Shown: positions 1 through 53,585 of the stretch, in pieces
How positions within the stretch are numbered: position 1 is the first letter of the stretch
How the letters are laid out: each line of letters begins with the position of its first letter
Origin: Sphingomonadales bacterium
GTDB taxonomy: Bacteria > Pseudomonadota > Alphaproteobacteria > Sphingomonadales > Sphingomonadaceae
Direction: 5' to 3'
Assembly (NCBI GenBank): GCA_027490095.1
Contig: JAIXYT010000030.1
Coordinates: forward strand, 1 to 53,585
DNA: 53,585 nt
The notes under the pieces: model-generated
Told to the model about the DNA's origin: nothing
Databases searched by the model: none
What the model saw: the letters and a program-made list of their open reading frames with translations, nothing else
Program-made: the position numbers and the translations under genes

Positions 1-993
1 CTTCCACGTGATCGCCGAGCCGGTTTCGACCTGAGTCCAGCTCACCTTGCTGCGCGCACCCTGGCACAGCGCGCGCTTGGTCACGAAGTTGTAGATCCCG
101 CCCTTGCCGTTGGCATCGCCGGGATACCAGTTCTGCACGGTAGAGTACTTGATCTCGGCATCATCGAGCGCGACCAGTTCGACCACCGCCGCATGGAGCT
201 GGTTCTCGTCGCGCATGGGGGCGGTGCAGCCTTCGAGGTAGCTGACGTAGCTGCCCTCGTCGGCGACGATCAGCGTGCGTTCGAACTGGCCGGTGTTCTC
301 GGCGTTGATGCGGAAATAGGTGCTGAGTTCCATCGGGCAGCGGACGCCCTTGGGGACATAGACGAAGGTGCCGTCGGAGAAGACGGCCGCGTTCAGGCAG
401 GCGAAATAGTTGTCGCGGACGGGGACCACCGAGCCGAGATGCTTGCGGATGAGCTCCGGATATTCGCGCACAGCCTCGCTGATCGACAGGAAGATGACGC
501 CGGCGCGCTTCAGCTCCTCGCGGAAGGTGGTGGCGACAGACACGCTGTCGAACACGGCATCGACGGCGACCTTGCGCGCGCCTTCGACGCCGGCGAGCAC
601 CTTCTGCTCCTCGATGGGGATGCCCAGCTTCTCGTAGGTGCGGCGGATCTCGGGGTCGAGTTCGTCGAGGCTGGCGAGCGTCGGCTTCTTGCGGGGCGCC
701 GCATAGTAATAGGCGTCCTGATAGTCGATCGGCGGGATCTTCAGCTTGGCCCAGTCCGGGCTTTCCATGGCCTGCCACAGGCGGAAGGCCTTCAGCCGCC
801 ACTCGAGCATCCATTCCGGCTCGTTCTTCTTGCCCGAGATGAAGCGGACCGTGTCCTCGTTCAGGCCCTTGGGCGCGAAATCCTGCTCGATGTCGGTCGC
901 GAAGCCCCACTTGTAGGTGGAAAGCTCCTCGACGGCAGCAGAAGCTTCGGCGTTCCTGGGTTCAGGGGCTGCAGTGGCGGTGGTGTCGGTCAT
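1..993 (-). CDS. sufB: Fe-S cluster assembly scaffold SufB (3' end outside window)
   Basis: SufB is the scaffold subunit of the cytoplasmic SufBCD complex, where new iron-sulfur clusters are built. The 331 residues seen run without a stop into the window edge; the family is about 480-500 residues, so the C-terminal third is missing. The N-terminal part ([17 protein letters not shown]) and the conserved stretch [10 protein letters not shown] near residue 300 are typical of SufB. The ATG overlaps the stop of the upstream Rrf2 regulator as ATGA, so the two are probably translationally coupled and belong to one SUF operon, with sufC/D/S expected beyond the left edge. Identification is secure from sequence and context. 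Confidence 0.95.
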
Positions 994-1424
994 GCGAACT
1001 GCTTCTGGAGGGTGTTTCGGGCCGGCACCAGCTCGGCCAGGCTCACGTCGGCAAGAGCGGCCTTTACCGCACGGTTGACGGGCGCCCAGTGCGGCCGGAC
1101 CGCGCAGCTGTGCGACAGGTCACATTCCGCGCCCTCCTGGCCGCAATGGGTCAGCGCGATGGGGCCGTCGATCGCCTCCACGATGTCGGCGAGGCTGATC
1201 TCGGCAGCCGCGCGCGACAGGGCGAAGCCGCCGGCCACGCCACGCTGCGAGGTGAGCAGCCCGGCTCGGCCGAGCTGGCCCATCAGCTTCGCAACCGTCG
1301 GCGCCGGAATGCCGGTGGCCTGGGCAACCTGCGCTGTCGACATCAGGCGGCTGTCGGCTGCCGCACGCGCAGCCGCCGTCATCACGACCACTCCGTAATC
1401 GGCAAGGTTTGACAGGCGCAACAT
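990..1424 (-). CDS. Rrf2-family SUF operon regulator (IscR/SufR type)
   Basis: A 144-residue Rrf2-type transcription factor, likely sensing Fe-S status and controlling the suf operon. A winged helix-turn-helix covers about residues 1-75 ([15 protein letters not shown] is the recognition region). Three cysteines, C94, C101 and C107, form a CX6CX5C cluster-binding motif, as in the proteobacterial SUF regulator branch. It is the first gene of the operon and overlaps sufB by 4 nt. A perfect inverted repeat lies 20-35 bp upstream of its ATG (1444-1459), so autoregulation is plausible. I give no symbol because iscR and sufR are used inconsistently for this branch. Confidence 0.88.
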
Positions 1425-1443
1425 GGGTGAGACTCGATCCCGT

Positions 1444-1459
1444 ACCGGATTTGTCCGGT
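1444..1459 (-). promoter_or_regulatory. Inverted repeat upstream of the SUF regulator, candidate operator
   Basis: ACCGGA-TTTG-TCCGGT is a perfect 6-4-6 inverted repeat, 20 bp upstream of the regulator ATG and inside the 81-bp gap after the DUF885 gene. A weak -35-like TTGATC lies further upstream on the same strand. Rrf2 regulators bind such dyads, so this is a candidate self-operator. The assignment rests on position and symmetry only. Confidence 0.45.
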
Positions 1460-1505
1460 TTAGATGGGCGTTCCCGATGCCGGGATCAAGCCTTTTCGCG
1501 CAGCG

Positions 1506-3356
1506 TCAGCGGGCCGCCTTTGCCGCGCCGCCGGCCTTGGTGGCTGCAATCCAGGCGTTCACATTCGCTTCCAGCACCTCCATCGGCACCGCACCGTTCA
1601 GCAGGATGGCGTCGTGGAAGCCGGCCATGGTGAAGCGGTCACCAAGTTCCTTCTGCGCCTTCTCGCGCAGCTCGGTGATCTTCAGCCGGCCGATCATGTA
1701 GGCCGTCGCCTGGCCGGGATAGACGGCATAGCGCTCGATCGCCTTCACGATCCCGCCCGGCGCGTCCGCCGAATTCTGCTCGACAAAGGCAATCGCCTGT
1801 TCGCGGGTCCAGCGCTTGTCGTGGAGGCCCGTGTCCACCACCAGCCGGATCGCCCGGTGCAGCTCCAGCTGCAGCCGGCCGAAATCGCGATAGGGGTCGG
1901 TGTAGAAGCCCATGTCCTTGGCGAGCTTCTCGGCATAGAGGCCCCACCCTTCGCTCCAGGCAGTGAAGCCGCCGAAGCGGCGGAACGCCGGCAGGCCCTT
2001 CAGCTGGCTGGTGACCGCGCCGTCCAGATGGTGGCCGGGCACGCCCTCGTGGAAGGCGAGCGCCTCGACCTCGGTGTTCGGCATGTCGGCCATGTCGTAG
2101 AGGTTCACATAGTAGATGCCGGGCCGCGATCCATCGGGCGCGGGCCGGTTGTAGAAGGCCTTTCCGGCGGACTTCTCGCGGAACGGCTCGACCGCCTTCA
2201 CCTGCAGCGGCGCCCGGGGGGTGGCCGCGGGGCTGAAATAGTCCGGCAGTTTCGCCGTCATCGCCGACATCACGCGGTCGGTTTCCGACAGGTACATCTG
2301 CCGGCCTTCGGGCGTGTTGGGATAGTAGTTCTCCGGCCGGGCCCGCATGTGCGCGAAGAAGGCGTTGAGGTCGCCCTTGAAGCCCACCTGCCGCCGGATC
2401 GCATCCATCTCGCCGTGGATGCGCGCCACCTGCTTCAGCCCCAGCTCGTGGATCTGGGCCGCCGTCAGGTCGGTGGTGGTGTAGAAGGCGAGGCGCTCGG
2501 CGTAATAGGCGTCGGCGCCCGGGAAGCGCCACACGCCGTCGCCTTCCGGCGCGCGGGCCTGCTGCGCGGTCAGGAAGGCGGCCGTGCGGGCATAGGCGGG
2601 CTTCACGACGTCGACGAGCGCGGCGCGGCCCTCGGCGATCAGCGCATCCTTCTCGGCCTGGGGCAGGTCGAGCTTGCCCACCTTCGCCTTCAGGTCGGCG
2701 TAGAGGGCGCTGTCGGGCCCGTCGGTGAAGGGAGCGCCGGTGGTGATGTTGGTGATGTCGGCGAGCACATAGGGGAAGGTCCAGCGCGGCGGCACCACGC
2801 CCTTCGTCTCGCTGGCCGCCGAATCCGTGACGGCCTGGTCAAGGACGGCGCCCACGCCCTTCAGGCGCTCCACATAGGCCTGGGCATCGGCCTTGTTCGA
2901 CACGCCGTGGAGGTTGATCAGGAAGGCGGGCACCTGGCTCTGCGCGCCGTTCATCTGGTCGAAGGTGTAGCGGTAGTGGCGATAGGGCCGGGCCTTGGCC
3001 TGACGCTCCATCTGATAGTCGAACAGCCGATAGCTGAGTGCGGACTGGGGCGAGAGCCTGGCCGGATCGAAGCGGCGCTTCATTTCGGCGCGGGCCTCCT
3101 GGCCCATCCTGTAGCGCGCCTCGTCCGCCGCTTCGCTGCCGTCCGTCCACCGCGCATAATCCGCGTCGCGGATGCCGCGATAGGTTTTCCCCTGCGGGTT
3201 CATGGCAAGCTGGCGCTTGTCCAGTTCGTCGAAGAAGGCGGCAAGTGCCGCATCCTGTTCGCCCACTGTTGCAGCCTGGGCCGGCTGCTGGGCCGCGGCC
3301 GGCGTGGAAAGGGGGAGGACAGCGAAGGCCGTGGCAAGAAGAAGGATGCGAAGCAT
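1506..3356 (-). CDS. Secreted DUF885-family metallopeptidase-like protein
   Basis: A 616-residue exported protein of the DUF885 family. The start was placed at the ATG giving MLRILLLATAFAVLPLS, a clear signal peptide ending near AAAQQ; a longer reading would bury this signal. HEGVPGHH at residues 436-443 is the HExxxGH zinc motif of these presumed peptidases, and the length is normal for the family. It probably acts in the periplasm; its substrate is unknown. It is transcribed divergently from the CDF exporter and precedes the SUF regulator on the same strand with an 81-bp gap, so it is probably not part of the suf operon. Confidence 0.85.
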   Translation of the reverse strand: MLRILLLATAFAVLPLSTPAAAQQPAQAATVGEQDAALAAFFDELDKRQLAMNPQGKTYRGIRDADYARWTDGSEAADEARYRMGQEARAEMKRRFDPARLSPQSALSYRLFDYQMERQAKARPYRHYRYTFDQMNGAQSQVPAFLINLHGVSNKADAQAYVERLKGVGAVLDQAVTDSAASETKGVVPPRWTFPYVLADITNITTGAPFTDGPDSALYADLKAKVGKLDLPQAEKDALIAEGRAALVDVVKPAYARTAAFLTAQQARAPEGDGVWRFPGADAYYAERLAFYTTTDLTAAQIHELGLKQVARIHGEMDAIRRQVGFKGDLNAFFAHMRARPENYYPNTPEGRQMYLSETDRVMSAMTAKLPDYFSPAATPRAPLQVKAVEPFREKSAGKAFYNRPAPDGSRPGIYYVNLYDMADMPNTEVEALAFHEGVPGHHLDGAVTSQLKGLPAFRRFGGFTAWSEGWGLYAEKLAKDMGFYTDPYRDFGRLQLELHRAIRLVVDTGLHDKRWTREQAIAFVEQNSADAPGGIVKAIERYAVYPGQATAYMIGRLKITELREKAQKELGDRFTMAGFHDAILLNGAVPMEVLEANVNAWIAATKAGGAAKAAR

Positions 3357-3420
3357 GAACGTCTCCAATGATGTGCGAGGGCTGTTGCACGCCCGGCCAG
3401 CGCACTGCAAGAGTGGCCGG

Positions 3421-4371
3421 ATGGCCGCTTCCGCGCATGTCCACCACGATCATCACCCGCACGGGCACCACCCGCACGGGCCGCACGACCACCACAGCCA
3501 TGCCCCTGCCTCCGGCTGGCGCTATGGGCTGGCGATCGGGCTGAACATCGCGATCGTGGTCGTTCAGGTGATTGCCGGGTTTGCGCTGCAATCGACGGCG
3601 CTGCTGGCCGATGCCGGGCACAATGCCTCGGACGTGCTTGGCCTGCTGCTTGCCGGCTGGGCGGCCTGGCTAATGACGCGGTCCGGTTCGCCGCGGCGCA
3701 CCTATGGCTATGGAAAGGCCGGCGTGCTGGCCGCGCTCGCCAACAGCCTGCTGCTGGTCTTTGCCTGCGGCGCGCTGGCGTTCGAGGCGATCGGGCGGCT
3801 GCTGGACCCGGCGTCCGTCGCGCCGGCCGGCGGCCCGGTGATGGCGATCGCGGCGCTCGCCGTCTGCATCAACCTGCTGTCGGGCTGGCTTCTGATGGGG
3901 GGGCACCCGGATGATGTGAACCGCAGGGCCGCCGTGGTGCACCTGTTCGCGGACGCGGCCGTATCGGCAGCGGTGGTGGGGGCCGGCTTGCTGATCCTGC
4001 TGACGGGGGCGCGCTGGGTCGATCCCGTCGCCGGCCTGCTGATCGTTGCCGTGATCCTGTCGACGACCTGGCGGATCCTGGTCCAGTCGCTCGACATGGC
4101 GCTGGACGCCGCCCCCCGCCGGATCGATGTGGACAAGGTTCGCCAGTGGCTTGCCGGGCGGCCGGGCGTGATGGATGTGCACGACCTGCACATCTGGCCG
4201 ATCAGCGCGACCGAAACGGCGCTGACCGCCCATCTGGTCGTGCCCGCCGGAAGCGGCGACAGCCTGATCGAGCAGGTGGTGGACGGGCTGAAGGCCGAGT
4301 TCGCGATCCACCACCCGACCGTCCAGATCGAGCGGACCGACTGCAACCAGTGCGGAGAGCGCCAGCCCTGA
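3421..4371 (+). CDS. Cation diffusion facilitator (CzcD/ZitB-type metal exporter)
   Basis: A 316-residue inner-membrane H+-coupled divalent metal exporter, most likely for Zn2+ or Co2+. The N-terminus is a cytoplasmic histidine-rich stretch ([20 protein letters not shown]). Six membrane segments follow, with the paired metal sites HNASD in helix 2 and HLFAD in helix 5, and a C-terminal CDF domain with DLHIWPIS. I chose the ATG at 3421 because the His-rich tail starts there. An in-frame ATG at 3355, behind a good AAGGA-like site, would add 22 residues and overlap the divergent start of the DUF885 gene. Its stop overlaps the thymidine kinase start (TGATG). Confidence 0.92.
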
Positions 4372-4940
4372 TGGCCCAGCTCTATTTCTACTACGGCGCG
4401 ATGAATGCCGGGAAGTCGACCACCCTTCTGCAGGCGAGCTTCAACTACCGCGAGCGCGGCATGACCACCATGCTGTGGACCGCGGCCGTGGACGACCGAT
4501 CGGGACAGGGACGGATCGGGTCGCGGATCGGGCTGGAGGCCGACGCCCATATGTTCGGGCCGGACACCGATCTGTTCGCAGCCGTTGCGGCTGCGCCTGC
4601 GAACTGTGTGCTGGTGGACGAGGCCCAGTTCCTGACCGCCGCCCAGGTGAACCAGCTGGCGCGGGTGGTGGACAGGCTGGACCTGCCCGTGCTGGCCTAT
4701 GGCCTGCGCACCGATTTCGTGGGCGCGCTGTTTCCGGGCTCCGAGCGGCTGCTGGCCATTGCCGACAAGCTGATCGAGCTGAAGGCGGTCTGCCATTGCG
4801 GCCGCAAGGCAACGATGAACCTGCGGGTGGACGCGTCGGGTGCAGCAGTGACGCTTGGGGCGCAGACGGAAATCGGGGGCAATGACCGCTATGTGGCGCT
4901 GTGCCGGCGGCATTGGGCAGAGGCTGTGACCGGGGGCTGA
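4371..4940 (+). CDS. tdk: Thymidine kinase (type II)
   Basis: Phosphorylates thymidine with ATP in nucleotide salvage; cytoplasmic. The 189-residue length is normal. The Walker A loop is GAMNAGKST (9-17), the Walker B/lasso motif is DEAQF (83-87), and the structural zinc site is C141/C143 with C178/H181. The ATG overlaps the CDF stop by 1 nt (TGATG), so the two are co-translated, although their functions are unrelated. It is the last gene before a 446-bp gene-free stretch. Confidence 0.95.
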
Positions 4941-4987
4941 CCGCGCGGCCGGACGGCAGGATGGGCCGGACGGATCGGCCCGCAGCG

Positions 4988-5085
4988 CTGTCCTACAGGC
5001 GGGCGATCTGCCAGCCTTCCCGGGCTGCTCTTTTCACTGTCGATCCTTGCCTGGGTTGGCCCGGGACTTGACCCTGTCCTACAGG
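4988..5085. repeat. Two copies of a 12-bp self-complementary repeat
   Basis: CTGTCCTACAGG occurs at 4988-4999 and 5074-5085, 86 bp apart. Each copy can fold as CTGT-CCT-ACAG; in the second copy the flanks extend the stem to CCCTGT/ACAGGG. It may be a small interspersed repeat family or a 3'-end structure of the tdk transcript. Two copies are too few to decide. Confidence 0.4.
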
Positions 5086-5291
5086 GCCCGATCCGTGCAA
5101 CGCGGGCGCGCACGCACCCCCGATGGGCCCTGACGTTCCTGACCTTTCGGAATGGAGACGTGCCGGGCATCGGCAGCCGTGGCGCTGCGCCGGGAGGGGC
5201 CGGCCGCGGGCGCAGCCCGCGAGTCCGGCATGAAAGGATGAAGGAAGAAGGAAGAAGAGCGCGGCAGAGCCGCGCCGTCGGACGAATCAGA

Positions 5292-5317
5292 AAGGGCGGA
5301 GCCGAGGCTCCGCCCTT
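5292..5317 (-). terminator. Rho-independent terminator of the cold-shock gene
   Basis: A perfect 11-bp stem AAGGGCGGAGC / GCTCCGCCCTT with a 4-nt loop. Read on the minus strand it is followed by TTTCT, and it lies about 70 bp after the stop of the minus-strand cold-shock gene. It could also stop read-through from tdk on the other strand (CTTCTG tail). Confidence 0.75.
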
Positions 5318-5386
5318 CTGTTCGCCGGCCGGGCTTGCGCCGAGTCCGCGAGTTGGCGCTACGCACCAATCGCGGCCGGCTTCAGC

Positions 5387-6208
5387 CTACAGCAATTCCA
5401 GGTTCACCGCGGCCTGCTTGCCGCGACGATCGAGCTCGAGCTCGAAGGTGACGCGCTGGTTTTCCGCCAGATCGGTCAGCCCGGCGCGTTCCACTGCGGA
5501 GATGTGGACGAACGCATCTGCGCCGCCGTCATCCCGGGCGATGAAGCCGAAGCCCTTCTGACCGTTGAAGAACTTGACGGTTCCTTCGTAGCGGGTGCCG
5601 TCGGTCACCGGCGGCGGACGGTTGCCGAAGCCCCCGCCAGCCGGGCGCGGAGCCCGCTCGAAACCGCCTTCGCGGGGCGGGCGCGGAGCCCGCGCCTGCA
5701 CTTCCAGGGTCTCGCCGATGATCTGCACGTCGGTCGCGGAAACGCGCCCGTTGCGATCGGTCAGGTTGAATTCGATTTCCTGGTTTTCCGCGACGTCGGT
5801 CAGCCCCGCCCGCTCGAGCGCGGAGATGTGGAGGAACACGTCCTCGCCGCCGTCATCGCGCACGACGAAGCCGAAGCCCTTTTGCGCGTTGAAGAATTTC
5901 ACCTTGCCACGGGCTGTGCCGATCACGATTCCGGGCGATCCGCCGCGCGGGCCGCCGAAGCCGCCGCCGCCACCGCCGCCGAAGCCGCCACCGCCGCCGG
6001 GGCCGCGGCCGAAGCCACCACCGCCGCCGAAGCCGCCGCCACCACCGGGCCCGCCGCCGAAGCCGCCGCGGCCGTAACCGCCACCGCCGCCGCCACGTCC
6101 GCCGCCGAACCCGGAATCGAATTCGAAGCCGCCACCCTCATCGAAACCGCGGCTGCGCTTGTCGTCGCCCCGCCCGCGGCCACCGCGCCGCTTGTCGTCG
6201 TAACTCAT
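5387..6208 (-). CDS. Double cold-shock-domain protein with glycine-rich N-terminal arm
   Basis: A 273-residue RNA/ssDNA-binding protein. Residues 1-23 are basic (KRRGGRGRGDDKRSR), 24-92 are almost pure glycine with regularly spaced Phe and Arg (GGGFGGGG-type repeats), then come two complete cold-shock domains at about 98-165 and 206-271. RNP1 is KGFGFVV (110-116) and KGFGFIA (218-224); RNP2-like VFLHI and FVHI are present. The domains are joined by an Arg/Pro-rich linker. I chose the ATG at 6208 because the upstream extension (MAEIGCPVFAVAG...) is unlike the family. Two-domain CSPs are common in alphaproteobacteria; the long RGG/FG-like arm resembles eukaryotic Gly-rich RNA-binding proteins and may drive condensation (inference). 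The gene ends in its own terminator. Confidence 0.92.
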   Translation of the reverse strand: MSYDDKRRGGRGRGDDKRSRGFDEGGGFEFDSGFGGGRGGGGGGYGRGGFGGGPGGGGGFGGGGGFGRGPGGGGGFGGGGGGGFGGPRGGSPGIVIGTARGKVKFFNAQKGFGFVVRDDGGEDVFLHISALERAGLTDVAENQEIEFNLTDRNGRVSATDVQIIGETLEVQARAPRPPREGGFERAPRPAGGGFGNRPPPVTDGTRYEGTVKFFNGQKGFGFIARDDGGADAFVHISAVERAGLTDLAENQRVTFELELDRRGKQAAVNLELL

Positions 6209-6364
6209 CTCGAAGAACCGTCTTTCAAAGTCTCGTACCGTCCAAACCCGCGGCGTCGGACTTCCGAGCACCTGCAGCCTGACCGCCACCGTCGCATGTC
6301 GCTGCCAGGCAAGGCCGGCAACAGCAAAGACCGGACAACCGATCTCCGCCACATTTACCTTAGC

Positions 6365-6787
6365 TTATCCACAGCCCGCGTGCGAGTCGGAATCTCCGAC
6401 GATGAAGGCGGGTCGGTCGGCGTGGTCGACCGGGTTGCGCCTGCGGCTTTCCCAGGGCTCCAGTTCGGCCCCGTCCCGCCAGTCTACCAGGGTCAGCCCA
6501 CGGCCCTCCAGCGCCTCGTCCCGCCAGCGCCCGACACCGGCAAGCGCAGTCAGATCGCGATCCCGCCGGATCACATAGACGAGGATCCCCAGCGAGAGCG
6601 CCAGGCTTGCGGCCATCAGGGACTGGTGGGAATCCTTGGCCAGCCAGGCCGCCACCCCGGTCAGCGCCCCGATCAGCACGATGTCGATCTTGGCCCGCAC
6701 CCGCGCACGCCGGGCCAGTGCCGCATGGCGATAGGCCTGGGCTGCGTGGCGACGCGCCTGGGCTGCGAATTTCGGATCCTGTTCCAG
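6365..6787 (-). CDS. Small membrane protein, probable CTG start
   Basis: Unknown function, 140 residues if it starts at CTG 6787. A perfect Shine-Dalgarno AGGAGG (6795-6800) lies 7 nt before this CTG, an in-frame TAA (6815-6817) closes the frame just upstream, and no ATG, GTG or TTG occurs before a GTG at 6700 that has no good ribosome site. The N-terminus (EQDPKFAAQARRHAAQAYRH) is an Ala/Arg/His-rich amphipathic helix, followed by two membrane segments (about 34-52 and 58-74) and a polar tail. The neighbours, Old Yellow Enzyme upstream and cold-shock protein downstream, give no clue to its role. Confidence 0.6.
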   Translation of the reverse strand: MEQDPKFAAQARRHAAQAYRHAALARRARVRAKIDIVLIGALTGVAAWLAKDSHQSLMAASLALSLGILVYVIRRDRDLTALAGVGRWRDEALEGRGLTLVDWRDGAELEPWESRRRNPVDHADRPAFIVGDSDSHAGCG

Positions 6788-6794
6788 CGGTGCG

Positions 6795-6800
6795 CCTCCT
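6795..6800 (-). promoter_or_regulatory. Perfect Shine-Dalgarno that fixes a CTG start
   Basis: AGGAGG with a 7-nt spacer to CTG 6785-6787 on the minus strand. It is one of the best ribosome sites in the window, and the only in-frame codon at the right distance is CTG. Confidence 0.65.
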
Positions 6801-6877
6801 GGGTGGTTCCCGGATTACGGCGCAGCCAGCCGGATCTTGCCAGCGATGTTGGGTCCGGTTCGAACCCGATGGCGCGG

Positions 6878-7975
6878 TCAGGCCAGCGTCATCAGCGCAG
6901 CGCGGTCGAATGGCGTGAAATCCTGCCGCCCGTCCCGCACCCTGGCCGCCCAGTCCGGATCGACGATCAGCGCCCGCCCCACCGCGACCAGGTCGAACTC
7001 CTGCGCTTCCAGCCGGGTGACCAGCCCGTCGATCGGCGTCGGCTGCGAGGCTTCGCCGGCAAAGCCCGCGATGAATTCGCCCGACAGGCCGACCGAGCCG
7101 ACCGTGATGGTCGGCTTGGCTGTCACCTTTTTCGCCCAGCCGGCGAAGTTGAGCTCTGCGCCGCCATCCTTTTCGTCAGGGAACTCGGGCTCCCAGAAGC
7201 GGCGTTGGGAGCAGTGGAAGATGTCGACCCCGGCCTCCGACAACGGTTGCAGCCAGTCCGCCAGCGCCTGCGGGGTTGCCGCGAGCCGTGTCTCGTAATC
7301 CTGCTGCTTCCACTGGGAAAGGCGGAGGATCAGCGGGAAATCGGGGCCGATCGCCGCGCGCACGGCTGCCACCACCTCCCGGGCGAAACGGCTGCGGTCC
7401 TGCCCCCACACGTCGCTGCGCTGGTTGGTGCCTTCCCACTGGAACTGGTCGATCAGATAGCCGTGGGCGCCGTGCAGTTCGACCGCGTCGAAGCCGAGCC
7501 GCTTCGCGTCGCCGGCCGCGCGCGCATAGCCTGCGATCGCCGCCTCGATGTCGGCGACCGACATTTCGTGGCCGAACGGGCGGCCCGGCTTGTAGAGGCC
7601 CGACGGGCTTTCGGCATGCGTCTCGTCGCGGTTGCGCGGGTTGATGGCCGAGCCGACGTGCCAGATCTGCGGCGCGATCCTGCCGCCCTTCGCGTGCACG
7701 GCCTCCACCACCCGGGCCCAGCCCTCGAGCGCGGCTTCGCCGTAGAAATGCGGCACGGCGGGATCGTTGGCGGCACCCGGTCGGTCGATGACGGTGCCTT
7801 CGGTGACGATCAACCCCACCTGCCCCTCGGCACGGCGGGCATAATATTGGGCGACGTCGGGCCCCGGCACGCCGCCCGGCGAGAAGCTGCGCGTCATCGG
7901 CGCCATCACGATCCGGTTCGGGAGGGTCAGCTTCTCGGAGACGAAGGGCTGGAACAGGGCATCGACCTTGGCCAA
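6878..7975 (-). CDS. Old Yellow Enzyme family NAD(P)H:flavin oxidoreductase
   Basis: A 365-residue FMN-dependent TIM-barrel ene-reductase, cytoplasmic, likely reducing activated C=C bonds of electrophilic or xenobiotic compounds. The N-terminal LPNRIVMAPMTRS, then APQIWHVGS (102-110) and ELHGAHGYLIDQF (166-178) with H168, H171 and Y173 follow the NemA/OYE pattern for substrate and flavin binding. The start is a TTG at 7975, chosen because LFQPFVSEKLTLPNRI is the usual family beginning; the ribosome site is weak. It follows the DUF1244 gene by 12 bp on the same strand and is probably co-transcribed with it. The physiological substrate is unknown. Confidence 0.9.
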   Translation of the reverse strand: MAKVDALFQPFVSEKLTLPNRIVMAPMTRSFSPGGVPGPDVAQYYARRAEGQVGLIVTEGTVIDRPGAANDPAVPHFYGEAALEGWARVVEAVHAKGGRIAPQIWHVGSAINPRNRDETHAESPSGLYKPGRPFGHEMSVADIEAAIAGYARAAGDAKRLGFDAVELHGAHGYLIDQFQWEGTNQRSDVWGQDRSRFAREVVAAVRAAIGPDFPLILRLSQWKQQDYETRLAATPQALADWLQPLSEAGVDIFHCSQRRFWEPEFPDEKDGGAELNFAGWAKKVTAKPTITVGSVGLSGEFIAGFAGEASQPTPIDGLVTRLEAQEFDLVAVGRALIVDPDWAARVRDGRQDFTPFDRAALMTLA

Positions 7976-7987
7976 TTCGGTGACTTT

Positions 7988-8386
7988 CTAGCGCGGCGTG
8001 GTGATGGACGGCGGGTCGCTTGCCGGGAAGCTCGCGTCAAGCTGGGAATCGAGCTTGCGGCTCTTTGCGGCGGCGCGCACCCGCTCGTTCTCGGCGAGGC
8101 TCTGCTCCATGCGCGCCATCTGCTCGGGCGTGGCCTCGGCCTGGCGCGCCTTGAAGGCGGCATAAGGTTCGCCATAGACGTGGTTGCGCGCTTCCTCGCG
8201 CGTCAGCGGATGTGCCGTCTCAACCGAGGCCTCCGCCAGCCAGTCGGCAAGGCAGTTGCGGCAGAAGCCGGCCAACCCCATCAGGTCGACATTGGCGGCG
8301 TCGTCCCGCAGTCGCAGATGCTCGACCAGGCGCCGGAAGGCCGCCGCCTCGAGGCGTTCCATCTCGGGATGCGCGGTCTCGGTCAT
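7988..8386 (-). CDS. DUF1244 family protein with short C-terminal tail
   Basis: A 132-residue protein. Residues 8-95 match DUF1244: AAAFRRLVEHLRLRDDAANVDLMGLAGFCRNCLADWL, here written in parts as AAAFRRLVEHLR and MGLAGFCRNCLADWL, plus YGEPYAAFKA. The CRNC pair might bind metal. The ATG at 8386 was chosen for the GGAGG site just before it. The tail has LDASFPASDPPS, a short motif found at the ends of many unrelated alphaproteobacterial proteins. Function unknown; first gene of a pair with the Old Yellow Enzyme and divergent from pyruvate kinase. Confidence 0.8.
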   Translation of the reverse strand: MTETAHPEMERLEAAAFRRLVEHLRLRDDAANVDLMGLAGFCRNCLADWLAEASVETAHPLTREEARNHVYGEPYAAFKARQAEATPEQMARMEQSLAENERVRAAAKSRKLDSQLDASFPASDPPSITTPR

Positions 8387-8481
8387 GACATCCTCCATCG
8401 CGGCGCCGCAGGGATGACGCCTCAGGCTGGCAGTTGCGGGCACAAGGCTCTAGAAGGCACCCGAAGCGATTGCAAAGTCGC

Positions 8482-9978
8482 ATGTTCGCGAACAGGAAAC
8501 CCGTGGCCGCCTCCCCAACCTCGAATCGGGCCCCCCGCCCCCGTCATGTCCGTGTGCTGGCGACGCTGGGGCCCGCCTCGTCGACCCCTGACCAGATCCG
8601 CGCCCTGTACGAAGCCGGGGCCGACGCGTTCCGCGTGAACATGAGCCATGGCGACGACCAGGGGAAAATGGCCCTGATATCGGCCATCCGCGGCCTCGAG
8701 TCCGAGATCGGCCGGCCGATGACCATCCTCGCTGACCTGCAGGGCCCGAAGCTGCGTGTCGGCCGATTTGCCGGCGACCGGGTGGAGCTGGCCGCAGCGC
8801 AGCGCTTCCGTCTCGATTCCAGCGCGGAGCCGGGATCGGTGGATCGCGTGCAGCTGCCGCACCCGGAAATCCTGGCCGTGCTGAAGCCCGGCCACCGCCT
8901 GCTGCTCGATGACGGCAAGATCGTGCTGCGCGTGGTGGAGGCCGGTGACCAGCAGGTGATGACCGAGGTGGTCGTGCCCGGCGCGCTGAGCAACAACAAG
9001 GGGCTGAACGTGCCCGACGTGGTGGTGCCCCTGCCGGCGCTGACGAGCAAGGACCGGCGGGACCTGGCGCTCGCGCTGGAGGCAGGGGTCGACTGGATCG
9101 CGCTCAGCTTCGTGCAGCGGGCCGATGACGTGGCCGAGGCGAAGAAGCTGATCGGCGGCAAGGCCAATCTGATGGCCAAGATCGAGAAGCCGGCGGCGCT
9201 GGAGGATCTGGACGCGATCATCGAGCTGGCGGACGCGATCATGGTTGCCCGCGGTGACCTGGGCGTGGAACTGCCGCCCGAACAGGTTCCGGGCGTGCAG
9301 AAGCATCTGGTGGCGGCCGCCCGGCGTGCCGGCAAGCCCGTGGTCGTCGCGACGCAGATGCTGGAATCGATGATTGTCTCGCCCAGCCCGACCCGCGCCG
9401 AGGTGTCGGACGTGGCGAACGCCATCTATGACGGAGTCGACGCCGTGATGCTGTCGGCCGAGAGCGCGGCGGGCAAGTGGCCGGTCGAGGCGGTCACCAT
9501 GATGGATGCGATCGCCCGCGAGGTCGAGAATGACTGGGCCTATCTGCAGCAGATCGCCTTCGTGGAAACGGCGCCCGAGCCAACCACCGCCGACGCGCTT
9601 TGCCAGGCGGCGCATTCGATCCAGACGACGGTGGGCGCGAAGGCCGTCGTTTGCTTCACGACGTCGGGATCGACCGCCCGCCGCATTGCGCGCGAGCGGA
9701 TCCCGGCGGACATACTGGTCATGACTGCGAAGCTGTCGACCGCACGGCGCCTGGGCCTCACCTGGGGCGTGCACGCCGTCCACACGCGCGACATCGGCAG
9801 CTTCGAGGAGATGGTCGCCAAGTCGAAGCGCATGGCGTTGCGGCACAGGGCGGCCGAGCCCGGCGACCGCCTTGTGGTGATGGCCGGCGTGCCTTTCGGC
9901 GTGCCGGGTTCCACCAATGTGCTCCATGTCGTGCGCGTGGTGGGCGACGAGCTCGATCGGTACAGCCGCGCCGACTGA
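8482..9978 (+). CDS. pyk: Pyruvate kinase
   Basis: Catalyses the last step of glycolysis, phosphoenolpyruvate + ADP to pyruvate + ATP. The 498 residues are slightly longer than the usual 470-480 because of a 20-residue N-terminal lead. RVNMSHG (51-57), LADLQGPK (83-90), KIEKPAA and MVARGDLGVELP are the catalytic barrel motifs; the C-terminal third is the allosteric domain (VCFTTSGSTARRIA). I use the ATG at 8482; GTG 8503 is an in-frame alternative, and neither has a strong ribosome site. It is monocistronic, divergent from DUF1244 and convergent with the next gene with a 4-bp gap. Confidence 0.95.
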   Translation: MFANRKPVAASPTSNRAPRPRHVRVLATLGPASSTPDQIRALYEAGADAFRVNMSHGDDQGKMALISAIRGLESEIGRPMTILADLQGPKLRVGRFAGDRVELAAAQRFRLDSSAEPGSVDRVQLPHPEILAVLKPGHRLLLDDGKIVLRVVEAGDQQVMTEVVVPGALSNNKGLNVPDVVVPLPALTSKDRRDLALALEAGVDWIALSFVQRADDVAEAKKLIGGKANLMAKIEKPAALEDLDAIIELADAIMVARGDLGVELPPEQVPGVQKHLVAAARRAGKPVVVATQMLESMIVSPSPTRAEVSDVANAIYDGVDAVMLSAESAAGKWPVEAVTMMDAIAREVENDWAYLQQIAFVETAPEPTTADALCQAAHSIQTTVGAKAVVCFTTSGSTARRIARERIPADILVMTAKLSTARRLGLTWGVHAVHTRDIGSFEEMVAKSKRMALRHRAAEPGDRLVVMAGVPFGVPGSTNVLHVVRVVGDELDRYSRAD

Positions 9979-9982
9979 GGCC

Positions 9983-11611
9983 TCAGCTGCCGGCGCGGCA
10001 GTCCGTTCTGACCTCTGGCCCGGGGGGCGCCTTGGGGGCGTAGAGGTGGAAGGTGCCGCGGCTGGAGGACGCCACCAGCCGGTAGTTCCGCTGGTCGGGC
10101 CAGAGGCCGGGGCGAAGGGCCGCTGCCGGGCCAAGTGTCACCACATAGTCCACCCGAAGCCCCGACACCCGCTCGAAGGCGGGGATGTTGATCATGCCCG
10201 TATCGAGCTCGTGCGCCATGCTGGGGTACAGGGATTTCAGGGGGCTCATGCCCGGCCGGTAGGAAACCGGATAGACCGCCAGCGGCGCGAGGAAATTCAG
10301 CAGCGAGACACGGTCTTTCAGGTGCTCGATCCTGGTCGACACGTGGAACAATGGTTCGAACTGGAGTTCCTGCGGCAATGCGGATCGGCTCTGATCGGGA
10401 AAGATCGGCGCGACGAGGCAATGTGCACCGACCTGCTGCAGCAGCGCGTCGGATTCCAGCGTGATCGACCGCACCTGGCGCTGACGCTGCACCGTGCCCG
10501 CGAGCATCAGGCCGAACAGCGCAAGCGCGAACAGGGTGAAGGGACGCCACAAGGATTCGGGAAGCGGGTGCGCGGCGAACAGGATCAGCAGCGCAAAATA
10601 CACGGAGAGGTACATCCGCCCGGCATGACCCCATCCGCCGCCCATGGTGTCCGGGAAGGCCAGCACGAGGGCCCATGCCGCGCCGATCAGGATCGCAAGG
10701 CGGATCGTGTCGAACCGGCTCGTCGGATCCGTTCGCCAGGCCCGAAAACGCACGAAGCCGACCCACAGCAGCAGCCCGACGGCCAGCAGCTTGAACCCGC
10801 GGGCGATCCAGTGGCTCCATCCGCCATTGAAGCGCAGATTGTTGAAGTGGACGATCCACTTGAGGCGCTTGAAAGCCGAGGCGCCATATTTGAGCGGATG
10901 GTCCGACTGGTCGGACAGGTAAACCAGCAGCACCAGGATCGCTGGCAATGTGGCCAGCACCGCCGGCCACCAGCGCCTGAGCGGGATGGAAGGCCGGGAC
11001 CTGATGTCCCGCACGAAGGCCGGAAGAAGCCAGGCGGCAGTCAGCACGACCGCAATGACGAAGCCGCCGGCGTGGGACAGGAGGGCGAGAAGAAGAGCCA
11101 GGCTGAAACCTGCCCACCACCAACCGCCGGACCGTTCGCCCCGCACGGCGCAGCCGAACGCAACCAGGCAGGGGCTGAGGGACAGGGCGAAGTTGTAGAG
11201 CCCCAGGAAGAACATCTGGTTGAAGGCGATGGTGAAGAGCAGCAGGGCGACAAGAGGCCCGGAGCGCCCGAGCGCGGAAGCCGCGAACCAGCCGGCAAGC
11301 GGCAGGCCGAGCAACACCAGCGCCTGAACGAGGCGCTCGGTCATGTCGTGTCCGAACAGCCCGATTCCCGGCCCGGCCAGGATGTAGATCAGCATGTTCG
11401 GCCGGATGGCGTGCGAGACCCGGTAGATGCTGTCCTGCAGGGGACCGGCGGGACCGTCGACGAACAGGCGGGCAAAGCCGATATGGGCCGGCCCATCGTT
11501 CGTGCCGAAGGGGCCGACGATCAGAAGGGTCAACAGGAGTGCGATCCCCGCGGCCCATACTCCGGCCACGGGGGCGCGTCCGGCCAGATTCTGACCCCGC
11601 CCCTGTTCCAC
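9983..11611 (-). CDS. Polytopic membrane protein, GT-C glycosyltransferase-like
   Basis: About 542 residues with roughly 11-12 membrane segments followed by a soluble periplasmic C-terminal part of about 150 residues. The first periplasmic loop has GTNDGPAHIGFARL; an acidic residue followed by DGPxH at this place is the usual pattern of lipid-phosphate-sugar-using GT-C enzymes. I therefore infer transfer of a polyprenyl-linked sugar on the periplasmic face, with unknown donor and acceptor. The start is uncertain: GTG 11611 is the first good codon before helix 1, and the frame continues open further upstream without membrane-protein character. It is alone, convergent with pyk. Confidence 0.55.
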   Translation of the reverse strand: MEQGRGQNLAGRAPVAGVWAAGIALLLTLLIVGPFGTNDGPAHIGFARLFVDGPAGPLQDSIYRVSHAIRPNMLIYILAGPGIGLFGHDMTERLVQALVLLGLPLAGWFAASALGRSGPLVALLLFTIAFNQMFFLGLYNFALSLSPCLVAFGCAVRGERSGGWWWAGFSLALLLALLSHAGGFVIAVVLTAAWLLPAFVRDIRSRPSIPLRRWWPAVLATLPAILVLLVYLSDQSDHPLKYGASAFKRLKWIVHFNNLRFNGGWSHWIARGFKLLAVGLLLWVGFVRFRAWRTDPTSRFDTIRLAILIGAAWALVLAFPDTMGGGWGHAGRMYLSVYFALLILFAAHPLPESLWRPFTLFALALFGLMLAGTVQRQRQVRSITLESDALLQQVGAHCLVAPIFPDQSRSALPQELQFEPLFHVSTRIEHLKDRVSLLNFLAPLAVYPVSYRPGMSPLKSLYPSMAHELDTGMINIPAFERVSGLRVDYVVTLGPAAALRPGLWPDQRNYRLVASSSRGTFHLYAPKAPPGPEVRTDCRAGS

Positions 11612-11748
11612 GATGCCCCCAACGCAATACGCGGCGAAGAGGTTAGCGCCGCAGCAATCCTTTGCAAGGATTCGATCACCCGCGCGCACGAAGTCGGACC
11701 GGGAGGCAACTGCGCAGGCCGCCCGACCGGATGACCTGACCGCGGGTG

Positions 11749-12006
11749 TCAGATGTTGGCGGCAAGCCAGAGCATTGCGTCGTCCTCGGGCGCTGCTTTC
11801 GCGACGCGGTTGGTCACCATGCGCATGTGGAGCCGGGTGATGATCCGGCTGCCGGTGCGTTCGCACAGGCCCGGCACCAGCGCATGGAGGAAGCAGGCGC
11901 AGCTTGCCTGCAGCAGGGCCCAGCCGAAGCTGCCGGCAACCGCCATATGCTCGAGATAGGTTTCGTTCACCGAGGCCGGGTGGTTGCGGAACAGGCGGTC
12001 GATCAT
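11749..12006 (-). CDS. DUF6356-type small protein
   Basis: 85 residues, MIDRLFRNHPASVNETYLEHM at the N-terminus (shown in part: RNHPASVNETYLEHM), then one hydrophobic, Cys-containing helix and TGSRIITRLHMRMVTNRV. This matches the small DUF6356 proteins of sphingomonads, whose function is unknown. The ATG at 12006 follows a GGGAG site. It is divergent from the Lrp gene, sharing a 110-bp regulatory gap. Confidence 0.7.
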   Translation of the reverse strand: MIDRLFRNHPASVNETYLEHMAVAGSFGWALLQASCACFLHALVPGLCERTGSRIITRLHMRMVTNRVAKAAPEDDAMLWLAANI

Positions 12007-12090
12007 TCTGCGCTCCCTGATGCTGTGGCGCAAAACTACAACGGGAGATTGCGAAAGACTTTGCCTTCTTGCAGCCCGGATGGACAGATT

Positions 12091-12104
12091 GGAGAATTTT
12101 CTTC
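12091..12104. promoter_or_regulatory. AT-rich imperfect dyad before lrp, possible self-operator
   Basis: GGAGAATTTTCTTC, 13-26 bp before the Lrp ATG, is an imperfect AGAA-TT-TTCT dyad similar in shape to Lrp-family sites and unusually AT-rich for the region. It is assigned by position only. Confidence 0.3.
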
Positions 12105-12116
12105 TACCATTATCCG

Positions 12117-12605
12117 ATGCAGAAGAATCTTCATCTCGATGCGGCTGACAAGCGCATCCTCACCCTGCTGCAGGCGGACGCCGGGCTTTCGCTGGCCGAG
12201 ATCAGCGAAAGGGTGGGGCTTTCGCAGACGCCCTGCTGGAAGCGGATCCGGCGGCTGGAGGCGGAAGGGGTGATCCTCGGCCGGGTCGCGCTGCTGGACC
12301 GGGACGCGATCGGGCTGGGGGTGACCGCCTTCGTGGCGGTGAAGGCCGGCGCGCACGACGAAGCGTGGCTTACCCGCTTTTCTGCAGGGGTTGCGCAGAT
12401 CCCCGAAGTGGTCGAGCTTTACCGCATGGCCGGCGACACCGATTACCTGCTGAAGGTCGTCTGCCACGACATCGCGCACTATGACCGGATCTACCGGCGC
12501 CTGATCCAGGTGGCACCGATGGGAGACGTGTCGTCGAGTTTCGCGATGGAGCAGATGAAGGCGACGACGGAGCTGCCGCTTTCGGAACTGCCCCACCTGT
12601 CATGA
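12117..12605 (+). CDS. Lrp/AsnC family transcriptional regulator
   Basis: 162 residues: an N-terminal helix-turn-helix (about 5-55, LSLAEISERVGLSQTPCWKR) and a C-terminal RAM domain (about 65-150, VELYRMAGDTDYLLKV) that binds amino acids or related ligands. Length and architecture are standard. It overlaps the MFS gene by 4 nt (ATGA), so it probably regulates the operon it heads, transporter included, in response to the transported compound. That the compound is an amino acid or a derivative is inference. Confidence 0.92.
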   Translation: MQKNLHLDAADKRILTLLQADAGLSLAEISERVGLSQTPCWKRIRRLEAEGVILGRVALLDRDAIGLGVTAFVAVKAGAHDEAWLTRFSAGVAQIPEVVELYRMAGDTDYLLKVVCHDIAHYDRIYRRLIQVAPMGDVSSSFAMEQMKATTELPLSELPHLS

Positions 12606-14005
12606 CGGCAGCTGCCCCCCCGGCCGGCGCGATCGCCGGGGGTGCGCTTCCCCGTTCGGCCTGGTGCTGGGCCGCCTTCGAGGGGTTCCGCAACCCGGCG
12701 GTGGTGCTGATCACCATCTATGTGTTCATGCCCTATTATGTGCAGGCGGTGGCGCCGACGCCTGTCGAGGGGCAGGCGCTGGCGGCGCGCGCGCACCAGT
12801 ATGCGGGCTGGGCGGTTGCGCTGACCGCGCCGCTGATGGGGTTGGTGGTGGACCGGCTGGGGCCGCGCAAGCCGATGCTGGCGCTGACCGTGCTGCTGAT
12901 GGTGCCGCTCTATTTCAGCCTGTGGTTCGTGACCCGTGGTGGCCCGATCGGGCCGGGGGTGTTCCTGGCCATTGCGGCCGCGAAGTCGATGCTGTTCGCC
13001 TGGACGGAGGTGTTCCACAATGCACTGTTGTTGCCGGCCGCCGGCGGGCGGGGGCCGGGGCAGACGGCGCGCGCATCGGGCCTGGGGCTGGCGCTGGGCA
13101 ATGCGACGTCGGTTGCGATGCTGATCTTCGTGCTGTGGGCCTTTTCGCTTCCCGGCACGGTCGACTGGGGCTTCGTGCCGGCCGAGCCCCTGTTCGGGCT
13201 GGACCAGTCGGCGAACGAGCCGGCGCGGATCGTCGGGCCGATCGTGGCTGGGTCGCTGCTGGTGGGGCTTGCGCTGATCCTGTGGGGCGTTCCCGACGTG
13301 CCGCCGACGGGTGAACGGCTGGGCTCCGCCATCGGCAAGGCACTTGGCGACCTGAAGGCGATGGTGGCCGAGCTGAAGCGGGAACGCGAGGCCGCAAAGT
13401 TCCTGCTCGCCCGGATGATCTATGCCGACGGCAAGACGGCGATCCTGATCTTTTCGGGCGTGCTGGCGGCCGGCACGATGGGCTGGGGCACGCTGGAGAT
13501 GCTGGCCTATGGCATATTGATGTCGATCCTGGCGGTCGGCGGCGGGCTGCTGGCGGGCTGGATCGATCCCCGCATCGGCCCCAAGCGCGCGGTGTTGCTG
13601 GAAATCGCGGTCACCATGGCCATCCTGTTCGGCATGCTGGGCGCTCGGCCGGACCGCGTGCTGTGGATGCCGGTCGACCCCTTACCGCTGTTCGACGGGC
13701 CGATGTTCACGACGCTGCCGGAGCTCGCGTTCATTGCGGCCGCCGGACTCGGCGCCATTTCGATCACGGCGGCCTATGCCTCATCACGCACGCTTCTCAC
13801 CCAGCTGGTGCGGCCCGAGCGGGCCGGCACCTTCTTCGGTCTCTATGCGCTGTCGGGCACGGCGACCATGTGGCTTGGGCCGATGCTGGTGGCCTGGGGC
13901 ACGGTTGCCACCCAGAGCCAGCAGGGCGGGTTCGCGACCGTGCTGATCCTTTTGGGGGTGGGCTTCCTGCTTCTGCTGCGGGTGAAGGTGCCCGAACGGT
14001 CCTGA
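12602..14005 (+). CDS. MFS transporter, UMF1/Atg22-like
   Basis: 467 residues with about 12 membrane segments. The beginning (SAWCWAAFEGFRNPAVVLIT followed by IYVFMPYY) resembles the UMF1/Atg22-like branch of the major facilitator superfamily. VDRLGPRKPM is the loop 2-3 signature, and a cytoplasmic charged linker (ELKREREAAKF) separates the two halves. Substrate unknown; the coupling to an Lrp regulator suggests amino acids or small metabolites. The start overlaps the Lrp stop (ATGA) and the stop overlaps the next gene (TGATG). Confidence 0.82.
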   Translation: MTAAAPPAGAIAGGALPRSAWCWAAFEGFRNPAVVLITIYVFMPYYVQAVAPTPVEGQALAARAHQYAGWAVALTAPLMGLVVDRLGPRKPMLALTVLLMVPLYFSLWFVTRGGPIGPGVFLAIAAAKSMLFAWTEVFHNALLLPAAGGRGPGQTARASGLGLALGNATSVAMLIFVLWAFSLPGTVDWGFVPAEPLFGLDQSANEPARIVGPIVAGSLLVGLALILWGVPDVPPTGERLGSAIGKALGDLKAMVAELKREREAAKFLLARMIYADGKTAILIFSGVLAAGTMGWGTLEMLAYGILMSILAVGGGLLAGWIDPRIGPKRAVLLEIAVTMAILFGMLGARPDRVLWMPVDPLPLFDGPMFTTLPELAFIAAAGLGAISITAAYASSRTLLTQLVRPERAGTFFGLYALSGTATMWLGPMLVAWGTVATQSQQGGFATVLILLGVGFLLLLRVKVPERS

Positions 14006-14451
14006 TGCATCCGGCGCTGGAGGCAGGGCTTGTTCGCGCGGCGGAGGCGCTTGGGCAGCCCCGGGACCCCTGGTGGGTGATCGGCAGTGCTGCGGTCGTG
14101 CTGCATGGCGCGGAGACGGAGGTTGCCGACATCGACCTGCTGCTGTCGGAACGGGATGCGCAAGGGCTGCTGTCGCAGCCGGGCTGCATGCGCATCCGCA
14201 CCGAGCCGAGCCCGCTGTTCCGATCGGCTTTGTTTGCCCGCTGGGACGGGGCCGGGCTGCCCATCGAGCTGATGGCCGGGCTGGAGGTGGCCAACGCGGG
14301 CGCCTGGGTGCCGGTGCAGCCGCAGACCCGGGTGGTGGTGCAGGTGGCGGGTGCGTCCGTGCATGTTCCGGACCGGGCGGAGCTTGGCGAGATCCTGGAG
14401 ATGTTCGGGCGGCCCAAGGACCTCGCGCGCAGGACCCTGCTGGCGGACTAG
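14005..14451 (+). CDS. MNT-like nucleotidyltransferase domain protein
   Basis: 148 residues. WWVIGSAAVVLHG followed by VADIDLLLS gives the GSxxxxxxG...DxD pattern of the minimal nucleotidyltransferase fold, with the third acidic residue probably in the LPIELMAG strand. Such proteins adenylylate proteins, tRNAs or drugs; here no HEPN partner gene is adjacent, so a toxin-antitoxin role is not supported. It is the third gene of an overlapping operon (TGATG with the MFS gene) and its end overlaps the convergent hydrolase by 4 bp. Confidence 0.6.
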   Translation: MHPALEAGLVRAAEALGQPRDPWWVIGSAAVVLHGAETEVADIDLLLSERDAQGLLSQPGCMRIRTEPSPLFRSALFARWDGAGLPIELMAGLEVANAGAWVPVQPQTRVVVQVAGASVHVPDRAELGEILEMFGRPKDLARRTLLAD

Positions 14452-15524
14452 TTCGACCGCGCGAGGAGGTCGGCGAGGTCCTGCTTCCAGAAGATCGCCC
14501 ATGTGTGGGTGGAGTGGCCGCGGGTGTCGGCGGTTTCGGGGAGCAGGATGAACCTGGCGTTGGGCATCTTCGCGACTTCCGCCTCGGCGATCTTCAGGTT
14601 GGGCGGGTTGATGAAATCGTCGGCGCTGTTGATCCAGGTGACGGGCACGGTGATGCGGGAGAGTAGCGGGGCGGGGTTGTAGGTGCGGCTGCTGTCGATG
14701 CGGTAGATCACGTCATTCGCATCGTCCTGCATGCCGGCCTCGACCCGGCCTTCCAGCGCCTTTTCGGCGGCCGCGCGGGTGGGCGCCTCGGCCTGCATCC
14801 GCACCGGCGCGGAGCCCGCGACCAGCCCGAGTGCGGCCGCGGTGCGCAGGCCGCCGAGCGGGGGGCTGGTGTAGTTTCCTGCGTTCCAAAGCGGATCGGC
14901 CTTGATCGCGTCGATCGACATCTGGCGCCACATGCGGTTGCGCCCGGCGATCTCGACGGGGAGGCAGGCGGTGGGGAACAGGGCCTTCGCGAAGCCCGGG
15001 TGGGTGGTGCCCCAGACGAAGCTGTGCATGCAGCCCATGGAGGTGCCGCCGAGCAGACGCAGCCCTGTCACCTTCAGATGGTCGACCAGCAGGCGGCGCT
15101 GGGCCTCGACCATGTCGGCATAGTCGTATTTCGGGAATTGCATCCTGAGGCCGTCGGACGGTTTCGAGCTCTGCCCGTGGCCGATGCTGTCGGGGAGGAT
15201 GATCCAGTATTTCGTGATGTCGAGCGGCTGGCCGGGGCCGAACAGCTCGTCGGCAAACTGGGGCCGCAGGAACTGGGCGCCGGTGCCGCCGGTTCCGTGG
15301 AGGAACATGACAGCGTTGGTGATCCGGCCCTTGCCGTCGCGCAGTGGGGTGCCGAGGGTGCGGTAGTGGATCCTGAGCTCGGGCAGGACCTCTCCGGTTG
15401 CGAAGCGGAAGTTGCGGAACGTGGCCGTGCCCTCGGTGACGGGCCATTGGCGGGGTGCGGGCTGGGCAGCGGCCGGGACAGCGAGCAGCGCAATCGAAGC
15501 GAGGAGCAGGGTCGAGCGGATCAT
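14448..15524 (-). CDS. Exported alpha/beta hydrolase, MetX (homoserine acetyltransferase)-like
   Basis: 358 residues with a signal peptide (MIRSTLLLASIALLAVPAAA), so periplasmic. The fold matches the MetX family: oxyanion region FLHGTGGTGAQF (74-85), nucleophile elbow GGTSMG with S162, INSADDF with the catalytic Asp, and RGHSTH with the His. True homoserine acetyltransferases are cytoplasmic; the secreted branch is annotated as general alpha/beta hydrolase. I infer an esterase or acyltransferase with an unknown substrate, not methionine synthesis. It is monocistronic and convergent with the nucleotidyltransferase operon. Confidence 0.8.
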   Translation of the reverse strand: MIRSTLLLASIALLAVPAAAQPAPRQWPVTEGTATFRNFRFATGEVLPELRIHYRTLGTPLRDGKGRITNAVMFLHGTGGTGAQFLRPQFADELFGPGQPLDITKYWIILPDSIGHGQSSKPSDGLRMQFPKYDYADMVEAQRRLLVDHLKVTGLRLLGGTSMGCMHSFVWGTTHPGFAKALFPTACLPVEIAGRNRMWRQMSIDAIKADPLWNAGNYTSPPLGGLRTAAALGLVAGSAPVRMQAEAPTRAAAEKALEGRVEAGMQDDANDVIYRIDSSRTYNPAPLLSRITVPVTWINSADDFINPPNLKIAEAEVAKMPNARFILLPETADTRGHSTHTWAIFWKQDLADLLARSN

Positions 15525-15575
15525 TCCGCCAGCCGTAGCGGCGCGAAGCCGCTGGTCAACCTGCCGAAAGGGCCT

Positions 15576-16478
15576 TCAGGCGGCCCGCGGCCCGGGCCTT
15601 GCATAGCGCAGCGCCCAGAACACGCCGGCCACCGCCAGCGGCATGTCGGCAAAGGTGGTGTAGAAGAGCCACTGGTCCTTCGTCGCAAGGGCGACCACCA
15701 GCCAGTTCAGAAGCGCAAGGGCAAGACCCGTCAGGCCGAAGCCGATCGCCAGGCGCCGAGGGTCCAGGTTCTGCGCCGGCATGTAGAGCATCATGCGCCT
15801 GCCGAGGTAACGCCCGCCCAGCAGGCCATCTGCCAGGAACAGGCCGGCGGCGATCCCGCCGAGGACGGTGGAGCGGAGCATGATCATCCGGTCATCCTCG
15901 AACAGGATGGCGAAGACGGCGCCCAGCAGCGTCATCACGATCCCGAACAGCGCCATTCCGCCGAGCAGGTCGACCTTGACGAAGCGCTGCACCAGGACAA
16001 GCGCAAGGCCGGCTCCGGCTGCGATGAGCGCGGCCGTGCGCAGGTCCGCGAGCTTGGCGACGAGGAAGAACAGCAAGCCGATGGCCATGTCGGCGGCGAT
16101 AGAGGGCCACTGGGCCTTCATCCGTGCCACCTGGCCCTCGCGGCCGGACTGGCCGGCCAGCATCCTGGCGGCAGATCCGGGAAGTGCGATCGGCCTGCCG
16201 GGATGCGATTCCCAGGCGGTCATGCCGTCCAGTTCGGCGCGCATGCCGACGTTCCACCAGCTGTTGTAGCCGGCCTCCACGTCCAGTCGGCGCGGGCCCA
16301 GCGGGACCGAGAGACGGTTGTTGCGATAGGCCTCGGACGACATGAGCAGACGGTCGCCGGCCAGACGCTGCCCGTCGATCTCGACGTGCGTTTCCATCGA
16401 CTGCAGGCCGACATCGGTGATGATGCGGATGTCATGCCCTTCGGCGCGAAACCTCCGCGCGTAACGCCACACTCTCAC
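15576..16478 (-). CDS. YciB/IspA-type inner membrane protein with extra N-terminal domain
   Basis: 300 residues. The C-terminal part (about 120-295) has five or six membrane segments and reads like YciB, the so-called septation protein A (LLGGMALFGIVMTLLGAVFA, then FIxx-type loop EDDRMIMLRSTVLGG). The first 115 residues are soluble, beta-rich and Arg/Asp-rich (RRFRAEGHDIRIITDVGLQS) and are not part of the ordinary ~180-residue YciB. The start is GTG 16478, overlapping the RadC stop as GTGA. It is the last gene of map-radC-yciB. Role: cell-envelope homeostasis, inferred from the family. Confidence 0.6.
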   Translation of the reverse strand: MRVWRYARRFRAEGHDIRIITDVGLQSMETHVEIDGQRLAGDRLLMSSEAYRNNRLSVPLGPRRLDVEAGYNSWWNVGMRAELDGMTAWESHPGRPIALPGSAARMLAGQSGREGQVARMKAQWPSIAADMAIGLLFFLVAKLADLRTAALIAAGAGLALVLVQRFVKVDLLGGMALFGIVMTLLGAVFAILFEDDRMIMLRSTVLGGIAAGLFLADGLLGGRYLGRRMMLYMPAQNLDPRRLAIGFGLTGLALALLNWLVVALATKDQWLFYTTFADMPLAVAGVFWALRYARPGPRAA

Positions 16479-17209
16479 AACAGGCCTTGCTCCCTGAAAC
16501 TCACATGCCCTGTCCGGGCGATCACGAGATGGTCGTGCACCTGCACGCCGACGGCCTTGGCGGCATCGGCAATGGCGCGGGTCAACTGGATGTCGTCGCG
16601 GCTGGGCGTGGGGTCGCCCGAGGGATGGTTGTGGACAAGGATGATGGCGGCCGCCGACAGCTCGAGCGCGCGCTTGACGATCTCGCGCGGGTAGGCCGGC
16701 GCCTGGTTCACCGTGCCCTCGCCCATCGCCACGTCGCGGATCAGGTGATTGCGGTTGTCGAGGAATAGGACGCGGAATTCCTCGGTGAGTTCATGCGCGA
16801 GGCGGGCGTGGAGATAATCGACGACTGCGTCGAAGCTGGCGAGCAGCGGGCGGTCGAGTGCCTTTCGCTGCAGCTGGCGGACGGAGAGCGCCTCGACAAA
16901 CTTCAGGGCAGCCGCGACGCTTTCGCCGACGTCCTTGATCCGCGTCAGTTCGCCCGGGGATGCCGCCAGCAGGGTCGGCAGGTCGCCGAACTGGACGAGC
17001 AGTTCCTTGGCGAGCGGCTTCACATCCCGGCGGGGGACGGCAAGTGCGAGGACATATTCCAGCAGTTCGTAATCGTGGAAGCCATCGGGCCCGCCTTCGA
17101 GCAGGCGCTGGCGCATGCGATCCCGGTGGCCGGCCTTCCGGGCCGGATCGGAGGCTTCGGGGGCATGGCCGAACAGACCCGGCGCCTCCTTCAGCTGCCG
17201 GGGCGGCAT
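16475..17209 (-). CDS. radC: RadC family JAMM-domain protein
   Basis: 244 residues: an N-terminal helix-hairpin-helix part (about 25-115, IKDVGESVAAALK) and a C-terminal JAMM/MPN+ domain. HNHPSGDPTPSRDD at 193-206 supplies the zinc ligands H193, H195 and D206; E144 in the preceding strand is the likely catalytic acid. Despite the name, a DNA repair role is doubtful; the enzymatic activity is unknown. It starts 4 bp after the map stop and overlaps the YciB gene by 4 nt (GTGA). Confidence 0.93.
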   Translation of the reverse strand: MPPRQLKEAPGLFGHAPEASDPARKAGHRDRMRQRLLEGGPDGFHDYELLEYVLALAVPRRDVKPLAKELLVQFGDLPTLLAASPGELTRIKDVGESVAAALKFVEALSVRQLQRKALDRPLLASFDAVVDYLHARLAHELTEEFRVLFLDNRNHLIRDVAMGEGTVNQAPAYPREIVKRALELSAAAIILVHNHPSGDPTPSRDDIQLTRAIADAAKAVGVQVHDHLVIARTGHVSFREQGLL

Positions 17210-17213
17210 GGCC

Positions 17214-18020
17214 TCAGGCCGCGTACGGCGGGCAATCGAGCCCGGTCGGCGATTTGGTGAACAGCTCTGCGCCTGTTTCCGTGATGCCGACCGAATGCTC
17301 GAACTGGGCTGACAGCGAGCGGTCGCGGGTGACCGCTGTCCAGCCGTCTTCCAGGATCCGCGCGTCGGCCCTGCCGAGGTTCAGCATGGGTTCGATGGTA
17401 AAGAACATGCCGGGCCTGAGCTCGGGGCCGTCGCCGGCGCGCCCGGCATGGACGATGTTGGGCGCCATGTGGAAACGGCGGCCGAGGCCATGGCCGCAGA
17501 AATCCCGCACCACGGACAGGCGGTGCTTTTCGGCATGCTTCTGGATGGCGGCGCCGATGTGGCCGACGGTGTTGCCGGGCTTCGCCGCCTCGATCCCCAG
17601 CATCATGCCCTCGTAGGTGAGGTCGACCAGGCGGCGCGCCTTCAGCGGCACGTCGCCGACGAAATACATGCGGCTGGTGTCGCCGTGCCAGCCGTTCAGC
17701 ACCACCGTCACGTCGATGTTGACGATGTCGCCGTTCATCAGCGGCTTGGAGGCCGGAATGCCGTGGCAGATGACATGGTTGATGCTGGTGCACAGCGAAT
17801 GGGAATAGCCGCGGTAGAAGATGGTGGCGGGAACTGCGCCGCGGGCGAGGACGAATTCATAGGCCAGCCGGTCGAGCGCGAGGGTGGAGACGCCCGGCAC
17901 GACGTGCGGCACCAGCATGTCGAGCACCTCGGCCGCCAGCCGGCCGGCTGCGCGCATGCCGTCGAAGGCGGCGGCATCGTGCAGCACGATCGTGCGGTCG
18001 TCGAGGTCGATGTCGGTCAT
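17214..18020 (-). CDS. map: Methionine aminopeptidase, type I
   Basis: Removes the N-terminal methionine from new proteins. 268 residues with all five metal ligands at the spacing of the E. coli enzyme: D103, D114, H177, E210 and E241, plus CHG at 85-87 for substrate binding. I chose the ATG at 18020, which follows a GAGG site at 9 nt, rather than ATG 18053, which would add 11 residues unlike the family. It heads map-radC-yciB and is divergent from the cinA-like gene across a 67-bp gap containing a GGGGG/CCCCC hairpin (18036-18051). Confidence 0.96.
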   Translation of the reverse strand: MTDIDLDDRTIVLHDAAAFDGMRAAGRLAAEVLDMLVPHVVPGVSTLALDRLAYEFVLARGAVPATIFYRGYSHSLCTSINHVICHGIPASKPLMNGDIVNIDVTVVLNGWHGDTSRMYFVGDVPLKARRLVDLTYEGMMLGIEAAKPGNTVGHIGAAIQKHAEKHRLSVVRDFCGHGLGRRFHMAPNIVHAGRAGDGPELRPGMFFTIEPMLNLGRADARILEDGWTAVTRDRSLSAQFEHSVGITETGAELFTKSPTGLDCPPYAA

Positions 18021-18087
18021 GCGGTGCGCCTCAAGGGGGGAATTTGCCCCCATGGATTTAGGCGCGGGGCTGCGTTAGGGCAATGCC

Positions 18088-18879
18088 ATGCCGGATCGGA
18101 ACGAACGCGTGGACCAGGATGACGGGATCGGGGGGGAGAAGGTCTGGACGGCCGCCCTTGTGATCATCGGGGACGAGATCCTGTCGGGCCGGACCCAGGA
18201 TGCGAACCTCGCCTATCTGGCGCGCTGGCTGAACATCCAGGGCATCCGCCTGAAGGAGGCCCGCGTGGTGGCCGACGACGAGGCGGCCATCGGCGCGGCG
18301 GTGACGGCCTGCCTTGCGGCGCACGACTATGTGTTCACGACCGGCGGGATCGGCCCGACGCACGACGACATCACCGTCGACGCGATCGCCGCGGCGCTTG
18401 GCCGCAAGGTGGTGCACCACCCCGATGCCGTGGACATCCTGACGAAATACTATGGCGACCGGATCACCGAAGCGCGGCTCCGGATGGCGCGCGTGCCCGA
18501 GGGCGCGGACCTGATTCCGAACCCCGAGACCGGCGCGCCGGGCATCCGGCTCGACCGGCTGTTCATCATGGCGGGCGTGCCCAAGATCACGCAGGGGATG
18601 CTGCGCGGGCTGGACGGCAAGCTGGCGGGCGGACGGCCGGTCGTTTCCCGCGCGGTCGGCGCCTGGACGCAGGAGAGCCGCGTCGCGGACCTGCTGGCGC
18701 GGATCCAGAAGGAGCACGACGGCGTGCAGGTCGGCTCGTACCCGTTCTGGCGGGAGGGCAAGGGCGGCGCGAACTTCGTGCTGCGCTCGGTCGACGACAC
18801 GCGGCTTGCGGCTGCTGTCGATGCGCTGAGGGCCGCGCTGGAAGCCGACGGGATCACGGCGCAGGAGGGGGAAATATGA
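18088..18879 (+). CDS. CinA N-terminal-type molybdopterin-binding domain protein
   Basis: 263 residues. The MoCF/CinA-N fold is clear: AALVIIGDEILSGRTQDAN (23-41), VFTTGGIGPTHDDITV and FIMAGVP. The C-terminal PncC nicotinamide deamidase domain of full-length CinA (~420 residues) is missing, as usual in alphaproteobacterial single-domain versions. By family it may act on ADP-ribose-type or pterin ligands; I do not claim more. It overlaps the LapA-like gene by 4 nt (ATGA), starting a run that continues into pyrF. Confidence 0.88.
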   Translation: MPDRNERVDQDDGIGGEKVWTAALVIIGDEILSGRTQDANLAYLARWLNIQGIRLKEARVVADDEAAIGAAVTACLAAHDYVFTTGGIGPTHDDITVDAIAAALGRKVVHHPDAVDILTKYYGDRITEARLRMARVPEGADLIPNPETGAPGIRLDRLFIMAGVPKITQGMLRGLDGKLAGGRPVVSRAVGAWTQESRVADLLARIQKEHDGVQVGSYPFWREGKGGANFVLRSVDDTRLAAAVDALRAALEADGITAQEGEI

Positions 18880-19205
18880 ACCATGTCCGGACGGCACTGA
18901 TCGTGCTGCTGATGGTGGGGCTGACGCTGTTTTCGGTCGCGAACAACAGCTTCGTGCCGGTGAATCTGGGCTTCCAGCAGTTCGACGTCTGGCTGCCGCT
19001 GCTGGTGCTGGCGAGCTTTGCGCTTGGCTTCCTGCCGGTGTGGCTGCGGCTGTCGGCGGACAGGATGCTTCTGAAGCGCAAGGTGACCAAGCTGGAGGCG
19101 AGCCTGGGCAAGACGGAGACCGAGCTCGCACAGGCCAAGGTGGAGCTGTTGCGGCCGCCCGCCGCGCAGTCCGTGCCGACTCCGGCGCCGCCGCCCGGCA
19201 CCTGA
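18876..19205 (+). CDS. LapA-domain (DUF1049) inner membrane protein
   Basis: 109 residues: two membrane helices (about 6-24 and 37-57), then a basic coiled-coil (RKVTKLEASLGKTETELAQA) and a Pro-rich tail. This is the DUF1049/LapA-domain pattern; in E. coli LapA acts in lipopolysaccharide assembly and LpxC control. A small protein of this type before pyrF/trpF is conserved in alphaproteobacteria. ATGA overlap with the upstream gene, 4 bp to pyrF. Confidence 0.82.
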   Translation: MNHVRTALIVLLMVGLTLFSVANNSFVPVNLGFQQFDVWLPLLVLASFALGFLPVWLRLSADRMLLKRKVTKLEASLGKTETELAQAKVELLRPPAAQSVPTPAPPPGT

Positions 19206-19209
19206 GCCG

Positions 19210-19887
19210 ATGGGCACGAACCCCGTTTACGTCGGGCTGGATACGCCCGATCTGGACCATGCCGAGCGGCTGGCGCGGGCGGTGGCACCCCATGTGGGCG
19301 GGCTGAAGCTGGGGCTGGAATTCTTCATGGCGAACGGGCCCGAGGGCGTACGGCGGATGGGGCGCGTGGGCCTGCCGCTGTTCCTGGACGTGAAGCTGCA
19401 CGACATTCCGAACACGGTGGCGGGCGCGCTGAAATCGCTGTCGGTGCTGGATGTGGCGGTCGTGAACGTGCACGCGGGCGGGGGCCTCGCCATGATGCAA
19501 GCTGCGCGCGAAGCCTGTCGCCCGGGCACCAGGCTGATCGCGGTGACCGTGCTGACCAGCCTTGACGAGGCCGATCTTTCGACAATGGGCGTATTCGGCG
19601 ACCCACATGCCCAGGTGCTTCGCCTGGCAGCGCTTGCCCGGGAAGCCGGGCTCGACGGCGTGGTCTGCTCGTCACACGAGGTGGCAAGCCTGAAGGCCGA
19701 GTGGGACGACGGGCTGTTCGTGGTACCCGGCATCCGCCCGGTGGGCGCTGACCTCGGCGACCAGAAGCGGGTGATGACGCCGAAGGATGCGCTGGCAGCG
19801 GGCGCCGGGATCCTGGTGATCGGCCGGCCGATCACGGGGGCGGCGGACCCGGCGGCCGCAGCCGCCGGGATAGCTGCATCGCTTTAG
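19210..19887 (+). CDS. pyrF: Orotidine 5'-phosphate decarboxylase
   Basis: Makes UMP from OMP, the last step of pyrimidine synthesis. 225 residues, a TIM barrel with the charged catalytic array FLDVKLHDIPNTV (58-70; D60, K62, D65) and D11. The end (VPGIRPVGA, then VIGRPIT) is the phosphate-binding signature. It probably belongs to the cinA-like/lapA run. The usual next gene, trpF, is separated here by an oppositely oriented PEP-CTERM gene whose end overlaps pyrF by 4 bp. Confidence 0.96.
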   Translation: MGTNPVYVGLDTPDLDHAERLARAVAPHVGGLKLGLEFFMANGPEGVRRMGRVGLPLFLDVKLHDIPNTVAGALKSLSVLDVAVVNVHAGGGLAMMQAAREACRPGTRLIAVTVLTSLDEADLSTMGVFGDPHAQVLRLAALAREAGLDGVVCSSHEVASLKAEWDDGLFVVPGIRPVGADLGDQKRVMTPKDALAAGAGILVIGRPITGAADPAAAAAGIAASL

Positions 19888-20597
19888 GCCAGCTTGCGCG
19901 CCAGGGTTTTCTGCCGTCGCGCGGCTGCCCCAACCAGCCCGAAGCCTGCGATCATCAGCGCCCAGGTGCCGGGCTCGGGGATCGTGGGGATCGGGTTCAC
20001 GACCGATCTGGTCCCGAGCGTCACGTCATCGATCGCAAAATCGTTTCCGGCGGCAGTCGTGTTCTCGTTCACCAGCGAAAGGACAACCGAAGAGGCTGCT
20101 CCGCTGTTGAAGTTCGAGGTGAGCCCGTACCACACCCCGGCCTCGGACGCCGGCAGAGTGCGCGTGGCGAGGTCGATCGAGGGGTCGCCGTCGAGCGAAA
20201 TCCGGAATGTGAGGACGGGATCGCTGTTCCCGCCGGTATAGGCGGGCGTGCAGCAGACGTTCATCACGAACGCCTCGAAGAAATAGGTTGTGTCCGACGA
20301 CAACGCGATCGACCCGGACTGCCAGACGATCTGGCCGGCGGTCGGCGCGCCATTCCCGACGAACATCTGGCCGGTGCCCGACGTGTGATCGCCACGCGAC
20401 AGGAAGAACCCGTTCCACGGGAAGGGATTGGAGCGGACGGTGTACTGGGCCTCGGCCCCGTTGCCGAAGGGCGAATAGGAATAGCCCGAGGTGAAGCCGC
20501 TGTTGCCGGCCTCAAAATCGCCGTTGGTGACGAGATTGGCCGCGCTGACGGCCGACGACGCGCAAAGCGCGGCAGTGATGCATGCAATTCTGAACAT
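19884..20597 (-). CDS. PEPxxWA-CTERM sorted exoprotein (first of three)
   Basis: 237 residues: signal peptide (residues 1-19), then a beta-sandwich-like domain starting NLVTNGDFEAGNSGF (21-35), typical of carbohydrate-binding-like NGDFE domains, and a C-terminal PEP-CTERM tail: PEP at 207-209, TWALMIAGFGLVGAAA, then the basic RRQ. Such proteins are recognised by an exosortase at the inner membrane and end up in the envelope or the exopolysaccharide matrix. No exosortase is in this window. The gene is inserted against the strand between pyrF and trpF, which are otherwise normally adjacent. Start ATG 20597 has AGGGGAAGGG before it; a sigma-70-like promoter is at 20659-20688. Confidence 0.9.
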   Translation of the reverse strand: MFRIACITAALCASSAVSAANLVTNGDFEAGNSGFTSGYSYSPFGNGAEAQYTVRSNPFPWNGFFLSRGDHTSGTGQMFVGNGAPTAGQIVWQSGSIALSSDTTYFFEAFVMNVCCTPAYTGGNSDPVLTFRISLDGDPSIDLATRTLPASEAGVWYGLTSNFNSGAASSVVLSLVNENTTAAGNDFAIDDVTLGTRSVVNPIPTIPEPGTWALMIAGFGLVGAAARRQKTLARKLA

Positions 20598-20658
20598 TGA
20601 TGCCCTTCCCCTGAAAGTTCCTGCCCCGGAACTGCGGACGAAAAGTCCACGGATCGAG

Positions 20659-20688
20659 ATTATGTCGATTCTCGGTCGGCAGCAACAA
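20659..20688 (-). promoter_or_regulatory. Sigma-70-type promoter of the PEP-CTERM gene
   Basis: On the minus strand, -35 TTGTTG (20683-20688), an 18-bp spacer, and -10 CATAAT (20659-20664), 62 bp upstream of the ATG. The stretch is AT-richer than its surroundings. No -24/-12 element is visible here, unlike the second PEP-CTERM gene. Confidence 0.5.
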
Positions 20689-20735
20689 GGAAAGCTTATG
20701 TTGACCGACCTGACTGGGGTCGCGATTGAAGGGGG

Positions 20736-21377
20736 ATGGCACGGAGCCGGGTGAAGATCTGCGGCGTGACGACGCCCGAGGCGCTGGTTGCCTGCCTGTC
20801 GGCCGGCGCGGATGCGGTGGGGTTCAATTTCGTGGCCGCAAGCCCGCGCCTGCTGTCGTTGGAGGGGGCGCGGGGGCTCGGCGCCCGGGCGCCGCACCTG
20901 ATGAAGGTGGGCGTGTTCGTGGATGCGGACGATTCGCTGCTGGATGCAGCCGTGCGGGCAGCCGGGCTGAATGCGATCCAGCTGCAGGGCTCCGAAGGCC
21001 CCGAGCGGGTCGCGGCGCTGAAGGCACGGCATGGGCTGCCGGTGTGGAAGGCAGTGGGTGTGCGCACGGCGGCCGACATCGCCGCGGCCAGCCGGCGCTA
21101 TGCGGATGCCGACCTGTTGTTGCTGGATGCGAAGCCGCCGGAGGGCGCTGTGCTGACCGGGGGCAATGGCCTGAGGTTCGACTGGCGCATCCTGGACGAG
21201 GCGCGGCCCTCGCTTCCCTGGGCGCTGGCCGGGGGGCTGACGGTGGAGACGGTGGCGGAGGCGATCGTGCGCACCGGGGCCCCGATGGTGGACGTTGCCT
21301 CGGGCGTGGAGGACGCACCGGGCATCAAGTCTGTTGCAAAGATCGCGGCTTTCGTGGAAGCGGCCCGCCGTGCCTGA
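20736..21377 (+). CDS. trpF: Phosphoribosylanthranilate isomerase
   Basis: Third step of tryptophan synthesis from anthranilate. 213 residues, a TIM barrel starting [12 protein letters not shown] with the catalytic Cys, then [14 protein letters not shown] (the SPR loop), a VGVFVD strand and [10 protein letters not shown] near the phosphate site. D125/A126 in LLLDAKPP provide the catalytic Asp. It starts the trpFBA run and overlaps trpB by 8 bp. It is separated from pyrF by the inserted PEP-CTERM gene, so it probably relies on a promoter in 20598-20735. Confidence 0.95.
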
Positions 21378-22596
21378 GCAACTGACCATCGAACCCAAGA
21401 CGTCGCTGCGGAGCGGCCCCGACGCGCGCGGCCACTTCGGCCCGTTCGGCGGACGCTATGTCGCTGAGACGCTGATGCCGCTGATCCTGGAGCTGGAAGC
21501 GGCCTATCGCGCGGCGCAAGCCGACCCGGCCTTCCGGGCGGAGCTGGACTGGCTGCTGAAGCATTATGTGGGCCGGCCGAGCCCGATGTATTTCGCGGAG
21601 AAGCTGAGCACTTATCTGGGTGGCGCCAAGATCTACCTGAAGCGCGACGAGCTGAACCACACGGGCGCGCACAAGATCAACAACTGCATTGGCCAGATCC
21701 TGCTGGCCAAGCGCATGGGGAAGACGCGGATCATCGCGGAAACCGGCGCCGGCCAGCATGGTGTGGCGACCGCGACGGTGGCCGCCCGCTTCGGCCTGCC
21801 CTGCACCATCTTCATGGGCGCGCGCGACGTGGAGCGGCAGAGCCCCAACGTGTTCCGCATGAAGCTGCTGGGCGCGGAAATCGTGCCCGTGACCTCGGGT
21901 TCGCAGACGCTGAAGGATGCGATGAACGAGGCCCTGCGGGACTGGGTGACCAACGTCCACGACACCTTCTACATCATCGGCACGGCAGCCGGGCCGCACC
22001 CCTATCCCGAGCTGGTGCGCGACTTCCAGAGCGTGATCGGGACCGAGGCGCGCGAACAGCTGCTGGAGTTGGAGGGCAGGCTTCCCGATGTGGCGGTCGC
22101 GGCCGTCGGTGGGGGATCGAACGCGATCGGGCTGTTCCATCCCTTCCTGGACGATCCTGTCGAGCTGGTCGGGATCGAGGCCGCGGGGCATGGGATCGAC
22201 AGCGGCGAACATGCCGCGAGCCTGACGGGCGGCAAGCCGGGCGTTCTGCACGGGAACAAGACCTTCCTGCTGCAGGACGAGGACGGGCAGATCACCGACG
22301 CCCATTCGATTTCGGCGGGGCTGGATTATCCCGGCATCGGGCCGGAGCATGCCTGGCTGCATTCGATCGGGCGGGTGCGCTATGAGAGCATTACCGACCG
22401 CGAGGCGCTGGAGGCGTTCAAGATGCTCTGCCGCGAGGAGGGGATCATCCCTGCGCTGGAGCCGGCGCATGCGCTTGCCTATGTGGCGAAGCGGGCGCCG
22501 CAGATGGGCAAGGACGAGATCCTGCTGATGAATCTGTGCGGCCGGGGCGACAAGGATATCTTTACGGTGGCGGATGCGTTGGGGGTCAAGCTGTGA
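21370..22596 (+). CDS. trpB: Tryptophan synthase beta chain
   Basis: Condenses indole with serine using PLP; works as an alpha2-beta2 complex with TrpA. 408 residues from a GTG at 21370, which gives the normal length and the family start ([13 protein letters not shown]); the first ATG inside the frame would cut this off. HTGAHKINN with K102 holds [11 protein letters not shown] binds the phosphate, and ETGAGQHG lies between. It overlaps trpF by 8 bp and trpA by 4 bp (GTGA), consistent with balanced synthesis. Confidence 0.97.
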
Positions 22597-23417
22597 GCGA
22601 CCGCCTGTCGCGCCGCTTTGCGGCCCTCGATGGCCGCGCGGGGCTTGTGACCTTTGTGTGCGGCGGCGATCCCTCGCCCGAGCTGACTGCGCCGATCCTG
22701 CATGCGCTTGTGGCGGGCGGGGCCGACATCATCGAAGTGGGGATGCCCTTCACCGACCCGATGGCGGATGGGCCTGCGATCCAGGCGGGCAACATCCGCG
22801 CGCTGGGGGCCGGCATCTCGCTAAAGAAGCTGCTGGCGATCGTGACGGACTTCCGCACGCGGGATGCCGACACGCCACTGATTCTGATGGGCTATGTGAA
22901 CCCGATCCTTGCCTATGGGCCCGACCGCTTCGCGAGCGATGCGCGCGCTGCCGGGCTGGACGGGGTGATTTTGGTCGACCTTCCGCCTGAGGAAGCTGAC
23001 GAGATGCTGCCCGCGCTGAACGGCTCGGGCCTGCACCTGGTTCGGCTTGCGACGCCGACGACGGATGCGGCGCGGCTTCCCGCCGTGCTGGAGGGGGCTT
23101 CGGGCTTCCTCTATTATGTCGCGGTCGCCGGAATCACCGGGGCCAACAGCGCGCAAGCCTCCGACATTGCGGCGGCGGTTGCGCGCCTGAAGGCTTCGAC
23201 GGCCCTTCCGGTTGCCGTGGGGTTCGGGGTTAAGACTCCGGCGCAGGCGGCGGCCATTGCGCGCCATGCCGACGCTGTGGTCGTCGGCTCGGCCATCGTC
23301 GACCTGGTCGGCAGCGCCCACGCCCGCCAGTCCAACGACATTCCCGGCGAGGTGGAGGCGTTCGTGTCGACGCTGTCTGCCGCCGTTCGCAGCGCAAGAT
23401 TGGAGACCGCGGCATGA
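22593..23417 (+). CDS. trpA: Tryptophan synthase alpha chain
   Basis: Cleaves indole-3-glycerol phosphate to indole, passed to TrpB. 274 residues from GTG 22593 (GTGA overlap with trpB). [10 protein letters not shown] begins the barrel, [16 protein letters not shown] carries the catalytic Glu and Asp, and [11 protein letters not shown] and [10 protein letters not shown] follow at their usual places. It overlaps accD by 4 bp. Confidence 0.97.
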
Positions 23418-24256
23418 GCTGGCTCACCCGTTCCCGGCAGCGCCTGACCGGCTTCATCAGCAGGCGCGAAACGCCCGACAATCTGTGGACCAAGTGCCGC
23501 AACTGTGGCGCGATGCTCTACACCCGCGAGTTCGAGGCCAATCTGTCGGTCTGCCCCGAATGCGGCCACCACGAGCGCATCCGCGCGCACGAGCGCTTCG
23601 AGATGCTGCTGGACGAGGGCTATGAGCGCATCGCGGTTGCAAGCCCGCCCGACGACCCGCTGAAGTTCAAGGACCAGAAGCGCTATCCCGACCGGCTGAA
23701 GGCGGCGCGCACCTCCACCGGCGAGCAGGATGCGCTGCTGCTGGCGAAGGGGCGGATCAAGGGCCAGCCGGCTGTCGTGGGCGTGCAGGATTTCGCCTTC
23801 ATGGGCGGCTCCATGGGGATCGCGGTGGGCGCCGCCTTCGTGACGGGTGCGCGGGCGGCCATCGAGGCGCGCTGCCCGTTCGTGATGGTGACGGCGGCCG
23901 GCGGCGCTCGGATGCAGGAAGGCATCCTGTCGCTGATGCAGATGCCGGCCACCACGGTCGCCATCCAGGAGCTGAAGGAGGCGCGGCTGCCCTATATCGT
24001 GGTGCTGACCGACCCGACGACCGGCGGGGTGACGGCGAGCTATGCGATGCTGGGCGACGTGCATATTGCCGAGCCCGGCGCGCTGATCGGCTTTGCGGGC
24101 GCCCGGGTCATCGAATCGACCATCCGGGAAAAGCTGCCCGAAGGCTTCCAGCGCGCCGAATATCTGCTGGAGCATGGCATGGTCGACATGGTGGTTAAAC
24201 GCCACGATCTTGCGGAAACGCTGGGCCGCCTGATCGGCCTGCTGATGAAGGCCTGA
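23414..24256 (+). CDS. accD: Acetyl-CoA carboxylase carboxyltransferase subunit beta
   Basis: With AccA it transfers CO2 from biotin to acetyl-CoA, the first step of fatty acid synthesis. 280 residues with the N-terminal C4 zinc ribbon (C28, C31, C47, C50) followed by the carboxyltransferase domain ([31 protein letters not shown]). ATGA overlap with trpA. The trpFBA-accD-folC order is a known alphaproteobacterial cluster. Confidence 0.97.
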
Positions 24257-24266
24257 CGCTGCCCGT

Positions 24267-25595
24267 ATGAAGCCTCGACACGTGGACCATGCCCGGTCCG
24301 ACAATCCCGTGCTCGACCGGCTGCTGATCGCAGCCGGCCAGCAGCGCGTTTCGGGAGTCGACCTGTCGCTCGACCGGATCGAGCGCCTGCTGAAGCGCAT
24401 GGCGAGCCCGCACATGAAGATCCCGCCGGTGTTCCATGTGGCGGGCACCAACGGCAAGGGCTCCACCTGCGCCTTCCTGCGCGCAGCGCTGGAGGCGGCC
24501 GGGCACCGCGTGCATGTGTTCACCTCGCCCCATCTGGTGCGGGTGAACGAGCGCATCCGGGTTGCGGGCACGCTGGTTTCCGACGAGGATTTCGCCGAAG
24601 CGCTGGCCGAGGTGCTGCGGTTCAATGCCGGCCAGCCCTTGAGCTTCTTCGAGGCGATCACGGCGGCGGCCTTCCTGCTGTTCGCCGCGACCCCGGCCGA
24701 CGCAACCGTGCTGGAGGTGGGGCTGGGCGGCAGGCTCGACAGCACCAATGTCGTGCCCCAGCCGGTCGTGACGGGAATCGCCCAGCTTGCGCTGGACCAT
24801 GTGGCGATCCTGGGGCCGACGCTGCGCCACATCGCGGCGGAAAAGGCCGGCATCGCCAAGCGCGGCGTGCCGCTGGTGACCCAGAAATATCCCGGCCAGA
24901 TCGCAGCCGCCGTTGCCGAGGTGGCGATCCCGCGCGGCGCCCGGCTGCTCTGCCGCGGCGAATCCTGGGATGCGGCCGTCTATGAGGGCAGCCTTGCCTT
25001 CCGGCAGCTGTCGGACCCGGAGGGGGAGGCGCTCAAGCTGCCACTTCCCAAGCTGCCGGGCGCCCACCAGCAGGACAATGCGGCACTGGCCATTGCGATG
25101 GTCCGCGCGCAGGACGCGCTGAGCGTGCCCGACAGCGCGCTGCGCTCGGCGATGGGGTGGGTGCAATGGCCGGCGCGGTTGCAGCGGATCGTCTCGGGCC
25201 CGCTGTACCAGCGGCTGGCGTCCGGCTCCGAACTGCTGGTGGATGGCGGGCACAATCCGGCGGCAGGCAAGGCGCTGGCCCAACACCTGGCCGCCGCAGC
25301 CCCGGCACTGCCGGCGCATGCGATCATCGGCATGCTGTCCAGCAAGGACCACCTGGGCTTCATCCGCGCCTTTCCGCGCGGCACGCGGATGACGATGGTG
25401 CCGGTTCCAGGCCACGCGCAGGTGCCGCCCGAGCAGCTTGCGGCGGCAGCTGCGGCAGCCGGAATGGCGGCGGACACGGCCCCCGATCTGGCGACTGCGC
25501 TCGGCGCCGTCGGCGGCCCGGCGCGGGTTCTCGTCGGGGGTTCGCTGCATCTCGCCGGCGAGTTCCTTCGCCTGAACGGGCCGCTTCCGAGCTAG
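24267..25595 (+). CDS. folC: Folylpolyglutamate / dihydrofolate synthase
   Basis: Adds glutamate to dihydropteroate and to folates. 442 residues: a Mur-ligase-like ATP domain with VAGTNGKGST (58-67), FTSPHLVRVNERI, LGGRLDSTN and TGIAQLALDHVAILG, then a C-terminal domain with VDGGHNPAAGKAL. It starts 10 bp after accD and ends the cluster, converging on the SDR gene after 12 bp. Confidence 0.96.
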   Translation: MKPRHVDHARSDNPVLDRLLIAAGQQRVSGVDLSLDRIERLLKRMASPHMKIPPVFHVAGTNGKGSTCAFLRAALEAAGHRVHVFTSPHLVRVNERIRVAGTLVSDEDFAEALAEVLRFNAGQPLSFFEAITAAAFLLFAATPADATVLEVGLGGRLDSTNVVPQPVVTGIAQLALDHVAILGPTLRHIAAEKAGIAKRGVPLVTQKYPGQIAAAVAEVAIPRGARLLCRGESWDAAVYEGSLAFRQLSDPEGEALKLPLPKLPGAHQQDNAALAIAMVRAQDALSVPDSALRSAMGWVQWPARLQRIVSGPLYQRLASGSELLVDGGHNPAAGKALAQHLAAAAPALPAHAIIGMLSSKDHLGFIRAFPRGTRMTMVPVPGHAQVPPEQLAAAAAAAGMAADTAPDLATALGAVGGPARVLVGGSLHLAGEFLRLNGPLPS

Positions 25596-25607
25596 GCGCC
25601 TGGGTTC

Positions 25608-26366
25608 TCAGGCGTTGCGTGCCATCAAGCCGCCGTCGACCGGGATGGTGGCGCCGGTGATGTAGCTTGCGCCCGGCATCAGCAGGCTGACGGTCACGAA
25701 GGCCACTTCCTCGGGCCGGCCATAGCGGCGCATCGCTGTCCGGCGCCTGGCGTAGGTGTCCTTGTCGGCAAGGCTTATACTGTCGGTCATCCCTGTCGCG
25801 ATCGGGCCCGGGCAGACGCAGTTCACCGTGATCCCCTCGCGGCCGAGTTCCACGGCGAGTGCGCGGGTCAGGCCCGTCACGGCCGCCTTGGCGGCGCAAT
25901 AGGCGCTGTCGAGGGCGGTTGCGCCCAGCGCCTCGGTGCTGGCGATGTTGACGATGCGCGGATGGCTGGATTTGCGCAGAAGCGGAAGGCAGGCGCGAAC
26001 CACCCGCATCTCGCCGGTCGCGTTCACCCGCAGGATCCGCTCCCACAGGGGCTCGTAGTCGGGATCGTCGATGGGGGCGAAGCCCGCGATGCCGGCATTG
26101 TTCACCAGCGCGTCCAGCCGCCCACCGCTCCATTGGGCGACGGTGGCAACGGCGTCCGTGATCGAGCGCGCGTCCCCCACGTCCATCGCGAGCGCAAGCG
26201 CATCCGGTCCGCACGCCTGCGCCACGGCCTCGGCGCCGGCGAGGTTCACGTCGGTCACTGCAACCCGCGCCCCTTCCGCCGCAAGCATCCGCGCGGTGGC
26301 GGCCCCCATGCCGCTTGCGGCCCCCGTCACCAGCGCGGTTGCGCCGTTCAGCGATCGTCCGTCCAT
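25608..26366 (-). CDS. Short-chain dehydrogenase/reductase
   Basis: 252 residues, classical SDR: LVTGAASGMG (12-21) binds NAD(P), VNNAG follows the fourth strand, and the catalytic Ser/Tyr/Lys lie in SAYCAAKAAVTG. The C-terminus GATIPVDGGLMARNA is usual. The ATG at 26366 has a GGAGGAGAGG ribosome site 3 nt or more ahead. The substrate cannot be told. It is divergent from serS across a 173-bp gap that holds three hairpin repeats. Confidence 0.9.
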   Translation of the reverse strand: MDGRSLNGATALVTGAASGMGAATARMLAAEGARVAVTDVNLAGAEAVAQACGPDALALAMDVGDARSITDAVATVAQWSGGRLDALVNNAGIAGFAPIDDPDYEPLWERILRVNATGEMRVVRACLPLLRKSSHPRIVNIASTEALGATALDSAYCAAKAAVTGLTRALAVELGREGITVNCVCPGPIATGMTDSISLADKDTYARRRTAMRRYGRPEEVAFVTVSLLMPGASYITGATIPVDGGLMARNA

Positions 26367-26450
26367 CGGCCTCTCCTCCATCCCGTCAGCAGACGCCGCG
26401 CGGCGCGGCTGCGCAAGCCATGAGGACAGGGAGGCCGGTTCCGGGCGACC

Positions 26451-26522
26451 GCCCGCAGCCGCGGGCCCCAAGGTGCTTGCCCGCAGCCGCGGGCGGAAGG
26501 GCGCTTGCCCGCAGCCGCGGGC
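26451..26522 (+). repeat. Three tandem 28-bp repeats, each a GC hairpin, before serS
   Basis: GCCCGCAGCCGCGGGC recurs exactly at 26451, 26479 and 26507, a strict 28-bp period. Each copy folds as GCCCGC-AGCC-GCGGGC; the 12-nt linkers differ slightly but both end in GCTT. The last copy ends 17 bp before the serS ATG, so the array lies in the serS leader or promoter. It could tune serS expression through mRNA structure, or bind a protein on DNA. Confidence 0.8.
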
Positions 26523-26539
26523 GGGGCCATAGGCGCGCC

Positions 26540-27994
26540 ATGCACGACATCAAGGCCATTCGCGCGGATCCCAACGCCTTCGACGCAGCGCTTGCCAAGC
26601 GTGGTATGCCGCCGCAAGCGAGTGTGATCGTAGAGCTAGATTCAGAAGTCCGACGCTTCGAGATGCAACGAGACTTACATCTCTCTCTTAAGAATGAGGC
26701 GAATTCCCAGATTGGTTTGCTGAAATCCGCTCAAAAGGCGGCACAATCCGTTTCCATGTTCTTTGTTCCTGGACTACAGTCAGATGCAGAGAAAATCGCT
26801 GATCTGAAGCAGAGATCTATTCGTAATGGCGAGTTAGCCTCATCTGCACAAGCGGCAGCTGAGCTCAAGAAGATTGAGCTAAAGGCAATCCTTGGCGCCT
26901 TGCCTAATCTTCCCGCTGGCGACGTGCCCGAGGGTGCGGACGAGGCAGGCAATATGGAGCAGAAGCACTGGGGCACCCCGCGCGAGGGGGGGCAGGAGCA
27001 TGATGCGTTGGCCCTGCGGCTCGGTTGGAATCCAGAAGCATCGGCCCGCCTCGCCGGCGCGCGGTTCATGGTACTTGGAGGCCCGCTTGCGCGCCTGCAT
27101 CGTGCTCTCGGCCAGTTCATGCTCGACCGGCAGGTCGCAGCTGGCTGGCAGGAAACTGTCGTGCCGCTGCTGGTGCGCGACCATGCCATGTTCGGGACAG
27201 GTCAGTTGCCTAAGTTTGCGAATGATCTGTTCTTCTCTGCAGATGACCCAAACCGTAGAAGACTTTTGGATGAGGCACTATCCAAACAGAATTTTGATCG
27301 GGTTATGAAGCAAGCTGTAGACGAAGGTAGGTCGCCGACGTCTGTATTGAATGCAGTGCTCGAGGCGGCCGACACAGCAGAGCAGTTTTGGCTGATCCCG
27401 ACTGCCGAAGTCAGCCTGACCAACCTGGTGCGCGAGCAGATCCTCGACGCCGGGACGCTGCCGCTGCGCCTGACCGCGCTGACGCCCTGCTTCCGGAGCG
27501 AGGCGGGGGCAGCGGGCAAGGACACCCGCGGCCTCATCCGCCAGCACCAGTTCGAGAAGGTGGAGCTGGTGACGATCTGCGCGCCCGACCAGTCCGAGGC
27601 CGAGCATGCGCGGATGGTGGAGGCGGCCGAAGCGGTCCTGGAGGCGCTGGAGCTGCCCTATCGCCGGATGCTGCTGTGCGCGGGCGACATGGGCTTTTCA
27701 GCTCGCAAGACCTATGACCTGGAGGTCTGGCTGCCGGGCGCGAAGGCCTATCGGGAGATCTCGTCCGTCTCCAACTGCGGGGATTTCCAGGCCCGCCGGA
27801 TGGACGCCCGCTTCAAGGCGCGGGGGGACAAGGGCACCAGCTTCGTCCACACCCTGAACGGATCGGGGCTGGCGGTGGGCCGCACGCTGGTCGCGGTGCT
27901 GGAGAACCACCAGGCCGCCGACGGCAGTGTCACGGTTCCGCAAGCACTTCGCCCCTACATGGGCGGCGTCGAAACACTCACACCCTCTGCCTGA
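26540..27994 (+). CDS. serS: Serine--tRNA ligase with two AT-rich insert blocks
   Basis: Charges tRNA-Ser (and tRNA-Sec) with serine. The catalytic core is intact: GTGQLPKF, IPTAEVSLTNLV, motif 2 CFRSEAGAAGKDTRGL from C317, and motif 3 GSGLAVGRTL near residue 441. At 484 residues it is some 55 longer than E. coli SerRS (430). The extra length falls in two blocks whose GC content (about 45%) is far below the surrounding ~67%: the N-terminal tRNA-binding coiled coil (about residues 20-122, with SVSMFFVPGLQSD inside) and residues 233-282 between motifs 1 and 2, where other SerRS have a short linker. ATG 26540 gives the standard start MHDIKAIRADP. It is followed by surE after 77 bp. Confidence 0.93.
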   Translation: MHDIKAIRADPNAFDAALAKRGMPPQASVIVELDSEVRRFEMQRDLHLSLKNEANSQIGLLKSAQKAAQSVSMFFVPGLQSDAEKIADLKQRSIRNGELASSAQAAAELKKIELKAILGALPNLPAGDVPEGADEAGNMEQKHWGTPREGGQEHDALALRLGWNPEASARLAGARFMVLGGPLARLHRALGQFMLDRQVAAGWQETVVPLLVRDHAMFGTGQLPKFANDLFFSADDPNRRRLLDEALSKQNFDRVMKQAVDEGRSPTSVLNAVLEAADTAEQFWLIPTAEVSLTNLVREQILDAGTLPLRLTALTPCFRSEAGAAGKDTRGLIRQHQFEKVELVTICAPDQSEAEHARMVEAAEAVLEALELPYRRMLLCAGDMGFSARKTYDLEVWLPGAKAYREISSVSNCGDFQARRMDARFKARGDKGTSFVHTLNGSGLAVGRTLVAVLENHQAADGSVTVPQALRPYMGGVETLTPSA

Positions 27995-28071
27995 GCAACG
28001 ATACCGGCCGCACCGCGGCTGCAAGCGCGACCGCGCGCCCGGAGCGAAGCGGAGGAGACAAAGGAAGACAG

Positions 28072-28830
28072 ATGCGGATTCTCCTCACCAACGACGACGG
28101 AATCAACGCGCCGGGTTTCGCAGCGCTGGAGCGGATCGCCGCACAGCTGTCCGACGATATCTGGATCGTGGCGCCGGCCGAGGAGCAATCGGGCGCGGGC
28201 CACAGCCTGACGCTGACCCGCCCGATCCGGGTGCGCGAGATCGGCCCGCGCCGCTTTGCCGTTGCCGGCACGCCAACCGACAGCGTGATGATGGCGCTGG
28301 GGCATCTGATGGGCGATCTGAGGCCCGACCTCATCCTGTCGGGCGTGAACCGGGGGCCCAACATGGCCGAGGATCTCACCTATTCCGGCACAGTCTCTGC
28401 GGCCATGGAAGGCACGCTAGCCGGCGTGCGCGCGATCGCGCTCAGCCAGCAGATGGCGGATTACACCCACGGCAAGGAAAGCTTTGCGGCCGCCGAGCTG
28501 ATGGGGCCCGACATCATCCGCAAGGTGGCAGCGGCCGACTGGGGTGACGGCGTGCTGGTGAACATCAACTTCCCCGCGCACGAACGACCGCTGGGTGTCC
28601 GCGTGACGGAGCAGGGGTTCCGCGATTACGGCCACATCCGGATCGATGCCCGCGTCGATCCGCGGGGCTTTCCCTATTACTGGTTCGGCTATGGCCGCGA
28701 AGTGGAAACGCCGGGGCACCGCACCGATCTCGAGGCGCTGCACGACGGCTATGTCTCGGTGACGCCGCTGCACCTCGATCTCACGCACCGGCAGACGCTG
28801 GCGGCGCTGCAGGCAACGCTGGAGAGCTGA
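28072..28830 (+). CDS. surE: 5'/3'-nucleotidase SurE
   Basis: A metal-dependent phosphatase acting on nucleoside monophosphates and polyphosphate, linked to stationary survival. 252 residues starting MRILLTNDDGINAPG (D8, D9 metal ligands), with SGVNRGPNM and YSGTVSAAMEG completing the site. The ribosome site AGGAAG is close before the ATG. serS-surE-(pcm)-LysM/M23 is a conserved alphaproteobacterial order; here pcm is absent and a PEP-CTERM gene stands between surE and the M23 gene. Confidence 0.96.
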   Translation: MRILLTNDDGINAPGFAALERIAAQLSDDIWIVAPAEEQSGAGHSLTLTRPIRVREIGPRRFAVAGTPTDSVMMALGHLMGDLRPDLILSGVNRGPNMAEDLTYSGTVSAAMEGTLAGVRAIALSQQMADYTHGKESFAAAELMGPDIIRKVAAADWGDGVLVNINFPAHERPLGVRVTEQGFRDYGHIRIDARVDPRGFPYYWFGYGREVETPGHRTDLEALHDGYVSVTPLHLDLTHRQTLAALQATLES

Positions 28831-28931
28831 GGGCCCAGTGCCCGCAGGTGGAATGGTTAACCCAGCGAGACGTGTCGGCAGGCTTTACACAATGGCGCTC
28901 TTCGGGTCGGTCGGCCCGCAGAGCATCGGAG

Positions 28932-28948
28932 TTGGCACTGTTCTTGCA
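28932..28948 (+). promoter_or_regulatory. Sigma-54 (-24/-12) promoter of the second PEP-CTERM gene
   Basis: TTGGCACTGTTCTTGCA matches the RpoN consensus YTGGCACGRNNNTTGCW at every defined position but one (T for the G after CAC). The GG and GC pairs are the required 12 bp apart. Transcription would begin near 28959, leaving a leader of about 38 nt before the ATG at 28997. Sigma-54 with the PrsK/PrsR pair is known to control PEP-CTERM genes in exosortase-carrying bacteria. Confidence 0.75.
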
Positions 28949-28996
28949 AAAAGAGGCCCATAGCAATTGGCATTGCCTTGCAGAAAGGGTCCTCAG

Positions 28997-29773
28997 ATGC
29001 GTTTCATTCCCGGTTTCCTCACCATTGCAGCAACAGCTGTTGCTGTCGCATCGCCGGCTGCGGCCGCTCTTCCGCTGGAGGGGGCCATCAGTGTCGACTG
29101 GTACACTGTTCAGCCCGGGCCGGTGAAGGCCAACCGGGATTTCCAGAACACCTGCTGCGGCGAACTCCGGCCCGACATGGTGCTGGGCACGCTGGGGCCC
29201 AACGGCCGGCCGATGTACAATGCGGCAAGCGCAGGCCCGGTGATCAAGGGCGTGTCGGGCACGGGCGAGCTCCAGTGGTGGACCCCCGGCACCACCGCCG
29301 GCGGCGACGTCGTCACCTCGACCGGCAGCGAGATAGTGTTCCTGCCGTTCAGCGACACCACGCTGTTCCCGACCAATGGAGCGGGCGGCTCGAACGGCGG
29401 CAACGCCGGTTTCCAGACGGCCCACTTCTACTTCGGCATCGGCAACTTCTCGTCGGACAACCTGCTGATCAGCTTCAACTTCGAAGCGGATGACGACCTC
29501 TTCCTGTTTGCCGACAGCAAATATGTGGGCGGGCTGGGTGGGGTGCACCCGATTACCGCCTCGGGGCCGTTCAGCTTCGTGGCTGCGCCCGGCACGACGC
29601 GGGTCGACATCTTCTTCGCAGACCGTCACACGACGGAGTCGGCCCTGAAGATGCGCGCGACCTTTGAAGTGCTGCCGGGCGGGGTGATTCCCGAGCCCGC
29701 CACCTGGGCGCTCCTCATCACCGGCTTCGGCCTTGTCGGCATGGTGGCCCGGCGCCGCCCGCTGGCCGCCTGA
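28997..29773 (+). CDS. PEPxxWA-CTERM exoprotein with fibro-slime-like domain (second of three)
   Basis: 258 residues: signal peptide to about A24, a long mature domain, then PEP at 232-234, TWALLITGFGLVGMV and a basic ARRR end. Residues about 143-225 (HFYFGIGNFSSD, ADDDLFLFADSKYVGGLGGV, VDIFFADRHTTESALKM) follow the fibro-slime/PA14-like domain pattern, where a buried LGGVH and a DIFFAxRHTT strand are diagnostic, suggesting a carbohydrate- or adhesion-related matrix protein. Two adjacent Cys (53-54) may form a disulfide. It is monocistronic between its own sigma-54 promoter (28932-28948) and a strong terminator (29790-29825). Confidence 0.9.
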   Translation: MRFIPGFLTIAATAVAVASPAAAALPLEGAISVDWYTVQPGPVKANRDFQNTCCGELRPDMVLGTLGPNGRPMYNAASAGPVIKGVSGTGELQWWTPGTTAGGDVVTSTGSEIVFLPFSDTTLFPTNGAGGSNGGNAGFQTAHFYFGIGNFSSDNLLISFNFEADDDLFLFADSKYVGGLGGVHPITASGPFSFVAAPGTTRVDIFFADRHTTESALKMRATFEVLPGGVIPEPATWALLITGFGLVGMVARRRPLAA

Positions 29774-29789
29774 CGACACTGTCGACGTG

Positions 29790-29825
29790 AAAAAGGGCCC
29801 TGCCGCGCGCGGCAGGGCCCTTTTT
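29790..29825 (+). terminator. Strong rho-independent terminator
   Basis: AAAAAGGGCCCTGCCGC pairs perfectly with GCGGCAGGGCCCTTTTT around a GC loop, 16 bp after the PEP-CTERM stop, with the U-run at the end of the stem. The A-run on the other side makes it bidirectional in principle. Confidence 0.93.
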
Positions 29826-30155
29826 CGTCTGCCTGCCCTGGGCGGCGCAGTCTGAACTCTTTCAGACAGCAAAGGGGCGGTGAAGCCCCAGCTCCACCGC
29901 CCCTGCCGTGACGAACCTGTCCCGTGCCGGCGTTTGCCCCCGCCGACCCGATGGTATTGCATGTCACATGCCAACTGCAGCGGGATTCTTTTGCACTTGC
30001 GAGTCAGGTGCTTACGAGACAGGCCCCGACTTCGTCGATCGCCCGATTGTAAAGGATTCCGACAGTTCGGTCCTTGTCATCCGTTTGTCGCGGGAAGGCA
30101 CCGGACATCGCGGCCGTGGATTCCCTCTCCTGCTTCCATGCGGTAAGCGGCCCGG
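29826..30155. other. Gene-free, hairpin-rich stretch before the LysM/M23 gene
   Basis: 330 bp after the terminator without a supportable gene. It contains TCTGAA-CTCT-TTCAGA (29851-29866), a 9-bp stem GGGGCGGTG/CACCGCCCC (29874-29903) and the 13-bp palindrome GCATGTCACATGC (29959-29971). A possible -35 TTGCAC with TACGAG 16 bp later lies around 29993-30020. It must contain the promoter of the LysM/M23 gene, since the terminator isolates that gene from surE. A small RNA cannot be excluded. Confidence 0.5.
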
Positions 30156-31064
30156 GTGCCTCGCTCGACGCGCCCCTTCAACCGTCTGCGCCCGCTGGTG
30201 CCGGCCGTCCTGCTGCTGGTGGGGGCCTGCACTGCCTCGGCTCCGCCGCGTCCGCAGCAGGCGAGCCGACCGCCGGCCGCAAAGCCGACGCCGCCTGCAA
30301 AGCAGGGCCCGCGCTGGCAGGCTGTGCCGGCCAGGGCCGACGGCGCGGCGGTGCCGGGCGGTCGCCGCCACATCGTGAAGCGCGGCGAAACCGGGATCGC
30401 GATTGCCAACGCCTACAAGGTGCCCTGGGGGCGCATCGCGGCTGCGAACGGCCTCGACCGGGATTCGATCCTGCAGGTCGGCCAGGCCCTGTTCGTGCCG
30501 ACCGGGTCCGCGCCCCCTCCTGCGAAGCCGGCAAAGCCCGGCACAGCGGCGCAACCGCCGAGCCGGTCGGCTGGCTTCGAGCTCGATCTCGACGACCTGA
30601 TCACCGGCTCGGCGCCGGCGCGCGAGGGGCCGTCGTCGGCGCAGGCGGCGCCCCGCCCCGCGACGCCGGCCGTGCAGGCGACGGTGCCTTCGCTGGCATG
30701 GCCGGTGGACGGCCGGGTCATCCTGTCGCGCTATGGCCCCAAGCCCGGCGGGCGCGTGAACGACGGGGTGAACATCAAGACCACGCAGGGTGCCGCGGTT
30801 CGGGCAGCCGCGGGCGGAGAGGTGATCTACGTGGGTGATGCCATCGCGGGCTTCGGGCTGATGATGCTGGTGCGTCACCCCGGCGGCACCGTTACAGCCT
30901 ACGGGCACCTGGAGGATGCGCTTGCCGACCGCGGCGACAGGGTGGAGCGCGGCCAGCCGATCGCCCGCGCAGGGCGCAGCGGAAACGTGACCGAGCCGCA
31001 GCTCCACTTCCAGCTCCGCCAGGGCCGGCGAACCCTCGATCCGCTGACCTATCTGCCGCGCTAG
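30156..31064 (+). CDS. Lipoprotein with LysM and degenerate M23 (LytM) domain, NlpD-like
   Basis: 302 residues. A lipobox LLLVGAC puts the lipid on C25; a Pro/Ala linker follows, LysM spans about 70-115 (HIVKRGETGIAIANAYKVPW), then a second linker and an M23 domain at about 185-300. The zinc ligands are lost: the first His and the Asp of HxxxD are Asn in GRVNDGVNI, and the first His of HLHF is Gln in EPQLHFQ; only YGHL and one His remain. As in E. coli NlpD and EnvC, it is therefore probably an activator of amidases at the septum, not a peptidase. GTG 30156 is the likely start. Its usual partner surE lies upstream, cut off by the PEP-CTERM gene. Confidence 0.85.
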   Translation: MPRSTRPFNRLRPLVPAVLLLVGACTASAPPRPQQASRPPAAKPTPPAKQGPRWQAVPARADGAAVPGGRRHIVKRGETGIAIANAYKVPWGRIAAANGLDRDSILQVGQALFVPTGSAPPPAKPAKPGTAAQPPSRSAGFELDLDDLITGSAPAREGPSSAQAAPRPATPAVQATVPSLAWPVDGRVILSRYGPKPGGRVNDGVNIKTTQGAAVRAAAGGEVIYVGDAIAGFGLMMLVRHPGGTVTAYGHLEDALADRGDRVERGQPIARAGRSGNVTEPQLHFQLRQGRRTLDPLTYLPR

Positions 31065-31082
31065 CCCTCGGGCGGCTGCCCG

Positions 31083-31709
31083 TCAGCGTGCCGGGCAGGT
31101 CGCCTCGCTGTTCACCGCGAAGCTGGTGCTGCTGGCATTGTTCGGTGTCGCCAGCGTCAGGTCCACCCGGGCCGGCGTTCCGGACCGGGTCGTCAGGCGG
31201 ATCAGGCGGCAACTGTCGGGGAAGCAGTCCTGCACGGTGGGGTCCTCGGCGGCAGGGGTGCGCCCGCCGCTCGTGCGCAGGTGGGTGATGGTCACGGCTG
31301 CCGCTGGCGGGGCCGTCAGCGTCACATCCTGCCAGCCGGCATTGGCCCCCCGCACGGCAATGATGTTGTTGAGGCTGGGCGAACCAGGGCACTGCATCGT
31401 CGGGCGCTGCTGGCCTGAAATGGTGCGCACGGGCCCCAGCGGCAGAGCGGCATAGCAGTCCCGCCGCGGCTCCCTGTCCTCCATGCGCGCCGGCCCGGGC
31501 TGGCGACACCGGGTGACAGGCCCCACTGTTTCGGTGGTGAAGCCACGCGGACAGGTGAAGCCCCGGGGTGTGAGCTGGGCCGGGATCACATTGTCCGGGC
31601 CCCGAACCTCCACGCGGGCCGTTGCCGGAAGCGTTGCGCAATGGCTGTTCTGGGCAAATGCCGGCGTCGTGATGGCTGCGCACATGCCAAGAACTGTCAG
31701 ACCACGCAT
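31083..31709 (-). CDS. Secreted cysteine-rich protein of unknown function
   Basis: 208 residues. A signal peptide (MRGLTVLGMCAAITTPAFAQ) is followed by a mature part with eight cysteines (HCATL, FTCPRGF, RCRQ, DCYA, QCPG, DCFPDSC, TCPAR), which could give four disulfides, and a C-terminal beta-rich stretch resembling an Ig/BACON-like sandwich. The ribosome site GGGGAG before the ATG is good. I recognise no family. It is divergent from gyrA and convergent with the LysM/M23 gene, so probably monocistronic. Confidence 0.75.
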   Translation of the reverse strand: MRGLTVLGMCAAITTPAFAQNSHCATLPATARVEVRGPDNVIPAQLTPRGFTCPRGFTTETVGPVTRCRQPGPARMEDREPRRDCYAALPLGPVRTISGQQRPTMQCPGSPSLNNIIAVRGANAGWQDVTLTAPPAAAVTITHLRTSGGRTPAAEDPTVQDCFPDSCRLIRLTTRSGTPARVDLTLATPNNASSTSFAVNSEATCPAR

Positions 31710-31846
31710 GAAGAATCTCCCCTTGTTGCGCCGCCAGTCTGCACCAGTGGCCCGTTGCTGAGAACCCGCCTTGGCCCGGCTTTTTTGTCGGTCGGGGCAG
31801 CGCTTCGCGATTCCCCTTTTCCCCGAAGCTCGCTAGGGGTTCCAGC

Positions 31847-34582
31847 ATGAGCGACACGATCGAAGAGACACCTTCCGCGCCGGGCAGCGACATCGCGCCC
31901 ATCAGCCTCGTGGAGGAGATGCGCACCTCCTATCTCGACTATGCGATGTCGGTCATCGTCTCGCGCGCGCTGCCCGACGTGCGCGACGGGCTGAAGCCCG
32001 TTCACCGGCGGATCCTGTTCGCGAGCCAGGAGAATGGCTTCACCAGCGGGAAGCCGTTCCGCAAGTCGGCCCGGATCGTCGGCGACGTGATGGGTAAGTA
32101 TCACCCGCATGGCGACAGCGCGATCTACGACGCGCTGGCCCGGATGGCGCAGGACTGGTCGATGCGGCTGACGCTGATCGACGGCCAGGGCAATTTCGGC
32201 AGCATGGACCCGGACCCGCCGGCGGCCATGCGCTACACCGAGGCGCGGCTGTCGAAGGCGGCCGAGGCCCTGCTCGACGATCTCGACAAGGACACGGTCG
32301 ACTTCGTTCCCAACTATGATGGGCAGGAGCGCGAGCCGAGCGTGCTGCCGGCGCGGTTCCCGAACCTGCTGGTGAACGGCGCGGGCGGGATTGCGGTGGG
32401 CATGGCGACCAACATCGCGCCGCACAATCTGGGCGAGGTGATCGACGCCTGCCTTGCGTATCTCGACGATCGCGCGGTCTCGTCCGAGGCCTTGATGGCG
32501 CATGTGCCGGCGCCCGACTTCCCGACGGGCGCGCTGATCCTGCGCACCAACGGCATCGCATCTGCGATGACGACGGGTCGCGGTTCCATCCTGATGCGAT
32601 CGCGCCATGTGATCGAGGACAGGCGGGGAACCGGGCAGCAGATCGTGCTGACGGAGATTCCCTACCAGGTGGGCAAGGCCGGGCTGGTCGAGAAGATCGC
32701 CGAGGCGGTCAAGGACAAGCGCATCGAGGGCGTGTCGGACCTGCGCGACGAGAGCAACCGCGAGGGCGTGCGGATCGTGCTGGAGCTGAAGCGCGATGCG
32801 GTCCCCGAGGTGGTCCTGAACCAGCTCTGGCGGCACACGCCGGCGCAATCGAGCTTCGCGGTCAACATGCTTGCACTGCGCGGCGGGCGCCCCGAGCAGC
32901 TGTCGCTTCGCGACGTCATCGAGGCCTTCATCGCCTTCCGCGAAGAGGTGATCGGCCGCCGGTCGCGCTTCCTGCTGGCCAAGGCGCGGGATCGCGCCCA
33001 CCTGCTGCTCGGCCTTGTCATAGCGGTGTCAAACCTTGACGAGGTGGTCGCGATCATCCGCGGCTCCGCCTCGCCGGCGGACGCGCGCGAGGCGCTGATG
33101 GCGCGGGCCTGGCCGGTCGCCGAGATCGCGCCCTATCTGAAGCTCGTCGACGATGCCGAGCTGGAGATGGAGGGCGAGGACCTGACGGCAGGCACCTATC
33201 GCCTGTCCGAACTTCAGGTCCGCGCGATCCTCGATCTCAGGCTGCATCGGCTTACCGCACTGGGCCGCGACGAGATCGGCGGCGAGCTGAAGGAGCTTGC
33301 CGACACGATCGCCGACCTGCTGGACATCCTGTCGAGCCGCGCCCGGCTGGAGCAGGTGATGCGCGACGAGCTGACGGCGGTGCGCGACCAGTTCGCGACC
33401 CCGCGCCGATCGGAGATCGTCCAGGCCGACGATGTGGAAGACGAAGACCTGATCGCCCGCGAGGACATGGTCGTGACCGTCACCCACTCGGGCTGGATCA
33501 AGCGCGTGAGCCTTGACAGCTATCGCGCGCAGAAGCGCGGCGGCAAGGGCCGGCAGGGCATGGCGACCAAGGAAGAGGATGTCATTACCGCGCTGTTCGT
33601 CGCCATGACGCACGCGCCGGTGCTGTTCTTCTCGACCTTGGGCAAGGTCTATCGGATGAAGGTCTGGAAGCTGCCCGAGGGCACGCCCCAGTCCAAGGGC
33701 AGGGCCATGGCGAACCTGCTGCCGCTGGAGCCCGGCGAGACCATCCGGACGGTTCTTCCGCTGCCCGAGGACGAGGCCGAATGGGGCCAGCTGCACGTGA
33801 TGTTCGCGACCGCGCGCGGCCTGGTGCGCCGCAACAGCATGGACGCGTTTGCCAATGTGCCGTCCAACGGCAAGCTGGCCATGCGCTTCGAGGATGGCTC
33901 CGACGACCGGCTGATCGGCGTTGCCCTGTGCCACGAAAGCCAGGACATCCTGCTGGCCGCGCGCTCGGGCAAGGCCGTGCGCTTCGAGGCGACGGCCGTG
34001 CGCGAGTTCCAGTCGCGCACGTCGACCGGCGTGCGCGGCATGGACCTGGAAGCGGGGGACGAGGTGATCTCGCTGTCGGTGCTGCGCCGTGTGGGCACCA
34101 CGACCGAGGAGCGCGAGGCCTATCTGAAGTCCGCCGCGTGGAAGAATGATCCGCAGCCGCTCGACGGGCTGTCGGATGAGCGCTTTGCCCATATGGCCGA
34201 GGCCGAGCAGTTCATCCTGACGATCACCGCGAACGGCTTTGGCAAGCGCAGTTCGGCGTACGAATATCGCCGCACCAACCGCGGCGGGAAGGGGATCGTC
34301 AACATCGACACCTCGGAACGCAACGGCCATGTCGTGGCGAGCTTCCCTGTCGAACCCACCGAACAGCTGATGCTGGTGACCGACCAGGGCAAGCTGATCC
34401 GCATGCCGGTGAAGCATATCCGCATCGCCGGCCGCGCGACCCAGGGCGTGACCCTGTTCAAGGTGAACGATGCCGAGCAGGTCGTCTCGGCCGCACGTAT
34501 CCGCGAGAGCGACGACGAGGACGGCGACGAAGGCAACATGGCGGAAACGCCCGGCGACGCATCGGAGCCTGCAGCGGAATGA
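31847..34582 (+). CDS. gyrA: DNA gyrase subunit A
   Basis: Breaks and rejoins DNA to introduce negative supercoils, as A2B2 with GyrB. 911 residues: the winged-helix/tower region with [20 protein letters not shown] (28-47), catalytic Y130 in AAMRYTE, coiled coil, and the C-terminal beta-pinwheel. The GyrA box QKRGGKG (562-568) proves gyrase and not topoisomerase IV. In the quinolone region, S91 and D95 (GDSAIYD; S83 and D87 in E. coli) are the susceptible residues. The tail is acidic ([10 protein letters not shown]). It is followed by tsaD after 7 bp. Confidence 0.96.
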
Positions 34583-34589
34583 CCGCCGG

Positions 34590-35624
34590 ATGACCCTGGT
34601 GCTCGGCATCGAGTCGAGCTGTGACGAAACCGCGGTTGCCCTCGTCACCGCCGACCGACGCGTGCTCGCCGAACGGATCGCCAGCCAGGAGGCGGAGCAT
34701 CGCCCGTTCGGCGGCGTGGTGCCCGAGCTTGCCGCGCGTGCGCACGCCGAGCGCATCGCGCCGATGGTGGAGGCCGTGCTGGCAGAGACCGGACTGTCGT
34801 TGAACGATGTCGATGCGATTGCCGCCACTGCCGGCCCCGGCCTCGTTGGCGGCGTCATGGTGGGGCTCGTGACGGGGAAGGCGCTCGCCTTTGCGGCCGG
34901 CAAGCCTTTGTGGGGCATCAACCATCTCGAAGGCCACGCACTGTCCCCTCGGCTGGTCGACCCGGACCTCGCCTTTCCCTACCTGCTTCTCCTCGTTTCG
35001 GGCGGCCACTGCCAGCTGATCGCGGTGGAGGGCGTCGGCCGCTACCGCAGGCTTGCGACCACCATCGACGATGCGGCCGGCGAGGCGTTCGACAAGGTCG
35101 CGAAGATGCTGGGCCTGGGATTTCCAGGCGGCCCTGCGGTCGAAAATGCTGCGCAGCATGGCGACCCCAAGGCCGTGCCTTTGCCGCGCCCGCTGGTGGG
35201 TTCCGGCGAGCCGCATTTCAGCTTTGCGGGGCTCAAGACGGCCGTTCTCCGCGCGGTGCAATCCGGCCTGCACGGCCCTGCCGACATTGCAGCAAGCTTC
35301 CAGGCTGCGGTCACCGATTGCCTGGCCGACCGGACGCGCCTCGCCATCCGTGCAATGCCTGAGGCAACCGCGCTGGTGGTGGCAGGTGGCGTTGCAGCCA
35401 ATGGTGCCGTTCGTGCTGCGCTGAAGCAGGTGGCGAGCGCCCACGCCCTCCCCTTCCTTGCGCCCCCGTTGCGGCTGTGCACCGACAATGCCGCGATGAT
35501 CGCCTGGGCCGCGCAGGAACGGATCGCGGCCGGCCTTTCGCCGGAGCCGGATCCGCAGGCCCGCCCCCGCTGGCCGCTGGACCCGGCGGCTGAAGCCGTG
35601 CGCGGGGCAGGGGTCAAGGCGTGA
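34590..35624 (+). CDS. tsaD: tRNA N6-threonylcarbamoyladenosine transferase TsaD
   Basis: Transfers the threonylcarbamoyl group to A37 of ANN-decoding tRNAs, with TsaB and TsaE. 344 residues of ASKHA fold: [15 protein letters not shown] at the start, [11 protein letters not shown] with the metal-binding His pair, [10 protein letters not shown], and [17 protein letters not shown] 34590 follows the gyrA stop by 7 bp; the ribosome site is weak. It overlaps gpsA by 4 nt (GTGA). Confidence 0.95.
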
Positions 35625-36598
35625 TCGCCGTAGTCGGGGCCGGTGCCTGGGGAACAGCGCTTGCCAACGCCATGGCGGCGCAGGAGGATGTGCTGATCTG
35701 GGCGCGGGAGCCCGAGGTGGCGGCCTCGATCAACGAGACCGGCGCGAACCCGCTGTTCCTGCCCGACATCCCGCTCAGCCCCCGCGTGCGCGCAACGACT
35801 GACCTGTCGGACCTTGCAGGGATCGACCTCTGGCTGGTGGTGCCGCCCGCGCAGTTCCTGGGCCGCGTGCTGTCGGCCGCGCCGCTGGAACACCGCCCGA
35901 CGCTCATCCTGTGCGCCAAGGGCATCGAGGCCGGTACGCATCGGCTCATGGCCGGTGTCGCGGCTGCCGTCGCGCCGCAGTCGTCGCTCGCTGTCCTGTC
36001 GGGCCCCAGTTTTGCAGCCGAGGTTGCGAAAGGCCTGCCCACCGCCGTCACGCTGGCCGCACAGACCGAGGCCGCTGCTGCGGCGCTGGCAGACCGTATC
36101 GCCCGCCCGACCTTCCGGCCCTATGCCTCAGACGATGTGATCGGCGCGGAAATCGGCGGCGCGGTCAAGAATGTGCTGGCGATCGCCTGCGGCGTGGTGA
36201 TCGGCGCAGGCCTCGGCGAAAATGCCCGCGCGGCCATCATCGCGCGCGGCTTTGCCGAGATGACCCGCTTCGGCCTCGCCCGCGGCGCCCGCGCAGAGAC
36301 ACTTGCAGGCCTCTCGGGCCTTGGCGACCTGGTGCTGACATGCGGGTCGACCCAGTCCCGCAACATGCGGCTCGGCATGGCGCTGGGCGAGGGGCAGACG
36401 GCGGAGCAGGCCTTGGCAGGCAAACTGTCCGTCGCGGAAGGTGCTGCAACCGCGCCGGTGCTGGTCGAGGCGGCGGCTGCCGCGCATGTCGACATGCCCA
36501 TTTCGGCAGCTGTTGCGGACCTGCTGGCGGGCCGCGCGACCGTGCCCGAGGTCGTGCGCCGCCTGCTGAGCCGACCGCTCAAGTCCGAAGGGCTGTAA
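35621..36598 (+). CDS. gpsA: Glycerol-3-phosphate dehydrogenase [NAD(P)+]
   Basis: Makes sn-glycerol 3-phosphate for phospholipid synthesis. 325 residues from GTG 35621. [15 protein letters not shown] (2-16) binds NAD(P), ILCAKGIE and [11 protein letters not shown] are family signatures, K184 in [11 protein letters not shown] is the catalytic lysine region, and [14 protein letters not shown] and TQSRN complete the C-domain. It is coupled to tsaD (GTGA), a common tsaD-gpsA pair. Confidence 0.96.
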
Positions 36599-36689
36599 CC
36601 CGCCCGACACACCCCTGTCATGCTGAGGTCACTGCCCCCAGATATAGCGCGCAGGCAATTGCCGACCCACAAGCAGCAGGGGCCATTGC

Positions 36690-37610
36690 ATGCAGACCGT
36701 CGCCCGTCTCGACAGCCACTTTCCCCCGTCAGCTGCCGTCCCACCCTTGCCGACACCGGCCTGGCTGCACGAGCCTGAGGAGGAAACCCCGCGCCGGCGC
36801 CTGAGGTTCCGCACCATCTTCATTTCCGATACCCATCTCGGCACGTCCGGCTGCAACGCGGAGCTGCTGTTCGACTTTCTGAAGTCGGTCGAGTGCGAGA
36901 CGCTGTACCTGGTGGGCGACATCATCGACGGATGGCGCCTGAAGCGCGGCTGGTTCTGGCCGACCCGCCACAATGACATCGTCCGCCGCGTGCTGAAGAT
37001 GGCGAAGAAGGGCACGCGCGTCGTCTATGTGCCCGGCAACCACGACGAGGTGCTGCGCGACTTCATCGGCCTTCAGCTGGGCGACATCGAGGTGCGCCCG
37101 GAGGCCGTGCACGAGACGGCGGACGGCCGGAAGCTGCTGGTGCTGCATGGCGACGAGTTCGACGGCGTCGTGCTCTACCACCGCTGGCTCGCCTTTCTCG
37201 GCGACCATGCCTATGTCGCGCTGCTGAAGCTGAATGTGGGCTTCAACGCCTGCCGCCGCGCGCTCGGCCTGCCCTACTGGTCGCTGTCTGCGCACCTGAA
37301 GAAGCGGGTGAAGAATGCGGTCGAATATGTGTGCCGTTACGAGGAGGCGGTCGCCCACGCCGCGCGCGAGCGGGGCGCCGACGGCGTTGTCTGCGGCCAT
37401 ATCCATTCGGCCGAGATCCGCCAGTTCGGCGACATCACCTACTACAATGACGGCGACTGGGTGGAGAGCTGCACCGCGCTCGTCGAGCATGCGGACGGGC
37501 AGATGGAGATCCTCGACTGGGCCGCCCGCGTCCGCGAGGAAGCCGAGGCTGCCCAGCCGGCAAAGCCGCGCCGGGCCCGGGTTGCCGCTGCGCTGGCGCC
37601 TGCCGCCTGA
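36690..37610 (+). CDS. Calcineurin-like phosphoesterase, LpxH-like UDP-diacylglucosamine hydrolase
   Basis: 306 residues. Metallophosphoesterase motifs are complete: ISDTHLG (45-51), GDIIDGW (76-82), GNHDE (116-120), LHGDEFD and CGHIHSAEI. The branch is annotated UDP-2,3-diacylglucosamine diphosphatase-like, so a lipid A or related lipid-sugar pyrophosphatase role is likely but not certain; many alphaproteobacteria use LpxI for this step. A Pro-rich N-terminal 35 residues and an Ala/Arg tail flank the domain. It overlaps the GT4 gene by 1 nt, and the pair recurs in alphaproteobacteria. Confidence 0.82.
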   Translation: MQTVARLDSHFPPSAAVPPLPTPAWLHEPEEETPRRRLRFRTIFISDTHLGTSGCNAELLFDFLKSVECETLYLVGDIIDGWRLKRGWFWPTRHNDIVRRVLKMAKKGTRVVYVPGNHDEVLRDFIGLQLGDIEVRPEAVHETADGRKLLVLHGDEFDGVVLYHRWLAFLGDHAYVALLKLNVGFNACRRALGLPYWSLSAHLKKRVKNAVEYVCRYEEAVAHAARERGADGVVCGHIHSAEIRQFGDITYYNDGDWVESCTALVEHADGQMEILDWAARVREEAEAAQPAKPRRARVAAALAPAA

Positions 37611-38704
37611 TGCCGCGCCTGCTTCTGGTCTCCGATGCGTGGGCGCCCCAGGTCAACGGCGTCGTCCGGACGCTGCAGACCACGGCGCGGCTGCTGGAGG
37701 GGCGCGGATGGCAGATCACGCCCGTCACGCCCGACCGGTTCCGCTCCTGGCCCTGCCCGACCTACCCCGAGATCCGCCTGGCCCACGCGCCACGCGGCGC
37801 GGTCGGCAAGCTGATCGAAGAGGCAAGCCCCTGCGCGATCCACATCGCGACCGAAGGGCCGCTGGGCCTTGCCGCACGCCGTCACGCGCTGCGAACGAAC
37901 AGGCCCTTCACCACCAGCTTCCACACCCGGTTTCCGGATTATCTCCACGCCCGCTTCCGCCTGCCGACGGGCATCAGCTGGCGATATCTGCGCTGGTTTC
38001 ACGCGCCGGCGCGGTCGGTGCTGGTGGCGACGCCCCGCCTTGCCGAGGAACTGGCGTCGCACGGGCTTCCGCACACCCGCCTCTGGTCCCGTGGTGTCGA
38101 TCTCGGGCAGTTCCGGCCGGGCCTTCCGGCGCCGGATGCCTACCGCGACCTGCCGCGGCCGATCCTGCTGAATGTCGGCCGTGTGGCGGTCGAGAAGAAC
38201 ATCGAGGCCTTCCTCGAGGCGCCGGCACCCGGCAGCAAGGTCGTGGTCGGGGACGGCCCGGCGCTCGCGGAGCTGAAGGCCCGCTACCCGCATGTCCTGT
38301 TCCTGGGGGCGCTGTCCGGCGAGGCCCTGGCGCGCGCCTATGCCGGCGCCGACCTGTTCGTCTTCCCCAGCCGCACCGACACCTTCGGGCTGGTGCTGGT
38401 GGAGGCCATGGCGGCGGGGCTGCCCGTCGCGGCCTATCCCGTGCACGGGCCAATCGACGTGGTCGGCACCAGTGGTGCCGGTGCGCTGGATGACGACCTT
38501 GCAGCTGCGATCGGCCGGGGTCTCAAGATCCCGCGGGCCGCTGCACTGGCGCGCGCCGGCGACTTCAGCTGGGAGGCCGCTGCCGCGCAGTTCGAAGCAG
38601 CCCTTTCCGCGCCGCCGAGCGCGGACGAACCGCGCACGGCGGCCGCAAGTGCCGATCAGAACTTCGCGGTCAATCCCAGCGAGAAGCTCGTGCCAACATC
38701 GTAG
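37610..38704 (+). CDS. GT4-family glycosyltransferase
   Basis: 364 residues of GT-B fold. The N-domain begins LLLVSDAWAPQVNGVVRTL, with HTRFPDYLHAR in the acceptor region; the C-domain has LLNVGRVAVEKNIEAFL and the donor loop PSRTDTFGLVLVEAMAAGLP. It is close to the MgtA/SQDX-like glycolipid glycosyltransferases, so a membrane glycolipid product is my inference. Its start overlaps the LpxH-like gene (TGATG). The last 49 bp, encoding NFAVNPSEKLVPTS, lie antisense to the TonB receptor end, an unusually long convergent overlap. Confidence 0.85.
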   Translation: MPRLLLVSDAWAPQVNGVVRTLQTTARLLEGRGWQITPVTPDRFRSWPCPTYPEIRLAHAPRGAVGKLIEEASPCAIHIATEGPLGLAARRHALRTNRPFTTSFHTRFPDYLHARFRLPTGISWRYLRWFHAPARSVLVATPRLAEELASHGLPHTRLWSRGVDLGQFRPGLPAPDAYRDLPRPILLNVGRVAVEKNIEAFLEAPAPGSKVVVGDGPALAELKARYPHVLFLGALSGEALARAYAGADLFVFPSRTDTFGLVLVEAMAAGLPVAAYPVHGPIDVVGTSGAGALDDDLAAAIGRGLKIPRAAALARAGDFSWEAAAAQFEAALSAPPSADEPRTAAASADQNFAVNPSEKLVPTS

Positions 38705-41358
38705 CGGTTGTTGAGGATCGTGCTGTCGCCGAGCGTCTGGCTCTCGCGATACTCGGTTCCCAGGATGTTGCGGACCTGGAACTTCAGCTCCATCGGCAGC
38801 GAGCCCATGGTGATTTCCTCGCGCCAGACGAAGTCCAGCAGCACGCCGGGCCGTTCGATGAGGTCCGGCGTCACACCGGGACCCCGCTGGGTCACGCGGT
38901 CCGAAGCGTAGGTCAGCAAGATCGTCTGCTCGGAGACCTTGCCGTCGCGCTGCAGGCCGAGCTGGAGGTTCAGGATATGGTCCGACTGCCCGGTCAGCGG
39001 GGCGCCGTTGCGGAAATAGTCGGAGGCCGGACGGTCCTGGCCGCCGGCTTCGACCGGCCGCGTGGTGTCGCCGTCGGCAACCTTCAGCTTCGAATCCGTG
39101 TAGGTGTAGTTCGCGATCACCAACAGGGAGCGATCGGCAAAGAAGCCGCTGTCGGCGATGGAGAAGCTCTTTTGCGCTTCGGCTTCAATGCCGTAGAGTT
39201 CCGCCTTCGGCGCATTGGCGAAGGTGGTGAACAGCGTGCCGCCCTGCTGGAACGACACGGTCTCGATCGGCCGGTCGATCTGCTTCCAGAAGGCCCCCAG
39301 GATGATCCGTTCGTTGGTGCCGAGGAACCATTCCCAGCGGCCTTCGATGTTGATCAGCTCGGAATCCACGAGGAACGGGTTGCCGAAGCCCGGACGGTCG
39401 GTGTCGGGATCGAGGTAGGTCTGCGGGGCCAGCTCGCGGAACTGCGGGCGTGCGATGGTCTTGGAGGCTGCGAACCGGGCCTGCATGTCCTCGGCGAAGT
39501 TCCAGGTGAGGGTCGCGCCCGGCAGCCAGTAATCGTTGCTGAGGCGGGTGGAGAGCAGCGTCGCGCCCCCGGTGCCGAACAGGTCGACGGGCGTGACGAA
39601 CTGATCGGCGCTTTCGAAGCGGACCCCGGCTGTCAGGCGGAAGCCGTCGAACAGCTCGGCCTCGACCTGGCCATAGGCCGCGTGGACGGTGAGCCCGGCT
39701 TCATAGGCTGCAACACCGGCGGCTGCGCTCACTTCCTCGAGGAAGATGTCGTACACGTTGACGTTGAACGGGCTGAGCAGGAAGTCCGGCCGCTGCTGGC
39801 TGACTGCATCCGGAAGCGCATCGACCGAGTTGTAGCGGAAGTCGCGCCGCGTCGAGTTTCGCGTGTTGTCGGAATAGGCATAGCCGGCCGACAGCGTGAC
39901 CGGCCGCTCGGTCGGCAGCCTGTAGCCCACATCGGCAGCGCCCGCCCAGATCTCGTCCTCAAGGTCCGAGAAGGCGACCCGTGCCGAGGTCTGGGTGCGC
40001 AGCGTGTTCACATAGTCGTTGAAGCGCGGCTCGAAGATGTAGCTGTTCACGCGCTCGTACGGGCTGTTCCGCTGCGACTTCGCATAGGTTCCACGCACAT
40101 CGAGCTTCAGGTCGTCGAACTTGAACTCGCCGACAAGCGAGGTCGAAAAGAGCTGGCGTTCGAACCAGTTGGTGAAGCTGCGGTTTACCGGCTGGTCCTG
40201 GTTCACGTTGACGAGATCGAGACCAGCCTGGATCCGCGCTTCCTTCAGCACGTCGCGGATATAGACGTTGGTGAAGCGGATCTGGTGCTCGTCGAACTCG
40301 TAGCCAACGCCCAGCATACCATTGAGAAGGATGCGGTTCTCGGTCGAGAAGAAGAGATAGTCTTCCTGCGGGTCGAGGAACTCGTTGCCGTCGGCATCGA
40401 TGGAAATGCCGAAGGCCGTCTGCTGTTCACCGGCCTTGGTCTGCCAGTTGTTGGCCCAGTTGAACGCGGCGATCACCCCAAGCCGGTCCTCGCCGATATC
40501 GACCGCCGTACCGGCCGTGAAGCCAAGCGACATGTTGGCCGGGATGGTGTCGTTGCTCTGGATGAGGTTGGTCTCGGCATTGTTCAGGCTTGCCGTGATG
40601 GTCTTCAGTTCGCCGAGCGTGAAATTGGCAAGGCTGAGCGGGCGGCCGCTGTTGAGCGCTGCCCTGAGTTCGGCCGGCTGGGACCGGGTGCCGCCGTCGA
40701 AGCTGGTCCAGTCCGACCGCGAACCGCGATAGGTATAGCCGAGCTGTCCGGTCGTGACCGTGTCGCCCGAAAGCGAGGCCGACACGTTGAAGAAGGGCTC
40801 ATCCGGCACGGCGCGGGTGGTCAGGTTGATGACGCCGCCGCCGAATTCGCCGGGGAAGTTGGCCGAGAAGCTCTTCTGCACGAGCGTCGAAGCCAGGATA
40901 TCGGTCGGGAAGATGTCGAGCGGCACGACCCGCTTCAGCGGCTCGGGCGACGGAATGGGAAGACCATTGAGCAGCGCGAGGGAGTAGCGATCGCCGAGAC
41001 CGCGCACGAAGACATATTTCCCGCCGACGACCGACAGGCCGGTCACGCGCTTCAGTGCCCCTGCAATGTCGCCTTCGCCTGTGCGGGCGAGGTCCGCCGC
41101 CGACAGGACCGACACCACCGAGGGTGTCGCGCGGACGACGTTGGGAATGTTGCGACCGATGACGACGATCTCGTCTTCGTCGAAACCCCCGGCACCTGTG
41201 CCCGAAACGTCGACGTCCTCCGCCTCTTCGGCCTGCGCAGGCGGTTCCTGCGCGGGTGGCTGGGCAGGGGCGGCCTGTGCGCTGAGCGGGACTGCCGCAA
41301 ACAGCGGCCCCATCGCCGAGGAGGCGAGAAGCAGGCGGGCCAGGGTGGACATCGTCAT
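38656..41358 (-). CDS. TonB-dependent outer membrane receptor
   Basis: 900 residues: signal peptide (to about AQA, residue 28), an acidic/Gln-rich linker (QEPPAQAEEAEDVDVSG), a TonB-box-like DEIVVIG, the plug domain (about 70-190, with ALKRVTGLSVVGGKYVFVRG, shown in part) and a 22-strand barrel ending LGLTAKF, with the terminal aromatic needed for assembly. It imports a ligand across the outer membrane with TonB energy; the ligand is unknown. It is preceded by a lipoprotein gene on the same strand with a 93-bp gap, suggesting a receptor/surface-lipoprotein pair. I see no Fur box. Confidence 0.93.
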   Translation of the reverse strand: MTMSTLARLLLASSAMGPLFAAVPLSAQAAPAQPPAQEPPAQAEEAEDVDVSGTGAGGFDEDEIVVIGRNIPNVVRATPSVVSVLSAADLARTGEGDIAGALKRVTGLSVVGGKYVFVRGLGDRYSLALLNGLPIPSPEPLKRVVPLDIFPTDILASTLVQKSFSANFPGEFGGGVINLTTRAVPDEPFFNVSASLSGDTVTTGQLGYTYRGSRSDWTSFDGGTRSQPAELRAALNSGRPLSLANFTLGELKTITASLNNAETNLIQSNDTIPANMSLGFTAGTAVDIGEDRLGVIAAFNWANNWQTKAGEQQTAFGISIDADGNEFLDPQEDYLFFSTENRILLNGMLGVGYEFDEHQIRFTNVYIRDVLKEARIQAGLDLVNVNQDQPVNRSFTNWFERQLFSTSLVGEFKFDDLKLDVRGTYAKSQRNSPYERVNSYIFEPRFNDYVNTLRTQTSARVAFSDLEDEIWAGAADVGYRLPTERPVTLSAGYAYSDNTRNSTRRDFRYNSVDALPDAVSQQRPDFLLSPFNVNVYDIFLEEVSAAAGVAAYEAGLTVHAAYGQVEAELFDGFRLTAGVRFESADQFVTPVDLFGTGGATLLSTRLSNDYWLPGATLTWNFAEDMQARFAASKTIARPQFRELAPQTYLDPDTDRPGFGNPFLVDSELINIEGRWEWFLGTNERIILGAFWKQIDRPIETVSFQQGGTLFTTFANAPKAELYGIEAEAQKSFSIADSGFFADRSLLVIANYTYTDSKLKVADGDTTRPVEAGGQDRPASDYFRNGAPLTGQSDHILNLQLGLQRDGKVSEQTILLTYASDRVTQRGPGVTPDLIERPGVLLDFVWREEITMGSLPMELKFQVRNILGTEYRESQTLGDSTILNNRYDVGTSFSLGLTAKF

Positions 41359-41406
41359 CGGGTTTTCCCCCAGGTGTATTTCATATGGTCAGACCGATCC
41401 TGTTGC

Positions 41407-41436
41407 GGCGGGGGCAGCCGGCCGGCCGCCCCCGCC
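41407..41436 (-). other. GC-rich hairpin between the lipoprotein and receptor genes
   Basis: GGCGGGGGC / GCCCCCGCC, a perfect 9-bp stem around a 12-nt loop that itself contains CCGGCCGG. It sits 16 bp after the lipoprotein stop and 48 bp before the receptor ATG. Without a U-run it is not a classical terminator; it may protect the lipoprotein mRNA or attenuate receptor expression so that the two proteins are made in unequal amounts. Confidence 0.55.
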
Positions 41437-41451
41437 CTGCAGGCGTGTCCG

Positions 41452-42993
41452 TTACTGCCTCGGCAGCGGCACCGCGGTGCAGGCGGTCGTCGTGCCGCCC
41501 AGGCCGCAGGCCCAGCCATTGTACCAGGTGTCGGACGTGCCGCTGAAAGCGCCGACATAGGTCGTGTTGGTGAAGAAGGCGTTGATCGACGCCGCATTGA
41601 TCGCAGCAACGGCAAGTTCGGTTGCACCCGGGAACCAGGTGCCCGTCAGCGTGTTGGTCGCGTTGACCACATTGCCGCGGCTGGCTTCCGTCAGGATGTC
41701 GGTCACCTGCTGCGTCGTCACGCCACCCGAGCCGTTGGCGGGGCCGCCGGCGCAGGAATGGAAGGTCCCGCGCACGTTCGGCGGGCCAGCCTTGCGTGCG
41801 GTCGGATCGGTCGGCGTGTTGTCGGTCGAGATGGTGAAGGCATCCGCCATCTGCACGCAGGCGCCGGCGTCCTTCTGGATGATCGAGTTCAGGATGTCGA
41901 AGTCGGTCCCGCCGCGGAACAGCAGGCCGTTCGGGCTGCGGCGGCCAATGTAGGTGACGTTGGCAAAGGCCGGGCGCGACCGCGGGGTGCGGGTGTCGTT
42001 GCCCGACGTTTCGCCCTCGATCATCCGATCACCGCCGGTCGAGCGCTGCACCACCAGGCCGAACTGGAGCGCACCGCGATAGCCGAGATCGGTGTCGAGG
42101 CTGTCGTCGTCGGCGCCCGTCACCACGACATAGCGGTGATTCACGCGACCACCGAACCATTCGATGCCATCGTCCGAGCTGTTGTGGACCTGGATGTTCT
42201 CGGCAAAGGTGCCCGAGCCGACACCCGCGAAGGTGATGCCGTTGAGCTCGTTGCCGGCCGAAACCTCGAAGCCGGGATAGCGGATCTGCACGTAGCGCAG
42301 ACGACCGGAGCTGTCGGCCGGCGTCGCGCCACCATAGAGACCATCGGCACCTTCCACCCGGCTTTCGCAGCCGACCGTGCCGCCGACCACACCCTGCCCG
42401 ATGCAGGTGTGGATGGGCGCGCGGCCGAGCACGACGAGACCGCCCCACTGGCTGATCGTGTTGTCGCCGGCTGTGCCTTCCATGTTCGAACGGCTGGTGA
42501 AGACGATCGGCCGGGTGGCCGTCCCTTCCGCGAAGATCTGCGAGCCGCGCTCGATGAGCAGGAAGTCGGCCCCGGACGACCCGAACACGGTGACGCCGGC
42601 CTCGATGGTCAGGATACCCTGGGCGCCGCCCGGGCGCTGGCCGTCGCCACCCACATCGCGGCCGATCCGCACGCCGCCCGAGAGCGCGTAGACGAGGTTC
42701 TGCACATTGCGGAGCAGCAGGTTGCCGGTGATCACGCCCGACAGCTGGCACACCCGGACCTGCTGGCCGCTGAAGGTGGCGGTGCCGACGTTGGCGGTGC
42801 CGGTCGGGCAGTCCGTGGGGACCACGCCACCGGGCGGGGTCGGGGGCGGGGTGGGCGTGGGAGGGGGGGTCGGAGTCGGCGGCGGCGGCAGCACGATCAC
42901 GCCATCGCCGGGCGACGCGACGTCGGTCGCTCCGCTGCATGCAGCGAGAACGACGGCAGACCCGAGCAGAAGCAGGCCGCGGAACTTGGTCAT
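41452..42993 (-). CDS. Large beta-helix lipoprotein partnered with a TonB receptor
   Basis: 513 residues. The lipobox VVLAAC lipidates C19; a Pro/Thr spacer (PPPPTPTPPPTPTPPPTPP) lifts the domain off the membrane. The rest (about 60-510) is Gly/Asn/Thr-rich with strand-turn repeats (GVTVFGSSGADFLLIERGSQ, WGGLVVLGRAPI, VHNSSDDGIEWFGG), typical of a right-handed parallel beta-helix. About eight Cys may form disulfides. Lipoproteins of this form stand next to TonB receptors in sphingomonads and Caulobacter relatives; a surface capture role is inferred. The start has GGGGATCC before it, and the leader contains a GCCGCAG/CTGCGGC hairpin (43022-43044). Confidence 0.8.
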   Translation of the reverse strand: MTKFRGLLLLGSAVVLAACSGATDVASPGDGVIVLPPPPTPTPPPTPTPPPTPPGGVVPTDCPTGTANVGTATFSGQQVRVCQLSGVITGNLLLRNVQNLVYALSGGVRIGRDVGGDGQRPGGAQGILTIEAGVTVFGSSGADFLLIERGSQIFAEGTATRPIVFTSRSNMEGTAGDNTISQWGGLVVLGRAPIHTCIGQGVVGGTVGCESRVEGADGLYGGATPADSSGRLRYVQIRYPGFEVSAGNELNGITFAGVGSGTFAENIQVHNSSDDGIEWFGGRVNHRYVVVTGADDDSLDTDLGYRGALQFGLVVQRSTGGDRMIEGETSGNDTRTPRSRPAFANVTYIGRRSPNGLLFRGGTDFDILNSIIQKDAGACVQMADAFTISTDNTPTDPTARKAGPPNVRGTFHSCAGGPANGSGGVTTQQVTDILTEASRGNVVNATNTLTGTWFPGATELAVAAINAASINAFFTNTTYVGAFSGTSDTWYNGWACGLGGTTTACTAVPLPRQ

Positions 42994-43085
42994 GGGATCC
43001 CCTTTTCGGATGCGAAACTCGGCCGCAGTCCCGCCGGCTGCGGCGTTGCGGACGGGGCCTCCCTAGACGGAGCCCATGTCAGTCC

Positions 43086-43126
43086 GGTTGCGGAGATGTT
43101 GCAATCCGATGGCCCAATTGTTGCAA
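43086..43126 (-). promoter_or_regulatory. GTTGC half-sites at 11-bp phasing upstream of the lipoprotein
   Basis: On the given strand TTGC occurs at 43088, 43099 and 43121, i.e. offsets of 11 and 22 bp; the last two are part of an identical TGTTGCAA (43097-43104 and 43119-43126). Direct repeats in 11-bp register are how OmpR/PhoB-type regulators bind. The array is 95-135 bp upstream of the lipoprotein ATG, in the 140-bp gap after the helicase gene. Confidence 0.4.
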
Positions 43127-43133
43127 ACGGGTG

Positions 43134-45548
43134 TCAGACTGCGGCCACTGCGCCTGCCAATTCCGACAAGAGGGCGTCTTCCGCCATTCCGCGCACACCC
43201 TCTCGCCCGATCTGCAGCAGGGCGGGCACGGCCAGCGGGCTCACCCGGTCCAGATGCTGGACCAACAGCTCCGATTCGGCCCGCTTCAGCAGCCGATCCA
43301 ACCGCGCGAGGTCGGTCAGCCGGGCGCTCGCCTCGGCCCAGGCCGCTTCCAGAAGCAGGTGCCCGGGCTCGTGCTTCTGCAGCACATCATAGATGAGATC
43401 AGTCGACACCGTCATCGCCCGCCCGCTCTTGGCGCTCCCGGGCTGCTGGCGTTCGACTAGGCCCGAGACGATGGCCACATCGCGGAACGCACGCCGCAGG
43501 AAGGGCGTCGCCTTGATCCAGGCCTCCAGTTCGTCTGCCACGATGTCGCCGGTCAGCAGCGCACCGGGATCCGCCACCCGCTCCAGCCCCCAGACGCCCA
43601 GCATGTAATCGGTCGCGACAAACCCCAGCGGCTGCAATCCGCGCCGCTCCATCCGCTGGGTGAGCAGCATGCCGAGTGACTGGTGCGCGTTGCGCCCCTC
43701 GAAGCCGTAGAGGATAAGATATTCGCGCCCATCGCGCGGAAATGTCTCGGCCAGCAGCCGATCGGCCGGCGGCAGGATGGACTGCGCCTGCTGCAGCGCC
43801 AGCCATTCCTGCACGTCGGCCGGCATCCGCCCCCAGGCCTGCGGGTCGGCGATCATCCGGCGCACCCGCTCGGCAAGGTTGGTGCTGAGCGGCATCCGGC
43901 CCCCGACATAGGTCGGGATCGAAGGCTCCCCCCGGCTCAGGCGCGTGTAGAGGTCGGTCTCCGACGCGCCTGTCACTTCCAGCACCTGGCCTGCGAACAG
44001 GAAGCGGTCGCCGATGCGCAGCTGGCTGCCGAACCACTCCTCCACCTGCCCCAGCGCCCGCCCGCCGCCTGCCCTGCTGCTTCCCAGGCGAACGCTCATC
44101 GTGGGCGCCTCCACGATGACGCCGGCATTCAATCGGTGCTGCAGGGCAAGGCGGGGGTGCCGGATCCGCCAGCGCCCGGGCGCCTCCTCCACCAGCCGGG
44201 CGTAGCGCTCGTAGGCCTTCAGTGCGTAGCCGCCCGTCGCGATGAACTGCAGAACCCGGTCGAAATCCGTGCGCGACAGCCCGGCATAGGGCGCTGCTGC
44301 GCGCACCTCCTCGAACAGAGCTGCCGCCTCGAACGGCCCGGCGAGCGCCACGCCCATCACATGCTGCGCAAGCACATCGAGCCCGCCTGGCCGATGATCC
44401 TCCGCGTCGAGTTCGCCGGCCTCGACGGCGTCCATGCACGCCAGCGCCTCGAGATACTCGAAGCGGTTGCCCGGCACGATGACCGCCCGGCTCGCCTCGT
44501 CCAGACGGTGGTTCGCTCGGCCCACCCGCTGCAGCAGGCGCGCGGCTCCTTTGGGCGCCCCCATCTGCACCACCAGGTCGACGTCGCCCCAGTCGATCCC
44601 CAGATCGAGGCTGGAGGTCGCGACCACGGCCCTGAGCCGGCCCTCGGCCAGTGCCGCCTCGACCTTCTGCCGCGCCTCGGGCGCAAGCGAGCCGTGGTGC
44701 AGCCCGATTGGCAGCCCCGTGTCGTTCTCGGCCCAAAGGTCGTTGAAGACCAGCTCGGCAATCGCGCGCGTGTTGACGAAGACGATTGCCTGCCGAGCCC
44801 CTTCCAGCAGGCGCACCACCTCGCGCGCGGCATGACGGCCGTTGTGCCCGCTCCAGGGGATGCGGCCGTCGGGCACGAGGATCCGTATGTCGGGCGGAAC
44901 GGCCGCCGCGCCTTCCACGACCACCGCATCACCGCCGGGCGCAAGCCAATGCGCCATGGCAGGCGGATCGGCGACCGTTGCAGAAAGGCCGACCAGCCGC
45001 AGCCGCGGGTTCAACCGGCGCATCCGGGCCACCGCCAGCGCCAGCAGGTCGCCGCGCTTCGTCGCGGCAAAGGCGTGGATCTCGTCGACGATCAGCGTTT
45101 CCACGGTCGCCAGAATCCGGTCGGCCTCGGGCCAGGTCAGCAGCAGGCTCAGGCTTTCGGGCGTCGTCAGCAGGATGTCGGGGGGAGTCTCGCGCTGCCG
45201 CTTCTTGGCCTCGGAACTGGTGTCACCGGTGCGGGTCTCCACCTTCAGCGGCAAGCCGACCTCGCGGATCGGCACCATCAGGTTGCGCTCGACATCGGCC
45301 GCCAGCGCCTTCAGCGGCGAGACATAGAGCGCCTTGCATCCCGGCCGGAGACCCAGTTCGGCAGATTGGGCAAGCACCGGCAGAAAGCCCGCCAGCGTCT
45401 TGCCCGCGCCTGTTGCCGCCACCAGCAGGGCATGACGTCCGGCCCGTGCAGCCGCCAGCATTGCCAGCTGGTGCGGACGCGGCTGCCAGCCACGCCCCGC
45501 GAACCAGCGGTCAAGGACATCGGGAATCGCAGGCACGGCCGAGGACAT
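43134..45548 (-). CDS. Lhr-like ligase-associated DEXH helicase
   Basis: 804 residues, superfamily 2 helicase. ATGAGKT (45-51), TTPESLSLLL, VDEIHAF (DEIH box), GLSATVAD, VFVNTRAIAELV and GRANHRLDEA are the helicase motifs in order; the Lhr-type winged-helix and C-terminal domain follow. This length and domain layout is that of the DNA-damage-response helicase usually clustered with an ATP-dependent DNA ligase, an exonuclease and a phosphoesterase; none of these partners is in this window. It acts on DNA or RNA:DNA repair intermediates. Start ATG 45548; it follows the secreted-protein gene by 23 bp. Confidence 0.92.
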   Translation of the reverse strand: MSSAVPAIPDVLDRWFAGRGWQPRPHQLAMLAAARAGRHALLVAATGAGKTLAGFLPVLAQSAELGLRPGCKALYVSPLKALAADVERNLMVPIREVGLPLKVETRTGDTSSEAKKRQRETPPDILLTTPESLSLLLTWPEADRILATVETLIVDEIHAFAATKRGDLLALAVARMRRLNPRLRLVGLSATVADPPAMAHWLAPGGDAVVVEGAAAVPPDIRILVPDGRIPWSGHNGRHAAREVVRLLEGARQAIVFVNTRAIAELVFNDLWAENDTGLPIGLHHGSLAPEARQKVEAALAEGRLRAVVATSSLDLGIDWGDVDLVVQMGAPKGAARLLQRVGRANHRLDEASRAVIVPGNRFEYLEALACMDAVEAGELDAEDHRPGGLDVLAQHVMGVALAGPFEAAALFEEVRAAAPYAGLSRTDFDRVLQFIATGGYALKAYERYARLVEEAPGRWRIRHPRLALQHRLNAGVIVEAPTMSVRLGSSRAGGGRALGQVEEWFGSQLRIGDRFLFAGQVLEVTGASETDLYTRLSRGEPSIPTYVGGRMPLSTNLAERVRRMIADPQAWGRMPADVQEWLALQQAQSILPPADRLLAETFPRDGREYLILYGFEGRNAHQSLGMLLTQRMERRGLQPLGFVATDYMLGVWGLERVADPGALLTGDIVADELEAWIKATPFLRRAFRDVAIVSGLVERQQPGSAKSGRAMTVSTDLIYDVLQKHEPGHLLLEAAWAEASARLTDLARLDRLLKRAESELLVQHLDRVSPLAVPALLQIGREGVRGMAEDALLSELAGAVAAV

Positions 45549-45571
45549 TGCGTACCTCTAACCGCCCGCCG

Positions 45572-46207
45572 TCAGTCGCGCACCTCCATCCGGCGGAAGC
45601 CCTGGCCAGCGGGCGCACCGGGCGGTGACAGCAGCTCGCCCTTCACCTCCAGCGGCCAGTCGCGGAAGTCGCGCACACCCAGATCCCGGGGATCGAGCCG
45701 GAACCGATACCTGCCCGCCTTCGCGGCATCGATCGGGAAGACGGGCGAGTCGACGTCGAACACGGAAATGTGGAAACGCACCGCCACGGGGGTCCGCCCG
45801 TCAAGCTCGGCCTCCAGCCAGTCGGCCCGGGTGGTCCCCTTTTCCAGACTGCCGTCCTTCAGGCGCACCTCGACTTCGATATTGGGTATCGGCCGGCCGT
45901 CGGGTCCCTCCAGGAGCACCGCGAACACACCCGGTTCCCCGGCTTCGGCCGCCACGGCTGTCCACGCCGGAGGCTTCGGTGCAGGGTCCGTCGTCAGCAG
46001 GACCCGTCCGCCCTCCAGACGCCAGCGCCCTTCGGCCTGCTCGTCAAGGGCGCCATAGCTGAGCGCGTAGCGGAAGCGGCCATCGGCACCGAGTTCAAGT
46101 CCGCCGGCTGCTTCACGGACCCCCGTCAGGGCATATTGCCCGACCAGAGGGGACGAAACGGCCGCCGCCGCAAGCACCAGAACCGGCAAGAAAGGGGCCC
46201 CCGACAT
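45572..46207 (-). CDS. Secreted protein with Ig-like/regulatory-like beta domain, unknown function
   Basis: 211 residues. MSGAPFLPVLVLAAAAVSSP is a signal peptide; GQYALTGVREAAGGLELGAD and GRFRYALSYGALDEQAEGRW begin a beta-rich domain, and GRPIPNIEVEVRLKDGSLEK resembles a carboxypeptidase-regulatory-like (CarboxypepD_reg) sheet. I recognise no named family. ATG 46207 follows GGGCGG. It stands 23 bp before the helicase on the same strand, so co-transcription is likely, but a functional link is not evident. Confidence 0.65.
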   Translation of the reverse strand: MSGAPFLPVLVLAAAAVSSPLVGQYALTGVREAAGGLELGADGRFRYALSYGALDEQAEGRWRLEGGRVLLTTDPAPKPPAWTAVAAEAGEPGVFAVLLEGPDGRPIPNIEVEVRLKDGSLEKGTTRADWLEAELDGRTPVAVRFHISVFDVDSPVFPIDAAKAGRYRFRLDPRDLGVRDFRDWPLEVKGELLSPPGAPAGQGFRRMEVRD

Positions 46208-46441
46208 CCGCCCATGCTGCCCGAAACCTGCCCGATCCGAAAGCCGTATCGGGCATCGCCGCCTGCAACACCGGCCCCTATTCGCACTTGCAACATGATT
46301 TTGCTTGGACCGCGCCGCCCGCCACCGTAAGATGAGGCACCTCAAGGCGAACGGTCCGCCACAGCGCATCGCGCGGACGTCTCGAAGTGACAACGTCCGG
46401 ATTGCGGAAGGGCAGACCGCAACAGGGCATGGGGGGCTGGC

Positions 46442-47923
46442 ATGGAACGTCACCTGATGAACACGCCGGCGGACACGGGGCCGCCTGACGCGGCGACGAC
46501 CAGGCCTCGGCCGCTTGCCGTCGATCTGGACGGCACCCTCATACGCACGGACATGCTGTTCGAACTGTTCTGGTCTGCCATGTCGCAGTCTCCGGCAAAA
46601 GCGGTCTGGGCTCTGGGGGGTTTGTCGGGGGGCAAGGCTGCCCTGAAGGCGCGACTGTCCGAGGCCGGCCAGGTTGCCCCCGAAAGCCTTCCCTATTGCC
46701 CGGATGTGATGGGGCACCTGACGGCGCACCGCGAAGCCGGCGGTGAAGCCATTCTCTGCACCGCCTCTCCCCAGGCGGTTGCGGACACGATTGCGGCCCA
46801 TCTCGGCCTGTTCGACGCAGTCAAGGGCTCGTCGCCGGTTCTGAACCTCAAGAGCGACGCCAAGGCCGACTTCCTCGTCGAACGCTATGGGCAGGGCGGC
46901 TTCGACTATGTGGGCGACTCCCACGCCGACCTGCCGGTCTGGGCACGTGCAAGCCGCGCCATCGTGGTGGCGCCCGATGCCGGGCTGGCGCGCAAGGTCA
47001 GATCACAGGGCGGCGAGGTCGAGACGATCGTCCGCCAACCGGAAGGCCTCAAGCCTTATTGGCGGGCGATGCGGCCCCACCAGTGGGCCAAGAACCTGCT
47101 GGTCTTCGTGCCGGCGCTGGCTGCCCACCGCCTGACCCCGGAGGCATTGCTGCAGGCGAGCCTTGCCTTCATCAGCTTTTCGCTGGTCGCCTCGGCGATC
47201 TACATCATCAACGATCTGCTCGATCTCGCCGCAGACCGGGCACATCCCAGAAAGCGCATGCGGCCCCTCGCCAGCGGAGCGCTGCCGATTGCGCATGGAA
47301 CCCTGCTGTCGCCCCTTCTGCTGATCCTGGGTTTGCTGGCCGGGGCGGCGACCGGCCAACCGGCCTTCCTTGCCATCCTGCTGCTCTACATCGGCCTGAC
47401 AACCGCCTACTCGATGTGGCTGAAGCGCAAGCTGATCGTCGACATCTTCGTTCTCGCCGGGCTCTACACGATCCGGGTGCTTGCAGGCGCTGCCGCAGTC
47501 CAGGTGGTCCCCTCCATCTGGCTGATCGGATTTTCCATGTTCATCTTCCTCAGCCTTGCGGCGATCAAGCGGCAGGCGGAGCTCGTCGACGGTGTTCGCT
47601 CCGGGCGCGCACGCGCGTCGGGGAGGGCCTATTATGTGAACGATCTGCCGATGATCTCGATGATCGCAGTCACGGCCGGCTATGTGGCCGTGCTGGTCTT
47701 TGCCCTCTACATGTCGACGCTCGGGGTGCAGCGGCTGTACGGGAACCCGATGTTCCTCTGGGGGGTCGCCCCCATCCTTCTGTACTGGATTACCCGGATG
47801 ACGATGATGGCCCACCGCGGGCAGATGCACGACGACCCCATCGTCTATGCCGTCAAGGACCGGATAAGCCTGATCTGCATGGCGTTGATGGGCGGGTTGT
47901 TCGCTTCGGCAGCGCTGCTGTAG
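46442..47923 (+). CDS. HAD phosphatase-UbiA prenyltransferase fusion (polyprenyl-phosphoribose synthase-like)
   Basis: 493 residues in two parts. Residues 25-205 are a HAD hydrolase (VDLDGTLIRTD with D28/D30; DYVGDSHADLPVW as motif IV). From RPHQWAKN (211) on it is a UbiA-type prenyltransferase with about nine helices, the NDxxDxxxD site NDLLDLAADRAH at 257, the RKRMRPL stretch and a second site in KLIVDIFVLAG. The UbiA half most resembles decaprenyl-phosphate phosphoribosyltransferase (Rv3806c of mycobacteria, NoeC of Azorhizobium), which joins PRPP to polyprenyl phosphate; the HAD half could then remove the 5-phosphate. Both steps in one chain is my inference. GtrA follows after 8 bp. Confidence 0.8.
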   Translation: MERHLMNTPADTGPPDAATTRPRPLAVDLDGTLIRTDMLFELFWSAMSQSPAKAVWALGGLSGGKAALKARLSEAGQVAPESLPYCPDVMGHLTAHREAGGEAILCTASPQAVADTIAAHLGLFDAVKGSSPVLNLKSDAKADFLVERYGQGGFDYVGDSHADLPVWARASRAIVVAPDAGLARKVRSQGGEVETIVRQPEGLKPYWRAMRPHQWAKNLLVFVPALAAHRLTPEALLQASLAFISFSLVASAIYIINDLLDLAADRAHPRKRMRPLASGALPIAHGTLLSPLLLILGLLAGAATGQPAFLAILLLYIGLTTAYSMWLKRKLIVDIFVLAGLYTIRVLAGAAAVQVVPSIWLIGFSMFIFLSLAAIKRQAELVDGVRSGRARASGRAYYVNDLPMISMIAVTAGYVAVLVFALYMSTLGVQRLYGNPMFLWGVAPILLYWITRMTMMAHRGQMHDDPIVYAVKDRISLICMALMGGLFASAALL

Positions 47924-47931
47924 ACGGGACC

Positions 47932-48381
47932 ATGCCCGCGCCACAGGCCTCCACACCCGTTCCGCCTTCGTGGCGCCAGCGTCTTCTGGACGACGGCCGG
48001 GTCCGCTTCCTCATCGCAGGCGGATTTGCCGCCGGCCTTGCCTGGACCCTCCGGTTCGGGTTCAGCCTCTTCCTGCCCTATTGGGCGGCCGTGGCCCTTG
48101 CGACCGCAGTCAGCCTTGTGGCGGGATTCGGCATCTACCGCTCGTTCGTTTTCCGGTCGAACGGCGGTCATCTGGGTCGAACGATCTCCGCCTTTCTCCT
48201 CGTCAATGGCGTGGGTGCAGGCCTCACCGTTCTGGTGGCGGTCCTGGCGGCCAGGGGCATCGCAGCCCTGGGCCTGCCCGCAGGTCCGGCCGAAGCTGTC
48301 GGGCACGGCATCGGCATAGCGGTCGCCGCGGTTTTCAATTTCCTTGCCCACAAGCACTGGACGTTCAAGGGCAGCGCGTGA
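47932..48381 (+). CDS. GtrA-family membrane protein
   Basis: 149 residues, four membrane helices (RFLIAGGFAAGLAWTL, WAAVALATAVSLVAGFGIYR, then two more) and the end FNFLAHKHWTFKGSA, which is the GtrA signature. GtrA proteins move or organise polyprenyl-phosphate sugars; the mycobacterial homologue Rv3789 belongs to the decaprenyl-phosphoarabinose pathway. Here it lies between the HAD-UbiA fusion (8 bp) and a GT-C-like protein (TGATG overlap), fitting a flip step between synthesis inside and transfer outside. Confidence 0.85.
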   Translation: MPAPQASTPVPPSWRQRLLDDGRVRFLIAGGFAAGLAWTLRFGFSLFLPYWAAVALATAVSLVAGFGIYRSFVFRSNGGHLGRTISAFLLVNGVGAGLTVLVAVLAARGIAALGLPAGPAEAVGHGIGIAVAAVFNFLAHKHWTFKGSA

Positions 48382-50114
48382 TGCAGCACAAGAGGCCTGC
48401 CATCCATCCCGGGGGCGCGATCGTTTCCGTGGCCGTCCAACGTGCCGAAACCATCGGCTACCTGATCCTTTTCGCGATCCTGTCGCTGCACATGCTGGCG
48501 GCTCTGGTCCAGCTGGCTGGAGGGCGCTTCACAGCTCCGCTTGCCGCTGCCCTGCTGCTTGCGGCATGCGCGTCCGCCCATCTGCTGGCCCGGCTGGACG
48601 GCCTGCGGCCGGCGGCGGCGGAGTGGGTTGCCGCAATCCTGATCACCTCGGCCGCGCTGCTTCTGGGCGGCAGCGTCTTCGACTTCACCGTCGACGGAAA
48701 CGCCTACCACTTCCAGGCGATCGACGCCTATGCGCACGGCTGGAACCGCCTGCATGCGATCCTGCCCGACGCCCCGTCCGAGCTGCCGAGCCATATCTGG
48801 TCCATGACCTATCCGGCGGGTCACTGGCTGGTGATGGCGGTTCCGATCGCTACCGGCCTTCCCGATGAAGCGGCGAAGGGCATCTGGATCGCGCTTGCCG
48901 TTGCGCTTGTGCTGCTTGGCGGCGCGATCCTCTCCCGCCTCGGGATTTCGGCCCGCTTCGCACTGCCGGCCGCTGCCCTCTCCGTCGCGAACCCGATCTT
49001 CCTGCAGCAGATGGCGACCAGGCTGAACGACGGCATCGTGTCCCTGCTGCTTTTCGCGTTCGCCGCACTTGCGCTGTCGGCAGTTGCGCTTCGGGATCGC
49101 CGCGCCCTTGCCGGGCTGGTGCTGGTCGTCATCCTGGTGCTCAACACCAAGTTCTCGCTTGTCCCGATCACCGTCGCCTTCTGCGGCATCGCCTGCCTTC
49201 TTGCGTATCGCACTGTCGGCCAGGCCCGCGCTGTCCGGCTCGGGGGCGTGCTGCTGGCGGCGGGCATCACCGGTCTGCTGGTTGTCGGCTTCTCGCCCTA
49301 TGTGGTGAACACCGCGCAACATGGCCACCCGTTCCACCCGGTGATGGGCCCGAACAAGACGGACATCATGTCCTTCAACACGCCGGAACGTCTGGCCGAG
49401 ATCGGCTATCCGCTGAATTTCTGGGCGTCCGTGCTGGCAGTCACCGACAAGCAGGATGTCAGGCTCAAGCCGCCGTTCCAGGTCACCCGCCGCGAGATTT
49501 ACCTGTCCGGCTATCCCGATCCGCGCATCGGAGGGTTCGGCCCCCTGTTTTCCGGCATTCTGCTGCTTGCCGTCATCACGGCAGGGGCCTGTCTTCTGAA
49601 CCGCCCGCTTTCACGAGGTCAGTCGGTCGCGCTGGCCGTTGCGCTGCTGCTGCTTCCCGTGGGGGCCCTGTTCCCCGAAGGCTGGTGGGCCCGATACGTT
49701 TCCTTCCTCTGGCTGGTCCCTGTTGCGATCGCGCTTGCGGGCGCCCAGTCCTGTGCCCGGCTTCCCCAGCTGCTTGCGGCCGTCGTGCTTCTGGTGATGG
49801 CGGCCAACAGCGCGATGGTCTTCGCGGCCGCCGGCAAGCGAAGCTATGAACAGACCATGCTGATCCGCCAGGAGCTCGCGCGCCTGAAGGCCTCGCCAGA
49901 ACCTGTCCGCATCGACTTCGGGATCAACCAGTCCCTACGGGCAATGGTGCAGCGAGCCGGCATTCCGCACCAGGAAGTCAGCTTCGCCAAGGACGGCCCC
50001 TGCCCCGGCGCAATCCGCCTCGCCGGATCGATCAACGACCTGCAGGGGTTCCGATGCCCTGCAGAGCCGGCAATCGACGCTGCCGCTAAAGCCCCAGAAC
50101 CGTCTTCGCGATGA
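48381..50114 (+). CDS. GT-C-like polytopic membrane glycosyltransferase
   Basis: 577 residues, about 12 membrane helices, with a first periplasmic loop containing FDFTVDGNAYHFQAIDAYAH, where the acidic residues before an HxxA-type helix suit a GT-C catalytic site, and a periplasmic tail of about 90 residues. I infer that it uses the polyprenyl-phospho-sugar made by the two genes before it to decorate an envelope glycan. The start overlaps the gtrA-like stop by 1 nt. Its last nine codons (AKAPEPSSR) are encoded by the left 50-bp repeat, i.e. antisense to an acyl-CoA dehydrogenase end. Confidence 0.65.
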   Translation: MQHKRPAIHPGGAIVSVAVQRAETIGYLILFAILSLHMLAALVQLAGGRFTAPLAAALLLAACASAHLLARLDGLRPAAAEWVAAILITSAALLLGGSVFDFTVDGNAYHFQAIDAYAHGWNRLHAILPDAPSELPSHIWSMTYPAGHWLVMAVPIATGLPDEAAKGIWIALAVALVLLGGAILSRLGISARFALPAAALSVANPIFLQQMATRLNDGIVSLLLFAFAALALSAVALRDRRALAGLVLVVILVLNTKFSLVPITVAFCGIACLLAYRTVGQARAVRLGGVLLAAGITGLLVVGFSPYVVNTAQHGHPFHPVMGPNKTDIMSFNTPERLAEIGYPLNFWASVLAVTDKQDVRLKPPFQVTRREIYLSGYPDPRIGGFGPLFSGILLLAVITAGACLLNRPLSRGQSVALAVALLLLPVGALFPEGWWARYVSFLWLVPVAIALAGAQSCARLPQLLAAVVLLVMAANSAMVFAAAGKRSYEQTMLIRQELARLKASPEPVRIDFGINQSLRAMVQRAGIPHQEVSFAKDGPCPGAIRLAGSINDLQGFRCPAEPAIDAAAKAPEPSSR

Positions 50115-50135
50115 TGGTCTTCTGCACCTCGTTGG
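50086..50135. repeat. 50-bp direct repeat, left copy (attL-like)
   Basis: Identical over 50 bp to 51113-51162. It begins exactly at the stop codon (CTA on this strand) of an acyl-CoA dehydrogenase reading frame and includes the 3' end of the GT-C-like gene on the plus strand. Beyond 50135 the two copies match only 9 of the next 14 bases. Together with the right copy it flanks a low-GC segment; the repeat-to-repeat distance is 1,027 bp. Confidence 0.9.
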
Positions 50136-50165
50136 CACCCTAGAAGATCTGCTCAGCCTGCGATT
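50086..50165 (-). pseudogene. Acyl-CoA dehydrogenase 3' remnant
   Basis: Read on the minus strand this gives AEQIF, a TAG stop, then GANEVQKTIIAKTVLGL and a stop. It aligns codon for codon with AWTIFGGTNEVQK... of the intact gene at 51113. Homology upstream of the 50-bp identical core is weak but real (ATC TTC, then TAG GGT GCC against GGC GGC ACC). It is either the cassette-side half of an attachment site or the last trace of a second, tandem acyl-CoA dehydrogenase gene. Confidence 0.65.
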
Positions 50166-50272
50166 CTGTGCAATAACGACATGTACATTTCCAACCTCTC
50201 AGCACTCAAGCCATAGCTTAGGGTGGACACATTACATCGCTTCCATTAGCAAAATGTGAATTCTAACCCAGT

Positions 50273-50288
50273 GATAACAAGTGTTATC
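50273..50288. promoter_or_regulatory. Perfect 16-bp palindrome upstream of the third PEP-CTERM gene
   Basis: GATAACA-AG-TGTTATC, perfect 7-bp arms, 72 bp before the ATG. It is followed by TTGACGAATCGATCAA (a second imperfect dyad that includes a consensus-like TTGAC -35). It is a good candidate operator for a dimeric regulator; which one is unknown. Confidence 0.5.
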
Positions 50289-50360
50289 TTCCGGTCAGAA
50301 TAAGGTTGACGAATCGATCAACCCAGTGGCATCAATGGGCTCGGATTTGGAGTTTCTGAT

Positions 50361-51104
50361 ATGAACGTCCATCTGATTACTGGTCTCACACTTTTTTGCT
50401 TTTCAACACCAGCGTGGGCGGGATGGGGCGCGGCTGTTTTCGGAGGTGAGACAAGGCATACGCTGACATTGCAGGTTTGGACGAACGAGAAAAATGCAGA
50501 TTTTCTTGTCTCAAGAAACGATTTTTTTGGCTTCAAGTCACCAGATTTTTCTGACGGTCAAGATTTTTCATTCAGCACATACAGTTTTGACCGGCCGAGT
50601 GATGACGCTATTAGCGCGGCCTTTCGACAGTACGAACGGCTCCGCTGGGCGATCACTTTGGAAGCAAAGCAGAAGCTTTTTCGCGAAGAAAATGAGTACG
50701 GCTACCAATCAATATCAAGCAGCTTATCATTTGATAGTGTAATTACCACTCTGACGAATAAAGGTTCAGATGGGGTATGGCTACAAACGCGGCCAATCGC
50801 ATTTTATCGCGGTGGAGCAGGATTTAGATCAACAGAGTTATTGCTGGAAGCGAATTTTCTGAATCCCGCGCTCTTTGACATCAGGCAGGCTTATCATCAT
50901 TATGGTTGGACAGTTCGACCTGTGGGTATTTTCGTGCCATCGGGTGAGACTGTAAATCTTAGACTTAACGGCATAATGACGGTCACGATTGCCAATGGAA
51001 TTCCTGAGCCGAGCGCTTGGGTCATGATGATAGCAGGCTTTGGTTTGTGCGGCGCCCAGCTGCGCAGAGGCGCTTTTGGGCTGGGAAGCGCGCTTGGCAG
51101 GTAG
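50361..51104 (+). CDS. PEPxxWA-CTERM exoprotein in a low-GC insert (third of three)
   Basis: 247 residues: signal peptide (NVHLITGLTLFCFSTPAWA), an unrecognised, aromatic-rich mature domain (about 21-210), then PEP at 215-217, SAWVMMIAGFGLCGAQL and a basic RRG end. Here the sorting helix ends with an extra FGLGSALGR. Sampled lines of the gene are about 35-43% GC against about 67% in the neighbours, so it is a recent acquisition. It lies alone between the 50-bp direct repeats. No close-by exosortase; it must rely on one elsewhere. The ribosome site is poor (GGAG at about 13 nt). Confidence 0.88.
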   Translation: MNVHLITGLTLFCFSTPAWAGWGAAVFGGETRHTLTLQVWTNEKNADFLVSRNDFFGFKSPDFSDGQDFSFSTYSFDRPSDDAISAAFRQYERLRWAITLEAKQKLFREENEYGYQSISSSLSFDSVITTLTNKGSDGVWLQTRPIAFYRGGAGFRSTELLLEANFLNPALFDIRQAYHHYGWTVRPVGIFVPSGETVNLRLNGIMTVTIANGIPEPSAWVMMIAGFGLCGAQLRRGAFGLGSALGR

Positions 51105-51112
51105 GTTGAAAC

Positions 51113-51162
51113 CTAAAGCCCCAGAACCGTCTTCGCGATGATGGTCTTCTGCACCTCGTTGG
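51113..51162. repeat. 50-bp direct repeat, right copy (attR-like)
   Basis: The last 50 bp of the intact acyl-CoA dehydrogenase gene, stop codon included, identical to 50086-50135. On its left, inside the insert, the similarity ends at once. Confidence 0.9.
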
Positions 51163-52330
51163 TGCCGCCGAAGATCGTCCAGGCGCGGCTGTTGAGGTAG
51201 GTCGGGGTCGCGAGCTGCGCCTCGCGGCTGCCGACCGGTTCGGGCGCGCTGTTGCCGTAGAGCGGGCGCTCGGGCGGCAGCTGCAGACCGAGCGGGCCGA
51301 AGATGTCCACCGCCAGCTCGTCGATCTTCTGCCTGAGGCTCGAGGACACCAGCTTCACCAGGCTCGTCTGCGGCCCCGGGCGGCGGCCGGCCTTCAGCTC
51401 GGCCAGAATGCGCAGTTCCGTCGTCTCCAGCGCCTGCGCCTCCAGCTCCAGCGCCACCAGCCGCGCTTCGACGCTGGGCAGATGGCCATAGGCGCCGTTG
51501 GTGCCGCTGGGCTGGCTGTCGGCTGCTGCCTTCAGCCGTGCGATGTCGGCGAGAAGCCGCGGCGCCGCACAGCTGCCGCCGCGCTCGTTCTCGAGCAGGA
51601 ACTTGGCGATGGACCAGCCCTGCCCCTCTTCGCCGATACGGTACTGTTCGTGCGTCTCGGCATCGTCCAGGAACACCTGGTTCACTTCATGGTCGCCGGC
51701 CAGCGTAATGATCGGCCGGATGGTGATGCCCTTCTGCTTCATCGGCACCAGCAGGAAGGTGATGCCCTCCTGCGGCTTCACGTCCGGGTTGGTCCGCACC
51801 AGGCAGAACATCCAGTCGGCGTAATGGGCGTGCGTCGTCCAGATCTTGGACCCGTTGATGCGGTAGGAGCCCGTCGCAGGGTCCAGCACGGCGCGCGTCT
51901 TCAGGCTCGCGAGGTCCGAACCGGCGCCCGGCTCGGAATAGCCCTGGCACCACTTCTCGCTGCCATCCAGGATTTTCGGCAGGAAGCGCGCCTTCTGCTC
52001 GGGCGTGCCGTAGGTGTAGATCACGGGCGCGACCAGCTTCAGCCCCAGCACGCTGAGCGCCGGCGCATCAGCGAGCGCGCATTCCTTCTCGAAGATGTAG
52101 CGCTGCACCGGGTCCCAGCCCGTGCCGCCGGCCTCCTTCGGCCAATGATAGGCAAGCCAGCCCTTCTCGTGGAGGATTCGCTGCCATTCGTCGCCGATGT
52201 CGGGCTCCACGAACACCGAGGGCGTGTTGCGCGCGCCCTCGCGGATATGCTCCGGCAGGTTTTCGGCCAGGAAGCTCCGCACCTCTTCGCGGAATGCCAG
52301 CTCCTCAGGCGAAAAATCCATGTGCATCAT
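51113..52330 (-). CDS. Acyl-CoA dehydrogenase
   Basis: 405 residues, FAD-dependent alpha,beta-desaturation of an acyl-CoA. GYSEPGAGSDLASL and WTTHAHYADW are the FAD/substrate signatures, and the end IFGGTNEVQKTIIAKTVLGL is typical. Start ATG 52330 overlaps the ThuA-like stop (ATGA) and has GGAGC before it. The substrate class (long-chain, steroid side-chain or other) cannot be told. The last 50 bp are duplicated at 50086-50135. Confidence 0.93.
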   Translation of the reverse strand: MMHMDFSPEELAFREEVRSFLAENLPEHIREGARNTPSVFVEPDIGDEWQRILHEKGWLAYHWPKEAGGTGWDPVQRYIFEKECALADAPALSVLGLKLVAPVIYTYGTPEQKARFLPKILDGSEKWCQGYSEPGAGSDLASLKTRAVLDPATGSYRINGSKIWTTHAHYADWMFCLVRTNPDVKPQEGITFLLVPMKQKGITIRPIITLAGDHEVNQVFLDDAETHEQYRIGEEGQGWSIAKFLLENERGGSCAAPRLLADIARLKAAADSQPSGTNGAYGHLPSVEARLVALELEAQALETTELRILAELKAGRRPGPQTSLVKLVSSSLRQKIDELAVDIFGPLGLQLPPERPLYGNSAPEPVGSREAQLATPTYLNSRAWTIFGGTNEVQKTIIAKTVLGL

Positions 52331-53076
52331 GCGGGCTCCAGCTCGTTGAGTCCCCAGGCGATGCAGCGCCTGAGAATCCGGGTGTAGACGGGATAGTTCC
52401 AGGAACAGCGTTCGGGATGCGGCCAGAAGGGCGTGAAGACCGCGACGTCATAATGACCGCGGCAGTGCCCCAGGGTGAAATAGAGCAGGCGTCCGGCGCC
52501 ATGCTTCGTCTCATAGAGGATCGGCACCTCGGTCTCGGGCCAGTCGCCCTCCACGAAGCCAGTCGCCTCGCCCGAGAAGGTCGTCGACAGGATGGTGTCG
52601 ATCTCGGCAGTGGTGCGGCTGAGATAGAGTTCGTCGACCACCTCGAAGTCGCTTTCGCCCTTCACAAGCGGGTGGCCGGGCTGTTTCACGTTCACGGTGT
52701 AGGGCCCGATGGGCGGGTGCGCGACGAACTGCGTCCCCAGCAGCGCCATCACGTCCGGCCGCTCGTTGGGCGCATCCACCAGCCCGTTTTCGAGGAAGCG
52801 CAGGATCGAGTTGGTGCCGTGAAGCGCCAGCCAGCGGCCGCCGGCCTGAAGCCAGGCCTTGATGGCGGCGGTTTCGGCCTCGGTCGGCACCACGTCGCAG
52901 GTGTAGGTGACGAGCAGGCTGCAGTCCTGCAGCCGCGCGATGTTGGAGTAGTCCATCGCGACAGTGGCGCGGATGCGCGGCTCGTCGGCGAACAGCTTCA
53001 GGATTTCCAGCCGCGCAAAGTCGATGTCGTGATATTTGCCGGCGGCGATGAAATGCACCTGTATGGGGCCACTCAT
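52327..53076 (-). CDS. ThuA-like domain protein
   Basis: 249 residues of the ThuA/class I glutamine-amidotransferase-like fold: YHDIDFARLEIL near the start, LLVTYTCDVVPTEAE, then WLALHGTNSILRF and LYFTLGHCRGH. The Cys nucleophile of true amidotransferases is not at the usual elbow. ThuA proteins occur with sugar (trehalose-type) and other catabolic operons; here the partners are an acyl-CoA dehydrogenase and an SDR, so a role on a carbonyl or sugar-like intermediate is only a guess. ATG 53076 lies 5 bp after the SDR stop; ATGA overlap with the next gene. Confidence 0.8.
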   Translation of the reverse strand: MSGPIQVHFIAAGKYHDIDFARLEILKLFADEPRIRATVAMDYSNIARLQDCSLLVTYTCDVVPTEAETAAIKAWLQAGGRWLALHGTNSILRFLENGLVDAPNERPDVMALLGTQFVAHPPIGPYTVNVKQPGHPLVKGESDFEVVDELYLSRTTAEIDTILSTTFSGEATGFVEGDWPETEVPILYETKHGAGRLLYFTLGHCRGHYDVAVFTPFWPHPERCSWNYPVYTRILRRCIAWGLNELEPA

Positions 53077-53081
53077 GACAT

Positions 53082-53585
53082 TCAATCCCGAATGTGGCCG
53101 GCGCCGTCTACGGCCAACTCGGCGCCCGTGGTGAAGCTCGACCGCGGGGAGGCGAGGAACAGGATGGCCTCGGCCACCTCGTCCGCCTCGCCCACGCGGC
53201 CCATCGGATGGTTGGCGGCAAAGCTCGCCTCGGCGGCCGCCCGGTCGTCGACCATCGCGAGATAGCGCTCGAACATCGGTGTGCGGATCGCGCCGGGGTG
53301 GACCGTGTTCACGCGGATCGGGATTCGGCTGTTCGCGAAGTGCAGAGCCGCCGATTTCGATGCCGCAACCATCCCGGACTTCGACGCGCAATAGGCGATG
53401 AAGGGCGCGCCCGGACGCATCGACAGCATGGAGGCGATGTTGACGATGCTGCAGGGCTTGCCGCTCGCCTTCATCGCGGGGGCGGCTGCCCGCATGCCAT
53501 AAACGACGCCCGACAGGTTGATCGCGATATGCCGGTCCCAGGCGTCGTCACCCAGGGTTTCCACGTCCGCCGGCTCCGAGATACC
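53082..53585 (-). CDS. Short-chain dehydrogenase/reductase (5' end outside window)
   Basis: The C-terminal 167 residues of a classical SDR: INLSGVVYGMRAA, then SIVNIASMLSM with the catalytic Ser, YCASKSGM with Tyr and Lys, VNTVHPGAIRTPMF and the usual end GAELAVDGAG. The cofactor-binding GxxxGxG part lies beyond the right edge. It heads the visible part of the SDR/ThuA-like/acyl-CoA dehydrogenase operon. Substrate unknown. Confidence 0.93.
   Translation of the reverse strand, partial: GISEPADVETLGDDAWDRHIAINLSGVVYGMRAAAPAMKASGKPCSIVNIASMLSMRPGAPFIAYCASKSGMVAASKSAALHFANSRIPIRVNTVHPGAIRTPMFERYLAMVDDRAAAEASFAANHPMGRVGEADEVAEAILFLASPRSSFTTGAELAVDGAGHIRD

Follow-up and report, generated by a model that had tools for sequence, protein, structure and literature searches.

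A foreign PEP-CTERM gene between two copies of an acyl-CoA dehydrogenase gene end in a Sphingomonadales genome: a possible scar of homologous recombination

Introduction

How does a single foreign gene come to lie between two identical copies of the end of a metabolic gene, with both outer genes still readable? This question is raised by a locus in a 53,585-nt stretch of Sphingomonadales DNA (the window), for which a sequence-only reading had proposed an integrated cassette. The foreign one-gene segment between gene-end copies stands, whereas integration of the integrase type is left unsupported, as the insert contains no integrase-like ORF and no reuse of the repeat was found. Here we describe the locus, compare it with related genomes and weigh the routes by which it may have arisen.

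Results

The window carries a 50-bp exact direct repeat, with a left copy at 50086-50135 and a right copy at 51113-51162 (start-to-start distance 1027 bp). Both copies are identical to the end of an acyl-CoA dehydrogenase (ACAD) gene, namely its final 50 nt with the stop codon. Apart from this pair no exact direct repeat longer than 22 bp occurs in the window, and since the longest exact repeat expected by chance for its length and composition is about 17 bp, the 50-bp repeat is not a chance occurrence. As the sequence-only reading had noted, both outer genes stay whole: the right copy completes the reading frame of the intact ACAD gene (51113-52330, minus strand, 405 aa), and the left copy provides the stop (TGA, 50112-50114) of a plus-strand gene with a putative start at 48390 (48390-50114), which thus ends within it. 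The product of this gene, a membrane protein labelled GT-C in that reading, matched no family above cut-off and had a match in 1 of 396 other genomes of the family, at 31% identity.

The two copies agree at 50 of 50 nt, compared with at best 46 and on average 38 in 80 ACAD orthologues, and so share a recent common origin. Past the repeat, 9 of the next 14 nt still match, the final 7 of them consecutively (empirical chance 0.002 and 5e-5), and five changes are crowded into the 7 nt directly after the repeat. This altered continuation of the left copy (50136-50149) reads I-F-stop-G-A, ahead of NEVQKTIIAKTVLGL, in the ACAD frame, giving Q-I-F-stop-G-A-N-E-V-Q in the left stub and T-I-F-G-G-T-N-E-V-Q in the intact gene; to the right of 50168 the resemblance to ACAD is gone as judged by eye. 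Because the likeness continues beyond 50 bp, the left copy has the look of an ACAD end that is slightly longer than the repeat, altered and interrupted by an in-frame stop, rather than that of a core with sharp limits. Among the ACAD ends compared, including those of the genome's other 26 PF00441 matches, the stub scored best against the intact ACAD itself. The 28-residue reading of the left copy retrieved 167 plasmid records at E values up to 10, the best at 76% over residues 4-28, and 12 of the 15 matches listed were annotated as ACAD; these matches confirm an ACAD end and name no source. A weak test for inverted arms within the 50-bp core (6 bp perfect, or at least 7 bp with one mismatch) detected none.

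The insert between the copies (50136-51112) has a GC content of 47.5%, far below the 66-70% of its surroundings although not as low as the approximately 40% first put forward. Its sole family-matched gene (50361-51104, plus strand, 247 aa) encodes a PEPxxWA-CTERM protein whose C-terminal signal passes the curated cut-off (NF035944, 40.9 bits, cut-off 35; PF07589, 24.4 bits, cut-off 20.7). The other ORFs of at least 60 aa that start between the copies are smaller, overlapping ones of 72 and 82 aa, neither with a Pfam match. Genome-wide, NF035944 has 33 matches, 32 of them over cut-off with this gene included. Its GC content of 48.4% (GC3 46%) lies well outside the 60-74% (mean 65.4%, sd 2.9) of 30 of the 32 other family members, for which genes were taken to begin at the first in-frame start codon following a stop, making lengths and GC values approximate; this composition indicates that the gene is of foreign origin. 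Third-position GC was higher in the tail (23 of 36 codons) than in the body (92 of 212; p = 0.03), a weak hint of a host-like tail. With 32 matches over cut-off, an exosortase is likely to be encoded in the same genome, and the product is most likely an exported protein that would be processed like the other PEPxxWA proteins. Its first 208 aa gave two weak matches only (E 0.005-0.009) in 384 other genomes of the class, and the predicted structure was unusable (mean pLDDT 31.5).

Upstream of the gene lies a low-GC stretch (50150-50360) with the palindrome GATAACA-AG-TGTTATC (16 bp, 50273-50288) that had already been pointed out. This stretch is devoid of Rfam matches, as is the whole of 46000-51400. 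A scan of 50050-51200 gave no terminator and three promoter-like sites, against an expectation of 1.0; immediately upstream of the PEP-CTERM gene, on the strand that encodes it, there was no such site. Around the genome's other PEP-CTERM loci, exact repeats of 16-18 bp were present at two of 30, the remaining 28 having none (30 of 32 others were checked over about 1.5 kb around the signal, which gives scant left flank for long genes).

For comparison with relatives we used 80 related ACAD loci, all from other species; in 76 the downstream sequence extends over at least 1.5 kb. None of the 80 has PEP-CTERM cargo beside ACAD, a duplicate of the ACAD end near ACAD, or the GT-C gene joined directly to ACAD, so the empty site anticipated by the sequence-only reading was not encountered. 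In the closest named relative, the Sandarakinorhabdus MAG L186, ACAD is followed after a 6-nt gap by a homologue of the gene at 45572-46207 (minus strand, no Pfam family); it is the only one of the 80 loci in which this gene is joined to ACAD without the GT-C gene. This adjacency implies that L186 lacks not just the 1 kb of the insert but all 4905 bp of 46208-51112, which are extra here: the insert, the GT-C gene, a UbiA-family prenyltransferase with a HAD domain (46442-47923, plus strand, NF006088) and a GtrA-family membrane protein (47932-48381, plus strand, 149 aa; PF04138, 46.9 bits versus 26.1). The left boundary of the extra region scored 12 against the ACAD end (shuffled maximum 17) and 15 against the left-copy region (shuffled maximum 13).

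Searches for signs of mobility gave little beyond ACAD ends. When up to 3 mismatches were allowed, 4 of 148 genomes contained the 50-bp core, namely the window's own and three others that carry it as one ACAD end each, and viral contigs held no exact match to 44 bases of it; together with the 80 ACAD loci, these searches revealed no reuse of the core by other elements. The DNA of 49800-51180 matched 8 plasmid records, solely at the right ACAD end (query positions 1315-1381), where four of the places are annotated as ACAD and the remainder are unannotated. The PEP-CTERM protein had tail-only matches in plasmids (2 Polymorphobacter records) and viral contigs (2 loci) and zero matches in phages. 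No match to Ku was found in the genome, which is 96.6% complete.

Discussion

Uptake of DNA by recombination, and not a dedicated mobile cassette, is the most likely origin of the locus. Specifically, we give an even chance to the explanation that the locus is the scar of homologous recombination with a single anchor at the ACAD gene end. The GT-C gene would have stood directly behind ACAD when DNA arrived from a close strain, carrying its own copy of this ACAD end and, behind it, the PEP-CTERM gene. Crossover would have taken place through the common ACAD end, the non-homologous end being joined by illegitimate recombination, or the DNA would have circularised and entered by one crossover. 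The incoming copy would then complete ACAD, and the old end would be displaced by about 1 kb as a stub still attached to the GT-C gene. The two ACAD copies would have had different flanking sequences beyond the stop codon, which we propose as the reason why the repeat stops precisely there. What we infer are the donor's arrangement, the sequence of events with the GT-C group first, and the enzymes.

A homologous anchor adjoining foreign DNA is present at the locus. That the repeat coincides exactly with the final 50 nt of ACAD, in copies of recent common origin, supports recombination at the gene end, and the 9 of 14 matches past it fit an ACAD stub better than a bounded core, as would be expected. 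Flanks that belong together in L186 and the lack of an integrase-like ORF, of detected core reuse and of Ku point in the same direction. On the other side, simple displacement of a copy of one and the same allele does not account for the five changes in 7 nt, and no clear sharp edge of recombination appears in the identity along ACAD-ThuA-SDR relative to three relatives. The presumed donor state, a PEP-CTERM gene behind ACAD without the left stub, occurs at none of the 80 loci of other species, and neither does the presumed recipient state, with the GT-C gene next to ACAD. Moreover, site-specific integration would yield identical geometry.

Such integration, in which a small circle would have been put into the ACAD 3' end by a tyrosine recombinase that was supplied in trans or has been lost, leaving the 50-mers as attL and attR, accounts for identical direct repeats, foreign cargo and, on one side, a gene whose 3' end is restored. 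We nevertheless regard it as unlikely, given an insert free of integrase-like ORFs, a core confined to single ACAD ends in three other genomes of 148 and absent as an exact 44-base match from viral contigs, 80 relatives with no second ACAD end near ACAD, no inverted arms by the weak test above, and partial similarity that runs past the core. A further reading, in which a mobile cassette of one PEP-CTERM gene enters the ACAD 3' end through an enzyme supplied in trans, appears very unlikely; if true, surface-protein genes would be shuffled singly between strains.

The left copy might instead be the stub of a different, once-adjacent ACAD, homogenised through gene conversion in its last 50 nt and otherwise lost, much as the sequence-only reading had suggested for a tandem paralogue. 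In frame, the stub reads closer than the intact gene to ACADs of known structure, with stretches such as QIYEGTNEIQ in the latter, in weak matches (best E 0.1). Yet among the ACAD ends compared, the other 26 PF00441 matches included, it is the intact gene that gives the stub its highest score, and by eye the likeness to ACAD is lost beyond 50168. In the available sequence of the 80 loci, which reaches at least 1.5 kb in 76, no second ACAD lies within 4.3 kb downstream; in six loci, distantly related ACADs (20-24% identity) follow at 4.3-5.1 kb. We therefore find this origin quite unlikely.

By our reasoning, perfect duplications around a random fragment would also result if foreign DNA had been caught at a staggered chromosome break and fill-in of a 50-nt overhang had duplicated the ACAD end, but this route is highly improbable in a 96.6% complete genome with no Ku match, and it would leave both the exact end at the stop codon and the resemblance beyond it unexplained. 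A contig misjoined or rearranged at the common 50-mer, as could be suspected in a 51-contig assembly with the repeat 2.4 kb from a contig end, is likewise highly improbable, since the sequences on either side of the extra 4.9 kb lie next to each other in L186 and thus belong together, and a second 50-mer copy with four unique flanks should not readily be made by an assembler.

Recombination at the ACAD end is an event of an ordinary kind that would here have left an unusually clean footprint: a single foreign surface-protein gene may be gained without a dedicated mobile element and with its neighbours unbroken. Were an integrase behind it, the locus would be a mobile unit for PEP-CTERM proteins, and a very small one.

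Integrative elements at the 3' ends of protein genes are flanked by direct repeats, and the gene is restored by the element's copy. The same direct repeats and restored gene are seen at this locus, which, unlike those elements, is only about 1 kb long, lacks an integrase and has no other user of the core among those searched. Minimal mobile elements consist of variable cargo between conserved genes and are moved by homologous recombination, in which they resemble the locus; they are not known to have a duplicated gene end, unlike the present case, which comes from one genome. The cargo itself shares with PEPxxWA-CTERM proteins (NCBIfam NF035944) a C-terminal sorting signal over cut-off and differs from the genome's other genes of this kind in its low GC and GC3.

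For small non-replicative plasmids in E. coli, PMC3240628 describes incoming linear DNA that is circularised and then integrated by a single crossover; two copies of the homologous stretch would surround such an insert, as they do here, although at our locus circularisation is suggested by the anatomy only. In PMC5361080, for V. cholerae T6SS arrays, displaced 3' ends are attributed, as a proposal, to homology-facilitated illegitimate recombination, and Rhs tip displacement is cited alongside. Compared with those arrays, our locus has old and new ends identical over 50 nt, a metabolic gene as anchor, a single PEP-CTERM cargo and a donor state that is deduced. What it would share with them is the course of events: incoming DNA anchored in a common gene brings new cargo, and the old 3' end is shifted back as a stub.

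Two exact copies of the acyl-CoA dehydrogenase 3' end

The acyl-CoA dehydrogenase (ACAD) gene at 51113-52330 on the minus strand, an ORF of 405 aa with three Pfam acyl-CoA dehydrogenase domains, shares precisely its final 50 nt, TAG stop codon included, with both copies of an exact direct repeat at 50086-50135 (left copy) and 51113-51162 (right copy). No other exact direct repeat of the window approaches this length of 50 bp, the runner-up being a near-tandem one of 22 bp, and about 17 bp would be expected from the window's length and composition; it is a sound observation and not a product of chance. The sequence-only reading had described these identical copies correctly, as well as their effect on the outer genes: the right copy completes ACAD, and the left copy supplies the stop codon of the GT-C gene (48390-50114, plus strand), so called in that reading, whose protein matched no family over the cut-off. 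A distant homologue aligned over residues 93-561, ending just ahead of the left copy, with 25 further residues beyond, which suggests that the GT-C gene is near-complete.

Across 80 ACAD loci, agreement with the last 50 nt of the window's ACAD peaks at 46/50 (mean 38), compared to 50/50 between the window's two copies; the latter thus have a recent origin in common. Beyond the repeat, 9 of the next 14 nt match between the copies, the final 7 consecutively; in random 14-mer pairs from the insert and ACAD, 9 matches occurred in 0.2% of draws and a run of 7 in 0.005%. Translated in the frame of ACAD, the left copy gives I-F-stop-G-A-N-E-V-Q-K-T-I-I-A-K-T-V-L-G-L-stop. This extended match and the in-frame reading give the left copy the look of an ACAD end that extends a little past 50 nt and bears clustered changes, rather than of a sharply bounded core.

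The insert carries a compositionally foreign PEP-CTERM gene

GC content is 47.5% in the insert (50136-51112) and 48.4% in its gene, compared to 66% in 46208-50085 and 67% in ACAD; the insert is low in GC as claimed, although the earlier figure of about 40% was too low. The proposed PEP-CTERM gene (50361-51104, plus strand; 247 aa) was confirmed by a match to PEPxxWA-CTERM NF035944, one of 32 over the cut-off among 33 matches in the source genome. The 30 of the 32 other matches that had loci show GC contents of 60-74% (mean 65.4%, sd 2.9) and GC3 values of 73-90%, as opposed to a GC3 of 46% in the insert gene, which is foreign by composition.

When 384 other genomes of the class were searched, the first 208 aa matched in two, both times weakly (E 0.005 and 0.009). 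The whole protein matched in 86 of 297 other family genomes, nearly all of the matches listed being confined to the C-terminal part; the longest, 36% over 115-236, is mostly tail too. By eye, GGAG closely precedes the start codon, and a signal peptide seems to form the N-terminus. The palindrome noted earlier is a perfect one of 16 bp upstream of the gene (GATAACA-AG-TGTTATC, 50273-50288), present in 8 of 225 loci, all eight being copies of this very site, and is possibly an operator brought in with the gene. GC3 positions are G or C in 23/36 of the final codons (50997-51104) and 92/212 of the body (p = 0.03); perhaps a host-like tail was joined to a foreign body. Two more PEPxxWA-CTERM signals in the window, at 19911-19982 (minus) and 29687-29758 (plus), belong to genes of normal GC (66-67%). 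At locus L113 of the source genome (around G000:C30:35594-36673), two PEPxxWA-CTERM genes a short distance apart have an exact 42-bp stretch in common near their signals.

Comparison with relatives

The nearest locus, L186 on contig JAIMKW010000004.1 of Sandarakinorhabdus sp. MAG-62_40, is 91% (ACAD), 88% (ThuA) and 93% (SDR) identical to the window. There, 6 nt after ACAD and on its strand, lies a homologue of the window's gene 45572-46207, with 64% identity over 188 aa. L186 has the order 45572-46207, ACAD, ThuA, SDR without the 4905 bp of 46208-51112, which contain UbiA (46442-47923, plus), GtrA (47932-48381, plus), GT-C, the left copy and the PEP-CTERM gene; this region is thus extra in the window's lineage. 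One caution is that the homologue neighbours ACAD in only 1 of the 80 loci. In the window, gene 45572-46207 follows an Lhr-like helicase gene (43134-45548), an arrangement shared by three of eight relatives examined (G001-G003, same genus); in G004, G005, G059, G067 and G141 the helicase is present and no homologue was found beside it, and in L186 the homologue is not beside the helicase. Since this gene evolves fast and the copies of L186 and G001-G003 are about equally far from the window's (55-61%), orthology rests on position.

Other relatives carry different genes downstream of ACAD, in G141 and G059 one that we take to be a TonB-dependent receptor gene, and in G004 apparently the same, judged from untranslated sequence. 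Downstream of ACAD, no match to the PEP-CTERM, UbiA, GtrA or GT-C proteins was found in the 80 loci, 76 of which had at least 1.5 kb of sequence there. Searches with GT-C gave no match in a set of 58 other genomes and a single matching genome (31%) among 396 others from the family. A search with the 4.9 kb in eight genomes, L186 not among them, matched the ACAD end in seven, short UbiA patches in one and one brief stretch of GT-C apiece in two; the PEP-CTERM part had no match. The UbiA (HAD fused), GtrA and GT-C trio (46208-50114) has a host-like GC of 66% and is situated between genes that adjoin in L186. It is probably a separate, earlier acquisition, perhaps serving prenyl-linked sugar modification.

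Origin of the locus

We favour the explanation that the locus is the scar of single-anchor homologous recombination. A donor fragment in which the PEP-CTERM gene lay behind the end of the same ACAD would have entered a cell in which GT-C followed ACAD. A crossover within the shared ACAD end, together with an illegitimate join or prior circularisation, would have left a whole ACAD, a new PEP-CTERM gene and the displaced old ACAD end attached to GT-C; the repeat would stop at the stop codon because the flanks of the two strains differ beyond it. Counting against this, neither the donor nor the recipient state was seen, a mosaic edge was looked for and not found, and homologous recombination does not account for the clustered changes just after the repeat.

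Second best, and possible, is the minimal cassette integrated by an integrase between att-like repeats that the sequence-only reading had proposed. The geometry alone speaks for it, but the insert has no integrase-like ORF, and a search of 148 genomes for the core found it in four, the window's own included, the other three having it as single ACAD ends. Viral contigs gave no exact core match, and eight plasmid records each gave a single match, to the right ACAD end only. No such case appears in the titles or abstract openings of the papers listed on PEP-CTERM with horizontal gene transfer and Sphingomonas, or of those listed on an integrase with acyl-CoA dehydrogenase, attachment site, direct repeat and genomic island. 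End joining with fill-in is disfavoured because the 96.6% complete genome has no Ku match. An assembly misjoin at the shared 50-mer, raised earlier, appears unlikely since the two sides of the contig lie next to each other in L186. Loss of a tandem ACAD paralogue is unsupported, as within the sequence covered none of the 80 loci has another ACAD at less than 4.3 kb (distant ones lie at 4.3-5.1 kb in six) or a second copy of its own ACAD end.

As a scar of single-anchor recombination, the locus would be a new example of a kind already known. Displaced 3' ends, for which homology-facilitated illegitimate recombination is proposed as the cause in PMC5361080, are counted as precedent for the displacement of the old ACAD end, and the entry of circularised incoming DNA via a single crossover, as described in PMC3240628, as precedent for the proposed entry of the donor DNA.
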